A stretch of 51,529 nt of DNA from Prevotella sp. Its GTDB lineage: Bacteria; Bacteroidota; Bacteroidia; Bacteroidales; Bacteroidaceae. Numbering within the stretch: the stretch's first letter is position 1; every line of letters begins with the position of its first letter. The notes beneath the pieces are model-generated. The model made no database searches, had not been told where the DNA came from, and saw nothing but the letters and a program-made list of their open reading frames with translations. The stretch is from contig JAFYDA010000017.1 in NCBI GenBank assembly GCA_017545045.1, positions 1-51,529 on the forward strand, read 5' to 3'. A program made the translations under genes and the position numbers. This document shows, piece after piece, positions 1 through 51,529 of the stretch.

Positions 1-321
1 ACCATTGATGTAGTTGCGTAGCAGGGTGGCATTCATGCCCAGGGAGCGGGCAAACTCAGCCACATTGATTTCCTTATGGATAAGGAAGAACCGCTGCAGG
101 GGCGTTGGCTCGGTATCGTCGTAGGCGAAACTTTCGAAACTGATGTCCTCGTCAAGTCCGCGCCAATGGATGCCATCGAAACCGAAAGTGTATGCAGCCC
201 TTTCTTCGTCGGTAGCCGTCCGTAACTTAGGATACCAGAGGAGCGACTGGCTGTACTCACGTCCCTCCTCGTCACGACCGTATATGTGTTCGGCATCGAA
301 CCAAATCTCCTTAATCTTCAT
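1..321 (-). CDS. DUF2442 domain protein, 3' end outside window
   Basis: Reading leftward from the ATG at 321, the frame stays open for 107 codons to the window edge, so the C-terminus is missing. The start reads MKIKEIWFDAEHIYGRDEEG, and a later stretch GFDGIHWRGLDEDISFESF matches the usual DUF2442 layout. The last visible part (INVAEFARSLGMNATLLRNY) looks like a helix-turn-helix, as in DUF2442 proteins with a DNA-binding tail. Such proteins are often encoded next to DUF4160 proteins in toxin-antitoxin-like pairs; no DUF4160 partner is visible upstream. A TATCTTTG box lies only 5 nt before the ATG, implying a very short leader. Family assignment is fairly sure; function is unknown. Confidence 0.75.
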   Translation of the reverse strand, partial: MKIKEIWFDAEHIYGRDEEGREYSQSLLWYPKLRTATDEERAAYTFGFDGIHWRGLDEDISFESFAYDDTEPTPLQRFFLIHKEINVAEFARSLGMNATLLRNYING

Positions 322-326
322 AGGCG

Positions 327-334
327 CAAAGATA
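327..334 (-). promoter_or_regulatory. -7 promoter box of the DUF2442 gene
   Basis: The minus strand reads TATCTTTG, a full match to the Bacteroidetes -7 consensus TAnnTTTG. Only five bases separate it from the ATG at 321, so the transcript would be leaderless or nearly so. The -33 box is weak. Confidence 0.5.
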
Positions 335-646
335 GGAATTATTTTTGATACCAAGTACGTTTCAGCTAAATATTTGCCATGATTTAACATTTCGGTGCTA
401 CTTCGTTTATAGAACGACAACTACAAAAGTAAAGAACACCTTCTTCCTCATCCTCTACGAGATGGGCCAGGAAGCCCACGATGCCGTATAATGGGCATCA
501 CCCAAGAGGCTATTCGCTTCACAAGATACAGGATCGAGTAGAATGTGAAGAAGTAGATGATTCAAAAACGCAAAAAAAAGAAGCAAAACTTCCGCAGCGC
601 CTGAAGGATAATACTATTATTTATGGAATATGCTGTCATTGAACTG
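335..646. other. Intergenic stretch without a supported gene
   Basis: I see no convincing gene here. A plus-strand stretch around 440-490 reads as a short open segment that stops after about 20 codons, and a 20-codon ATG frame (623-685) runs through the hairpin at 647-682. These look like decayed coding material rather than intact genes. Confidence 0.4.
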
Positions 647-682
647 AAAAGGCAGGGATTCGGGAGGAATCACCTGCCTTTT
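647..682. terminator. Hairpin terminator after the TIR-caspase-TIR operon
   Basis: AAAAGGCAGG at 647-656 pairs with CCTGCCTTTT at 673-682, a perfect 10-bp stem with A and T flanks, so it could work in both directions. It lies 57 nt beyond the stop of the last gene of the minus-strand defence operon (740). Confidence 0.6.
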
Positions 683-739
683 TGAGTTATTTGTAGAGTA
701 TAAGAATTTGTGATCTATCAGTTTGTGATGCACAAAATA

Positions 740-1291
740 CTATCTTGATGCAATTATATAATCAACAAAGTTTTTTGCTTGTTCTCCATAAATAGCACTC
801 TCTGTAATAATCTGCATTTCATGATTAGTGCCATCCTTTATGAAAGGATAGAGTAATAGATACTCCCTTCTAGGACTAACAGGTGTCGCATCCTTAGAAA
901 CGGGCATTAAAAAGCATCTGTGAGTATGACCATCAACAACACCTAATTCCCATGGCATCCAATTACTTGTTGCTGCACTTGGTGATTGAGCATATAGCAA
1001 TGAATTGCTATTCATGAGGCGCTTGTGAATACGTTCTGCAGTCTGTTTATCCGTCTCACTTCGTTTCATATCTGGATCAACAATGCAATCAAGGTATACT
1101 TTTACACCCTTTTTCTTTAGATAGTAAAAAATACCCTTTACAACTTCTATATCGTTAATGTTGTATGACAAAAATACATCAAATTTTTTGTCCATTGGTG
1201 CTCGAACGCTATCGGCGCTAAAAGTACGCTGTTCCAATATGCTTGTTCGGGCAGTAATATCTCTGAAATAACTTTCTCTATAAAAATCCAT
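740..1291 (-). CDS. TIR-domain protein, third gene of defence operon
   Basis: 183 aa. The TIR fold begins at residues 37-43 (FDVFLSY), followed by a helix and the strand GVKVYLDC, and the likely catalytic glutamate is E115 in WELG, the place of the NADase glutamate in TIR enzymes. The C-terminal part carries the later TIR strands (CFLMPV, LLLYPFI). The ATG at 1291 lies 5 nt after the caspase stop, so the genes are probably co-transcribed; a start at the internal MDKKF (residue 33) would leave just the TIR domain. In known TIR defence systems the enzyme turns NAD+ into a cyclic ADP-ribose signal or depletes NAD+. Which of these applies here is not visible. The protein clearly differs from the first TIR protein of the operon. 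Confidence 0.8.
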   Translation of the reverse strand: MDFYRESYFRDITARTSILEQRTFSADSVRAPMDKKFDVFLSYNINDIEVVKGIFYYLKKKGVKVYLDCIVDPDMKRSETDKQTAERIHKRLMNSNSLLYAQSPSAATSNWMPWELGVVDGHTHRCFLMPVSKDATPVSPRREYLLLYPFIKDGTNHEMQIITESAIYGEQAKNFVDYIIASR

Positions 1292-1296
1292 TATAC

Positions 1297-2280
1297 TTAA
1301 ATTTTACCATCATTAACTAACCTCCAATAATATCGACCAAGATCTGTGAGTTTACATGATTTACTCCTCATGGCGGCAAAGTACATAAATTCTTCGCCAA
1401 CAGGTTTGACAAAGCCAATGCTTTGCAATTTCTGGAGAATCTTAAACTTAGTTACATTCTCCTGGGTTGCGTAAGGTTCCACCCATTTGTGTTCAACAGT
1501 AGGATTGTTAGTGTCCTCAAATGATGGATCTAGTGCGAACTCTTCGTTGGGGTTTGTAAAAAGAGAGGTAAGCTGTCGAATGATTTCCATTGAAACTTGG
1601 GGCTTAACCGTTTTCAAAGGAGCGAAAGCACTTACGTTTGTCTTAAACACAGGTCTTTGAGCCCAAGGCCCAAATGTTCTGTCAATGTATGCATAAATGC
1701 CACCTATTGTAATATTACCACAATAATCAGCTGCGCCACCATTAAGAGCATTGCATAGTTGTTCCGTGAATAATCCGTGTCCTCCAGCTTCTTCAGCGTA
1801 TTCATCATCACGACATGCGGTTAGGATAGAAACGCCTGGTTCCAAAATACTACTAGTAGCTTCTAATTTATACTTTCCCATATTGCCAGAATGACAGCAA
1901 TCCAAAATAATCACTTTGTTTCGAATTGTAGACTTATTGACTATGTCCATGATTGAAGACATTTGTAGGCCTGTATAGTATTGAGTTTCTGACTCTATGT
2001 CATGTGGCATTACTATTTCTGCACCTGTCGTATTTACATACCCGTGACCTGAGAAATATAGTAACGCAGTGTCAGAACCGTTATCTGTAAATAACTGCTC
2101 AATAGCGACCATCGCCTTTGCAGATGTCTGGACATCTTCTAGCTTTAAGACCTCAAAATTTGGAGAACCATCGCCATTACGTTCAAGAGCTGTAGCTACT
2201 TGATGAATGTCTTCAATGCATCCCTTTAATTCATTGCCTGCAGGGTAGGAATTGATACCTATTAATAATGCTTTTTTCAT
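1297..2280 (-). CDS. Caspase-like protease (peptidase C14 family)
   Basis: 327 aa. The start ATG at 2280 gives MKKALLIGINSYPAGNELKG, the standard N-terminus of bacterial caspase-like domains; the longer open frame upstream overlaps the preceding gene and is cysteine-rich junk. The catalytic histidine is H79 (YFSGHGYV) and the catalytic cysteine C129 (ILDCCHSG). The caspase domain ends near residue 222. The last ~100 residues form a separate region, with a possible winged-helix segment at 278-325 (KILQKLQSIGF, LTDLGRYYWRLV). It lies 11 nt after the first TIR gene and 5 nt before the second. TIR-plus-caspase pairs are known as type IV Thoeris, where a TIR-made cyclic ADP-ribose activates the protease during phage infection. 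I infer that role by gene content. Confidence 0.87.
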   Translation of the reverse strand: MKKALLIGINSYPAGNELKGCIEDIHQVATALERNGDGSPNFEVLKLEDVQTSAKAMVAIEQLFTDNGSDTALLYFSGHGYVNTTGAEIVMPHDIESETQYYTGLQMSSIMDIVNKSTIRNKVIILDCCHSGNMGKYKLEATSSILEPGVSILTACRDDEYAEEAGGHGLFTEQLCNALNGGAADYCGNITIGGIYAYIDRTFGPWAQRPVFKTNVSAFAPLKTVKPQVSMEIIRQLTSLFTNPNEEFALDPSFEDTNNPTVEHKWVEPYATQENVTKFKILQKLQSIGFVKPVGEEFMYFAAMRSKSCKLTDLGRYYWRLVNDGKI

Positions 2281-2291
2281 AATGGGGCTGG

Positions 2292-2699
2292 TTACTGGTT
2301 TTGATAAATAGCGTAATTCCTTACGGCATTTGCAACAGACTTGGCATTCCATCCTACCCGTACAGTAGCAGCATTCCTTACCACGGTAGATGTTCGTAAA
2401 GAACCCCATGGTTCTACCGCTATGATTGGCTTGTTGTATTTCTTTGCCAATTCAATTTCAATGTTAATCCACTTACTATATGACGCATACACGCCAGCAA
2501 GTATTATAACACAGCTACAGCCTTTGATTTTGGCTTCAATTGCCTCTCTAAGCTGTTTGTCTGTACCATTGGTGTGAACAGGATCGTTCTTTGGTACAGA
2601 ATGGTTGTAGTAACTTACACCTTCTTGCGAGAGAAAACTCTCAACTTTGTCATACTGGCTAGAATAAGCCCATGAATGGGAGATAAAGATTCTATACAT
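2292..2699 (-). CDS. ThsB-like TIR protein (MTH538/DUF1863 type)
   Basis: 135 aa starting at ATG 2699 (MYRIFISHSWAY); a TTG two codons upstream is a weaker alternative. The N-terminal strand FISHSW and the segment CSCVIILAGVYASYSKW followed by NIEIELA are typical of the MTH538-like TIR family (DUF1863), the family of Thoeris ThsB sensors. E81 is the likely catalytic glutamate. It is the first gene of the minus-strand operon, followed after 11 nt by the caspase-like gene. ThsB proteins sense phage and make a cyclic ADP-ribose isomer; the product here cannot be told from sequence. Base composition is AT-rich compared with the chromosomal genes further on. Confidence 0.83.
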   Translation of the reverse strand: MYRIFISHSWAYSSQYDKVESFLSQEGVSYYNHSVPKNDPVHTNGTDKQLREAIEAKIKGCSCVIILAGVYASYSKWINIEIELAKKYNKPIIAVEPWGSLRTSTVVRNAATVRVGWNAKSVANAVRNYAIYQNQ

Positions 2700-3117
2700 A
2701 AGCAATTTGCTTTAAATTAAATAAAAAGTATTAACCATATTTTTTATGATATTAATGATGGTTAGGTAGTTAACGCTCTTTATGAGCCCTTCGAGAGAAC
2801 ATTCGTAATGAATATATAATTAATACGAACGAGATTAGTTCTAATAATGCGCTTCTCATGAGATTTATGGCGCCTTACTTTCACTTTTGCAAACAATGTG
2901 CCAGAAATGCAACAGATTCCTCAATTTTGTAATAACAATGAATCTGTTTCTTTAAAATGATAGACAATATATCCATTAAAGTAATTGTGTGCCAAATTGT
3001 CACAACATACAGGTTATCCATCTCGTTTATTACGTTCAAGTGAAACGCACCCCAGAAGGTACTGTCAGGAATCAAAGGGCAGGAAAGGTAACATGTGTTA
3101 TAAATACTAAGAATGAA
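2700..3117. other. AT-rich intergenic region upstream of defence operon
   Basis: No supported gene. A minus-strand frame of 64 codons (2881-3075) resembles no family I know and lacks a clear start signal. The stretch holds an imperfect 28-nt palindrome at 2802-2829 (TTCGTA arms, 11 of 14 positions symmetrical) that could be an operator for the defence operon. No perfect TAnnTTTG box was found directly before the ATG at 2699. Confidence 0.4.
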
Positions 3118-3151
3118 AAATCAACACATCCTTTATTGGACGTGTTGATTT
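3118..3151 (-). terminator. Orphan hairpin terminator
   Basis: AAATCAACAC (3118-3127) pairs with GTGTTGATTT (3142-3151), with an inner TCC/GGA pairing. On the minus strand the stem is followed by TTTTT, as in an intrinsic terminator. The gene it would have served is now only a truncated Crp/Fnr fragment to its right, so it is probably a leftover. Confidence 0.55.
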
Positions 3152-3173
3152 GGTTCATAGTGGCAGAGGGGAA

Positions 3174-3288
3174 TCACGGGGTCGGTTCTCCTGATCATTT
3201 TCAAGAGTCTGATATCTCTATGCTTTATTACTTGTCTCATTCGCATTTCACTTAATTTGAAAAATGATCAGAAGAACCGACCCCATGA
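3174..3288. repeat. 115-bp inverted-repeat mini-element (REP/MITE-like)
   Basis: GGGGTCGGTTCTCCTGATCA starts the left arm (3178-3202) and is mirrored by a right arm ending in ACCGACCCC (3259-3284), with one mismatch and one indel over about 25 bp; outer TCAY/RTGA bases extend it. The 56-nt centre has no gene. Such arms resemble repetitive extragenic palindromes moved by REP-associated transposases; no transposase is nearby. It directly abuts a truncated Crp/Fnr coding sequence. Confidence 0.65.
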
Positions 3289-3487
3289 TGATGTGTTCCT
3301 TGTCGTCGCTGATGCCGTGAGTCACGTACTTGAAGCACCCCTCGGTGACGAAGCCGAACCACCGTGCGGGGTCGCCCTCGCGCTCCAGCTGTTCGCCCTT
3401 GCGGTACTCCACCATCTTGCCCTCGCGCTCGCAGAACTCGCGCAGCGCCTTGATGTCAATGCTATTTTTCCCGAATTTCTGTTCCAT
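3248..3487 (-). pseudogene. Crp/Fnr-family regulator, N-terminal fragment
   Basis: From ATG 3487 the frame reads MEQKFGKNSIDIKALREFCE, then YRKGEQLEREGDPARWFGFV and EGCFKYVTHGISDDKEHII, the start of a cyclic-nucleotide-binding domain as in Bacteroidetes Crp/Fnr regulators. The match stops at about 3288, exactly where the inverted-repeat element begins, and the frame then runs through the element to a stop at 3248. The rest of the sensor domain and the whole DNA-binding domain (normally about 220 aa in total) are missing, and I do not find them on the other side of the element. It is therefore a pseudogene, not a functional regulator. Confidence 0.75.
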
Positions 3488-3548
3488 TTTCGTCGTATTT
3501 GTAGGCAAAGGTAGTGAATTCGAATGGTAACGCTTGTCTTTTTTCTTT

Positions 3549-3824
3549 TTATCCTAACCGTTTGAGCCAGATGCCCATAAAGCGGTCGTAAACAATATAC
3601 CCCTCAATGGTCTTATAAACCAGGTCTTTGTCTATCAGCACAGCCAGTGCGGACTTGACGCTGCTGACACTGGGCAACTCATATCGTTTGATAAAGTCGT
3701 TACTCAGCGGCTGTAGCACGGTTTCGTCCATAGCAATGGCTTTAAGCAGAGAGAATTGATTGTCGGTAAGAAACGTAGTTAGTGTCTGATAATACGGTGC
3801 TAATCCTCCACCACCGAAAGGCAT
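3549..3824 (-). pseudogene. C-terminal remnant of an AAA ATPase gene
   Basis: The 91-codon frame reads YYQTLTTFLTDNQFSLLKAI, then LPSVSSVKSALAVLIDKDLV and EGYIVYDRFMGIWLKRLG. This matches the C-terminal winged-helix and tail of the Bacteroidetes family of predicted ATPases (P-loop at the N-terminus, about 380-450 aa). No P-loop or start is present: upstream the frame runs directly into tRNA-Gln. It is a 5'-truncated fragment left between the tRNA gene and the Crp/Fnr fragment, suggesting repeated insertion and deletion here. Confidence 0.65.
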
Positions 3825-3889
3825 ACGTCGCCAATGAGTTATCCTTCTCGCTATTTGTCTTGTATTCAGAGAGAAATCTGTTTGGATAG

Positions 3890-3960
3890 TTGGACGACTC
3901 GGATTCGAACCGGGAATGACAGAACCAAAACCTGTAGTGTTACCATTACACCATCGTCCA
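3890..3960 (-). tRNA. tRNA-Gln (UUG anticodon)
   Basis: The minus strand forms a full cloverleaf: acceptor TGGACGA with TCGTCCA, D-arm GTGT/ACAC, anticodon loop TTTTGGT giving anticodon UUG, and T-loop GGTTCGAATCC. Discriminator A is at 3890; CCA is not encoded. It lies just after tyrS, at the boundary between backbone genes and the scarred accessory stretch. Confidence 0.95.
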
Positions 3961-3970
3961 ATCGCGGGTG

Positions 3971-4002
3971 CAAAGTTAGTAAAAATTCGGCAAACAGCCA
4001 AA
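3971..4002 (-). promoter_or_regulatory. Promoter of tRNA-Gln
   Basis: On the minus strand a TTTG -33 box (4002-3999) and a TAACTTTG -7 box (3978-3971) are separated by 20 nt, the expected Bacteroidetes spacing. The -7 box ends 10 nt before the mature tRNA 5' end. Confidence 0.75.
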
Positions 4003-4013
4003 TTTTTACTAAC
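3975..4013 (-). terminator. Hairpin after tyrS, overlapping tRNA promoter
   Basis: GTTAGTAAAAATT (3975-3987) and AATTTTTACTAAC (4001-4013) are perfect 13-bp inverted repeats, with a further GGC/GCC pairing inside. It begins 5 nt after the tyrS stop and physically overlaps both promoter boxes of tRNA-Gln. Confidence 0.6.
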
Positions 4014-4018
4014 TTATC

Positions 4019-5317
4019 TTATTTTACAATCAGCAGATAGTAATTCTTCTTGCCTTTCTGTGCAAGCAGATACTTCCCGTCAATCAAATCGGCCTCAGAG
4101 ACGGGACGCTGCGGATCGGTCAACTTCTCCTTGTTAAGAGAGACTCCACCACCCTGCACCATCTTGCGCATCTCACCCTTTGAGGGGAATACGGGGGCAA
4201 TGGTCGTGAAGAGCTCAATAGCGGGCTGACCCAGTTGATCTTTCGTCACCTCAAACTGAGGAACACCATCGAAGACATCCAGGAATGTCCGCTCGTCGAG
4301 TTTCTCCAGTCCCTCCTTGGTAGACTTGCCAAAGAGGAGGTTAGAGGCCTCGATAGCAGCGTCGAGGGCTTCACGGGAATGGACCATCACTGTGACTTCC
4401 TCTGCCAGGCGCTTCTGTAGCACGCGGCGGCCAGGATCCTGCTTGTGCTCCTCTATGAGTGCATCGATGACGTCCTTTTCCAATGAAGTAAAGATCTTGA
4501 TGTAGCGCTCGGCATCGTCATCACTGACATTAAGCCAGAACTGATAGAACTTATAAGGTGTGGTGCGGGCAGGGTCAAGCCAGATGTTGCCACTCTCTGT
4601 CTTACCGAACTTCTTGCCATCGCTCTTGGTGATGAGCGGACAGGTGAGAGCGAACGTTTCCACCTCGTTACCCAGTGTGCGGCGAATCAGCTCCGTACCT
4701 GTGGTCATGTTGCCCCACTGGTCGTTACCTCCCAACTGCAGCTTGACGCCATGGTGCTGGTAAAGGTACAGGAAGTCGTAGCCCTGGAGGAGCTGATAAG
4801 TGAACTCGGTGAATGACAGTCCGTCGCGGGCTGTACCATTCAGACGCTGCTGCACACTTTCTTTGGCCATCATGTAGTTGACGGTAATATGCTTGCCTAC
4901 CTCGCGGGCAAAGTCAAGGAACGTAAAGTCCTTCATCCAGTCGTAGTTGTTGACCATTAAAGCGGCGTTCTCATCCTTGGATTCAAAGTCGAGGAACTTG
5001 GCCACCTGACGCTTGATGCACTCCTGATTGTGGCGCAGCGTCTCATCGTTCAACAGATTACGCTCCTGTGACTTACCACTGGGGTCGCCAATCATACCCG
5101 TAGCACCTCCTACAAGGATGACGGGACGATGGCCGCAACGCTGCAGGTGACGCAGCATCATGATACCGCAAAGATGGCCTATGTGGAGCGAGTCGGCTGT
5201 AGGATCCGTACCAAGATAAGCCGTTACCATTTCTTTCTGAAGCAACTCTTCCGTGCCTGGCATCATCTGTGCCAGCATGCCACGCCAACGTAGTTCTTCA
5301 ACAAAATTCTTTCTCAT
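4019..5317 (-). CDS. tyrS: Tyrosine--tRNA ligase
   Basis: 432 aa, the usual bacterial length. It charges tRNA-Tyr with tyrosine in the cytoplasm. The class I HIGH motif is at 45-48 (LHIGHL), the KMSKS-equivalent KFGKTES at 236-242, the tyrosine-binding region NYMMAKESV near 147-155, and a C-terminal S4-like RNA-binding domain is present from about 360 ([13 protein letters not shown]). It lies between secDF upstream and tRNA-Gln downstream on the same strand; a strong hairpin separates it from secDF, so it probably has its own promoter in the short gap. Confidence 0.97.
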
Positions 5318-5347
5318 TGATTGTTCGAATGTATTTTAGCGGGTACA

Positions 5348-5379
5348 AAGGCCAGACTCCGTTAATGAAGTCTGGCCTT
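5348..5379 (-). terminator. Terminator of secDF
   Basis: AAGGCCAGACT (5348-5358) pairs with AGTCTGGCCTT (5369-5379), a perfect 11-bp stem 28 nt beyond the secDF stop and 30 nt before the tyrS start. Confidence 0.75.
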
Positions 5380-5406
5380 ATACCTTATTATATATATAAT
5401 ATAGGA

Positions 5407-8400
5407 TTATTTTGCTACGGCCGGAGCCTCTTCCTCACGGATGGTCTTACCCATGGTGAGGTAAGCCACCGGTGCAGCAATAAAGAGTGATGACAAGGTA
5501 CCGAAGATAACACCGAGAATCATGGCGAACGAGAAGCTGCGGATGCTGTCACCACCGAGGATGAAGATACAGAGCAGCACAATCAAGGTCGTCACAGAAG
5601 TGTTGATGGTACGGGCCAACGTCTGGTTCAGCGAGTCGTTGAACAGCGTCTGACGGTCGCGCTTGCCGAAGAGGTTGATGTTCTCACGTACACGGTCGAA
5701 GACCACCACCTTATCGTTGATAGAGTAACCTATCACGGTCAGAATAGCACCGATGAAGGTCTGGTCGATTTCGAGCGACATGGGTACCCAGCCCCACAGC
5801 ACACTGTAGAAGCCGATAACCACAAGGGCATCGAAGAACAGAGCCACAGTAGAGCCAACAGAGAAGGCCACGTTGCGGAAACGAATCAAGATATAAAGGA
5901 AGATGGCTATCAAGGCAATGATGACCGAGATGATAGCCCCGTATGTGATATCCTTAGCCACAGACGGACCCACCTTAGCCGAGCTGATAATAGAACCACC
6001 CTCGCGGACATCAGGATTCTTGAAGGCGCTGACCTCGGCCTGATTGATCAATCCGGCCTTCTTCAGGGCGTTGTACAGAATCGTCTCTGCCTTGTCGTCA
6101 ACCTCAGGATTGTTTGACTCAATATCCCAGTTGGTAGAGATACGGACAGTCTTGCCATCGGTACCCAGGGCGATAACGCTGGTGTTAGCCTCCTGGTTTG
6201 CCTTTTCGCCTATGGTGTTGACAAAAGCACCAGAAAGAGCCTGACGTACCTGCTCAACCGGTGTCTCCTTATCAAGCACAACAACGTAGTTACGACCACC
6301 GGTGAAATCGATGCTCTGGCTCAGTCCACGGACGGCGAACGAGATGCAGAAGATGATGGCAGCAACGCCCCAGATGGTGAACGACTTCTTATAAGAACCC
6401 ATGAAGTTGAACTTGGAGTTCTGCATCATGTTCTTAGAGTAAGCAGTGACAAAGGTGAGGTTGGTCCACTTGTCCTTCTTCAGCATGTGCTCATAGACCA
6501 GACGGGTCAGGAACACGGCAGTGAAGAACGAGCAGAATATACCGATAATCCAAGTGGTGGCGAAGCCCTTCACAGGACCTGTACCGAAGAACAGCAGGAT
6601 GAAACCGGTAATCAACGAAGTAACGTTAGAGTCGAAAATAGCCGAGAAAGCGTTAGAATAACCCTTTGACAGGGCTTCTTTCATTGCCAGACCCTTGCGG
6701 AGCTCTTCCTTGGTACGCTCATAGATAAGCACATTGGCGTCGACGGCAGTACCAAGCGTCAGCACAATACCCGCAATACCAGGCATGGTCAGAGCGGCCT
6801 GGAACGAAGTCAGAATACCTAACGTAAAGAACAGGTTGACGAGCAGAGCGCTGTCTGCCATCAGACCGGGAATAGGACCATACAGCATGATCATGTAGAT
6901 CATCAGCAACACGAAGGCCACGATGAACGAGATGACACCCTGCTTGATGGACTGGGCACCGAGTGACGGACCGACGACCTCTTCCTGCACGATGCGGGTG
7001 GGAGCCGGCATCTTACCAGAGTTCAGCGTGTTGGCCAAGTCTTTAGTATCCTCTATAGTGAAGTTACCCGTAATCTGCGAGTTACCACCATCAATCTGAG
7101 TCAGGATACGGGGAGCAGAGTAAACTGCATCGTCAAGCACGATAGCGACGGCCTTACCAATGTTCTGTTTCGTAATCTGGCTCCACTGACGGGCACCGTC
7201 AGAGTTCATCTGCATTGATACGCAAGGATGACCCATCTGATCGAAGTCGTCCTTACCGTTGGTTATCACGTCGCCCTCAAGCGGTGCACGACCATTGGCC
7301 GTCGTAATCTTCAAAGCATAGAGAGCGAAGATGTCGCCATGAGCTTCGCCTCCGAAGTCCTCAGGCTTAGCACCCCAGCGCAACTTCAGTTCTGCGGGGA
7401 AGATAGTAGCAGCGATGTCGGAGTAGATGACCTTGTTGACAGCTGCCGTATCACGACCGTTAGCATAACCAACAACGGCAAGGGTCTGACCCTGTGTAGG
7501 CTGGAAAACAGCAAACAGCGGGTTCTGCTTCTTTGCTTCCTCCTTGGCGAGGGCACTGCCAGCATTGTCAGCCTTCTTTGTCAGCTTGGAAGCCAAATCG
7601 GTGGCTGCAGCCTTGGCTGTATCGGCAACTTCAGCAACTGCAGTGCTGTCTGTGGCGACAGAATCGTTGGTTTCGGTCAACTCACCACCCATAGCAGCAT
7701 ACTTCTGGTTCAGCTGAGCCAGCAGGGGCACAATCTCCTGTGAATTGTAGGTCTCCCAGAACTCCAGGTTGGCAGAACCCTGCAGAAGCTTACGAACGCG
7801 CTCGGGCTCCTTTATACCAGGCATCTCGACCATGATACGGCCACTCTGTCCCTCCAATTTCTGAATGTTGGGCTGAACGACACCAAACTTGTCGATACGG
7901 TTGCGGACAACGTTGAACGAATTATCAACAGCCGACTGCACCTCTGCGCGCAAAGCACTCTCCACTTCAGAGTCGGTAGACTGGGTGCTTACCTTGCCCT
8001 TCATCTGCTGTGTAGCAAAGATGGCGGCCAAGGGACGACCATTCGAATTCTGATTCCAATACTTGATGAAGAGCGAGATAAAGTCATCCTGACTGGTCTC
8101 TTCTTCCTTCTTAGCCTGCTCCATTGACTTCTTGTAGGCAGCATCTGTCTTGTGGTCGGCAAGCACGTCAACAACATCGGGCACAGAGACCTCAAGAATA
8201 ACGTTCATACCGCCTTTCAAGTCTAGGCCAAGGCCGATTTCCATCTCACGGCACTGCTTCAGCGAGTAAATGCCCATGTAGACCTTCTCGTTGTTGATGC
8301 TGTCAAGATACTCCTGACCAGCCTCCTCACCCATGGCGGCAGCCTTACTTTCGTAGTGGCGTGTCACAAACGAGAAGGAGAGGTAGAAGCAGCAAACCAG

Positions 8401-8445
8401 CACCAGAAGCACTGCAACAAACTTTACAATTCCTTTGTTTTGCAT
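5407..8445 (-). CDS. secDF: Protein translocase SecDF fusion
   Basis: 1012 aa in one chain, typical of Bacteroidetes where SecD and SecF are fused. It uses the proton gradient to help pull proteins through SecYEG. Residues 1-~640 are SecD: an N-terminal membrane segment, periplasmic P1 region (GLGLDLKGGMNVILEV, residues ~70-85), and a six-helix membrane block with GTAVDANVLIYER. The SecF half follows with IDFTGGRNY near 715 and a second membrane block with SINDKVVVFDRVREN. An Ala/Lys-rich low-complexity insert (about 265-310) lies in the SecD periplasmic part. It stands alone, with its own terminator. Confidence 0.96.
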   Translation of the reverse strand: MQNKGIVKFVAVLLVLVCCFYLSFSFVTRHYESKAAAMGEEAGQEYLDSINNEKVYMGIYSLKQCREMEIGLGLDLKGGMNVILEVSVPDVVDVLADHKTDAAYKKSMEQAKKEEETSQDDFISLFIKYWNQNSNGRPLAAIFATQQMKGKVSTQSTDSEVESALRAEVQSAVDNSFNVVRNRIDKFGVVQPNIQKLEGQSGRIMVEMPGIKEPERVRKLLQGSANLEFWETYNSQEIVPLLAQLNQKYAAMGGELTETNDSVATDSTAVAEVADTAKAAATDLASKLTKKADNAGSALAKEEAKKQNPLFAVFQPTQGQTLAVVGYANGRDTAAVNKVIYSDIAATIFPAELKLRWGAKPEDFGGEAHGDIFALYALKITTANGRAPLEGDVITNGKDDFDQMGHPCVSMQMNSDGARQWSQITKQNIGKAVAIVLDDAVYSAPRILTQIDGGNSQITGNFTIEDTKDLANTLNSGKMPAPTRIVQEEVVGPSLGAQSIKQGVISFIVAFVLLMIYMIMLYGPIPGLMADSALLVNLFFTLGILTSFQAALTMPGIAGIVLTLGTAVDANVLIYERTKEELRKGLAMKEALSKGYSNAFSAIFDSNVTSLITGFILLFFGTGPVKGFATTWIIGIFCSFFTAVFLTRLVYEHMLKKDKWTNLTFVTAYSKNMMQNSKFNFMGSYKKSFTIWGVAAIIFCISFAVRGLSQSIDFTGGRNYVVVLDKETPVEQVRQALSGAFVNTIGEKANQEANTSVIALGTDGKTVRISTNWDIESNNPEVDDKAETILYNALKKAGLINQAEVSAFKNPDVREGGSIISSAKVGPSVAKDITYGAIISVIIALIAIFLYILIRFRNVAFSVGSTVALFFDALVVIGFYSVLWGWVPMSLEIDQTFIGAILTVIGYSINDKVVVFDRVRENINLFGKRDRQTLFNDSLNQTLARTINTSVTTLIVLLCIFILGGDSIRSFSFAMILGVIFGTLSSLFIAAPVAYLTMGKTIREEEAPAVAK

Positions 8446-8492
8446 TTTGGTTATTTATAATTATTATTTATTAATATGCGCGTTTGAGCCTG

Positions 8493-8500
8493 CAAATATA
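8493..8500 (-). promoter_or_regulatory. -7 promoter box of secDF
   Basis: Minus strand TATATTTG, a full TAnnTTTG match, 47 nt before the secDF ATG. No clear -33 TTTG at the usual spacing. Confidence 0.45.
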
Positions 8501-8549
8501 CACAATTTTTTACGTTTGGGAAAATTTATCGGCATTTTTCACACAAAAA

Positions 8550-9644
8550 TTAGGGATTATACTGCATTTTTAGCCAACAAAGCACTGGATAATGGTCAGA
8601 AAAGTCAATTTTTGAGTCAACTTGACAATTATACGGCGTGAAATGGTCAGAGCAAAAAATGTGGTCGATTCTTACCCAGAATCCTTTCTGATTATATGAC
8701 AAACCTATGCCGCGTCCCGATGCTTGGAAACAGTCTTCCAGACCGTCGACCATGACATGGTGGGTATAGGAGATGGGAGTGTCGTTAAAGTCACCACAGA
8801 CAATAACCGGGTATTGACGGTGTTCGTCAATGTATTTTTTAACAGCCTCCACCTCGACGGCACGTTTGGCAGAGTTTACGCTGAGTTTGCCAATAATAAG
8901 CTTTGACTCTGCTTTGGCAGTATCGCGCGAAACGGCACCCTTCAGAATTTTCCTATAATGATTGCGCTCATCAGACGACAAGTGAGTACATTCCAAATGA
9001 TTGTTGATGACCAGCAATGTGTCGCTGCCACGTTTAAGATAGTAAGCCACCGAACCATTGGCCGATGACTCGTACTGGATACGCTCCTTACGCAGAATAG
9101 GATAGCGAGTATGGATGCCTATGCCGTTCATGGACTTAGAACCTTTTCTGAATATGGTCGTGTCATTATAAGGGTATATCTTCTCATACTTCACCATCAT
9201 GTAACGCCGCCACGTGTCGACATCTTCCTGTATACACACAATATCAGCCTGCTGTTCCTTCAGATAGTCGAGAATGCGCTCGAAAGCGTCTTTGTATTTG
9301 TAATTGCCGCCATAGGAACAGACATTGTAAGTCAGCACTTTAATACAACTGTCTGGCACTTCTTGCCGCGGATTCAGGGGCATATATGTACTAATAGGTA
9401 TGTACGCGAAGATGAAACCCACGACAGGAATCCATGCTTTACGCCACTTGAAGATAAGCCAGAAAAAAAGGAAGCCAAGGTTGACCACTACAAAAACCGG
9501 GAAAACCATGCCTAACCACGAACACCAGGGATAGTCAACGGGACTCAGTCGGTCGGAATAACCTGTCAGCAACATGAGTAATGCCGTTGCAATATTTGCA
9601 CCGGCAATAATATTGATGGTCAACTGTTTAAGCTGCTTTATCAT
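8550..9644 (-). CDS. Endonuclease/exonuclease/phosphatase-family membrane protein
   Basis: 364 aa. Residues 1-~90 hold three hydrophobic helices; the rest is an EEP-fold domain with LTYNVCSYGG, IVCIQEDV, the core NNHLECTH, VIVCGDFNDTP and the closing RIDHIFCS and SDHYPVLC motifs, so the metal-dependent active site looks complete. The family contains nucleases, phosphatases and lipid phosphodiesterases; substrate here is unknown. The ATG at 9644 overlaps the rhomboid stop by 4 nt (ATGA), indicating translational coupling with that membrane protease. Such rhomboid-EEP pairs are common in Bacteroidales. Confidence 0.88.
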   Translation of the reverse strand: MIKQLKQLTINIIAGANIATALLMLLTGYSDRLSPVDYPWCSWLGMVFPVFVVVNLGFLFFWLIFKWRKAWIPVVGFIFAYIPISTYMPLNPRQEVPDSCIKVLTYNVCSYGGNYKYKDAFERILDYLKEQQADIVCIQEDVDTWRRYMMVKYEKIYPYNDTTIFRKGSKSMNGIGIHTRYPILRKERIQYESSANGSVAYYLKRGSDTLLVINNHLECTHLSSDERNHYRKILKGAVSRDTAKAESKLIIGKLSVNSAKRAVEVEAVKKYIDEHRQYPVIVCGDFNDTPISYTHHVMVDGLEDCFQASGRGIGLSYNQKGFWVRIDHIFCSDHFTPYNCQVDSKIDFSDHYPVLCWLKMQYNP

Positions 9645-10570
9645 GAGTTTCGGCTAGCATCGAAGAGCTTTTGCTTCTCTTCCTTAGTAAGACTGTCGTA
9701 ACCACTCTTACGAATCTTGTCGAGGATGGCATCTATCTCTTCTTGATTCTGATGCTTACGCGCATTAAACTCCCTGTCTGCCTCTTTCGAACCACCACGC
9801 TCTGCATGCATGCGGGATTTGGAGTTGTTACTTCGGTTTTCAAAATTACGCTTTAGTTTTTCAAAGAACTCCTGCCCACCTGAGCGATTGTAATTTGAAC
9901 CGGGATGATTGTTCCAGTAGCGTATCATGAGGAAGCCAAACAACATTCCGCCAAGGTGCGCCATGTGAGCCACGTTGTCGCCGGAAGAGCTAATCGCAGA
10001 GAACAATTCAATGGCTGCGTAAATGCAGACAAACCACTTTGCCTTAATGGGCACGGGCAACGGGAAAATAAAAATCCGCTCGTTGGGAAAAATCATACCG
10101 AAGGCCAACAAGATGGCATAGACGGCACCTGACGCTCCAATGGTTGTCCACCCATTCAGCTGATGACTAAGCTGCTGGCCTACTACAAATAACTCTGAGA
10201 AGGTGATCTCCGGTTCCTGCGCACTGACACGGAAATAGAAGTCGAAAAACTGTACCAGTTCTTGCATAAAACCAGCACCGATACCACACGAAATGTAATA
10301 AAAAAGGAATTTCTGCGAACCCCACACGCTTTCCACCACAACGCCAAACATCCACAAGGCAAACATGTTGAAAAAAATATGTGTCAGATTAGCATGCAGA
10401 AACATGTAAGTGACGAACTGGTATAAATGGAACTCGCTGGCCATGAAGTAGTGCAGTCCACCTATGCTATCCAGATTGATGCCACGCAATCCTAAAACCC
10501 ATGTAGCTACAAAAGCCAAAAAATTGACAATGAGCAGATTTTTGGTGACAGTTGGTATGTTACGGAACAT
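9641..10570 (-). CDS. Rhomboid-family intramembrane serine protease
   Basis: 309 aa with six or more membrane helices in the first ~215 residues and a charged, cytoplasmic C-terminal tail rich in Lys, Arg and Glu. The catalytic serine is S147 in GASG and the catalytic histidine H205 in AHLGG; the upstream HANLTHIFFNMFAL (59-72) is the typical helix-2 motif with its histidines and asparagine. Rhomboids cut membrane helices of target proteins. A ~25-residue extra loop (about 112-135) lies between helices 3 and 4. First gene of a two-gene unit with the EEP-family gene (4-nt overlap). Substrate unknown. Confidence 0.92.
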   Translation of the reverse strand: MFRNIPTVTKNLLIVNFLAFVATWVLGLRGINLDSIGGLHYFMASEFHLYQFVTYMFLHANLTHIFFNMFALWMFGVVVESVWGSQKFLFYYISCGIGAGFMQELVQFFDFYFRVSAQEPEITFSELFVVGQQLSHQLNGWTTIGASGAVYAILLAFGMIFPNERIFIFPLPVPIKAKWFVCIYAAIELFSAISSSGDNVAHMAHLGGMLFGFLMIRYWNNHPGSNYNRSGGQEFFEKLKRNFENRSNNSKSRMHAERGGSKEADREFNARKHQNQEEIDAILDKIRKSGYDSLTKEEKQKLFDASRNS

Positions 10571-10640
10571 CTTTACAATTTATAATTTAACGATTTAATG
10601 AAACATTTTGATGACAAGCTCTTTCATCGCTTTTCGGGTG

Positions 10641-10648
10641 CAAAATTA
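10641..10648 (-). promoter_or_regulatory. -7 promoter box of the rhomboid gene
   Basis: Minus strand TAATTTTG matches TAnnTTTG, 70 nt before the ATG at 10570. A CAAA that could be the -33 box lies 23 nt away, slightly wide of the ideal. Confidence 0.45.
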
Positions 10649-10726
10649 CGAAAAATATCCGTTTTTCGATGCAAAAACAGCCTTGATGCAATTTTTTTTC
10701 ATTAAAAAAGTAAATTTTTCCGTTTT

Positions 10727-10761
10727 TTTGTTGTTTTTCTGAATACTTTCCCCTATATTTG
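10727..10761 (+). promoter_or_regulatory. Promoter of the HU gene
   Basis: TTTG/TTG at 10727-10733 and TATATTTG at 10754-10761 are separated by about 20 nt, a near-ideal Bacteroidetes promoter. The expected leader is about 60 nt and A/T-rich. Confidence 0.75.
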
Positions 10762-10823
10762 CGGAGAATTTCAGAAAAGAAACGTATTTTTTCTAATTAT
10801 AAATCATTTAATAAACAACTATT

Positions 10824-11096
10824 ATGAACAAAACAGAATTAGTTGAGAAGATTGCAGCAGGTGCTGGTCTCTCTAAAGCAGACTCAAAAAAGGCTCTTGA
10901 CGCTACCGTAGCAGCTATTAAGAATGCGCTCGCAGCTGGTGACAAGATTGCACTCGTCGGTTTTGGTACTTTCAGCGTTAGTGAGCGCCCTGCCCGCGAA
11001 GGTATCAACCCCGCTACCAAGCAAAAGATTTCCATTGCCGCTAAGAAAGTCGCTAAGTTTAAGGCTGGTGCTGAATTGGTTGATGCTCTGAATTAA
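10824..11096 (+). CDS. HU-family DNA-binding protein
   Basis: 90 aa, the standard HU length. MNKTELVEKIAAGAGLSKAD and the signature GFGTFSVSERPAREGINP identify it. HU dimers bend and compact DNA in the nucleoid. It has its own promoter and is followed by a strong terminator, so it is transcribed alone and probably at high level. Whether it is the main HU or one of several paralogues common in Bacteroidales cannot be decided from the window. Confidence 0.96.
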   Translation: MNKTELVEKIAAGAGLSKADSKKALDATVAAIKNALAAGDKIALVGFGTFSVSERPAREGINPATKQKISIAAKKVAKFKAGAELVDALN

Positions 11097-11118
11097 ATTT
11101 TTGTAAAAAAAAATCAAA

Positions 11119-11148
11119 GAGGGCATACCTGCGGGCGTGCCCTTTTTT
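11119..11148 (+). terminator. Rho-independent terminator of the HU gene
   Basis: GGGCA pairs with TGCCC, with additional inner pairing, and is followed by six T residues, between the HU stop and the dapB start (11155). The dapB start codon comes only a few bases later, so dapB must have a promoter nearby or depend on read-through. Confidence 0.8.
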
Positions 11149-11154
11149 AGACGT

Positions 11155-11871
11155 ATGAAAATAGCATTAATAGGCTACGGAAAGATGGGCAAGATGATAG
11201 AACAAATAGCCGTCGACCGTGGTCATGAGATTGTAAGTATCATTGATATTGACAACCAGCAGGATTTTGACAGTCCTCAGTTCGCATCAGCAGATGTGGC
11301 TATTGAGTTTACTAATCCTACGGTGGCCTACGACAACTATCTGAAGGCGTGGGCCAAGGGCGTAAAAGTTGTTTCCGGTTCTACGGGTTGGATGAAGGAG
11401 CATGGCGATGACGTGCGTCAAGAATGCACTGACAATGGAAAGACGCTGTTCTGGGCGTCAAACTTCTCCATCGGTGTGGCCATCTTCTCGGCTGTCAATC
11501 GCTACTTGGCCAAGATTATGAACAAGTTTCCACAATATGATGTGGAGATGGAAGAAACCCATCACGTCCATAAGCTTGATCACCCCAGTGGAACAGCTAT
11601 TACGCTGGCTGACGAGATTGTTGAAAATATTGAACGTAAGGAATCGTGGTCCGAGGATACCACCGACCCTAAGCTGTTACGTATCGACCATATCCGCCGT
11701 GGTGAGGTTCCTGGTATTCACACCGTCCGCTACGACAGTGATGCCGACCTTATCACTATCACTCACGATGCCCACAATCGTAAGGGCTTTGCCCTCGGTG
11801 CTGTGTTGGCTGCTGAGTATACCAAGGAACATCAGGGTCTGCTGACCATCTCGGACATGTTCAAGTTTTAA
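11155..11871 (+). CDS. dapB: 4-hydroxy-tetrahydrodipicolinate reductase
   Basis: 238 aa from the ATG at 11155 (MKIALIGYGKMGKM), which puts the nucleotide-binding GxGxxG motif at the N-terminus; a longer frame starting at 11137 would run from inside the HU terminator and is rejected. It reduces HTPA with NAD(P)H in lysine and diaminopimelate synthesis. GSTGW (75-79), SNFSIGV (102-108) and the catalytic HHVHKLDHPSGTA (136-148) are all present. At 238 aa it is shorter than the E. coli enzyme (273) but normal for Bacteroidetes. lepB follows 91 nt later on the same strand and may be co-transcribed. Confidence 0.95.
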   Translation: MKIALIGYGKMGKMIEQIAVDRGHEIVSIIDIDNQQDFDSPQFASADVAIEFTNPTVAYDNYLKAWAKGVKVVSGSTGWMKEHGDDVRQECTDNGKTLFWASNFSIGVAIFSAVNRYLAKIMNKFPQYDVEMEETHHVHKLDHPSGTAITLADEIVENIERKESWSEDTTDPKLLRIDHIRRGEVPGIHTVRYDSDADLITITHDAHNRKGFALGAVLAAEYTKEHQGLLTISDMFKF

Positions 11872-11962
11872 CATACGCATTAAAAGAGGTTAAACTTTCA
11901 TGCCTGACGCAACTATTATCCGTCTTGATAGCGTCAAATGCACGTAAAACAAAAAGACACTA

Positions 11963-13399
11963 ATGATTGACAAAAAGAAAGCAAAACAAGATCCGAAGAA
12001 GCAGTGGACGAAGTTCATCGTTGTTCTGCTGCTTTACCTATTGTTCCTCTATTGGGTGAAATCGTGGTGGGGACTGTTAGTCGTGCCGTTCATTTACGAT
12101 ATCTACATAACCAAGAAAATAAAGTGGCAATGGTGGAAGGAAGAGGAGGGACCTGTCAAATGGGTCATGTCGTGGGTTGACGCGCTGGTGTTTGCACTGG
12201 TGGCTGTCTATTTCATTAACTTGTTCTTCTTTCAAAACTATGTCATTCCCAGTTCTTCTCTAGAAAAGTCACTGCTCACGGGTGATTATCTCTTTGTGTC
12301 GAAGGTAAGTTATGGTCCCCGTATTCCCGAAACACCGCTAACCATGCCATTGACACAGCACACATTGCCTGTTGTGGAATGCAAGTCCTATATCGAGTGG
12401 CCTCATTGGGACTACCGCCGTGTGACAGGGCTTGGCAAAGTAGAACTGAATGATATCGTTGTTTTCAACTATCCTTCGGGCGACACGCTCTGTTCTGCGC
12501 CCCAGTATCAAGCCATGGACTTTTACCGCACCTGCTACGATCTCGGTTATCGCATCTATCCTCAGCATCCAGATCCCGACTCGCTTGACGACATAACACG
12601 ACGCAAGTTCTATGAAACCATATATCAGGCTGGCCGCCAATATATTGTAAACAACCAAGTGGAATTCGGCGAAATCATTACCCGCCCAGCCGACCGTCGC
12701 GAAAACTATGTCAAGCGTTGCGTCGGACTGCCAGGACAAACGCTTCAGATAAAGAATCGCATTGTTTATCTCGATGGTAAGCCAAACAAAGAACCTGATA
12801 ACGTACAATATACTTACCATGTGAAGTTCAAACAAAATATTCCTGATAATCTGATGCAGGAACTGGGTATCTCAATGGAAGATTTGATGAGTTTGAACCA
12901 GCTTGGCTACATGCCGCTGACGAAGCATGCCGTCGATGTGATTGGCGCACGCAAAGATTTAGTGGAAAGCATCACATTGAATACCGATGCCGATGAGTGG
13001 GACATCTATCCGCTGAACGGCAATAAGCACTGGACGCGCGATAACTACGGCCCCGTCTGGATTCCCAAAAAGGGAACAACACTCAAGTTGACGCTTGACA
13101 ATCTGCCCGTCTACGAACGACCCATCCGTGCCTACGAAGGTAATAAGCTGGAAGTCCGCGACGGCAAAATATATATTAATGACAAAGAGACAAAAGAATA
13201 TACGTTCAAGATGAACTACTACTGGATGCAGGGTGACAACCGTCATAACTCGGCAGACTCCCGCTACTGGGGCTTTGTTCCAGAAGACCACATCGTTGGT
13301 AAACCCATCTTCATCTGGTGGTCGAGCGACCCTGACCGTCATGGTTTAAGCGGTATACGCTGGAGTCGCCTCTTCCGCTTCGTCGACAATATCAAGTAA
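11963..13399 (+). CDS. lepB: Signal peptidase I
   Basis: 478 aa. It removes signal peptides from secreted proteins on the outer face of the inner membrane. Two hydrophobic segments (18-45 and 70-92) precede the catalytic serine S99 in VIPSSSLEKSL; the general-base lysine is K251 in YVKRCVGLPG; the closing box is GDNRHNSADSRYWGFV. The protein is longer than E. coli LepB (324) because of a large insert between the serine and lysine boxes and another after the lysine, as is common in Bacteroidetes. The next gene, a second S26-family protein, begins with GTG one base after the stop. Confidence 0.95.
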   Translation: MIDKKKAKQDPKKQWTKFIVVLLLYLLFLYWVKSWWGLLVVPFIYDIYITKKIKWQWWKEEEGPVKWVMSWVDALVFALVAVYFINLFFFQNYVIPSSSLEKSLLTGDYLFVSKVSYGPRIPETPLTMPLTQHTLPVVECKSYIEWPHWDYRRVTGLGKVELNDIVVFNYPSGDTLCSAPQYQAMDFYRTCYDLGYRIYPQHPDPDSLDDITRRKFYETIYQAGRQYIVNNQVEFGEIITRPADRRENYVKRCVGLPGQTLQIKNRIVYLDGKPNKEPDNVQYTYHVKFKQNIPDNLMQELGISMEDLMSLNQLGYMPLTKHAVDVIGARKDLVESITLNTDADEWDIYPLNGNKHWTRDNYGPVWIPKKGTTLKLTLDNLPVYERPIRAYEGNKLEVRDGKIYINDKETKEYTFKMNYYWMQGDNRHNSADSRYWGFVPEDHIVGKPIFIWWSSDPDRHGLSGIRWSRLFRFVDNIK

Positions 13400-13897
13400 G
13401 TGCGCAATACACTGAAATTCCTCTGTGCGCTTGCCGTCTCATTTATCGCAATGCTGACGTTCAGAGCGCTCGTTTTTACCATCTACACTGTTCCCGGCCC
13501 CACACTGGAACCACAGTTTAAGGCTGGAGATCGTGTGATGGTGAACAGGTGGTCGTATGGCCTGCGCACGGGTGGAGAAGGTTTGTTCTCTTATGGACGC
13601 ATTTGTCAACAGCCAATAGCTAAAGGAGACTGGGTTGCTGTAGATGACTCCACTGGAAATGTCTTCATTGGACAGTGTACAGCCCTGCCAGGTGACACCG
13701 TCAAATGGCAGAGCCGTACATTAGTAGTACCGAGCAAAAAGAATTGTGCCCGCAACGATTTCTACCGTATTAATGACCTGGGGCTCGTGTCTGAACGTCA
13801 AATTATTGGACGTGTATCACTTATTGTCTACAGTCATGATAACCGATATCCTTTCTGGCGAGGCTATGACTACCGCCGACTCCTTCTCCCGAAATGA
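13400..13897 (+). CDS. S26 signal-peptidase homologue lacking the catalytic dyad
   Basis: 165 aa starting at GTG 13400, immediately after the lepB stop; no ATG fits better. One N-terminal membrane segment (5-28) is followed by YTVPGPTLEPQFKAGDRV, which aligns with the serine box of LepB but has threonine (T35) where LepB has S99. The lysine box reads FIGQCTALPGD, with glycine (G91) where LepB has K251. The closing box is VYSHDNRYPFWRGYDYR. So the usual Ser-Lys dyad is absent and the protein is probably not a conventional peptidase; it may assist or regulate LepB. It overlaps the following WbqC-like gene by 4 nt. Confidence 0.85.
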   Translation: MRNTLKFLCALAVSFIAMLTFRALVFTIYTVPGPTLEPQFKAGDRVMVNRWSYGLRTGGEGLFSYGRICQQPIAKGDWVAVDDSTGNVFIGQCTALPGDTVKWQSRTLVVPSKKNCARNDFYRINDLGLVSERQIIGRVSLIVYSHDNRYPFWRGYDYRRLLLPK

Positions 13898-14499
13898 ACG
13901 TTCTGCTGTCTACGACTTACTTCGGTTCCATACAATGGTACCAGAAACTCTATCGCGCTGATGAAACATGGATTGAGCACTGTGAGAGTTTCAAAAAGCA
14001 GACCTATCGCAACCGCTGCATCATAGCTACTACACAAGGCTTACAGATCCTAACAGTGCCCGTTGAGCGCGATTCTTCTGGTTTTATCAAAGATATCCGC
14101 ATCAGCGATCACGGTAACTGGCGCCATCTGCACTGGAACGCCTTGCTGTCGGCATACGGTGAATCACCGTTTTTCGAGTATTACGAGGACGACCTGCATC
14201 CGTTCTTTGAACGTCGGTGGACGTATTTGTTTGATTTCAACGAGGAAATCCGGATGAAGATGTGTGAACTACTTGACCTGCGACCTCAGGTACGCTACAC
14301 AGAAACCTATGTTGCAGAAGTCTCAGATCCTATATCCGACTTCCGCGAAGCTATCAATCCGAAGCATCCTGCTCCCGACCCCGACTTCGTGCCGCGTAGA
14401 TACTATCAGGTCTACGAGGCGAAGCACGGTTTCCAACCAAACCTCAGCATCGTAGACCTGCTATTCAACATGGGACCAGAGGCGATCCTTTACCTCTAA
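13894..14499 (+). CDS. WbqC-like family protein
   Basis: 201 aa. The N-terminus (LLSTTYFGSIQWYQKL) and the motif NRCIIATTQGLQILTVPVER, with the later HWNALLSAYGESPFFEYY, match the WbqC-like family (Pfam WbqC). Members occur in O-antigen and surface-glycan clusters but no biochemical role is settled. It is translationally coupled (ATGA) to the degenerate signal-peptidase homologue and ends the dapB-lepB gene series; a conserved association of WbqC-like genes with lepB occurs in Bacteroidales. No membrane segment or signal peptide is seen. Confidence 0.85.
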   Translation: MNVLLSTTYFGSIQWYQKLYRADETWIEHCESFKKQTYRNRCIIATTQGLQILTVPVERDSSGFIKDIRISDHGNWRHLHWNALLSAYGESPFFEYYEDDLHPFFERRWTYLFDFNEEIRMKMCELLDLRPQVRYTETYVAEVSDPISDFREAINPKHPAPDPDFVPRRYYQVYEAKHGFQPNLSIVDLLFNMGPEAILYL

Positions 14500-14531
14500 T
14501 AGTTTCTTTCTTCACCTTTTCGCTGTTCTTC

Positions 14532-15797
14532 TCACCATCTGTCCTTCGTTACAATGTCGTCAGCCCAGCGATGATCCTTTGGGAATGGTTGTCCGCCCCA
14601 AGCCTTCACCTGCGTCCACGGCTCAGCCTCATCGGTCCAGAAGGGATGGTTAGCAGGCAAGCCGAGTGGCATAAACGCAAGACTCGTCATGTAAAGCGAG
14701 CCATTGTTTGTATACCAATCAGCCGTTTCTGGCTGATGGCCACAAAAACCTATGGTCAGATAGCCTGCTTCGTTGTAATTTGATTGCTGATCAAACATGC
14801 GATGCATAACTGCGGTAAGTGCGGCACGCACTTGTCCGTTAGACAAGTCTTTCGGCAATTTCTGATACCACGCTATCAGTGCTAATGGCTGCATAGCTGC
14901 TAAACGATAAGGCGTTGAGCGGCCGATGACGGGGAACGTACCTTCTGGCGAAATAAAACGTTCCAAAATGATAGAAAACTTTTGTGCACGCTTCAAGGCA
15001 CGGTCATAGTACTTCTGGTACTCTAAACGTGTATTTGCCTTTGCGTCAATCATATTTTTCAGCGTTTCCAGATACATCGCATGGAATACATAGCTACTGT
15101 AATAATCGAAAGCAAACACAGGGCCATCAGCATACCAACCATCGCCTATATACCACTCCTCCACCTTACGTATGGTCATCATCACACGGAAATCGTCATA
15201 TTCCTTTAAACCTGCGGCCTTTGCTATGAAACTCTCGATGATTGAAGAAAAGAGGAACCAGTTAGTATAAGGAGGCTCTATCGAACGCAACTTCTTGAAC
15301 GCTTCGATATAACGATTTTTCGTCGTCCGATCCAGAGGCACCCACAAGGCATCATAGGCACGAATGAATGACTCAGCAATATATGCAGCATCCACTAAGT
15401 TCTGACCGGAGACCCCCCAACACAAATAGTCTGGCGAATCAGGGTCAACAGAATTCTTGTATGAAGCTAAAGCCCACTCACGCAATTGTTTGCGTAATTG
15501 ACCTTCGGCTGTCTCATCATCTGGTAGCGAAAGCCACGGCGCCACACCAGCCATCAATCGCCCGAAGGTCTCCATATAGACCACTTTGCGGTTGCGGTTG
15601 TCAAAGGAAGGCGAAAATTCCGTTTTCATATTCTTTTGGAGTTCACCTTTGGCCATGTTCTCTAGCACTGGTTGCGCCATCTTGTAGGTCTGTTCCACCC
15701 AATAATCACGGTCTGTCTGAACCACCTTCTTCACTTTCTTGGCTTGTAGCGGCAACATCAACATAAGAGTTGCCATCAAAAAGAACATTTTTTTCAT
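14532..15797 (-). CDS. DUF2264 domain secreted protein
   Basis: 421 aa with a signal peptide (MKKMFFLMATLMLMLPLQAK). The body matches DUF2264, an (alpha/alpha)-barrel-like family related in fold to unsaturated glucuronyl hydrolases: VYMETFGRLMAGVAPWLSLP, YLCWGVSGQNLVDAAYIAES, WYADGPVFAFDYYSSYVFHA and FPVIGRSTPYRLAAMQPLAL. The activity is not known; family members sit in polysaccharide-degradation clusters, which suggests a role in glycan breakdown in the periplasm. Here it stands alone between the convergent WbqC-like gene and the tsf terminator, with its own good promoter. Confidence 0.88.
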   Translation of the reverse strand: MKKMFFLMATLMLMLPLQAKKVKKVVQTDRDYWVEQTYKMAQPVLENMAKGELQKNMKTEFSPSFDNRNRKVVYMETFGRLMAGVAPWLSLPDDETAEGQLRKQLREWALASYKNSVDPDSPDYLCWGVSGQNLVDAAYIAESFIRAYDALWVPLDRTTKNRYIEAFKKLRSIEPPYTNWFLFSSIIESFIAKAAGLKEYDDFRVMMTIRKVEEWYIGDGWYADGPVFAFDYYSSYVFHAMYLETLKNMIDAKANTRLEYQKYYDRALKRAQKFSIILERFISPEGTFPVIGRSTPYRLAAMQPLALIAWYQKLPKDLSNGQVRAALTAVMHRMFDQQSNYNEAGYLTIGFCGHQPETADWYTNNGSLYMTSLAFMPLGLPANHPFWTDEAEPWTQVKAWGGQPFPKDHRWADDIVTKDRW

Positions 15798-15830
15798 TAG
15801 ATTACATTTTTATTGGAAAACTATCGATTG

Positions 15831-15862
15831 CAAAAGTAATGAAAAAATTGCTAATTTCCAAA
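15831..15862 (-). promoter_or_regulatory. Promoter of the DUF2264 gene
   Basis: Minus strand TTTG at 15862-15859 and TACTTTTG at 15838-15831, separated by 20 nt: a full consensus match. The leader would be about 30 nt. Confidence 0.75.
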
Positions 15863-15875
15863 CTTTAAACAACAA

Positions 15876-15909
15876 AAAAATGCAGCCCCGTAAAGAGGAC
15901 TGCATTTCT
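15876..15909 (-). terminator. Rho-independent terminator of tsf
   Basis: AAATGCAG (15878-15885) pairs with CTGCATTT (15900-15907); on the minus strand the stem is followed by seven T residues. It lies about 20 nt past the tsf stop and ends the ribosomal-protein operon. Confidence 0.85.
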
Positions 15910-15928
15910 TTTTATTGTAACAACAGAA

Positions 15929-16924
15929 TTATTCTGCAACGAGTGTGAAGCGCTTAAAAGCAACAATCTTCAGTTCCTTGTCCTGCTGGCTGAGCCACTG
16001 GGATACAGTGGCCTTGTCACCATCACCGAACTGGAACTCTTGGTCAACGAGGCAGCTTTCTTTCAGGAACTTCTGCACGCGTCCCTTAGCAATGTTCTCA
16101 ATCATCGGCATTTTCAGCTGAGCCTCACCCTCGGCCTTTGAAGTCTCTATCAATTTACGGGCTTCGTCAGCCTGCTCTTGAGTGAGCCATCCCTTAGCCA
16201 TGTTCGACTCAATGTGATCCTCACTATCAACGAGGTTGGGATTAATACCTGCCTTCTTAAGCTTCATCTCAACAAACTTCTCAACCTGCTCCAATTTGGT
16301 CTTCTCAACGGCAGTCTTGTACTCCTCGTCCAAAATTTTCTGGTCAACGCTCTGAGCGTCAAGAGCAACTGGCTTCATGGCTGCCACCTGCATAGCCAGT
16401 TTATGACCAGCCTCCTGAGCCAACTTGTTGGTCTGAACCATGGTACACAATGTATGCTTACCCATGTGGTCGTACACCTCAATGTTGTCACCCTCCAGAA
16501 CGAGATAGCCATCCAGTTCCATCTTTTCGCCAGTAATACCCGAACGCTGTGTAATAGCTTCCTGAGCTGTCTGGCCGTTGATGTCGAGCACCTTTACAGC
16601 CTCGATGTCAGTAGCCTTAGCAGCGATAGCTGCGTCAAGAATGCTCTGTGTCAAAGCGATGAAGTCAGCACCGTTAGCAACGAAGTCTGTTTCACACTTC
16701 AGGGCAATCATTGCAGCAAAGCCATTCACACATTTCACGAGAACACAACCATTAGAAGTCTCACGGTCGCTACGCTTGGCAGCGATAGCCAGTCCACGCT
16801 CACGGAGCAGCTCCTTGGCCTTGTCGAAGTCGCCTTCGGCTTCGGTCAGAGCCTTCTTAACGTCAGCGAGACCCGCGCCAGTCATAGCGCGAAGCTTCTT
16901 AATATCATCAATTGAAATTGCCAT
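15929..16924 (-). CDS. tsf: Elongation factor Ts
   Basis: 331 aa from ATG 16924 (MAISIDDIKKLRAMTGAGLA). It exchanges GDP for GTP on EF-Tu. The N-terminal UBA-like domain and the signature ALTEAEGDFDKAKELLRERG are followed by MIALKCETDFVANG, the EF-Tu contact region. It is longer than E. coli EF-Ts (283), as usual in Bacteroidetes, which carry a larger C-terminal part. A frame extending upstream to 16990 is ignored because it covers the hairpin region. tsf follows rpsB as in most bacteria and ends the operon. Confidence 0.97.
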   Translation of the reverse strand: MAISIDDIKKLRAMTGAGLADVKKALTEAEGDFDKAKELLRERGLAIAAKRSDRETSNGCVLVKCVNGFAAMIALKCETDFVANGADFIALTQSILDAAIAAKATDIEAVKVLDINGQTAQEAITQRSGITGEKMELDGYLVLEGDNIEVYDHMGKHTLCTMVQTNKLAQEAGHKLAMQVAAMKPVALDAQSVDQKILDEEYKTAVEKTKLEQVEKFVEMKLKKAGINPNLVDSEDHIESNMAKGWLTQEQADEARKLIETSKAEGEAQLKMPMIENIAKGRVQKFLKESCLVDQEFQFGDGDKATVSQWLSQQDKELKIVAFKRFTLVAE

Positions 16925-16940
16925 TTTATTGTCTTTTTTA

Positions 16941-17023
16941 ATGCACAATGAAGCTGCACCTAATTTATAATACCTTTCTTTGATATTCACTATGCAGTCA
17001 GCACGGCGCAGCTAATTGTGCAT
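16941..17023 (-). promoter_or_regulatory. Inverted repeat between rpsB and tsf
   Basis: ATGCACAAT (16941-16949) mirrors ATTGTGCAT (17015-17023), and AGCTGC (16952-16957) mirrors GCAGCT (17008-17013) just inside. The transcript would form a stem of about 15 bp with a small internal loop and a ~50-nt head, placed 17 nt upstream of the tsf start. It may modulate tsf expression relative to rpsB, or be a repeat remnant. Confidence 0.5.
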
Positions 17024-17042
17024 TGTGCATGTGAATTGTGAA

Positions 17043-17879
17043 TTATTCAGCAGCGGGAGCCTCTTCTTCTGCAACAGGAGCTTCCTCTGCAGGAGCTTCC
17101 TCCTCCTTACGAGCCTTGCGGGCAGGACGACGTACAGCCTTCTCCTCGACCTCTTCCTGTGCTTCAGAAGCTTTTTCGTCAGCCTTCTCAACTTTGCGTT
17201 CCTCAATACCTTCGGCAATAGCTGCACAGCAAGCGTTCAGAATAGCTTCAACACTGTCCTTGGCATCGTCGTTAGCAGGAATGACAAAATCAATGTTCTT
17301 TGGCTCACTGTTGGTATCGACGATACCAAACACGGGAATGCCCAAACGATTGGCCTCACGAACGGCAATCTGCTCTTTCAGTACGTCAACAACGAACAGA
17401 GCGCTGGGCAGACGGGTCAAGTCAGCGATAGAACCGAGGTTCTTCTCGAGTTTGGCACGCTGGCGGGTAATCTGCAACAGCTCACGCTTCGACAGGTTAC
17501 CATAAGTTCCATCGTTCATCAGTTTGTCAATATTTGCCATTTTCTTCACAGCCTTGCGAATAGTGGGGAAGTTAGTGAGCATACCGCCCGGCCAACGCTC
17601 AATCACATAAGGCATGTTTATGCTGGTTGCCTTTTCGGCAATCACTTCTTTTGTCTGTTTTTTAGTACCAACGAATAGAACCTTCTTGCCACTCTTGGCA
17701 ATCTGCTTTAAGGCATCGGCAGCCTCGTCAATCTTGGCAACCGTCTTATGCAGGTCGATGATGTGGATACCGTTACGCTCGGTATAGATGTAAGGAGCCA
17801 TGGCGGGGTTCCACTTACGCTTCAGGTGACCAAAATGACAGCCAGCCTGTAGCAACTGATCAAAATTTGTTCTTGACAT
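17043..17879 (-). CDS. rpsB: 30S ribosomal protein S2
   Basis: 278 aa. Typical start MSRTNFDQLLQAGCHFGHLK and the S2 signatures WNPAMAPYIYTERNGIHIID and RWPGGMLTNF. Residues from about 225 form an added tail very rich in Glu, Ala and Lys, seen in Bacteroidetes S2 and absent from E. coli (241 aa). Third gene of rplM-rpsI-rpsB-tsf on the minus strand; the 112-nt gap from rpsI may hold an internal regulatory site. Confidence 0.98.
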   Translation of the reverse strand: MSRTNFDQLLQAGCHFGHLKRKWNPAMAPYIYTERNGIHIIDLHKTVAKIDEAADALKQIAKSGKKVLFVGTKKQTKEVIAEKATSINMPYVIERWPGGMLTNFPTIRKAVKKMANIDKLMNDGTYGNLSKRELLQITRQRAKLEKNLGSIADLTRLPSALFVVDVLKEQIAVREANRLGIPVFGIVDTNSEPKNIDFVIPANDDAKDSVEAILNACCAAIAEGIEERKVEKADEKASEAQEEVEEKAVRRPARKARKEEEAPAEEAPVAEEEAPAAE

Positions 17880-17991
17880 TTTGCTTTAATTTTTTTAATT
17901 GTTTACTTTCTTTTAAATCTGTGTTAGATCAGCTCCCAAGTAGTCCCATAGGAATCTCAAGAGTTTAGATGCTAAACATAGTTCCGTCACA

Positions 17992-18378
17992 TTAACGCTT
18001 ACTGAACTGGAAGCGACGACGAGCTTTTGGCTGACCTGGCTTTTTACGCTCAACCTCACGGCTGTCACGTGTCAGGAAACCAGCATCCTTCAGCTTCTTC
18101 TTATCCTCTTCGTTCACCTTTACGAGGGCACGTGCGATAGCCATGCGCAGGGCCTGGCTCTGACCAGTGAAACCTCCACCGTCAAGATTCACCTTAATGT
18201 CATACTTCTCAGCCACTTCGAGCAGGTTCAGCGGCTGCTTAACCACGTACTGCAGGATGGCAGAGGGGAAATAAACTTCAATATCCTTCTTGTTGATCGT
18301 AATCTTACCAGTACCTTCCTGGAGATACACACGAGCTACTGAACTCTTGCGACGACCGATTGCATTTATTACTTCCAT
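17992..18378 (-). CDS. rpsI: 30S ribosomal protein S9
   Basis: 128 aa, the normal length. MEVINAIGRRKSSVARVYLQ at the start and the C-terminal GQPKARRRFQFSKR tail, which reaches into the P site, identify S9. It lies 13 nt after rplM, the standard L13-S9 pair. Confidence 0.98.
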   Translation of the reverse strand: MEVINAIGRRKSSVARVYLQEGTGKITINKKDIEVYFPSAILQYVVKQPLNLLEVAEKYDIKVNLDGGGFTGQSQALRMAIARALVKVNEEDKKKLKDAGFLTRDSREVERKKPGQPKARRRFQFSKR

Positions 18379-18391
18379 CTTACCTTATCTT

Positions 18392-18853
18392 TTATTTATA
18401 CTGGTTAATATCTATTGCCTTTGGCTTCTGAGCCTCGTGTGGATGCTCTGTTCCCTCATAAATGTAGAGGTTATTCAGCAGTGAACGACCGAGAGGTCCC
18501 TTCGGCAGCATACCCTTCACGGCATGACGCAGAATCTTGTCAATACCGTCCTTGCGCTGGCGCAGCTGGGCAGGCGTATTGAAACGCTGACCGCCAGGAT
18601 ACCCAGTATAACGGGTATAGACCTTGTCAGTCTCTTTTTTACCTGTGAAAACCACCTTATCGGCGTTGATAAGGATAACATTGTCACCGCAATCTACATG
18701 CGGAGTGAAAGTTGGCTTGTACTTTCCGCGAATCAGCTTAGCTACTTTCGAGCAGAGACGACCTACCACCTGATCGGTTGCATCGATGACCACCCACTCC
18801 TTCTTTGCTGTCTCCTTGTTGACGGAAATAGTCTTGTAACTTAAAGTGTTCAT
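18392..18853 (-). CDS. rplM: 50S ribosomal protein L13
   Basis: 153 aa. WVVIDATDQVVGRLCSKVAK and the motif KGMLPKGPLGRSLLNNLYIY are diagnostic for L13, an early-assembling large-subunit protein. First gene of the four-gene ribosomal operon; a leader of about 200 nt separates it from the likely promoter. Confidence 0.98.
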   Translation of the reverse strand: MNTLSYKTISVNKETAKKEWVVIDATDQVVGRLCSKVAKLIRGKYKPTFTPHVDCGDNVILINADKVVFTGKKETDKVYTRYTGYPGGQRFNTPAQLRQRKDGIDKILRHAVKGMLPKGPLGRSLLNNLYIYEGTEHPHEAQKPKAIDINQYK

Positions 18854-19059
18854 TTCTCTTTTTGGTTTACTAAAAAACTTTTTTACATTATTCTTTTACA
18901 CACACAAACCTTACATCCGAGGTCTAACGCTCGGCTGCAAGTCTAACGTATGCTGAAACGCTGATTCACGAACCGCTTCGCCCGGCCAAAGACGCCGCTA
19001 TTCACACAACATTTCGTGGGGATTCTAAGCCTCTCCCCAATAATCGGACTGCAAAGGTA
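18854..19059 (-). promoter_or_regulatory. Leader and -7 box of the rplM operon
   Basis: The minus strand carries TACCTTTG at 19059-19052, a full TAnnTTTG match, leaving about 200 nt of untranslated leader before rplM. The leader is GC-richer than typical leaders here and contains several short self-complementary stretches (for example around 18915-18935 and 18995-19045), as expected if an RNA structure mediates autoregulation by L13 or S9. No known motif was recognised. Confidence 0.4.
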
Positions 19060-19118
19060 CTGCTTTTTCTTCATGTAAAGAACAGCAGCACCTCCAAAGT
19101 TGCATTATTTATATTTAT

Positions 19119-21809
19119 TTAACACATAAGAACCTCTACAATATGCTTGCCAGGCACGGCTTTGATGACAGTTCCCTCGATGGGGAAACCGTCGAGCACA
19201 ATACGCTTCACACCGCTCTCCTTTCCGTCGGGATTCTTAACGGTGATGTCAAACTCGGCATCGCGCAGAACACGGTGTACTGTGTACTCCTTCAACGTCG
19301 CGGGGATACACGGGTCTATTTCCAGCCCGTCGAACGTCGGCCGGATGCCCAGGATATACTGAGTCACCGTCAGCCAGTTCCACGCCGCGGTGCCCGTCAA
19401 CCACGAGTTCTTGCCCTCTCCCGGCTTCGCGGCGTCCTTGCCGGCCACCATCTGGCAGTACACATACGGCTCCACCTTGTGCAGCTGCTGGTCCTTGATC
19501 CACGCTGGACAAATCTTCGTGTAGTGCTCCCAGGCGTCGTTGCCGCGCCGGGCCACCGTCTCGCCGATAATCACCCAAGGATTGTTGTGGCAGAAGATGC
19601 CCGCGTTCTCCTTATATCCGGCGGGGTAGCTGCTGATCTCGCCCATCTCCACGTAATACCGCGTGAAGGCCGGGTTGTTCAGCACCATGCCGTGCTCACA
19701 GTCGAGGTATTTCTTGCAGGAGTCGAGTGCCTTATCAACCATGCCGTCCTCCAGTCCAATCCCAGCCATCGTGCAGAAGCCTTGGCTCTCGATGAAGATC
19801 TTGCCTTCCTCGCACTCCTTGCTGCCGATCTTATTCCCGTAGAAGTCGTAGGCGCGGAGATACCACTCGCCGTCCCAGCCGTGCTTCTTCACTGCCTCTA
19901 CCATCGCGTCGATGCAGCCCTGCGCCCTGTCGGCCTCTGTCTCGTAGGTTGCGCTATTAGCGCAGCTTACCGAACCGGCCAGCTCCCGGCACAGCTCCAC
20001 GTACTGCTTCCCCGTGAGCACGAACAGCCCGGCTATCATCAGGCTCTCGGCCTTCGAGCCCTCGCTGTTGTTCTCCGTCGTCTGGAAGCTCTCGTTGGGG
20101 TCCCACGAGAAGCAGTTCAGGTTCAGGCAGTCGTTCCAGTCGGCGCGACCGATGAGCGGCAGCATGTGCGGTCCGAGGTTGTTCACCACGTGGTCGAACG
20201 AGATGCGCAGGTGCTCGAACAGCGTCACCTCCGTGCCCGGCTGGTTGTCGAAGGGCACCATCTCGTCGAGTATCGAGAAGTCGCCCGTCTCCTTGATATA
20301 CGCCACCGTGCCGAAGATCAGCCAGCACGGGTCGTCGTTGAACCCGCCGCCGATGTCGTTGTTGCCCCGCTTCGTCAGCGGCTGGTACTGGTGGTAGCAC
20401 CCGCCGTCGGGGAACTGCGTCGAGGCGATGTCGATAATTCTCTGCCGGGCGCGGCTCGGAATCTGGTGCACGAACCCCACGAGGTCCTGGTTGGAGTCGC
20501 GGAAGCCCATGCCGCGGCCCACGCCGCTCTCGAAGAAGCTCGCCGAGCGAGAGAAGCAGAAGGTAATCATGCACTGGTACTGGTTCCAGATGTTCACCAT
20601 CCTGTCGAGCCGCTCGTCGCCGCTCTTCACGGTGAACTTCGACAGCAGTCCGTTCCACATCTGGCGCAGTTCGGCGAAGGCGGCATCGACAGCCTCCACC
20701 GTTGAGAAGCGGGAGATGACGGCATGCGCCTTCTCCTTATTAATAATGGTGCGGTCGAGAGAACCAAGGGAGGTGAGAAGCAGACCCTCCCCCGACCCCT
20801 CCCTGTGAGGGAGGGGAGTAGTTACTTCTGCCGCTGCATTTCCGTCTTGAGAGTATATACTCCCCTCCCTCACAGGGAGGGGCTGGGGGGAGGGTCTGCT
20901 GGGTATGGGCATGAACTTCTTCTCCTGCTCATTCTCCGCATATCCTAACACGAAGATAAAATCCTTGCTCTCGCCAGGCTGCAGCTCCACCTCGATATAA
21001 TGCGAGGCTATCGGGCTCCACCCGTGCGCCACGCTGTTGCTGGGCTTCCCCGCCATCACACACTGCGGGTTGGAGAAGTCGTTGTACAGCCCGATGAAGC
21101 TCTCCCTGTCGGTGTCGAAGCCCTGCGCCTCCGCATTCGTCAGCGCGTAGTAGGCGTAGTGGTTGCGGCGCTCCTTATACTCCGTCTTGTGGTAGATGGT
21201 GGTGGCCTTGACGGGAGAACCGTCAAGCGCGACCCGCTCTATCTCCACCTCCCCCGTCGACCAGTTCCGCTGGAAGTTCTCCATGTCCGTGGCCGCGTTC
21301 CACAGGCACCACTCGGTGAAGGAGAACAGCTTCAGCCGCTTCGTCTCTCCGCCCTTGTTCGTCAGCGTCAGCTTCTGCACCTCCGCCCACGTCTTCAGTG
21401 GCACGAAGAACAGCACTGAGGCCTCCACCCCGTTCTTACTGCCCGTGATGCGTGTATAGTTCATGCCGTGGCGGCACTCATACGAGTCGAGCGCCGTCTT
21501 GCACGGCTTCCACCCGGGACTCCAAGGCTCAGAGTACTCACTCCCCTCTCCAGTCGGAGAGGGGTCAGGGGTGAGGCTTTCTCTGATGTAGAAGTACCTG
21601 CCTCCCGCATCCATCGGCACGCCGTTATACCTGTACCGCGTAATGCGCCTGAACTTCGCGTCCTTGTAGAAGTCGTAACCGCCAGCGGTGTTCGAGATGA
21701 GTCCGAAGAAATCTTCGTTACCTAAGTAGTTAATCCACGGGAACGGCGTCGCCGGATCGGTGATGACGTATTCGCGATTCTTGTCATCGAAATATCCAAA
21801 AGTTTTCAT
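19119..21809 (-). CDS. GH94 disaccharide phosphorylase (cellobiose phosphorylase-like)
   Basis: 896 aa. GH94 enzymes split beta-linked disaccharides with phosphate, giving a sugar-1-phosphate. [20 protein letters not shown] is the typical start, and the catalytic-aspartate motif ADWNDCLNL lies near residue 555; [40 protein letters not shown] and [13 protein letters not shown] also match. The family is normally about 800-820 aa; the excess is due largely to two in-frame palindromic insertions (residues ~78-93 and ~303-344). The gene is clearly richer in GC than its neighbours, hinting at transfer. It follows the glycosyltransferase genes after 21 nt. Cellobiose is the likeliest substrate, but cellodextrin or other beta-glucosides are possible. 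No signal peptide: cytoplasmic. Confidence 0.92.
20779..20900. repeat. 122-bp palindromic element inserted in-frame in GH94
   Basis: Arms of about 42 bp (20779-20820 and 20858-20900) are near-perfect inverted repeats, beginning AGCAGACCCTCCCCC and containing the nested palindrome CCCTCCCTGTGAGGGAGGG; 37 nt separate them. The reading frame stays open and encodes PLPVREGS and [11 protein letters not shown]. The element is a REP-like sequence tolerated inside a protein. Confidence 0.85.
21537..21576. repeat. Short palindromic element inserted in-frame in GH94
   Basis: CCCCTCTCC and GGAGAGGGG flank AGTC, with outer CTCAC/GTGAG pairing. It encodes [16 protein letters not shown] at residues ~79-94, the same peptide style as the larger element in this gene, so both probably belong to one repeat family. 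Confidence 0.75.
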
Positions 21810-21830
21810 ACCTCTTTAATTAATCTTTAG

Positions 21831-22856
21831 TTACTGATAATTATAACGTCCTGTAAGTTTCTTGAACCTGTGTGCAACAGCCTGTTTTATCTGAGAGAAA
21901 TTGCCAAAACGCAGGTTGCGATAGAGTTCCTCAAAAGAGCGGGCAACCTTAACCCACGGATGCCCCCACCCCATGATGCGGTAGACACGCTGTTTATATT
22001 CCACATTCTCTATCACGTATTTGGGATGTCGTAAGGGCCATTGCAAGTCGTGAGATGGCAGGGAGAGCAATCGCTGCATCGCTTTAGGCAGGGTTTTCAG
22101 CGGCGACTGGAAATGAGCCGACTCCTCGCTGACGGCCGTATTCTGAATCAAGTTCTTGGTAGGTACAATGGTCAAGCCGCTGTTCAGTGTGCAGGCCGTC
22201 CAAAGAAGCGTCTCATAGATGGAATTGCCTGATGCCTTGTGCTTACGCAGTTTTTTCAGCATCTCTTTTCCTCCTTCGTGGCGATTGGCCACGTATGCCT
22301 CCAGCTGGTGCATGTTAAAGGCATCATCGACAATGGGATAGCCTACCTCGCACCGGCTGAACACCCGCCGCCACGAAGCCCATCCCCAGATGCTGAATGC
22401 CGTCGTGAACAGGTAGTCGTAGGGCGCATCCGTCTGTTCCTCGTGATTGAAGCCTGCTATCATCGTGATGCGGTTATCGTGCTCATAGCGCTCAAGCATC
22501 TCGCGACAGAAAGGGATGAACGACAGCGACGGGGTAGAATCGTCTTCCAGCACAATGCATTTGTCGGCCAATGAAAAGGCCCACGTCTGCGCCTTGTGGT
22601 TCGACAGCCAGGCGCCACTGTTCTCTGTGTGATAGCTGCGATGGACGTCACATTCCCAGTCTATCTCGCAATCATCAACGATCTTTCGTGCAGCTTCCAG
22701 CTTTAGCGCCTCTGCCTCGTTGCGGGGCCCGTCCTGATAGATGAACAGCCTTGAGGGGCGCGACTCACGAATGGCATTGAACGTGCGTCGGAGTGTCTCT
22801 GTACGTGAAAAAATGATGAGCAGCACGGCTACGTCATTCTGGGAGGGATATTTCAT
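21831..22856 (-). CDS. Glycosyltransferase, GT-A fold, family 2-like
   Basis: 341 aa from ATG 22856, which overlaps the stop of the upstream gene (ATGA); an ATG at 22865 would add three residues. The N-terminus VAVLLIIFSRTETLRRTFNA starts a GT-A Rossmann-like domain; CIVLEDDSTPS carries the metal-binding acidic motif. WGWASWRR and NAFSIWGW-like aromatic stretches resemble the HlpA/hemolysin-like glycosyltransferases. It probably adds a sugar to a surface polysaccharide intermediate. It is the third gene of a minus-strand unit flippase, GT, GT, GH94. Confidence 0.82.
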   Translation of the reverse strand: MKYPSQNDVAVLLIIFSRTETLRRTFNAIRESRPSRLFIYQDGPRNEAEALKLEAARKIVDDCEIDWECDVHRSYHTENSGAWLSNHKAQTWAFSLADKCIVLEDDSTPSLSFIPFCREMLERYEHDNRITMIAGFNHEEQTDAPYDYLFTTAFSIWGWASWRRVFSRCEVGYPIVDDAFNMHQLEAYVANRHEGGKEMLKKLRKHKASGNSIYETLLWTACTLNSGLTIVPTKNLIQNTAVSEESAHFQSPLKTLPKAMQRLLSLPSHDLQWPLRHPKYVIENVEYKQRVYRIMGWGHPWVKVARSFEELYRNLRFGNFSQIKQAVAHRFKKLTGRYNYQ

Positions 22857-23764
22857 TTTTTCCATTTCAGCAGTGTCTTGTAGGTGTGAACAAGCAGATA
22901 GGCCATGCGTGGCGGCAATAGCAGGACGATACGGTCCATCAGGGGAATATCGCTGGTGAGCTGACGGCGCAGGGGCCGGTAGTATTCGTCGAGAACGTTG
23001 AACTGTCGGCGGTCGATAAATTTCTCGTAGACCTTCATCTGATGGTGTACGAAAGCCGAACGATAGCGTTCCCATTGCGGTTGCAGCGTCTGGCGCAGTT
23101 GGTCGTCGTAGATGCGAATCCAACTCAACGTTTCCCTGCGACTGTTAGGTACATCCTCATAGTGCAGATAGGCGCTTATCTCAGTAAAGAATACCTTGGG
23201 CTGTTTCATCAGGCATTTAATCTGCATGAGTGAGTCTTCGCGCTCCACTATCTCACGAGATGCATCCAGACAACCTTCCAGTAGCTCGCGACGGAAGATG
23301 ATGCCCCACAAGACACAGAACTGGCTGCGCAAGGCCAGCAGATCGCGAATCAACCGCTCAGGCTCAATGAAGCCTCGCAGTCCCGAGTCATGACGGTGCC
23401 CATATTGGTCGTCGTAAGTACCTATCACCTCGTCGGCTTCCGTCTCGTTGATAATCCTGTGCATCACAGCCAGTGCATGTTCCGTGAGAAGGTCATCGGC
23501 ATCGGCAAACATGATGTAGCGGCCTTCACTGTGTTCCACACCATATCGGCGGGCAGCCGTCACACCTCCATTGTCCTTATGAAAAACCTTCAGCCTGTGT
23601 TCACTCACTGCCCAGCGGTCGCAGATGTCGCCAGAGCCGTCAGTGCTACCATCCTCGACAGCCACCACCTCAAAAGAGTCAAAGTCCTGCCGGAAGATGC
23701 TCTCAAAGCATTTGTCCAGATATTCTGCCTTATTGTAGACAGGTATGATGACGGTTATTTCCAT
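22853..23764 (-). CDS. Family 2 glycosyltransferase
   Basis: 303 aa from ATG 23764, giving MEITVIIPVYNKAEYLDKCF, the classical GT2 start; the longer frame upstream overlaps the flippase gene and is rejected. The nucleotide-sugar motifs VVAVEDGSTDGSGDICDRWA and the DxD-type MFADADDLL are present. It begins 8 nt after the flippase stop and overlaps the next glycosyltransferase by 4 nt, so the three are one transcript for cell-surface polysaccharide assembly. Donor and acceptor sugars cannot be read from the sequence. Confidence 0.92.
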   Translation of the reverse strand: MEITVIIPVYNKAEYLDKCFESIFRQDFDSFEVVAVEDGSTDGSGDICDRWAVSEHRLKVFHKDNGGVTAARRYGVEHSEGRYIMFADADDLLTEHALAVMHRIINETEADEVIGTYDDQYGHRHDSGLRGFIEPERLIRDLLALRSQFCVLWGIIFRRELLEGCLDASREIVEREDSLMQIKCLMKQPKVFFTEISAYLHYEDVPNSRRETLSWIRIYDDQLRQTLQPQWERYRSAFVHHQMKVYEKFIDRRQFNVLDEYYRPLRRQLTSDIPLMDRIVLLLPPRMAYLLVHTYKTLLKWKK

Positions 23765-23772
23765 AAGGTGTC

Positions 23773-25212
23773 TTATCGTTTTTTCTTGAAGACAAATTGC
23801 ATACACTCACGCAAAATGGCTACATTCAGCAGGCGCATGGCAGCATAATAGAGTGCGGCGGCAACGATGATGCGCAGCAACAGAAGCAGCCAGAGATTCT
23901 CAACAGGCAGCGTTGCATAATGGACTGCCAGCATAACGACTGCCGAGATGATGACAAAGGGTACCGTGTCTCGCAGCAAGTCCGTCATGCGAAGTCCTAT
24001 AATGCGACGGGCAAAAGGCTGCCATGCTATCAGCCACAGGATATTAAACAGACTGTAGGCTATCACCATCACCGTAATACCTTGTCTGTAGAACAATAAG
24101 ATGACCACTAACTGTAGCAGTATCTGTCCGATGTTTAGCCACATGTTCACGTCGCTACGTCCGTGACTGATGACCAGATTCTGAAAAAGAGTGAATAGCG
24201 GCATGAAAGCACCGCTCAGACAGAGTATCTGCAACAACGGGACACAGTCAATCCATTTTTCTCCGATGGTGCAGAGTATAAACTCGCGAGCCACCAATGC
24301 CAAGCCGAACAAGGCAGGAAACGACAGGAAAGCCGCAAAACGTACCATTTTTCGAAACACCTGGAGTTCGCGTTCGCGCTCATCGCGCACACTCACCAAC
24401 ACAGGCTGAGCCACCTGCGACAACATGCCCCCCACCGTCTGGAAGGCCATGGCATCCCATTTGTAAGCCTGAAAGAAGTTTCCTACCACCCTGGCATCGC
24501 GGAACAATCGTCCAAAAATGACGGTGAGCATGTTCTGATTAACAGTGTTGACGATCATCGTAACCAGTATCTTCATTGAGAACGAAAACGTCTGACGGAT
24601 ATAATCGAAAGTGAAACGCAGCGAGGGTTTCCATCTTACATAATAGAAGCGTCCCAGAACCAGAACCAGGGAGTTGACCACCTGCTGCCAAGCCAGGCTC
24701 CAATAAGCCATACCGTTCTGTGCCATCACGATGGCCGTCGTTCCTGAAAGCAACAGCGCGGCTATGTTGATGATTGTGATTTCGCGGTTCATCATATTCT
24801 TCACAAGATAGGCATTCGTCGAAATGCCAAACGACGAGATGAAGAAGGCAAGAAACAGGAAACGTGACAAGTCGGTGAGACGGGGCTGATGAAAGAACCA
24901 CGCAATGAGCGGTGCCGAACAGAACAGCACGGCATAGAGTAGCCCGCCCATCAGGATATTGAACCAGAACACGCTGTTGTACTGTGCTGCCGTAGGCTTT
25001 TTCTCGTTGATCAGTGCCGTGGAGAAACCACTCGACTGCAGGTTGCCGGCAATGGCCGAAAAAATAGCCAGCATGCCAATGAGTCCGGTATCCTCTGGAG
25101 AAAGTTTGCGCAGAATCATAATGCCTATGAGCAGGTTCAGCACCTGCATGGTGCCGTTGTTCACAGCCCCCCACATCAGTCCTTTTGCCGTCTTTTCTTT
25201 CAGATTTTCCAT
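23773..25212 (-). CDS. Polysaccharide flippase, Wzx/MOP superfamily
   Basis: 479 aa from ATG 25212 (MENLKEKTAKGLMWGAVNNG); the much longer open frame upstream crosses the divergent promoter region and is not used. About 12-14 hydrophobic helices and the start QVLNLLIGIMILRKLSPEDT identify the lipopolysaccharide/teichuronic-acid flippase type (WzxC/TuaB-like). It would move lipid-linked glycan across the inner membrane. First gene of the unit with two glycosyltransferases and GH94. Its promoter lies so close to the ATG that the leader would be only a few nucleotides. Confidence 0.92.
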   Translation of the reverse strand: MENLKEKTAKGLMWGAVNNGTMQVLNLLIGIMILRKLSPEDTGLIGMLAIFSAIAGNLQSSGFSTALINEKKPTAAQYNSVFWFNILMGGLLYAVLFCSAPLIAWFFHQPRLTDLSRFLFLAFFISSFGISTNAYLVKNMMNREITIINIAALLLSGTTAIVMAQNGMAYWSLAWQQVVNSLVLVLGRFYYVRWKPSLRFTFDYIRQTFSFSMKILVTMIVNTVNQNMLTVIFGRLFRDARVVGNFFQAYKWDAMAFQTVGGMLSQVAQPVLVSVRDERERELQVFRKMVRFAAFLSFPALFGLALVAREFILCTIGEKWIDCVPLLQILCLSGAFMPLFTLFQNLVISHGRSDVNMWLNIGQILLQLVVILLFYRQGITVMVIAYSLFNILWLIAWQPFARRIIGLRMTDLLRDTVPFVIISAVVMLAVHYATLPVENLWLLLLLRIIVAAALYYAAMRLLNVAILRECMQFVFKKKR

Positions 25213-25221
25213 TCTAACGTG

Positions 25222-25253
25222 CAAAAATACGATTTTTTGTTTGATTATCCAAA
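25222..25253 (-). promoter_or_regulatory. Promoter of the flippase operon
   Basis: Minus strand TTTG (25253-25250), 20 nt, TATTTTTG (25229-25222): full consensus. The -7 box ends 9 nt before the ATG. It overlaps the divergent acyltransferase promoter. Confidence 0.75.
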
Positions 25254-25271
25254 ATAAAGTTTGTAAATTTG
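25240..25271 (+). promoter_or_regulatory. Promoter of the acyltransferase gene
   Basis: TTTG (25240-25243), 20 nt, TAAATTTG (25264-25271): full consensus. The ATG at 25277 follows 5 nt later, so the transcript is leaderless or nearly so, unless a later ATG (25283-25289) is used. Confidence 0.75.
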
Positions 25272-25276
25272 CACAC

Positions 25277-26398
25277 ATGAATATGATGATGCCTGCAAAG
25301 AAGCCCCGCTTGGAATGGCTTGATGCCCTGCGTGGCTTCACAATGATTATGGTGGTGGCCAACCACGTCGCACAGATAGGCTTTGAGGAGGAGTGGAAAC
25401 ATTCATCATCGCTGCAGTTCCTGCTGTTGTTCCGCATGCCGCTCTTCTTCTTCATCAGCGGTTTCCTGGCCTACAAAGCCTCACAGATATGGACTGCCCG
25501 CAATCTGAGTGGACTCATCTTGAAGAAAGTGCGTGTGCAACTGATTCCCACCCTGGTATTCTTTGCACTGGCCACAGCTATCCTGAAGCCTCATTTCTGG
25601 CCAGGCGTCGAAGAGTCGTTCCACTCACCGACCAAAGGCGGTTACTGGTTCACATTGGTACTGCTCTACATGTTCCTCATCTATTATCCCTTTGCCTATT
25701 TGGAGAACAAGATTACATCGCACATGCCGCCTGTCAGCGCCAAGTGGATGTCGGCTCTGCTCATCATCCTGCTGTTTCTTGTCTCACTGGCCTTCTACGA
25801 CAGTTGCTACCAGCCCAAATACTTCTCATGGGCCAAGGGTCACCGCGGACCGATGACCGACATTCACCAGTTCCTGCTCGACAGCAGTCTGGGGCAACTG
25901 ATGCTCTGGATGCCGTTCTTCCTCTATGGTAATATAGCCCACCGCTACTGGGACAAGGCGCAGCGGCTGATGGACTCGAAGTGGTTCTTCCCCATCATCG
26001 TACTGTTGGCCGTATTATGCACGCTTGATGCCTTAAAATGGCACACCCTGCGCATGGCTTGGGCCATCATTCCATTGACGCTGGCCATGTTCCTGCTCCT
26101 GACCATCACGCTGATGTACTTCCGATACTACCAGCACTATTTCACGAAACTGACGATTATCGGAGCCTCCCTCCAATACATCGGCCGACGAACGCTGGAT
26201 ATCTACCTCATCCACTTCCTTTTCCTGCCGAGCCTGCCCAGCATCGGCTCGTTCTTCAAGCTCTATCGTCACAATTTCATCACCGATACGACAGTCTCAA
26301 TTCTCTTTGCGCTGCTGGTCATCGGCTTTAGCATTATTGCCTCAAACATACTCCGTATCAGTCCTTTCCTTAAGAAATGGCTTTTCGGACGCTCTTAG
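25277..26398 (+). CDS. Acyltransferase family 3 membrane protein
   Basis: 373 aa from ATG 25277; three more ATG codons follow within 12 nt (MNMMM). RLEWLDALRGFTMIMVVANH, with the histidine ending a membrane helix, and PLFFFISGFLA are the signatures of acyltransferase family 3 (OafA/WecH-like), which O-acetylate surface glycans or similar. About ten membrane helices. It is divergent from the flippase operon, consistent with a role in decorating the same polysaccharide, and is followed after 15 nt by the GH5 gene. Confidence 0.9.
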   Translation: MNMMMPAKKPRLEWLDALRGFTMIMVVANHVAQIGFEEEWKHSSSLQFLLLFRMPLFFFISGFLAYKASQIWTARNLSGLILKKVRVQLIPTLVFFALATAILKPHFWPGVEESFHSPTKGGYWFTLVLLYMFLIYYPFAYLENKITSHMPPVSAKWMSALLIILLFLVSLAFYDSCYQPKYFSWAKGHRGPMTDIHQFLLDSSLGQLMLWMPFFLYGNIAHRYWDKAQRLMDSKWFFPIIVLLAVLCTLDALKWHTLRMAWAIIPLTLAMFLLLTITLMYFRYYQHYFTKLTIIGASLQYIGRRTLDIYLIHFLFLPSLPSIGSFFKLYRHNFITDTTVSILFALLVIGFSIIASNILRISPFLKKWLFGRS

Positions 26399-26413
26399 TC
26401 TACAACAGAAACG

Positions 26414-27706
26414 ATGGGAACAAAAGCCTTGCATTATCTGAAATTAAAGACCATTGCCTTATGCGTGATGACGGCGTGTCTGACCGCTTGTGCGGAAAGG
26501 ACAGCTCTGTCGGGATTTGTAAAACGCAGTGAAACGGGATTCGTCATTGATGGCCGCGCCTACACCTTTGTCGGCACCAACTTCTGGTACGGCCCTATCT
26601 TGGGGTCAGAAGGCCAGGGCGGCGACCGCCAGCGCCTCTGCCGCGAATTGGACCATCTGCATGCACTTGGCCTCGACAACCTGCGCATTCTCGTAGGCAG
26701 CGACGGTGAGCGAGGCGTAGCTACGAAGGTGGAGCCTACGCTGCAGGTGGCCCCTGGCGTATATAACGACACATTACTGGCCGGTCTCGACTACCTGCTC
26801 ATGGAGATGGGAAAACGCAATATGAAGGCCGTGCTCTTCCTCAACAATTCGTGGGAGTGGAGCGGCGGTTATGGCTATTATCTGGAACAGGCAGGCGCAG
26901 GCCGTCAGCCACGGCCCGACGAGGTCGGCTATCCGGCATTCATGCAGGCTATGAGCCAATATGCCTTCAACAATCGTGCCCACGAGCTGTTCTACGACTA
27001 CGTGCGCTTCATCATTAGCCGACAGAACCGCTATACTTCTTTATATTATAAGGACGACCCCACCATCATGGCCTGGCAGATAGGCAACGAGCCTCGTGCC
27101 TTCAGCGAAGAAGCCAAGCAGCCCTTCGCCAAATGGCTCGGCGAGGCGTCGGCCCTCATTCGCAGTCTCGACCCCAACCATCTGATTTCCGTCGGTTCGG
27201 AGGGCATCTGGGGATGCGAGATGGACTCAGCCCTCTTCCGTCAGATTTCTGCCGACCCCAACATCGACTACCTGACAGCCCACGTCTGGCCTTATAACTG
27301 GAGTTGGGTGCGCAAGGATTCGCTCGCCGCCGACATCGAAGGCGCTTGCGTAAAGGTGCACGACTACCTGCAGTCCCACTTCCTGATAGCCCAGGCGTTG
27401 CAGAAGCCTCTCGTCATCGAGGAGTTCGGCTTTCCCCGCGACGGCTTCAATTTCGCTCCAGGCTCCTCGACTGCATCCCGCGACTTTTTCTACGACTATA
27501 TCTTTTCGCTCATCCAGCGTGAACCAACCGTTGGCGGCTGCAATTTCTGGGCATGGGGCGGTGAGGCCCGTCCCCGGCACGAGCAGTGGCAGGTGGGCGA
27601 CCCCTATGTAGGCGACCCGGCTCAAGAGGCGCAGGGACTGAACTCCGTCTTCAACTGCGACAGTACGACGCTCGCCGTCATCAAGCGATATCATATCACG
27701 AAGTGA
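26414..27706 (+). CDS. GH5-family beta-mannanase-like lipoprotein
   Basis: 430 aa with a lipoprotein signal (CLTACAE, lipid cysteine C26). RAYTFVGTNFWYGPILGSEG and the (beta/alpha)8 pattern match GH5 subfamily 7 (endo-beta-1,4-mannanases). The acid/base glutamate is E226 in WQIGNEPR and the nucleophile E337 in IEEFGFP; HVWPYNWSW and FWAWGGEARP are substrate-site stretches. It would cut mannan or a manno-configured glycan at the cell surface or in the periplasm. It follows the acyltransferase by 15 nt and converges on the EamA gene, overlapping its end by 11 nt. Confidence 0.9.
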   Translation: MGTKALHYLKLKTIALCVMTACLTACAERTALSGFVKRSETGFVIDGRAYTFVGTNFWYGPILGSEGQGGDRQRLCRELDHLHALGLDNLRILVGSDGERGVATKVEPTLQVAPGVYNDTLLAGLDYLLMEMGKRNMKAVLFLNNSWEWSGGYGYYLEQAGAGRQPRPDEVGYPAFMQAMSQYAFNNRAHELFYDYVRFIISRQNRYTSLYYKDDPTIMAWQIGNEPRAFSEEAKQPFAKWLGEASALIRSLDPNHLISVGSEGIWGCEMDSALFRQISADPNIDYLTAHVWPYNWSWVRKDSLAADIEGACVKVHDYLQSHFLIAQALQKPLVIEEFGFPRDGFNFAPGSSTASRDFFYDYIFSLIQREPTVGGCNFWAWGGEARPRHEQWQVGDPYVGDPAQEAQGLNSVFNCDSTTLAVIKRYHITK

Positions 27707-28592
27707 CGCGCCTATCAGCAAGAAACATACCGAAGAGAATGAGCAGGGTTCCGAGGATGAACCACAACGTTATCTGCTCGTTAAGGATGAACCAGGCAAA
27801 GATAATGGTCGTAACGGGATTCAGGTAGACATAGTTCGTGGCGACAACGGCACCTAACCGTTTCAGCGCCCAGTTCCATGCCAGGAAACACAGCATGGAA
27901 GCCACACATCCAAGAAACAGCAAATTCCATAGCAGCTCAGGCTGTGCAAAGAGCAGGTGGATGTTCAGCTCAGGGTGTACTATCATATAAGGTATCATCG
28001 ACAGCAGTCCGTAGAAGAAAACCTTGCGTGTGACGAAAACCGTATCGTAGTGCTTATTGGCGGGTATCATCAGCAGGCTGTAAAACGCCCAACAGAGGCA
28101 GGCGGCGAAGGCTAAGGTGTCGCCAAGCGGCGAGAGGTGAAGTACAAAATGACCGTTCATGACAACCACGATGACACCTGCTGCCGCCATCAGCGTGCCA
28201 AAGGTCTGCATGCGACTCAGTCGCTCAGATTGATAGAAAAGCGCTATGATAGCAGCAGCAAAAAGCGGGCACAAGCTGACGATGATGCTGGTGTTGGTCG
28301 TCGTCGTGTAGTTCATGGCAGAATTCTCTGTCAGGAAATAGAGCGAGCCTCCCGTCACGCCCAGTGCCACCATCAGCAGTTCATCACACCAAGAGTCGGC
28401 CATCCAGCGAATTCCCCTCATGAGGCTGTAGGCCAAGAGTAGTGCGTAGGCAATGATGAAACGCAGGATGAATATCTGTGCCGCCGTCAGTCCGCCAAGC
28501 AGCAACAGCTTGGTAAACACAAACGTCGTTCCCCATGTGGCCACCACCACAAAAGCAACAAGATGAGGCAGAAACCTATTGCCTTTTGACAT
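27696..28592 (-). CDS. EamA/DMT-family transporter
   Basis: 298 aa from ATG 28592 (MSKGNRFLPHLVAFVVVATW). Ten hydrophobic helices in two EamA halves, with WGTTFVFTKLLL and the second-half motif MLCFLAWNWALKRLGAV, show a drug/metabolite superfamily permease. Its start overlaps the GH26 gene by 17 nt, so both are in one transcript. DMT proteins carry many small molecules, mostly outward; a role in moving a mannan-derived or surface-glycan compound is only an inference from context. The frame upstream of 28592 is part of the GH26 gene in another frame. Confidence 0.9.
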   Translation of the reverse strand: MSKGNRFLPHLVAFVVVATWGTTFVFTKLLLLGGLTAAQIFILRFIIAYALLLAYSLMRGIRWMADSWCDELLMVALGVTGGSLYFLTENSAMNYTTTTNTSIIVSLCPLFAAAIIALFYQSERLSRMQTFGTLMAAAGVIVVVMNGHFVLHLSPLGDTLAFAACLCWAFYSLLMIPANKHYDTVFVTRKVFFYGLLSMIPYMIVHPELNIHLLFAQPELLWNLLFLGCVASMLCFLAWNWALKRLGAVVATNYVYLNPVTTIIFAWFILNEQITLWFILGTLLILFGMFLADRRVTS

Positions 28593-29751
28593 CGCGTAGG
28601 AAAAGCGTCTTTGAGTCGTTGTAAAACTGTACGAAGTCGGCAGCAGAAGGATGGCCGGGATAGGGTGCAAAGAAGTGGCCGGGCTTGTCGTGGGCATTCC
28701 GCCAGACGAGGACGTAGCTAATCGGATGGCGCGCCAGGACGGGTGCCAGCGTATGCGTCCACCAGTCGGTGGTCTTGATGCCCTCGTAGCCTGTCTCGGT
28801 CAGTGCAACGGCTTTCCCGTGTTCGCGGGCAATGCGGCACGCCATGCCGAGATTTTTGTCGAGTTGTGCGGCATAGGCGGCCACTCGCATCGTATCGGCA
28901 TCGGGGGCAAAGCAGTAGCAGTCGAGTCCCATGAGGTCAATCACGTCATCACCGGGATAGCGCTCCAAGTATTTCTCCGGATTGCCGTCAGGCTCGCTGC
29001 CGGGTGAGTAGGCGTAGAGAGCATTGACAACCCCCTTTTCCTTCAGCCGGCTGACGGTCATCTGCCACAGTGCCTTGTATTGCTCTGCTGTGCAGTGTGC
29101 CTGTCCCCACCAGAACCAGGAGCCCGTGTGCTCATGCCAAGGACGGAAGATGACGGGTATGCGGACACCCTCAGGCGTCACCAAAGAGTTCAGGAAGTCG
29201 GCCACACGGTCAAGCCAGGAAAGAAAGCGTTCATGCTTCACGCCGCCTTCCAGTATGGCGGCAACGGTTCCCGATTCTACCTCCTTCAGCGAGTCGGCAA
29301 CCCACGACGAACCGCCGCTGAGCGGGTTGTCGAGGTGCCATGACAGGGTTGTCATGCCGCCGCATTCATCGTGGGCAACAATCTCCTTGCGCATGCGGTC
29401 GAAGGGTACACCGTCCAGGTTCTTGTCGTGACCCAGTTCCAGATGTCCCAGATCGAAGCTCAGCAAAGCGGGAAAATCACCACAGACGCTTTCAGCGTCG
29501 GAGCGCTGGTGAACAGCCGAGTCGCCGGCATCGTTGTTCTGCCAGCCGATGCCGTACATCGTGTCGTCGTGATGGCCGAACATGTAGACGGCACTGTCGC
29601 CCAGCGCCTTCAGGTTCTGCAGCAGGCTCTCCGTGCGCTGGGTACGGCCGCTGTCAGCCAGCGGGTCGTTCTCCACAGGCAGTCTGCAGCCGCACGACAC
29701 CAAGATGATTGCTGTCAGCGCAAGTAAGGAAGTGAGAGACGGCTTGTTCAT
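28576..29751 (-). CDS. GH26-family beta-mannanase lipoprotein
   Basis: 391 aa; lipoprotein signal with C20 in LVSC. The GH26 acid/base glutamate is E207 in FRPWHEHTGSWFWW and the nucleophile E319 in ALTETGYEG; GHHDDTMYGIGW near residue 60 is also typical. It hydrolyses beta-1,4-mannan to mannobiose and longer pieces, probably at the cell surface or in the periplasm. It is divergent from the GH130-epimerase operon with a consensus promoter on each side, as expected if they are induced together. The EamA gene follows with a 17-nt overlap. Confidence 0.95.
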   Translation of the reverse strand: MNKPSLTSLLALTAIILVSCGCRLPVENDPLADSGRTQRTESLLQNLKALGDSAVYMFGHHDDTMYGIGWQNNDAGDSAVHQRSDAESVCGDFPALLSFDLGHLELGHDKNLDGVPFDRMRKEIVAHDECGGMTTLSWHLDNPLSGGSSWVADSLKEVESGTVAAILEGGVKHERFLSWLDRVADFLNSLVTPEGVRIPVIFRPWHEHTGSWFWWGQAHCTAEQYKALWQMTVSRLKEKGVVNALYAYSPGSEPDGNPEKYLERYPGDDVIDLMGLDCYCFAPDADTMRVAAYAAQLDKNLGMACRIAREHGKAVALTETGYEGIKTTDWWTHTLAPVLARHPISYVLVWRNAHDKPGHFFAPYPGHPSAADFVQFYNDSKTLFLRDVKRQ

Positions 29752-29780
29752 TTCGACACCTTATTTATAATTAGTTGGTG

Positions 29781-29811
29781 CAAAGATACGTAAAAAAGCG
29801 GAATGTGCAAA
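29781..29811 (-). promoter_or_regulatory. Promoter of the GH26-EamA unit
   Basis: Minus strand TTTG (29811-29808), 19 nt, TATCTTTG (29788-29781): consensus. About 30 nt of leader before the ATG at 29751. Confidence 0.75.
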
Positions 29812-29863
29812 ACTTTCGGTATAAATTCCTGTTTTTTATGCCTCGCATTTAAGAGAAATATAT

Positions 29864-29871
29864 TATCTTTG
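29864..29871 (+). promoter_or_regulatory. -7 promoter box of the GH130 operon
   Basis: TATCTTTG matches TAnnTTTG exactly, 21 nt before the GH130 ATG. The -33 region (TTTTATG) is weaker than consensus, suggesting activation by a regulator. Confidence 0.65.
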
Positions 29872-29892
29872 TAGCCTCCAAAGAAGTAATAT

Positions 29893-31059
29893 ATGGAATT
29901 TCAAGAAAAGCTGACAATGCTGCGCCAACAGCATGAGAAATTGCTTGGGCGCAGGAATGAACCACTGTCGGGAGGTAACGGCATCTATGACAAATACCGC
30001 TATCCTGTGCTGACAGCCGACCACACGCCCTTGGAATGGCGCTACGATTTCTCTGAACAGGACAACCCCTTCCTGATGCAGCGCATCATGATAAACGCCG
30101 TGTTCAATGCCGGTGCCATCAAGATGAATGGCAAGTACCTGCTGATGTGCCGTGTCGAGGGTGCCGACCGCAAGTCGTTCTTCGCCGTAGCCGAAAGTCC
30201 CAACGGCATCGACAATTTCCGGTTCTGGCCAGAGCCCGTCACCATGCCCGACACCCCCGTTCCCACCACCAACATCTATGACATGCGCCTGACGCAGCAT
30301 GAGGACGGCTGGATCTACGGTGTCTTCTGTGCCGAGCGTCACGACGATTCGCAGCCCGGCAATCTGTCGGCAGCCACTGCCACTGCCTCCATTGCACGCA
30401 CCAAAGACCTGGTGACATGGGAGCGGCTGCCCGACCTGAAGTCCAGAAGCCAGCAGCGCAACGTCGTGTTGCACCCTGAATTCGTTCAAGGCAAGTATGC
30501 TTTCTATACCCGCCCACAGGACGGTTTCATCGACACAGGCAGCGGCGGCGGCATCGGCTGGACGCTGGTCGATGACATTACCCATGCTGAGGTGGGTGAG
30601 GAGATCATCATTAGCCCGCGCCACTACCACACCATTACCGAGGTAAAGAACGGCGAAGGCCCAGCCCCCCTGAAGACCCCGCAGGGATGGCTGCACCTGG
30701 CCCATGGCGTCAGAGGCACGGCCGACGGACTGCGCTACGTGCTCTATATGTACATGACCGCCCTCGACGACCCCACGCACGTCATCGCACGGCCTGGCGG
30801 CTACTTTCTGGTGCCAGAGGGCGACGAATACGTCGGCGACGTGATGAACGTGGCCTTCTCCAACGGCTGGATCATGGACAGCGATGGACGCATACTAATC
30901 TATTACGCCTCGGCCGACACCCGCATGCACGTGGCTGTCTCTTCTGTGGAGCGCCTCGTCGACTACTGCATGCACACCCCCGAGGACGGACTGACCACCA
31001 CCGCCAGCGTCGAAGCCATCAAGCGGCTGATTGCCAAGAACAAAGCCCTCAACCAATGA
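29893..31059 (+). CDS. 4-O-beta-D-mannosyl-D-glucose phosphorylase (GH130)
   Basis: 388 aa, the length of the Bacteroides fragilis enzyme. It converts mannosyl-beta-1,4-glucose plus phosphate to mannose-1-phosphate and glucose. [20 protein letters not shown], the [11 protein letters not shown] stretch, [40 protein letters not shown] and the phosphate-site region RNVVLHPEF are those of GH130 subfamily 1. No signal peptide: cytoplasmic. The next gene overlaps the stop by 4 nt and encodes the epimerase that supplies its substrate, the arrangement known from B. fragilis mannan breakdown. Confidence 0.95.
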
Positions 31060-32333
31060 CCATTCAAGCACTTAAAGACGATGCGTGCCAGCTGTTGGAA
31101 GGCAACATCCTCTCATTCTGGCTTGACCACATGCAGGACAACGTGCATGGCGGTTTCTACGGACGCATCGACGGGCATGGCCAGCTGCATCCCGAGGCCG
31201 AGAAAGGGGCTATCCTCAATGCCCGCATCCTCTGGGCCTTCTCTGCCGCCTATAGGTTTTTCTCTCATGAGGTCCATAAGTCCTATAAGACCCGTCTCTA
31301 CTTAGAGGCGGCGACACGCGCCAAGGACTACTTCATCGACCACTTCATCGACCACGAATACGGTGGCGTCTATTGGAGTGTCGATTACTTAGGACGTCCG
31401 CTCGACACCAAGAAGCAGTTCTATGCCATCGGCTTCGCCATCTACGGACTGTCGGAATATGCCCGTGCCACAGGCGACCACGAGGCACTCGACTATGCCT
31501 TGCAGCTGTTCAACAGCATTGAGCAGCATGCCTTCGACCGTCAGTACAACGGCTATATTGAGGCCTGTACCCGCGAGTGGGGCAAGATTGCCGACATGCG
31601 TCTCTCTGAGCTCGATGCCAACCATCCTAAGTCGCAGAACACCCACCTGCACATCATCGAGCCCTACACCAACCTCTATCGCTGTCTCAAGGAGTTCCAA
31701 CGCAACGCTTCTTGCGACTACCTGCCTGTTATTGGCGCCGTGTTGCCCATGACAATCAGCATTCCGCAAGAGACGATTGTCCGTGTCGAAGCAGCCCTGC
31801 GCAACCTCATCGACATCTTTACCGACCACATCCTGAATCCAGAAACCCACCACCTCGATCTCTTCTTCGAAATGGACTGGACGCGTGATGCTGACCTTCG
31901 TGAGAGCTACGGCCACGACATCGAGTGCTCGTGGCTGATGCACGAGGCGGCATTGGTGCTTGGCGACAAGCAGGTGCTCGACAAGGTGGAGCCCATTGTC
32001 CGCTTGGTGGCACAGGCCAGCGAGAAGGGCCTGCGCCCCGATGGTTCCTTGATTCATGAAAATAACGACTGTGACCTGCATTGGTGGGTGCAGGCCGAGA
32101 ACGTGGTCGGATGGCTGAACCTCTACCAGTACTTCGGCGACCGTCAGGCGCTGGAGAAGGCGTTGCGCTGTTACCAGTACATTAAGGACCATCTGGTCGA
32201 CTGGGAGCACGGCGAGTGGTACTGGAGCCGCCGCGCCGACGGCACCGTCAATCGCGACGACGACAAGGCCGGATTCTGGAAATGTCCCTACCACAACAGC
32301 CGCATGTGTCTCGAAATAATAGAACGACTATGA
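31056..32333 (+). CDS. Cellobiose 2-epimerase (AGE family)
   Basis: 425 aa from ATG 31056, overlapping the GH130 stop (ATGA); the longer open frame upstream lies inside the GH130 gene. The (alpha/alpha)6-barrel motifs [80 protein letters not shown] and [20 protein letters not shown] match cellobiose 2-epimerases. It turns mannobiose to mannosylglucose (and cellobiose to glucosylmannose). Coupled to GH130 before it and to LicD after it. Confidence 0.95.
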
Positions 32334-33118
32334 AGAAAATAGAAGACATTCAGGAGTTGCGCCAGATACAAATGGGTATCCTCGACGCTGTCCACCAGTT
32401 TTGCGAGGCCCATGGCCTGCGCTATTTCCTCAGCAGCGGCACGCTGATTGGTGCCGTGCGCCACAAGGGCTACATCCCATGGGATGACGACATTGACATC
32501 TACATGCCCCGCAAGGACTATGAGCAGTTCCTGCTGTCATTCACTGACGACAAGGGCGTCTACCGCGCCATCAACCCACAGACAGAACCACATTATTATT
32601 ACACCTTCGCCAAAGTGGTCGACCAGCGTACACGCATGGTGGAGCACGAGACCGAAGGCTACGAGATAGGCGTCTACATGGACATTTTCCCTGTGGACTA
32701 CGTGACGGACGACCAGCAGGAGCGTGCGCGCATCTTCCGCCAGAAGAAACTGCTCTACAAGATTCGTCGCTGCAAGATCTCGCAGAGCAACCCCCTGCAG
32801 TCGCGGCTGGCCTACTGGGTCTACAAGTGCTGGCCCATGAGCGTCCGGCAGATAGAGCGCAAGATTCGACAATTAATCGTGTTGGCAGAACCAACACACA
32901 CCGTCTGCAACATGACCGAGGCCGGCCCCGGCATCAAGGGCTGCTTCCCTGCCGAGGACATCGCCTCCAGCGTCGACATCCTCTTCGAGGGCCGTCAGTA
33001 CAAAACCATGATCGGCTATAAAGATTATCTCCAGCGCACCTACGGCGACTACATGACGCTACCGCCCGAAGACCAGCGCGTCACCCACAAGTTTGAGGCC
33101 TACTGGCTCGCACGCTAA
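32330..33118 (+). CDS. LicD-family phosphotransferase
   Basis: 262 aa from ATG 32330, overlapping the epimerase stop by 4 nt. SSGTLIGAVRHKGYIPWDDD followed by DIDIYMPRKDY is the LicD/fukutin nucleotidyl/phosphotransferase core with its acidic metal site; GVYMDIFPVDYV and YGDYMTLPPEDQR follow. LicD proteins attach phosphocholine or similar phospho-groups to surface glycans. Its translational coupling to catabolic mannan genes is unusual, since LicD proteins normally sit in glycan-synthesis clusters. A perfect minus-strand promoter lies right after its stop. Confidence 0.9.
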   Translation: MKKIEDIQELRQIQMGILDAVHQFCEAHGLRYFLSSGTLIGAVRHKGYIPWDDDIDIYMPRKDYEQFLLSFTDDKGVYRAINPQTEPHYYYTFAKVVDQRTRMVEHETEGYEIGVYMDIFPVDYVTDDQQERARIFRQKKLLYKIRRCKISQSNPLQSRLAYWVYKCWPMSVRQIERKIRQLIVLAEPTHTVCNMTEAGPGIKGCFPAEDIASSVDILFEGRQYKTMIGYKDYLQRTYGDYMTLPPEDQRVTHKFEAYWLAR

Positions 33119-33156
33119 CAGCGTGCAAAGGTAGTGCAAACCGAGCGAAATACAAA
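33110..33156 (-). promoter_or_regulatory. Consensus promoter antisense to LicD
   Basis: Minus strand TTTG (33156-33153), 19 nt, TACCTTTG (33133-33126), pointing leftward into the LicD gene, whose stop is at 33118. A 6-bp stem-loop (GCACGC/GCGTGC, 33110-33126) overlaps the LicD stop codon. No minus-strand gene follows, so any transcript would be antisense to LicD and perhaps the upstream genes. Confidence 0.55.
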
Positions 33157-33476
33157 ATTAATTTGGATTATTTTTTATTTCCGGGGCATCCTGTGCAGAT
33201 ATCTCGGCGGATATTTTTCCCAGAACGACGGCGATGCATCCGCCCACGATGCCGAAATAATCCGCTAATTATTCGCAACCGCACGAAAAAAGTGACAAGG
33301 TTTAACGAAAAAATGGGGAGCCTCCGCAGTTTTTCCCAGGCCTTGGGAACTTTGTCCCAGGCCGTGGGAACTTTGTCCCAGGCCGTGGGAAATAAAAGCG
33401 CAGCTATCGGCAAAATAAAATATATTATATTCTGCCGACAACTGCGTTTTTTAACACATTGCTTAGTTGGAAGAAG
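33157..33476. other. Intergenic region between LicD and OCD genes
   Basis: No gene is supported. An open frame of 127 codons (33163-33546) arises largely from the repeat and runs into the end of the convergent OCD gene. The notable content is three 21-bp palindromic repeat units at 33330-33392, and A/T-rich sequence with no clear plus-strand promoter. Confidence 0.5.
33330..33392. repeat. Three 21-bp palindromic tandem repeats
   Basis: Units at 33330-33350, 33351-33371 and 33372-33392, each with the palindrome TCCCAGGCCNTGGGA. Preceded by GCCTCCGC. The same sequence in two units, again preceded by GGCTCCGC, recurs at 51258-51299. In one frame each unit encodes seven residues (LSQAVGT type). 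Confidence 0.85.
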
Positions 33477-34433
33477 TCAAACCCAGATTTTCTTGTCTTG
33501 CTTTTGGTATTCAAAACCTTGCGATGAACTGAGGGTTTTCTCATAAATCTTCGACGCGAAGACAATATCATGGAGGGCAATGCCATAGTTATAACTCAGA
33601 ATGCGCTCGTCGTCACTGGTGCGCCCAGGGTTCTTTCCTTGTAGTACATGGTGAATCTCGTCGTATTCACGGAACTGATGGAAGTACTTCCACGTCTGAA
33701 TCTGTCCTGTGTCATCACCAAACACTTTGTCGAAGAAGAGGTCGCAGTTCTGGAAACCACGTACATGGACGGGGATTACCGTCATACCTTTCTTATATAG
33801 ACTGTTGTCAGGGAAGAGCAGTTCTGTGGCTACGGTGACACAGGAAATGAGGACGTCGGCCTCTGAGAGGAACGTTATGGGGTCGTCGATGATTTCAAAC
33901 GTTACGTTATCGTAGGCCTTGAAACGCTCCATGAATTGCTCGGCCTGATTCTTATAGTGCATCAGACGGATCGTGATGTGGCGCTCACTATTGTCGGCAA
34001 TGAGACAGAGAGCTACGGCGCGTGCAATATTTCCCAAGCCTATCATCGAGTAGGTGTCAACACCTTTGCGCTGAAATGTCCTTGCAGCAAGGGCTGCTAC
34101 GGCACCCGTCCTCATGGCTGTGATCCAGTCACCGTCCATCACGGCCAGTAACTGTCCCGTCTCAGCATCGTAAAGGGTGATGTCGCTTTTTAGTGTGGGC
34201 GTCTGACCCTCGATACGGCTTACGAGCTTTATGCCGAAGTATTTCTTGCCATTACGCTTGGGTAATAGACAAGGCATCGTGGTAATAAAGTCCTCACCTT
34301 GCGGATGAACACTGAGTTTGGCGGGCATCTGAGCTTCGTCTTTCATAAGGAAGCCTTGCCTGACCCATTCGATGCACTCTTTAGGATTAATGTTCAGCTG
34401 TTCTATTTGCTGCTGTTGTATGACGGAAACCAT
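33477..34433 (-). CDS. Ornithine cyclodeaminase / mu-crystallin family protein
   Basis: 318 aa. The family binds NAD(P) and acts on amino acids or imines. MPAKLSVHPQGEDFITTMPC, FGIKLVSR (active-site lysine region), DGDWITAMRTGAVAALAART and the dinucleotide-binding YSMIGLGNIARAVALCLIAD are conserved. Members include ornithine cyclodeaminase, alanine dehydrogenase and sialic-acid or siderophore pathway enzymes; the exact substrate cannot be fixed. It converges with the LicD operon and follows the PD40 lipoprotein gene by 27 nt on the same strand, so it may be the last gene of that transcript. Confidence 0.87.
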   Translation of the reverse strand: MVSVIQQQQIEQLNINPKECIEWVRQGFLMKDEAQMPAKLSVHPQGEDFITTMPCLLPKRNGKKYFGIKLVSRIEGQTPTLKSDITLYDAETGQLLAVMDGDWITAMRTGAVAALAARTFQRKGVDTYSMIGLGNIARAVALCLIADNSERHITIRLMHYKNQAEQFMERFKAYDNVTFEIIDDPITFLSEADVLISCVTVATELLFPDNSLYKKGMTVIPVHVRGFQNCDLFFDKVFGDDTGQIQTWKYFHQFREYDEIHHVLQGKNPGRTSDDERILSYNYGIALHDIVFASKIYEKTLSSSQGFEYQKQDKKIWV

Positions 34434-34460
34434 AGTTCTTTGTTTATTTGATAAGTATTT

Positions 34461-35996
34461 TTAGTGTTGCGTGACTTTTTCTTTCATGATGCTGGCCACC
34501 TGTTGGGGTGTCAGCGATACGCGGCCCTTCATGAACTCGGGCACGTTGTAGCTCTTCATGAGCTGTCGATGGTAGTCGGGATTCTTACAGGGCAGTTCAA
34601 AGGGTTTCGTGGCATGTCCCGTGCTGTCGATGTGGGTAAAGAACGGCCGCGTAAAGACACCGTCGTAGCGGCGCGAGGAGAAGACCACCCACCGTCCGTT
34701 CGACGACCAGGAGTGATAGCTCTCCGTATCATTACTGTTCGCCTCGTCCAACGGATGTGCACTCGCAGAGTCGTCCATCTGCATCATCCACAAATCAGCA
34801 TCGCGGTGCCAGATGTGGAAACAGCCCCACTCGCCCATGGTGAACAGCAGCCAACGGCCGTCGGGCGAGATGCGCGGCAACGTGGCACTCATGCCCAGCG
34901 AGTCGGCAGCAAACACCAGCTGGCGCTCGCCAAAGCGACGGGTCTGCGGATCATACGGCTTGCGGTAGATGTTGTACTTCAGCTCCTGATAGCGCAGTGT
35001 GATTTCCGGCAGGTCAACGCTGTCGGCCTCATACTTGAAGTGGGCGCTGCAGTAGTAGAGCCAACGGCCGTCGGGCGTCCAGCAGGGGAAAGTCTCCAGT
35101 TCGTCGGGACGGTCCTCGACGGTGCTCATCTCATGGCGGTCCAGATCGTAGGCCATGAGGTGGCTCTCGCCGTCGATCACCTCTATCTTGTTCAGGTCAG
35201 AGGTGTGAAAGGCCTGCATCGTCTTGTTGGTGCTGTAGACAATGAGCTTCTGCGTAGGATGCCAAGCCGGGTAGACGCCTGGGGAGGAACCGCCCCAGTC
35301 TATCTTCTCCACCTTGCCGTCGTAGGCTACCAGCGTACCGCCATGCGACTGGCGTGCATGGAGCTGCATCCGCTGCGGATTCCACTGCTGATAGCTGTGA
35401 CAGTTGACGCACTGTCCGCCAGACTCCGTGGAACAGAGCATGTTGTCAACGACGACCTGCTCGTCGAAGTTTTCGAGACAACGCTGATTGATGGTCAGCT
35501 CCTCGTATGAGACGTAGGAGGGGGATATCATCCTGTAGCTCAGCCACGCGTCGATGCTGTCGGGCGACACCTCGATGTTAAAAGGCTTGAAGCGCACCCA
35601 CTGGCCGTCCTTCTCGGCAAACACCTCCACACTGATGCGCCTACCGGCAGCGGTGGCCGTCAGACGATGCCACTCTTCCACATCGGGACACACTTTGAGT
35701 CCACCGCACACCAACTCACGGTCGCCGACAGAGAAACGGGTGACGACATCGTCGGCCGACACCAACAACTCAAAGTTCAGCGGGGCCATGTTCACAGGAA
35801 TGGTCACCTCGGCGTAGTCGGGGTAAATGGGCGCCTCTTTCTGCACCTGCTGGTAGTTGGCAGGCACCTTCGGCTGCTGGCAGCCCACCAACAGCAGCAC
35901 CCACAAAAGCGCTGCTAGAACAAGACCATGCCCAAAGGACGCCAGGCGACGAAAGATGGAGAGACGGCTCATGCTTCTTGGGAATTTAGAATTCAC
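34461..35996 (-). CDS. PD40 (TolB-like) lipoprotein with CxxCH motif
   Basis: 511 aa. A hydrophobic signal ends in LLVGC (lipid C39); an internal start at residue 9 (MSRLSIF) is possible. After an N-terminal beta domain, a single c-type haem-binding motif CVNCH lies at 196-200, followed by WD40/PD40 beta-propeller repeats (GVYPAWHPTQKLIVYSTNK, ETFPCWTPDGRWLYYCSA, LPRISPDGRWLLFTMGEW, ESYHSWSSNGRWVVFSSRR). The family occurs in Bacteroidales next to DUF6057 and beta-helix genes and has no known function. It overlaps the beta-helix gene by 11 nt. Periplasmic or outer-membrane anchored. Confidence 0.83.
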   Translation of the reverse strand: MNSKFPRSMSRLSIFRRLASFGHGLVLAALLWVLLLVGCQQPKVPANYQQVQKEAPIYPDYAEVTIPVNMAPLNFELLVSADDVVTRFSVGDRELVCGGLKVCPDVEEWHRLTATAAGRRISVEVFAEKDGQWVRFKPFNIEVSPDSIDAWLSYRMISPSYVSYEELTINQRCLENFDEQVVVDNMLCSTESGGQCVNCHSYQQWNPQRMQLHARQSHGGTLVAYDGKVEKIDWGGSSPGVYPAWHPTQKLIVYSTNKTMQAFHTSDLNKIEVIDGESHLMAYDLDRHEMSTVEDRPDELETFPCWTPDGRWLYYCSAHFKYEADSVDLPEITLRYQELKYNIYRKPYDPQTRRFGERQLVFAADSLGMSATLPRISPDGRWLLFTMGEWGCFHIWHRDADLWMMQMDDSASAHPLDEANSNDTESYHSWSSNGRWVVFSSRRYDGVFTRPFFTHIDSTGHATKPFELPCKNPDYHRQLMKSYNVPEFMKGRVSLTPQQVASIMKEKVTQH

Positions 35997-37371
35997 GGTT
36001 CATTAACAGGTCGAAAGCGTTGCGCAGTTCGTACGACAGGCGGCAGGCTAACGCCTCGTCTGTCAGCTGTTCACCCTTGATGTCGTCCTTCACCAAACCG
36101 TCGGCGCTCCAATAGTAGCGCGTCTCGTTGGCTCCCGACTTCTCGAAAAAGAAGATGAGCGAACCGTCGTCGTCGTAGAGCAGCTCCTGATAATGGTCTG
36201 TGGCACCGACGTTAAATTTGCGCACAATAAAATAAGGTGCATAACGCTCCATGCCCAGGTCTTCGTCAAAGTCACCATTGTAGTAGTAGCGGGTGACATC
36301 CTTGACGGGGCCGGCACCTGCTGCCATATAGTTGCTGGTAACGACGGTCTCGTCGGGCGGCAGTTCGGCTTTCTTCTTGGCATCCTGACACTCCTTCACC
36401 TGAGCGTACTTCTTACGGATATCGGCCAGCACCTGATGCACCGATGCCTTCTGTTGGGGCTTCACGGCGTAGGCAGGGCCGATAGCGCGCTCCTGCAGGG
36501 GCTCATCGTCGCGGAACCACGTCGTGTTCTGGTCGCCTTGTCCGAAGTATTCGCTGCCGATATTGCCTTGGCTGTACTCTGCGGGATGGTGGATCTCGCA
36601 GCTCTCCACGCGGATGGGCGAGCCGAGGTCGAACAACTCGCCTTTGTTCTGGGCGAAGCGGCAACGTGAGAAGCGCGTACCCGTACTGTTGGCTACGGCG
36701 ATGAGGTTGAACTCACGGCAGCGCACGAAATCGCAGTCGGTGAACGTGCAGTCCTCGGTATTGTGAATCTGCATGATGCCGTAGGAGCAGTCGCGGATAA
36801 TGCTGCGCTCCATCGTCACCCGCTTACAGCCATCAGTCTCCAGTCCGTAGGTGCCACAGCCGTAGAGGTCGCAGTTGGCGATACTGATGTTTTCGCTCTT
36901 GACGGCATTGATGACGCCTCCCTCGCAGTAGCCTTCCTCGGTATGTCCTAAGGTGAGACGCTCCAGACGGATGTTGCTGCAGCGGTAGAAGCTCAGGATA
37001 TAGGCGTAACGGGGCTCCACGACAATCTTGCAGCCGTTGCCGCCACGGATGGTGAGGTTACGCATGCCTATCAGGTCGAGCTGGCGGCCGTCGAAGCGTT
37101 CGCAGCTCACTTTCAGTTCGCTGGCTGTTTCGCGCTCGTCATAGTAGTCGGTCGTCCACAGGAAGCCTGTGCGACGGAAACGCTCCTTGTCGTTCAGCAG
37201 GGGCGTGAGGTTCAGCACACAGCCCTCCTTGATGATGACGGTGCGGTTGCTACCCAGCGCGTCGATGAACTCACGGGCGCTGGTGACGGTGATTTCTTTC
37301 TTGGTGGACTGTGCCTGTAGGCCGATGGCTGTCAGCAGACACGCGAGAATCATGGTTGATAGTCGTTTCAT
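35986..37371 (-). CDS. Secreted right-handed parallel beta-helix protein
   Basis: 461 aa; signal peptide MKRLSTMILACLLTAIGLQA. Residues ~100-270 show parallel beta-helix coils (LDLIGMRNLTIRGGNGCKIV, NIRLERLTLGHTEEGYCEGG, CTFTDCDFVRCREFNLIAVA). The C-terminal part (~350-460) is a separate beta-rich region with YYYNGDFDEDLGMERYAPYF, typical of secreted Bacteroidetes proteins that report output values. No catalytic site can be assigned; polysaccharide lyase or binding activity is possible. Lies between DUF6057 (30 nt upstream) and the PD40 gene (11-nt overlap). Confidence 0.8.
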   Translation of the reverse strand: MKRLSTMILACLLTAIGLQAQSTKKEITVTSAREFIDALGSNRTVIIKEGCVLNLTPLLNDKERFRRTGFLWTTDYYDERETASELKVSCERFDGRQLDLIGMRNLTIRGGNGCKIVVEPRYAYILSFYRCSNIRLERLTLGHTEEGYCEGGVINAVKSENISIANCDLYGCGTYGLETDGCKRVTMERSIIRDCSYGIMQIHNTEDCTFTDCDFVRCREFNLIAVANSTGTRFSRCRFAQNKGELFDLGSPIRVESCEIHHPAEYSQGNIGSEYFGQGDQNTTWFRDDEPLQERAIGPAYAVKPQQKASVHQVLADIRKKYAQVKECQDAKKKAELPPDETVVTSNYMAAGAGPVKDVTRYYYNGDFDEDLGMERYAPYFIVRKFNVGATDHYQELLYDDDGSLIFFFEKSGANETRYYWSADGLVKDDIKGEQLTDEALACRLSYELRNAFDLLMNREF

Positions 37372-37401
37372 AACTGAATGGAATTAATATCTTTTTGAAT
37401 T

Positions 37402-38925
37402 TTATGGTTCAATGATTCTACAGCGGTTGCGCTGATAATAACGCATGACGAAACGCGTCAGGTCCTGCTGTTCGCGGTTAGCATCGCCCATACTCAGAAG
37501 GTGCTCTATCAGGAAATGCTCCAGCTGCGACTGGTCGCTGGTCAGGAAGTTGGCTTCACGTAGCAGAGGAAGAACGGGCTTCAGCGCCGGATCGTCGGCA
37601 ATGCGCTGCGGACGGTAGAGCGTCTCCTCATAACGACGGGCCCAAGGGCCATGGAAGTCTGTCTTTTTCAGCATGCTGATATAGCGCTGGGCGGCCACAA
37701 ACTCTCCGCCCGTCAGCGAACAGAGCATCATCAGCCGCAGACGCTCCGCCGTCCAGCCATATTCCACGCCGTCCTCCATACACCAGCGGTAGCAATAGTT
37801 GGGTATGCCATACTCCAAATAGAGCCGCTTACCAATCGTGTGGATCATCCTGACGGGGAAAGGTGCATTGGGAAGCGCCGACCCATTAGGATAGTTGACG
37901 GTCTCATCGCCCGTCTGTCCCAGGCGGAACAGTGCGAGATTGCGCATCAGGCAGATGGCACGGGTTGGTTCGCCCTTGACGTTCCTGGCCGTCTCAAGCA
38001 TCTGTTCCCAGCGTCCTTCGTCCATGCTGCGACTCATTGACAGCTCACGATGGAAATTATCGTCCTTATACCAACTGACGGACACCCATACCGTCGTTGC
38101 AGCGAGTACGGCAACTGAAGCCCAACGCCGCAATGGGGCAGAACTGACACGTGGGCAGACGGCCATGACTGCTGTGCTGGCAAAGAGTATGACGTAGGGG
38201 ATATAATAAGTGGAAAAACTTTCGCCGTGCATGGCAAACACAGGCAGTGCCGTCCAGTAGATGTTCACGATGTTGGTCTCGTGATAGAGCGTATGGTAGC
38301 ATACCTGCGGTACGGTGATCACAGAAAGCAAAGCCAGCATCCACGCAGAAATCCTTTGTGTCTTTGTGCCTTCGTGTTCTGTCATCGCCATCAACGCCGT
38401 TCCCAGCAAGCCATAGAATCCGAACAGGGGATAGCTGATGCAGGTGGACAGCACGAGGAACAACAGCCGCGCCACCGCACCTCTGCCCGTCACCCACCGG
38501 TAGAGTCCTGACAGAGCCACCGCCACGATGATTCCCACGGTGGCAACGAACAGCACGCCTTGCAGCTTCTGATAGTATACCCAGTAGCCCAACGTGACAA
38601 CCGTCAACAGCAATGAGCCCACCGGCACCAACGTTGGCCACGTATCCGTCAGGCGGAAGGCACGCTGCGACAGCCACATAAAAAAAAGCCAGAGCAGGCA
38701 CAGCACACCTGCCCCGAGCATGGGGTAATAGAAAAATTGTGTGAGATAGCAGCCCACCCACGTCAGCAGGCCACCCGCCTTCACCATCTGCTGTTCAAAG
38801 AACAACGGCGTATGGAGAAAAAGGTTCTGCTCTTGCGCTGTCCACAGATAGTCGTTTTCGAAGACGACCAACAGTCCCCACAAGAGCGCCACAACGAGGT
38901 ATGGCCAACCTTTCTTTGCAATCAT
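37402..38925 (-). CDS. DUF6057 polytopic membrane protein
   Basis: 507 aa. Residues 1-~290 contain eight to nine hydrophobic helices (KKGWPYLVVALLWGLLVVFE, MLGAGVLCLLWLFFMWL), the rest is a soluble, helical, TPR-like region (RWEQMLETARNVKGEPTRAI). This arrangement matches the Bacteroidales family DUF6057. No function is known. It follows the GH43 gene by 13 nt and precedes the beta-helix gene, and the trio DUF6057, beta-helix, PD40 looks like one functional set. Confidence 0.82.
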   Translation of the reverse strand: MIAKKGWPYLVVALLWGLLVVFENDYLWTAQEQNLFLHTPLFFEQQMVKAGGLLTWVGCYLTQFFYYPMLGAGVLCLLWLFFMWLSQRAFRLTDTWPTLVPVGSLLLTVVTLGYWVYYQKLQGVLFVATVGIIVAVALSGLYRWVTGRGAVARLLFLVLSTCISYPLFGFYGLLGTALMAMTEHEGTKTQRISAWMLALLSVITVPQVCYHTLYHETNIVNIYWTALPVFAMHGESFSTYYIPYVILFASTAVMAVCPRVSSAPLRRWASVAVLAATTVWVSVSWYKDDNFHRELSMSRSMDEGRWEQMLETARNVKGEPTRAICLMRNLALFRLGQTGDETVNYPNGSALPNAPFPVRMIHTIGKRLYLEYGIPNYCYRWCMEDGVEYGWTAERLRLMMLCSLTGGEFVAAQRYISMLKKTDFHGPWARRYEETLYRPQRIADDPALKPVLPLLREANFLTSDQSQLEHFLIEHLLSMGDANREQQDLTRFVMRYYQRNRCRIIEP

Positions 38926-38938
38926 GGTGGTAAAGTTA

Positions 38939-40693
38939 CTATTCTTTCCGGACTGCCGCTGATATTTTACGGACTCTTTTCGTTCCGTTTTCGTCCGTAT
39001 ATTGTTCTATCACAATGCCGCGATAATTACTGCCTTCCGACAGACGGCGTCCGCTCAGGTCATAAACCTTCTTTTCCGATGCCTTTGCTTCCGTGCTGAC
39101 GGTGACGACGCCTGTAGGATCAAACTCCGTGAACTGCCAGGAGTCAAAGCACACGTTCTTGGCTTCCGTAAAGACGAAGAATACGTTGTGAACCTTCGTG
39201 AACGAGGCCGGATTCAAGTCAATGGTGAAATCTTTGTATGAGGTAGACGAGAAATCCACTGTAGCAGCGGCGGCCTTGGTCTTGCCGTCAAGACGAATTT
39301 CCAGTTTGCCTGTTCCCTTGGCTCTCAGCGTGAACGAGCTGGCACCATTCGTGCCAAAATCGACCTTACGCACTTGCGTCCAAGCACCAGCGGCCATCTT
39401 GATGTAGAGATTCTCAGCGGCATCGTTGCCAAGCGTGTTTCTGGACGATGCCGACTTGACATTCTTGAAGTCCTCATAGCTCACGCCTGCTGAGGTTGCC
39501 ATTGTCTCAGCTTGCTGCTGGTCGTAAGGGTTCAGGTTCTTAATGGCACTGACGCCCGACTTGTTCATCGTCACCTTACTGAGTTTCTGGCTTTCTTCGT
39601 CGACCGTCAGTTTGTTCACACAAAGGGAACGGTAGCCTGAGGCCCCTCCGTCCATAGCGCCCTTGCCCTTCATGGTCTTCTCAAGCACGTTGCCATGATA
39701 GAACAGATAATACGTGCCCTTATATTTATGCAGATGGGTGTGGTTGTTGCCATAATCGGCACCTAAGCTTCCGAAGCTGCCTTCGTTGGGCACATACTCA
39801 CCACGATATTCCCATGAGTTGGGGTCCAGTGGGGTGTCCGTCACCATATAGCACATGCTGCAGGCCGAGGGCGCTGCCTGTCCGTTGCGCTTCTCGTAAG
39901 TGTTCCAATTAGGACGGTCGCCCCAGGAGGTATTATAGGTATAGACAAAGCGACCGCCGATGATGTTCAGTTCGCTGGCCTCAAAAAGATAAGGCGCAGG
40001 CATATTCACAGCAGCACCATCGAGGGCTGTCATAGACGGCTTCAGTTTGGCAATGCGCGAGTTGCCTGGCCAAAGCTTTGAGCCTGACGACTGTGGGTCG
40101 CCACCTCCAAAGGCTATCCAACCTGTGCCTGTGGAGTCAATCACTGCACCTGGGTCGAACACCCAGTTACAAGGATCTACACCAGCCATTCCGTGACGAA
40201 TCATTGCCTGACCAAGGGGTGAGGTGAACGGGCCAACAGGTGATTTCGTGCTCTTGATGACACCCACACTACCGCCACCGTTGGCAAAATAAACGAAGAA
40301 CTCGTTGGTTTTTGTGCCGTTGGAATTTTCTTTTTCGCGCCATACGGCGGAAGGAGCCCACGACTGTCCAGCCCAACCCGTTACCTTACCCACATCGATG
40401 GTGCCATGGAAAGTCCAGTTCACCATATCGTCGGTAGAGAAGACAACGAGTGACCTGATATTGCCATAGCCGTTGCCGCCCGTCTTCTTGTTGGCAATAT
40501 ACTGCTGGTGGTCGTTGGTGCCGTAGACATAGAGCCGACCATCGTATTCAATGGCAGTAGGGTCGGCACAGAACACGCAGGAACTGATAGGGTTGCCGTT
40601 ACTGGTACTTTTATATTCTGTCGCAATGGCTTGCGCCTTTGTCTGAAGACTTGCCGCTATAAAGACAACAGTCGTGATGATTGCTTTTTTCAT
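38939..40693 (-). CDS. GH43-family glycosidase, secreted
   Basis: 584 aa with signal peptide (MKKAIITTVVFIAASLQTKA). The five-bladed propeller of GH43 fills residues ~40-370, with the base-aspartate region CADPTAIEYDGRLYVYGTND, DPGAVIDSTGTGWIAFGGGD and the acid region LFEASELNIIGGRFVYTYN. A carbohydrate-binding module of the CBM6 type follows (~400-530) and a short C-terminal segment VYDLSGRRLSEGSNYRGIVI resembles Prevotella C-terminal sorting or tail regions. Likely acts on arabinoxylan or related side chains. It begins only 8 nt after the metG stop, so it must be co-transcribed with a housekeeping gene or have a promoter inside metG. Confidence 0.9.
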   Translation of the reverse strand: MKKAIITTVVFIAASLQTKAQAIATEYKSTSNGNPISSCVFCADPTAIEYDGRLYVYGTNDHQQYIANKKTGGNGYGNIRSLVVFSTDDMVNWTFHGTIDVGKVTGWAGQSWAPSAVWREKENSNGTKTNEFFVYFANGGGSVGVIKSTKSPVGPFTSPLGQAMIRHGMAGVDPCNWVFDPGAVIDSTGTGWIAFGGGDPQSSGSKLWPGNSRIAKLKPSMTALDGAAVNMPAPYLFEASELNIIGGRFVYTYNTSWGDRPNWNTYEKRNGQAAPSACSMCYMVTDTPLDPNSWEYRGEYVPNEGSFGSLGADYGNNHTHLHKYKGTYYLFYHGNVLEKTMKGKGAMDGGASGYRSLCVNKLTVDEESQKLSKVTMNKSGVSAIKNLNPYDQQQAETMATSAGVSYEDFKNVKSASSRNTLGNDAAENLYIKMAAGAWTQVRKVDFGTNGASSFTLRAKGTGKLEIRLDGKTKAAAATVDFSSTSYKDFTIDLNPASFTKVHNVFFVFTEAKNVCFDSWQFTEFDPTGVVTVSTEAKASEKKVYDLSGRRLSEGSNYRGIVIEQYTDENGTKRVRKISAAVRKE

Positions 40694-40701
40694 ATATTTT
40701 T

Positions 40702-42768
40702 TTATCCTACCTGACTACCTGGCTTCACATCCTTCGTTGTGGTCACTACGCTGAGGCTCTCGTCGGCATCAACGGCACTCAGAATCATACCCTGACTCTC
40801 GATACCCATCATGTTGCGAGGAGCAAAGTTGGCCACGAAGAGGATTCGCTTACCGATGAGTTCCTCAGGCTTCTCATAGAAGGCAGCGATACCTGAGCAG
40901 ATGGTACGATCGGTACCAGAACCATCGTCGATGGTAAACTGCAGGAGCTTCTTACTCTTCTTAACCTTCTGACAATCTTTTACGAGACCTACACGGATGT
41001 CGAGCTTCTCGAACTCCTCGAAGCTTACTGTATCCTTGATAGGAGCAGCCTTATAGTTAGCTGCCTCGTTGGCTTTCTTGGTAGCTTCGAGCTTATCCAG
41101 TTGCTTCTGGATAACCTCATCCTCAATCTTCTCGAACAGCAGAGCAGGCTCACCCAGCTGATGACCAGCCTCCAAGAGGTCTGTGCTGCCCAGCTGCTCC
41201 CACTCGAAGTTGCTGATGTTCAGCATCTCGCGAAGCTTCTTACTGCTGAATGGCAGGAATGGCTCGAAAGCGATAGCGAGGTTAGCTGTAAGCTGCAAGC
41301 AGATGTTCAGGATTGTCTCGCAACGCTTTGGATCAGTCTTCCAAACCTTCCAAGGCTCACACTCTGTGATATAGCGGTTACCAATACGAGCCAGATTCAT
41401 AGCCTCGAACTGAGCATCGCGGAACTTGAACTGTTCCAGCAAGGCCTCAACCTTAGCCTTTACATCCTTGAACTCCTCAAGGGCCTGCTTATCTACATCC
41501 TGCAATTCGCCACAAGCAGGAACAACACCGTTCCAGTACTTCTTGGTGAGCTGGAGAGCGCGATTCACAAAGTTACCGTAAACAGCTACAAGCTCGTTGT
41601 TATTGCGATCCTGGAAATCCTTCCAGGTAAAGTTATTATCCTTAGTCTCAGGTGCATTGGCTGTCAGTACATAGCGCAATACATCCTGCTTACCAGGCAT
41701 ATCAACCAGATACTCGTGGAGCCATACAGCCCAGTTACGAGAGGTTGAGATCTTATCGTTCTCAAGGTTCAGGAACTCGTTGGCAGGAACGTTGTCTGGC
41801 ATGATATACTTGCCGTGAGCCTTCATCATTACAGGGAAGATTATGCAATGGAACACTATGTTGTCCTTACCGATGAAGTGAACCAGACGAGTATCCTCAT
41901 CCTGCCACCACTTCTCCCAGTTGCCCCACTTCTCAGGCTCCTTCTCGCAAAGCTCCTTGGTGTTTGATACATAGCCGATGGGTGCATCAAACCAAACATA
42001 GAGTACCTTACCCTCAGCATCCTTTACAGGCACAGGGATACCCCAATCCAAGTCGCGAGTCATAGCACGTGGCTGCAGATCCATATCGAGCCAGCTCTTA
42101 CACTGTCCATATACGTTTGGACGCCACTCCTTGTGGTCCTCCAGAATCCACTGCTTCAACCAGTCCTGATACTCGTTCAGAGGCAGATACCAGTTCTTGG
42201 TCTTCTTCAGTACAGGAGTTGATCCAGAGATAGTAGACTTAGGATTGATAAGCTCTGTTGGAGAGAGGTCACGTCCGCACTTCTCACACTGGTCGCCATA
42301 AGCTCCCTCGTTGTGGCAGTGAGGACACTCACCAGTTACATAACGGTCAGCCAGGAACTGCTTAGCCTCCTCGTCGTACAGCTGCTCAGTAGTTTCCTCA
42401 GTCAGCTTGCCCTCGTCGTAGAGCTTCTTAAACCACTCGGCAGCAAACTTATGGTGAGTCTCACTTGTGGTGCGACTATAGATATCGAACGAGATACCAA
42501 ACTCCTCGAAAGAATCCTTAATCATCTTATGATAGCGGTCAACCACATCCTGTGGGGTGATACCCTCTTTACGGGCACGAACGGTAATGGGCACACCATG
42601 TTCGTCAGAACCTCCGATGAACATCACCTCACGCTTCTTCAGACGCAGGTAACGTACGTAAATGTCGGCTGGTACGTAAACGCCAGCCAGGTGACCAATA
42701 TGCACGCCGCCATTGGCATAGGGCAGCGCTGAGGTCACGGTTATTCGCTTGTAATTCTTCTTTTCCAT
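40702..42768 (-). CDS. metG: Methionine--tRNA ligase
   Basis: 688 aa, long form with a C-terminal tRNA-binding (Trbp111-like) domain from about 575 ([20 protein letters not shown]). It charges both initiator and elongator tRNA-Met. HIGH lies at 23-26 (VHIGHLAG), the KMSKS equivalent is KISTS near 340, and a zinc-binding knuckle [17 protein letters not shown] at about 145-161. It has its own promoter and heads the minus-strand gene series that continues with GH43. Confidence 0.97.
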
Positions 42769-42803
42769 GAGTAAAATTCCGTTTTATTTGTAATATTTGG
42801 CTG

Positions 42804-42811
42804 CAAAGGTA
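42804..42811 (-). promoter_or_regulatory. -7 promoter box of metG
   Basis: Minus strand TACCTTTG, exact TAnnTTTG match, 35 nt before the metG ATG. The -33 box is only approximate. Confidence 0.6.
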
Positions 42812-42865
42812 TAAAAAAACTCAAAAATAATACGCAAAAAGAGGTTAATTATCAAAATAATTACT

Positions 42866-42873
42866 TATCTTTG
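42866..42873 (+). promoter_or_regulatory. -7 promoter box of the outer-membrane protein gene
   Basis: TATCTTTG, exact match, 41 nt before the ATG at 42915. The -33 region lacks a good TTTG. Confidence 0.6.
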
Positions 42874-42914
42874 TCGGCAAAACCACTATTCACTTCTTTA
42901 TAATTAATAATTTA

Positions 42915-43709
42915 ATGTGTATGAAACGAATTGATTTCTTAACGACAGGGTTGTTGGCTTTAGCCCTTACACTCCTTGCGCTACCTGCAAAAGCACAGAA
43001 TTCAGACGACGAATACGGCATCTTCGACCATCTCGGTGCCGGCATCTCTTTGGGAACCGACGGAATTGGTATTGACGTGGCTGCTCCCATAACAGACATG
43101 TTCGCCGTCAGGGCTGGTGTATCGTTCCTGCCAAAAATCAAAATCAAGAAAAACATTAAAATAGACGACAACAACCCCACTGTTGCCGATAACGTTGACT
43201 TGCAAGGTAAGCTAAACGTCTTCAATGGTAAATTGCTGGCCGACTTCTATCCTTTCAAGAGCAGTTCGTTCCATTTGACAGCCGGTGCCTTTATCGGCAG
43301 CGACAAGTTGGCTACCATCACTAACACTTCCATGTTCATCAAGGATCCTTCCAAATATGGCAAACTGGGACTCAAGATGGGCGATTACCGCATTACTACC
43401 GACAAACAGGGCAAAATTGATGCAGACGTCAAGGTGAACAGCTTCAAGCCTTATCTGGGTTTCGGCTTTGGACGTGCTGTTCCCAAGAACCGTATCAGTG
43501 TGTCGTGCGACTTCGGTGTGCAGTTCTGGGGTAAACCAGCTCTTGGTGCCATAACCACCGATGATTGGGGCGACCAACATTATCACAAGTTCAAGAGCAG
43601 CGATTTGGACGACCGTGATGACGATGATTTAAGGGATGCTGTTGACATCTTAGAGAAAATTGTTGTTTACCCGGTACTGAACATCCGCCTTAGCGGACGC
43701 ATTTTCTAA
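42915..43709 (+). CDS. Outer-membrane beta-barrel protein, hypothetical
   Basis: 264 aa; start at 42915 or at the second ATG 42921 (MKRIDF). A signal peptide ends at ALPAKAQ. The mature part has alternating hydrophobic strands (GAGISLGTDGIGIDVAAPIT, FAVRAGVSFLP, FHLTAGAFIGSD, YLGFGFGRAVP, and a final YPVLNIRLSGRIF ending in phenylalanine) like a small outer-membrane barrel. I know no named family. A lipoprotein gene follows 28 nt later and is probably in the same operon. Confidence 0.75.
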   Translation: MCMKRIDFLTTGLLALALTLLALPAKAQNSDDEYGIFDHLGAGISLGTDGIGIDVAAPITDMFAVRAGVSFLPKIKIKKNIKIDDNNPTVADNVDLQGKLNVFNGKLLADFYPFKSSSFHLTAGAFIGSDKLATITNTSMFIKDPSKYGKLGLKMGDYRITTDKQGKIDADVKVNSFKPYLGFGFGRAVPKNRISVSCDFGVQFWGKPALGAITTDDWGDQHYHKFKSSDLDDRDDDDLRDAVDILEKIVVYPVLNIRLSGRIF

Positions 43710-43737
43710 AAAAGAAACAATCAAATTAATAATAAAT

Positions 43738-44709
43738 ATGAAAAAAACGTTTTTCTATTTCGCTTTTGCTGCATTTGCAGCTGTTTGTTTGACCGCATGC
43801 AGCAGTAACGACGGTGATGATGATAATTCGAAAGTGAAGCCCGTCAACCTCAGTACTGCCAAGTATGCCGATCAGGCCGCACAGTACCAACTCTCTACTC
43901 CCGTCAACTCCGGGGTTTACCAGTTGAAGAGCATTGACTTCACCGAGGGTGGCAATATCCTGTTGGAAATAGGGAATACATCCTCTTCGTTAGCCTACAA
44001 CAATAGTTCATATATTCTGGAAAAGGCTACCGTCTCGGGTGACACCTACACCATGAACGGTAAAATTCAAGGAACTATCAAGGTTATTGCCGCTGGTTCA
44101 CGTGAGACCCGTGCGGCAAGTCATGTTCAGCTGATTATCAATCTCGACGTCAAATTCTCAAAGACAGAAACCTTGACCTTCACTACCGAAAACGGTACCA
44201 CCGTGACCGCCACCAAGACGGTTCCTACCACTGCCGACGAAGCCATGAAGAACTTGGTGCGCACATGGAACATCCGCGGCGCCATTATCGACTTGAGCAG
44301 CAAAGAAATTAACGCTTACGAGGATTTCGACAGCAAAGGTGATGGCTTCTATATGGAGGACATTCTCAACGAGGCTGTTAATCAGGGCGTGAACCTGACA
44401 GAGAGTGAAAAGGACTGCTTTAGGAAAGTCGTCAAGAGCATTGAAATTTCCAGCTCCAAGTTTATCATCAAGTACGCCGACGGTGGCGAAGACGCTGCCG
44501 ACTGGTCGTGGGGCAATGCCGAGAAGACTATGTTCAAGATTAAGCTGAAGAGTGTCGGCATGGGTAACAAATTCATTGCTGACAACTCCACTATTTCTGT
44601 TGCTTACAACGGAAATCTCTGCAACCTGAAGCTGACGACCACCATTACCGACAACAGTAGCAAGAAGTGGGACGTCATTCTCACAATGAAGTTGCAGGCT
44701 GCTGAGTAA
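43738..44709 (+). CDS. Lipoprotein of unknown function
   Basis: 323 aa with lipobox CLTAC and a Ser/Asp-rich linker (SSNDGDDDNSK). The rest is beta-rich, with YKLESIDF-like and TETLTFTTENGTTVTATKTV stretches resembling Bacteroidetes lipoproteins of the DUF4925/lipocalin-like groups, but I cannot assign a family firmly. Its position right after the barrel protein and before a strong terminator suggests a two-gene cell-envelope unit. Confidence 0.7.
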   Translation: MKKTFFYFAFAAFAAVCLTACSSNDGDDDNSKVKPVNLSTAKYADQAAQYQLSTPVNSGVYQLKSIDFTEGGNILLEIGNTSSSLAYNNSSYILEKATVSGDTYTMNGKIQGTIKVIAAGSRETRAASHVQLIINLDVKFSKTETLTFTTENGTTVTATKTVPTTADEAMKNLVRTWNIRGAIIDLSSKEINAYEDFDSKGDGFYMEDILNEAVNQGVNLTESEKDCFRKVVKSIEISSSKFIIKYADGGEDAADWSWGNAEKTMFKIKLKSVGMGNKFIADNSTISVAYNGNLCNLKLTTTITDNSSKKWDVILTMKLQAAE

Positions 44710-44724
44710 TTCCTTGTCCGCATC

Positions 44725-44777
44725 ATATGAAGTCACGGATTTCGTTGGGAGAACTGACGAAATCCGTGGCTTCATAT
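44725..44777. terminator. 21-bp bidirectional hairpin terminator
   Basis: The stem (44725-44745 with 44757-44777) has 21 bp with one G-T pair and an 11-nt loop, between the convergent ends of the lipoprotein gene (44709) and the GH16 gene (44788). It can serve both. Confidence 0.8.
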
Positions 44778-44787
44778 TTCTGCTGGT

Positions 44788-45633
44788 TTAGTTCGTCTGT
44801 TGATATACACGGACGTAGTCTATTTCATAGCGCATCGGGAAGGCCGTATCATCGATGGTGCCGCCGTTATCGCCTCCCAAGGCCAAGTTCAGCAGAATAA
44901 ATTGCGGACGGTTGAAGGGATTAAGATAACGCCCTATGGATCCGTTGACGGTCGCGCTGAGTGACACCTCATTGAGTAGCTCGTCGTCAAGATAGAGTCT
45001 GATGGCTGTTTCGTCCCAGTCCATGCGCCACACATGGAAACGCAGAGCCCAGTCAGGATCGCGCTGTGTGAAATGAGCGTATGGAATGCGCTTACTGTTC
45101 CACACAGCACGGTAGCGCTGGTCGTTGCCCCACGCCACATTAGCCAGGATATGCGGCACGCCGTTGATGCGATAATACTCCATCACGTCTATCTCGCCAC
45201 ACGACGGCCACTCCATGCCGTCGCCCAGCGTCCAGATGGCAGGCCACGAACCGCCTGCCGTAGGAATGCGGGCACAGACTTCCAAGCGTCCGTAGAGGAA
45301 ACTGTATTTCCCCTGTGTCGTCAGGCAGGCCGAAGTGTAGTCGATGGCCTTGCGCTGTTGTCCCCAGTGGCGTCCATGCTCGCGATAGGTAGGATTGGGA
45401 CGTTGCTCGCGTCGAGCCTCGATGACGAGCAGACCGTCCTGCTGAAAAGCGTTCTCCGCCTGATACCACTGCGCCTCGTGATTACGTACAAAGCCGTGCT
45501 CATAATTCCACACCAAACTGTCTGGTCGGCCGTCACGGTTAAACTCGTCACTCCACACCAGTTTCCATTCCTGCGCCACGAGCGGCGTCAGCCAACTTGC
45601 CAGCAATAGCAAAAAAACAATACTTCTCTTCAT
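44788..45633 (-). CDS. GH16-family beta-glucanase, secreted
   Basis: 281 aa with signal peptide (MKRSIVFLLLLASWLTPLVA). The catalytic motif EIDVMEY (ExDxxE), with WKLVWSDEFNRDG, GGSWPAIWTLGDGMEWPSCG and the end MRYEIDYVRVYQ, matches GH16 subfamily 3 (laminarinase/lichenase type). It would hydrolyse beta-1,3- or mixed-linkage glucans outside the cytoplasm. It is translationally coupled (4-nt overlap) to the MscS gene upstream. Confidence 0.93.
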   Translation of the reverse strand: MKRSIVFLLLLASWLTPLVAQEWKLVWSDEFNRDGRPDSLVWNYEHGFVRNHEAQWYQAENAFQQDGLLVIEARREQRPNPTYREHGRHWGQQRKAIDYTSACLTTQGKYSFLYGRLEVCARIPTAGGSWPAIWTLGDGMEWPSCGEIDVMEYYRINGVPHILANVAWGNDQRYRAVWNSKRIPYAHFTQRDPDWALRFHVWRMDWDETAIRLYLDDELLNEVSLSATVNGSIGRYLNPFNRPQFILLNLALGGDNGGTIDDTAFPMRYEIDYVRVYQQTN

Positions 45634-46739
45634 TGCTCCGGGAACTGTTGATAGATGCGCAGGCCATAGTCGACACTGGCTGCAAAAATATACTCCATGA
45701 TGTCACTGGTGTCGTGCTCATAGTCAATGGCCGCCTGCGAGCGCAGCCAGAAGATAAACTCCACACAGCAGCCAGCCTGCGTTGCCTCCGCCTGACGCAC
45801 AAGCGGATTCTTCTCGCCAATCACCTTCGGATTGTCGCGAAGCCACTGTTCGATATGATGACGGAACTTGGTGATATTGGCCACTCCGTCGTCGTCGATG
45901 GTGAGCGAGCGGAAATCGAAATACACCTTCCTAACCTGCTTGCGGCCCTCGCGCTGCTCCATTCCCAACCAGTTCTGGAACGAGCCGTCAACCAGCGTCT
46001 GCGGCGTGACGGTGATGATGGTATTATCAAAATTGCGTATCTTCACCGTTGTCAGCTTTATCTCCTCCACACGTCCGTTGGCACCAGCCGCAGGCACCGT
46101 CACCCAGTCGCCGATGTGAATCATGTCATTGTTGGTCAGACGGATACCAGCCACCAAGCCTTTGATAGTATCCTGGAAGGCCAGCATCAGGATGGCCGAT
46201 GCGGCACCAAGTCCGGCAAACAGCGTCGTAGGATCTTTATTGATGATGATGGCAACAACGACAATGATGGCGATGAAGACAACGATGATCTTCAAGATGC
46301 CGCAGACGGAATAAAGATACTGCTGACGCGCCGTCCGGGGCCCGTCTTCAAGCAGTTTGAAAGAGTCGGCAAATATGATTAAAGTCCGCACAGACATCAC
46401 AGTGATGTAGATGGCCGTAAGGCGAGTGAGCACTTCGCGGACCGTTGGGAAATCATAGAATGTCCAAGGCAGTAGCATCCAGATAACGATGGCAGGCACG
46501 ATGCTGCACGCCGCCATCAGCACCTTGCGGTTGAAGATGACGTCGTCCCATTTTGCATCTGTCTTCTTCGTCAGGCTCAGCACAATCGGCACCAGTATCT
46601 TGCGGCACAGCAGCCCCGCCAAGACTGCCAGCAATATGGCAATCACCACCAGCACCATATGGCCGACATACGCCACGACATCTCCCTCCAAACCACAGGC
46701 CTCAAGCACCTGATGAACCCATAACTGAATCTTATCCAT
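45630..46739 (-). CDS. MscS-family mechanosensitive channel
   Basis: 369 aa. Four or five membrane helices in residues 1-~200, the pore helix region LFAGLGAASAILMLAFQDTI followed by KGLVAGIRLTNNDMIHIGDW and the MscS beta domain (VEEIKLTTVKIRNFDNTIIT). It releases solutes on osmotic down-shock. GH16 follows with a 4-nt overlap. Own promoter on the minus strand. Confidence 0.94.
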   Translation of the reverse strand: MDKIQLWVHQVLEACGLEGDVVAYVGHMVLVVIAILLAVLAGLLCRKILVPIVLSLTKKTDAKWDDVIFNRKVLMAACSIVPAIVIWMLLPWTFYDFPTVREVLTRLTAIYITVMSVRTLIIFADSFKLLEDGPRTARQQYLYSVCGILKIIVVFIAIIVVVAIIINKDPTTLFAGLGAASAILMLAFQDTIKGLVAGIRLTNNDMIHIGDWVTVPAAGANGRVEEIKLTTVKIRNFDNTIITVTPQTLVDGSFQNWLGMEQREGRKQVRKVYFDFRSLTIDDDGVANITKFRHHIEQWLRDNPKVIGEKNPLVRQAEATQAGCCVEFIFWLRSQAAIDYEHDTSDIMEYIFAASVDYGLRIYQQFPEQ

Positions 46740-46788
46740 CGTTTTCTATGATCTGTCTTTTAATATCCTTATATTTCTTTTTTCGTCA

Positions 46789-46796
46789 CAAAGTTA
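46789..46796 (-). promoter_or_regulatory. -7 promoter box of the MscS-GH16 unit
   Basis: Minus strand TAACTTTG matches TAnnTTTG, 49 nt before the ATG at 46739. It lies 14 nt from a 12-bp inverted repeat. Confidence 0.5.
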
Positions 46797-46809
46797 GGCA
46801 AAACTTTTG

Positions 46810-46846
46810 GCTTATTCAAGAAAACAAGGCAAAATCTTGAATAAGC
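46810..46846. promoter_or_regulatory. 12-bp inverted repeat in the MscS/CotH divergent region
   Basis: GCTTATTCAAGA (46810-46821) and TCTTGAATAAGC (46835-46846) are perfect inverted repeats with 13 nt between. Lying upstream of the MscS -7 box at about the -33 position, it could be an operator. Confidence 0.5.
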
Positions 46847-46900
46847 GCACATTTTTTATCTTTTTCTACACGAAGGAAGTGATGTACGGTTAAAAAGCAT

Positions 46901-46908
46901 TAAATTTG
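46901..46908 (+). promoter_or_regulatory. Candidate -7 box upstream of the CotH gene
   Basis: TAAATTTG matches TAnnTTTG, 76 nt before the CotH ATG. No good -33 box. A GC-rich stem (46910-46918 with 46929-46937) followed by TTTT comes directly after it. Confidence 0.35.
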
Positions 46909-46984
46909 GGCCTCTGCCTATTGACTATGGCGGGGGCTTTTACGTCTATAGTATGACTTTGCACATACTAGTATACGCATTAAG

Positions 46985-48454
46985 ATGATGAAGAAAATAC
47001 TTTCTATCATGCTTTGTACGTTCGCCGCATCATTGGTACAAGGGTGCGATGACGGGAGAATAACGGCTACCGTCGAACAGGTGGTCATCACGACCAGTAA
47101 GGAACCTAATGCCCAGAAAAAGGTGGCGGCCCACATGAAGACGAAGGACTACGACGGAGCCATCGGCATCAAGCTGCGTGGCAATAGTTCGTTGGGATTC
47201 AACCAGAAGAAGTACACCATCGAGCTACGCGACGACCAGGGCAAGGAGGTGGACGCCGAGCTGTTGGGCATGCCCGCCCACAGCGACTGGGTGCTGCTGG
47301 CGCCCTATAACGACGTGTCGGCCGTGCGCGACCCCTTAGCCTTCCAGCTGTGGCGCGACATGGGCCACTGGGCACCACGCACCAGGATGGTGGAGGTGAC
47401 GGTTGACGGCGACTATCGCGGCATCTACATCCTCTCAGAAGCCATCAAGCGTGGCAAGGAGCGTGTGGACATTGACAAGATGAAGAAGGGCGACGTGAGT
47501 GGAGACAACTTAACGGGCGGCTACCTGCTGCGTATCGACACCTTCAACGATGACGATGCCACATTTACCTCGAAGGTGCCTGGCATTGGTAAGGGCATCA
47601 TGACGAGCGATGTCATCTGGTCGTGCATCTATCCGAAGAAGAAGAAACTACAGCCAGAGCAGTTTGCCTACATCCAGAACTATATCGACACGGTGGAGAA
47701 GGTGATACAGTCGGAAGGGTTCGCCAACCCAAAGACAGGCTATGCCCGCTATATCGACGTGCCCTCGTTCGTCGACTATTTCATTCATACCGAGCTGAGC
47801 CTCAACGCCGACGGCTACAAGCGCAGTGCCTATTTCTATAAGGAGCGGCAGAACGCCGACGGCACAGGCGGCAAGCTGGTGGCTGGCCCTGTGTGGGACT
47901 ACAACCTGTCCTACGGCAACTGCAACTTCGCCAACGCCAACAACCTAGAAGCCTGGTGCTTTGAAGGAGCCAACAACAACCCTACCCCAGCCCTATGGCA
48001 ACGGCTACTCCAAGACCCTGCCTTCCGCAAGGCGGTGAAGCAGCGCTACAAGGCCCTGCGCAAGGGTGTGCTCAGCCTCAAGTCGCTCCATGCTTATATC
48101 GACGGTCACGCCCGTCTGCTGGCTCCATATCTTGACCGTCACTTTGAGAAATACCCGGAGCTGCTGGTCACGGAGGAGGAGAAAAACAAACCTGCGCAAC
48201 AGCCTTTTGGTGGGTTCCCACCGATGGGTGGCGGCTTCGGCGGTTTCAACATGGTCGGCATGTTTGCGGCCTATCGCGTCAGTTCCTACGACGAGGAAAT
48301 CAAGGTGCTGAAGCAATGGCTGGCCGACCGTCTGGCCTTCCTCGACCGCAACATCGAGCGGTTTGACAGCGACTGGCAGCCCCACATCCAGGAACCCAAG
48401 GTAATCAAAATGCAGATGCCTCCGTTTGGCGGTGGCAACGGCTTTGGAATTTAA
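46985..48454 (+). CDS. CotH kinase family lipoprotein
   Basis: 489 aa with lipobox cysteine C21 (LVQGC). CotH-fold kinases phosphorylate proteins or act on surface glycoproteins; the domain is seen in KLRGNSSLGFNQKKYTIELR, GMPAHSDWVLLAPYNDVSAV, DGDYRGIYILSEAIKRGKER and the metal-site motif GPVWDYNLSYGN. The C-terminal part is glycine/proline-rich (PFGGFPPMGGGFGGFN). In Bacteroidetes these proteins are usually exported and their targets unknown. The thioredoxin-fold protein gene follows after 14 nt. Confidence 0.9.
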   Translation: MMKKILSIMLCTFAASLVQGCDDGRITATVEQVVITTSKEPNAQKKVAAHMKTKDYDGAIGIKLRGNSSLGFNQKKYTIELRDDQGKEVDAELLGMPAHSDWVLLAPYNDVSAVRDPLAFQLWRDMGHWAPRTRMVEVTVDGDYRGIYILSEAIKRGKERVDIDKMKKGDVSGDNLTGGYLLRIDTFNDDDATFTSKVPGIGKGIMTSDVIWSCIYPKKKKLQPEQFAYIQNYIDTVEKVIQSEGFANPKTGYARYIDVPSFVDYFIHTELSLNADGYKRSAYFYKERQNADGTGGKLVAGPVWDYNLSYGNCNFANANNLEAWCFEGANNNPTPALWQRLLQDPAFRKAVKQRYKALRKGVLSLKSLHAYIDGHARLLAPYLDRHFEKYPELLVTEEEKNKPAQQPFGGFPPMGGGFGGFNMVGMFAAYRVSSYDEEIKVLKQWLADRLAFLDRNIERFDSDWQPHIQEPKVIKMQMPPFGGGNGFGI

Positions 48455-48468
48455 TACTTTTATAATAA

Positions 48469-50340
48469 ATGAAATCAACCATCATTACCATTCTGCTTGC
48501 CATCGTAGCAATCGTTGGGCAAGCACAGGCACAGGTCGTTTGGGAGAAGCCGTCGGCCTTTATGGGAGCGTATAACTCCGAGTTCGAAATCAATAAGGTG
48601 GAGTTGAAGCCTACGGAGACGGTGTTGCACGTCCTTGCCAACTATAGTCCGGGCAGTTGGATTCGCTTTGCCAAGGAGTCGTTTGTGCAGACACCTGACG
48701 GCACGAAGTATGCCTTTACGGGTGGTGCCAAGACCAACGAGCAGGAGTCCGACCTGATGCCTGACTCGCTCTTCTGGATGCCTGAAAGCGGAAAGGCCAA
48801 TCTGGCGCTGCACTTCAAGCCTGTACCCCTCGATACCAAGGAGCTGGACTTCTCGGAGGGCGATTTCGACGGCGCTTTCTGTTTCTGGAACATCTGCGAC
48901 AGCAAGACCAAGAAGAAGGTGGAGATTCCTGCCGACTGGAAGGACGTGAAATACGCCAAGGACGAGACGCTGCCCGTTGCCAAGATCAATAAAGGCATCG
49001 CCACCATCAAAGTGAAGATGCTGGGCTATAAGCCAGGCATGAATCTGGATTTCTTTGTGGGCACTTTTATTCCGTTAGGCTCGAGGGAACGTTTCGACAA
49101 GACGTTCCGCTTTGCCAATGATGGCACCGTGAAGGTAGAAGTCCCTCTGCGGCTGACTCGCGAGGTGACTGTCGGCGTGCGTGGACTGGCTTTCGGAAAC
49201 ATCATCATCGCCCCAGGACAGGAGACGGAGATACTGATGAAGATCTGTAGCGATAACAAGCCATTCCTCGCCTTCAAGGGCTACATGGCCAAGACCAACA
49301 TGGATCTGGCGAATGCGAAGAAAGCCAACGAAGCCATCGACCTCGTCGGTAATGACGATAAGGTGTTCTTGAAGGTCAAGGAGTGCAAAACGAAGGAGGA
49401 GCGCCTGCAGTGCTTGCAGGACATCTTCGACCAGCGTGTGGCCACTATCAGGAAATCGAAATTCACCACAGCAGCCCAGGACCTGCTGTGCATGATGGCA
49501 GAGTCGAACTATGTGAAATGGACGCACCAGTTTGAATACAAATATAGCAATTATTATGTGGACGAGGACGGAAGGGTGGTCATGTCTCAGGTCGATCTCT
49601 TTGAGAAGATGAAGAAGAACAAGGACCTGCTTCCACTTTCAGAAGAAGAACAGGAATACTCTTGGAAGTACCTGAATGAGCCGACATCGCCATGCAGCCA
49701 GGAGTTCTGGGATGCCCCACTGAGCATGTACGACAAGAAAGCCTTGGAGAAGAATCCCTATAACAATGAGCTGAGGTGTGTACATTCTGTTCTGAGGGAG
49801 GATAATGAGGGTCTTACGAATACGCTTCTCGAAGTTATGAAGTATGAGGACTGCAAGAATGTCATCTATGAATATCGGGCAGAGCAGAAGCGCATTGCTG
49901 ACGAGTTGGCCAGCCAAGGAGGCGTCTTCTTCCAGAAGCTCGACGACGTAGCCCCCGAGAACATTCTCCAGACCATACTCGACAGATACAAAGGCAAGGC
50001 CGTGCTTATCGACATCTGGGCAACGTGGTGCGGCCCCTGCCGTGCCGGACACCAGGCGATGAAGCCCTTGAAGGAAGAGATGAAGGGTCAGAACGTCCGG
50101 TTCGTCTATCTCACCTCACCCTCGTCACCCCTCAAAACCTGGCAGGAGATGATCAAGGACATCGATGGCGACCACTACTACCTGACGAAGGAGCAGTATA
50201 ACTACATCCTCAACAAGTACGAGTCGGACGGCATCCCCACCTACGCCATCTACGACACCAAGGGCAACCTAACCTTCAAAAACATTGGTTTCCCTGGCAA
50301 CGACACCATCCGTAAGGAGTTGGAGGCAGCAAGCAAGTAA
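48469..50340 (+). CDS. TlpA-like thioredoxin-fold exported protein
   Basis: 623 aa with a signal peptide (MKSTIITILLAIVAIVGQAQ). The last ~120 residues form a TlpA/ResA-type domain with WCGPC near 520-524 and the cis-proline region DGIPTYAIYD. The first 500 residues are a large beta- and helix-rich extension typical of Bacteroidetes exported thioredoxins, with no family I can name. Role: periplasmic disulfide reduction or protein-thiol handling. Same transcript as the CotH-kinase lipoprotein, suggesting a shared envelope function. Confidence 0.88.
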   Translation: MKSTIITILLAIVAIVGQAQAQVVWEKPSAFMGAYNSEFEINKVELKPTETVLHVLANYSPGSWIRFAKESFVQTPDGTKYAFTGGAKTNEQESDLMPDSLFWMPESGKANLALHFKPVPLDTKELDFSEGDFDGAFCFWNICDSKTKKKVEIPADWKDVKYAKDETLPVAKINKGIATIKVKMLGYKPGMNLDFFVGTFIPLGSRERFDKTFRFANDGTVKVEVPLRLTREVTVGVRGLAFGNIIIAPGQETEILMKICSDNKPFLAFKGYMAKTNMDLANAKKANEAIDLVGNDDKVFLKVKECKTKEERLQCLQDIFDQRVATIRKSKFTTAAQDLLCMMAESNYVKWTHQFEYKYSNYYVDEDGRVVMSQVDLFEKMKKNKDLLPLSEEEQEYSWKYLNEPTSPCSQEFWDAPLSMYDKKALEKNPYNNELRCVHSVLREDNEGLTNTLLEVMKYEDCKNVIYEYRAEQKRIADELASQGGVFFQKLDDVAPENILQTILDRYKGKAVLIDIWATWCGPCRAGHQAMKPLKEEMKGQNVRFVYLTSPSSPLKTWQEMIKDIDGDHYYLTKEQYNYILNKYESDGIPTYAIYDTKGNLTFKNIGFPGNDTIRKELEAASK

Positions 50341-50358
50341 CAAAATTCACCCAAAATC

Positions 50359-50420
50359 TTGCCGGTATCGGCAAAAATCAGTATATTTACAGCAGAAAAT
50401 GAACTAAAAACTTGCCGATA
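50359..50420 (+). promoter_or_regulatory. Operator-like half-sites before the Fic gene
   Basis: TTGCCGGTATCGGCAA (50359-50374) is a palindrome of two TTGCCG(A/G)TA half-sites, and a third half-site TTGCCGATA lies at 50412-50420, 8 nt before the start. TATATTTA, one mismatch from TAnnTTTG, sits between them. A repressor bound here would cover the promoter. Confidence 0.6.
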
Positions 50421-50427
50421 AGTAAAA

Positions 50428-51168
50428 ATGGAGAATAAATCAGACTTACAGATGACACTGCTGACAGCACTAAAAGAGCAGAAGTCTTCAAGGTTGAAAG
50501 GCAGCATCTATCATCGTACGCAGATCGACCTGACCTACAACTCGAATCATATAGAGGGTAGTAAACTGACGCACGACCAAACACGCTATATCTATGAAAC
50601 AAACACGATTGGCATAACGGACAACGCTGTCAACGTGGATGATATCATGGAGACCGTCAACCACTTCCGCTGCATAGATTATATCATAGACCATGCAGAG
50701 GAGAAACTGACAGAAGCATTTGTCAAGCAACTGCATCTATTGCTTAAAACTGGCACATCCGATAGTCGAAAAGATTGGTTTGCCGTTGGTGACTACAAGC
50801 GATTACCAAATGAAGTAGGTGGACAGGAAACATGTCCACCAGAACAGGTTCATCAACAAATAAAGGCTTTGCTCAGCGACTACAATCATCATCACATAAA
50901 GACGTTGGAAGACATCCTTAATTTCCACGTACACTTTGAGCGCATTCATCCTTTCCAAGACGGCAATGGCCGAGTAGGCCGCTTAGTGATGTTCAAGGAA
51001 TGTCTGACCAACAATATCGTGCCCTTCATCATCACGGATGAGCTCAAGATGTTCTACTATCGCGGTCTCCGTGAATGGGGGCATATTAATGGCTATCTAA
51101 CAGATACCTGTCTGACAGCCCAAGATCAATACAAAGCCCTACTCGAGTATTTCAAGATAAAATATTAA
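50428..51168 (+). CDS. Fic-family AMP-transferase
   Basis: 246 aa. The Fic core HPFQDGNGRVGR is complete at residues 174-185, so AMP transfer from ATP to a protein target is plausible. The N-terminal inhibitory motif (S/T)xxxE(G/N) is present as SNHIEG (39-44), the class II self-inhibition type in which the inhibitory helix lies in the same chain. There is no C-terminal winged helix, unlike many Fic-DOC proteins that regulate themselves. It is single, with its own operator-like half-sites. Target unknown. Confidence 0.93.
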   Translation: MENKSDLQMTLLTALKEQKSSRLKGSIYHRTQIDLTYNSNHIEGSKLTHDQTRYIYETNTIGITDNAVNVDDIMETVNHFRCIDYIIDHAEEKLTEAFVKQLHLLLKTGTSDSRKDWFAVGDYKRLPNEVGGQETCPPEQVHQQIKALLSDYNHHHIKTLEDILNFHVHFERIHPFQDGNGRVGRLVMFKECLTNNIVPFIITDELKMFYYRGLREWGHINGYLTDTCLTAQDQYKALLEYFKIKY

Positions 51169-51529
51169 ACGTAGATTTCTGGCATTTTCTTCTATCGCAA
51201 GAAGTAACGCATTAAATATGAGGGCTGTGTCAAAAGTCAATGTAGAGGCTCCGCGTATTTTTCCCAGGCCTTGGGATTTTTGTCCCAGGCCGTGGGACAT
51301 TTCTGTGGAGGCTCCGCAGAATTACATGGAGAAGCTATAAGGGAAAATGTAAATTATACAAAAATGCGTAACGCCATGAAACTGAAAGCCCTAAAATCCG
51401 CAGATAATTTTTCAATGGTCTAATTTTGCCGTCCTTTGAGACATGTCTGTCTGTTTTTAGCCATCAAAGCGTGTAATCCGACCGGACATAAGCCAGTTTC
51501 CCCTTACCCCGTAAGGTCAAGAGGCTTAG
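51169..51529. other. Intergenic tail region with repeats
   Basis: No gene is supported up to the window edge. It holds two palindromic repeat units at 51258-51299 between GGCTCCGC motifs, and further A/T-rich sequence. A minus-strand open frame of 21 codons reaching the edge (stop at 51464) could be the end of a gene further right, but is too short to call. Confidence 0.4.
51258..51299. repeat. Two 21-bp palindromic repeat units
   Basis: Units 51258-51278 and 51279-51299 carry TCCCAGGCCNTGGGA and are preceded by GGCTCCGC, matching the block at 33330-33392. A second GAGGCTCCGC follows at about 51308. This shows a dispersed repeat family of at least two loci in 18 kb. Confidence 0.85.

Follow-up and report, generated by a model that had tools for sequence, protein, structure and literature searches.

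The window, a stretch of 51,529 nucleotides of Prevotella sp. DNA, carries a TIR-caspase-TIR operon that matches type IV Thoeris in its architecture and adds to it a second TIR gene of another subfamily. Across the related loci that we collected, the small TIR and the caspase are the recurrent core and the second TIR is an accessory, since no locus has the second TIR without a small TIR. Reading the second TIR as modular suits these loci better than making it part of one fixed subtype.

Gene content and DNA context of the operon

The three minus-strand genes that a preliminary description of this DNA had listed, separated by gaps of 11 and 5 nt, are all present as open reading frames (Table 1), and so are the residues that it had named for a ThsB-like TIR protein, a caspase-like protease and a second TIR protein. 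Gene 1 matches ThsB_TIR (PF08937) with an E value of 7e-17 and 62.1 bits, above the Pfam cut-off of 21.2, and PADLOC ThsB with an E value of 4.7e-14. Gene 2 matches the caspase family (PF00656) at 4.3e-20 and a PADLOC caspase at 2.8e-24; its only NCBIfam match is the EACC1-associated caspase model, below the cut-off of that model. Gene 3 matches TIR_2 (PF13676; E 1.5e-7, 32.4 bits against a cut-off of 28), stays below the Pfam cut-off for ThsB_TIR (16.5 against 21.2 bits) and is matched by PADLOC ThsB (E 2.2e-39; PDLC00422 with 133 bits). These domain scores, together with full-length relatives at about 35-50% identity, rule out chance for all three genes.

Table 1. Features of the operon and its tRNA neighbor in the window.
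Feature	Position	Strand	Remarks
Gene 1, small TIR protein	2292..2699	minus	First operon gene; 135 aa; P0001; cluster B; Glu81
Gap between genes 1 and 2	2281..2291	minus	11 nt
Gene 2, caspase-like C14 protease	1297..2280	minus	327 aa; P0002; PF00656; His79/Cys129
Gap between genes 2 and 3	1292..1296	minus	5 nt
Gene 3, second TIR protein	740..1291	minus	183 aa; P0003; cluster BIG; TIR_2, PADLOC ThsB; Glu115
tRNA-Gln(ttg)	3889..3960	minus	Operon on its 3' side, in low-GC DNA

In the aligned relatives of the caspase, His79 is found in 51 of 52 sequences and Cys129 in all 52. The listing of reading frames offers an alternative start at 2409, giving a protein of 370 aa that overlaps gene 1; the start at 2280 is backed by the relatives, 43/52 of which have a Met in that column. 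The C-terminal part, from about residue 215, consists of columns conserved among the relatives, and no PDB sequence match covers it, the matches stopping at residue 180 or earlier. In a locus from Bosea (L029, 3001-3994) the caspase frame is broken, with two open reading frames matching P0002, and both TIR genes are open; the longer piece of this caspase was used as found.

The operon has a GC content of 0.388 against 0.505 for the whole window, and a GC3 of 0.28-0.37 against 0.64 in tyrS and secDF. This foreign base composition fits horizontal acquisition. On the 5' side of the operon lie a cNMP-binding-like fragment (Pfam match below the cut-off), the tRNA-Gln gene, tyrS and secDF, and on its 3' side a DUF2442 protein truncated where the contig stops. 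The operon is not visibly part of a defence island, lying between the contig end 739 nt past it and tyrS/secDF on the other side. The tRNA gene is a possible, unproven integration site, and no direct repeats marking an integrated element were found in window positions 1-4100. An inverted repeat of 29 nt (93% complementary; 3173-3201 and 3261-3289) lies between the operon and the tRNA. The TIR-caspase-TIR operon was found as a single copy in the genome of the window (contig C83; genome 59% complete).

The small TIR, the caspase and their neighbors in related loci

Relatives of P0002 were drawn from species genomes, plasmids, phage records and viral contigs, and 52 loci were taken further. In two pairs of these, L068/L069 and L078/L083, the caspase ends are identical, and L034 is truncated by the end of its contig. 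With open reading frames called mechanically, some proteins begin too far upstream, which produces large overlaps (for the window caspase, -118 instead of 11). At an E value of 1e-30, and with centre genomes included, P0002 matches were found in 5/395 genomes of the window's phylum and in 3/369, 2/337, 13/280 and 2/164 genomes of other groups. At 1e-10, they were found in 6/295 genomes of the window's own order, with full-length matches in the window and two others. For the TIR proteins, a phmmer query with P0001 alone recovered only part of the small TIRs. Iterated profiles merged the different TIR kinds and served only to collect TIRs; the clusters come from an all-against-all comparison of these at an E value of 1e-12. 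The small TIR of the window falls in cluster B (eight members), the rarer type, found in 8/52 loci, including L004 where it occurs together with an A-type TIR that overlaps it as called. Its Glu81 is aligned in 8/8 B-type TIRs, and the Glu is likewise fixed in the A type (44/44).

In 49 of the 52 loci the caspase shares a same-strand run with a small TIR from cluster A or B. This TIR is mostly 5' of the caspase, with a 3' position in L034, L060, L065, L066 and L075, and in L071, where it stands behind a SLOG-like gene. The three caspase loci without such a TIR are L064, L067 and L005, the last of which has the caspase followed by an 8xMP protein. In L064 (1157-4055), a different kind of TIR_2 gene comes after the caspase, which it overlaps as called, and is itself followed by a 756-aa protein without a Pfam match. 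In L067 (5504-6469), the caspase lacks a small TIR, and the STING-TIR gene near it (PF20300 and PF10137) hints at another signal input. Among the further caspase loci in viral contigs, 14/15 have an A or B TIR nearby on the same strand, the exception being L119; the small TIR scores low in L115 and is about 180 nt away in L111. Distances of A-type TIRs and caspases are correlated (r 0.50 over 37 loci), and no co-divergence with the caspase was found for B-type TIRs over 7 loci (r 0.00, p 0.50).

Several loci carry extra operon genes. A stand-alone gene of about 160 aa occurs in the caspase operon in 9/52 loci (L017, L028, L060, L071-L075 and L084); it is annotated as DUF1273 in L084, which we take to be SLOG-like, and no Pfam match was found in the 3/9 members scanned. 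It could encode a separate signal-binding protein. It is accompanied by the second TIR in 7/9 cases (Fisher p 0.0019 over 49 loci, uncorrected for descent). Another gene, encoding about 162-170 aa, ends the operon in L060 (5846-6334), L075 (5851-6363) and L071 (5809-6300), and the two scanned have sub-threshold Pfam matches to DUF4062 (0.019, L060) and PARG (0.009, L071). Directly 3' of the caspase in 10/52 loci (L021, L022, L023, L026, L027, L078 and L080-L083), and also in L119, there is a gene of about 90 aa with an EHxRWxxWQ motif. Eight of nine aligned members weakly match RyR (PF02026; best E 0.00032, below the cut-off). The corresponding profile has its best PDB sequence matches in ryanodine receptors; these span about 27 residues, and most of them are too weak to count alone. 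Because phage proteins with RyR domains cleave or sequester 2'/3'cADPR (PMC13232231; all articles with PMC numbers are cited here from excerpts), the RyR-like gene may, by analogy, be a candidate for a built-in signal damper.

Linkage and turnover of the second TIR

The preliminary description had allowed for the possibility that the three genes are not found together elsewhere, or that gene 3 is a random neighbor. They do recur. A TIR of the cluster around P0003, named BIG (17 sequences in the all-against-all comparison), lies in the caspase operon in 15/52 loci (L018, L025, L029, L060, L063, L065, L066, L071-L075, L082, L084 and the window), always with a small TIR; this count is not a frequency, because the plasmid sample was selective (22 of 96 records were fetched, as best matches plus a spread, with H61 chosen partly for an annotated TIR). 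Two further members of the cluster are only near a caspase, on the other strand in L028 and about 2 kb away in L070. In 10/15 loci, gene 3 is less than 15 nt from an adjoining gene, or overlaps it as called, this gene being the caspase or another labelled member of the operon. A search with P0003 itself in 136 genomes from the order of G508 gave 10 matches at an E value of 1e-6, seven of which lie in a caspase operon, and for strong matches (E below 1e-25) this is true of 7/8. The remaining strong match (L099) is a TIR/SLATT locus without a P0002-like caspase, and two weak matches (L101 and L102) are other loci with several TIR genes. In 19 caspase-bearing genomes there are 11 P0003-like genes, of which nine are in the operon, one is about 2 kb away and one is far. 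A random neighbor is ruled out by the 15 loci and by the operon linkage of 9/11 and 7/10. In one order, surveyed with all long caspase matches fetched and the partial match G1605 left out, the second TIR is in the operon in 8 of 13.

The subfamily of gene 3, which is also that of chain B of PDB entry 8btn ("TIR domain-containing protein"; profile E 1.2e-57), extends further. P0003-like matches occur in 37 plasmid records, and the E. faecalis record is the only one examined that has a caspase operon as the best place; five others examined have several TIR genes each, one of them beside a SIR2-family gene, and no P0002-like caspase was found in their fetched stretches. TIR-rich loci with this subfamily were found in S. 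meliloti (L103), A. johnsonii (L104), E. cloacae (L106), S. chiapasense (L107), Indioceanicola (L105, with a SIR2-family gene) and G649 (L099, with a SLATT protein), which, unlike the window, show no P0002-like caspase in the fetched stretch. Such relatives on plasmids and in other TIR loci indicate that the P0003 subfamily is not exclusive to caspase operons. Other TIR systems share it, and the tie to the caspase concerns one lineage of it, in the window's class. In viral contigs, P0003-like genes were found in four loci and the second TIR in the caspase operon in 0/15. Being missing from 37/52 loci and from all of these viral-contig loci, the second TIR is dispensable.

From the third gene and the layout with one TIR on each side of the protease, a distinct subtype had been suggested as a possibility. 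The gene order varies among loci. The arrangement small TIR-caspase-BIG is found in five only (the window, L018, L025, L029 and L063) and BIG-caspase-small TIR in L060, L065, L066 and L075, so that the caspase has a TIR directly on both sides in 9/52 loci, in two opposite orders. Both TIRs are on one side (BIG-small TIR-caspase) in L072-L074 and L082, and a SLOG-like gene is interposed in L084 (small TIR-caspase-SLOG-BIG) and L071 (BIG-caspase-SLOG-small TIR).

The trees agree poorly with the proposed subtype. On the caspase tree, for which, as for the Fisher test, 49 rows were used (L034, L069 and L078 were dropped), the second TIR is scattered, its presence taking 10 gains or losses, at least nine of them forced by starred branches. 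As few changes were needed in 17/500 shuffles, which indicates some clustering of the second TIR too. The caspases of the window-class loci with a second TIR fall in four separate branches. The BIG tree has two branches, one comprising the window, its class and Enterococcus faecalis, and the other alphaproteobacterial. In this tree, the window-class copies that are linked to a caspase form one group (93/97, not starred), which also contains one copy without a caspase. A single clade of all 15 caspase-linked BIG copies is rejected (AU p 0.006), and a clade of the nine window-class copies is not (p 0.14; p 0.099 with E. faecalis added). The exact place of the window rows is unsure because of long branches. 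Over 10 loci, the distances among gene 3 proteins are correlated with those among the caspases (r 0.61, p 0.0002), partly owing to close pairs. One fixed TIR-caspase-TIR subtype is ruled out by the 10 changes on the caspase tree together with the AU test, and it is the variable gene order and these changes that lead us to regard the second TIR as modular.

Relation to Thoeris systems and possible mechanisms

Type IV Thoeris, a TIR-caspase system, was reportedly described by Rousset et al. in Science in 2025, and a sponge against TIR-caspase signalling is said to have been described by Chen in 2026. The TIR of type IV Thoeris produces N7-cADPR, and the caspase-like protease is activated by it (PMC12847820); this type is counted in PMC13373217. 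Thoeris systems have one or several ThsB genes (PMC11204291). Type IV Thoeris and extra ThsB genes in Thoeris are already known. The assignment of the window operon to this type was partly borne out, in its architecture. As in type IV, a TIR gene and a caspase-like protease gene lie in one operon, on the same strand and 11 nt apart, with the Glu of the former and the His/Cys dyad of the latter intact and conserved in relatives; unlike type IV, the operon, to which gene 3 belongs, has a second TIR of another subfamily. This match is one of architecture rather than of comparison with characterised proteins, and there is no type IV model among the NCBIfam matches. No type I/II ThsA effector (SIR2-SLOG or TM-macro) was found by Pfam in the three genes, the DUF2442 protein, the cNMP-binding-like fragment, tyrS or secDF; the remaining short reading frames were judged by translation, and base 1 is the end of the contig. 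The literature searched, which consists of partial texts and lies outside the founding type IV papers, gave no description of TIR-caspase operons with a second TIR.

Gene content and the known mechanisms of TIR proteins make it the economical reading that one caspase has two TIR detectors. We consider it fairly probable that this is an abortive-infection operon working like type IV, in which gene 3 is an accessory phage sensor feeding the same caspase. We infer that, upon phage infection, the small TIR would use NAD+ to make a cyclic ADP-ribose as a signal, which is N7-cADPR in type IV Thoeris as characterised (PMC12847820), that this signal would activate the caspase-like protease, and that the resulting degradation of cell proteins would stop the phage. 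Gene 3 would most likely be another cyclase, one that responds to a different trigger from the phage, and a single caspase effector would thus serve both TIR detectors.

Alternatively, gene 3 (or gene 1) might act as a phage receptor and bring in the other TIR, the signal being made by the latter alone. A relay of two TIRs is documented in S. aureus type I Thoeris, where ThsB1 binds a capsid protein and recruits ThsB2, the cyclase (PMC12578639). That ThsA-ThsB1-ThsB2 system resembles the window in having one effector and two different TIRs in one operon, and differs from it in that the effector is an NAD+-degrading STALD-domain ThsA rather than a protease (PMC12578639). Since a putative catalytic Glu is present in both S. 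aureus TIRs and cyclase activity is assigned to ThsB2 (PMC12578639), a TIR Glu alone is no proof of catalysis. Gene 3 of the window also has altered residues near the TIR site, namely Tyr43 where the other 16/17 members of its cluster have His, and Cys69 where the relatives in its own branch have Trp. However, Glu115 and the neighboring Trp111, Pro113 and Trp114 are invariant in 17/17 members, which a pure receptor would not need, and, as judged by gene content, most loci have the core pair and no gene 3. We therefore regard such a relay as rather unlikely.

It is more doubtful still that gene 3 makes a different cyclic ADP-ribose isomer, with the caspase or some other protein reading both signals. 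ThsB proteins of other Thoeris types make different isomers, the best scores of gene 3 are with PADLOC ThsB models, and its kin outside caspase operons lie in multi-TIR loci, one of them beside a SIR2-family gene. The SLOG domain of ThsA binds 3'cADPR (PMC11204291), and the SLOG-like gene of related operons mostly accompanies gene 3. The window operon, however, has neither a SLOG-like gene nor a second effector, and a second ligand site is not evident. Finally, that gene 3 is a passenger, or a remnant of a different Thoeris system, next to a type IV operon complete with its two genes would suit its absence from most loci, its kin in other TIR loci and the divergence of the window copy (end branch of 1.73 against a median of 0.44 in the BIG tree), but is very improbable in view of its recurrent linkage in the window's class, Enterococcus and Alphaproteobacteria and its tight spacing in 10 of the 15 operons.

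If gene 3 is indeed an accessory sensor, bacteria would widen their caspase immunity by connecting additional TIR detectors to a single protease, and the two-TIR operons would be natural systems for studying how TIR proteins share sensing and signalling. In operons with the RyR-like gene, that gene would be a candidate for a signal damper built into the system, to be compared with the phage RyR-domain proteins already known. More tentatively, type IV Thoeris might be a modular platform in which one caspase is combined with swappable TIR detectors and SLOG- or RyR-like genes, and in which two-TIR operons integrate two detectors or signals. Such a platform would be a bacterial analogue of multi-input caspase control.
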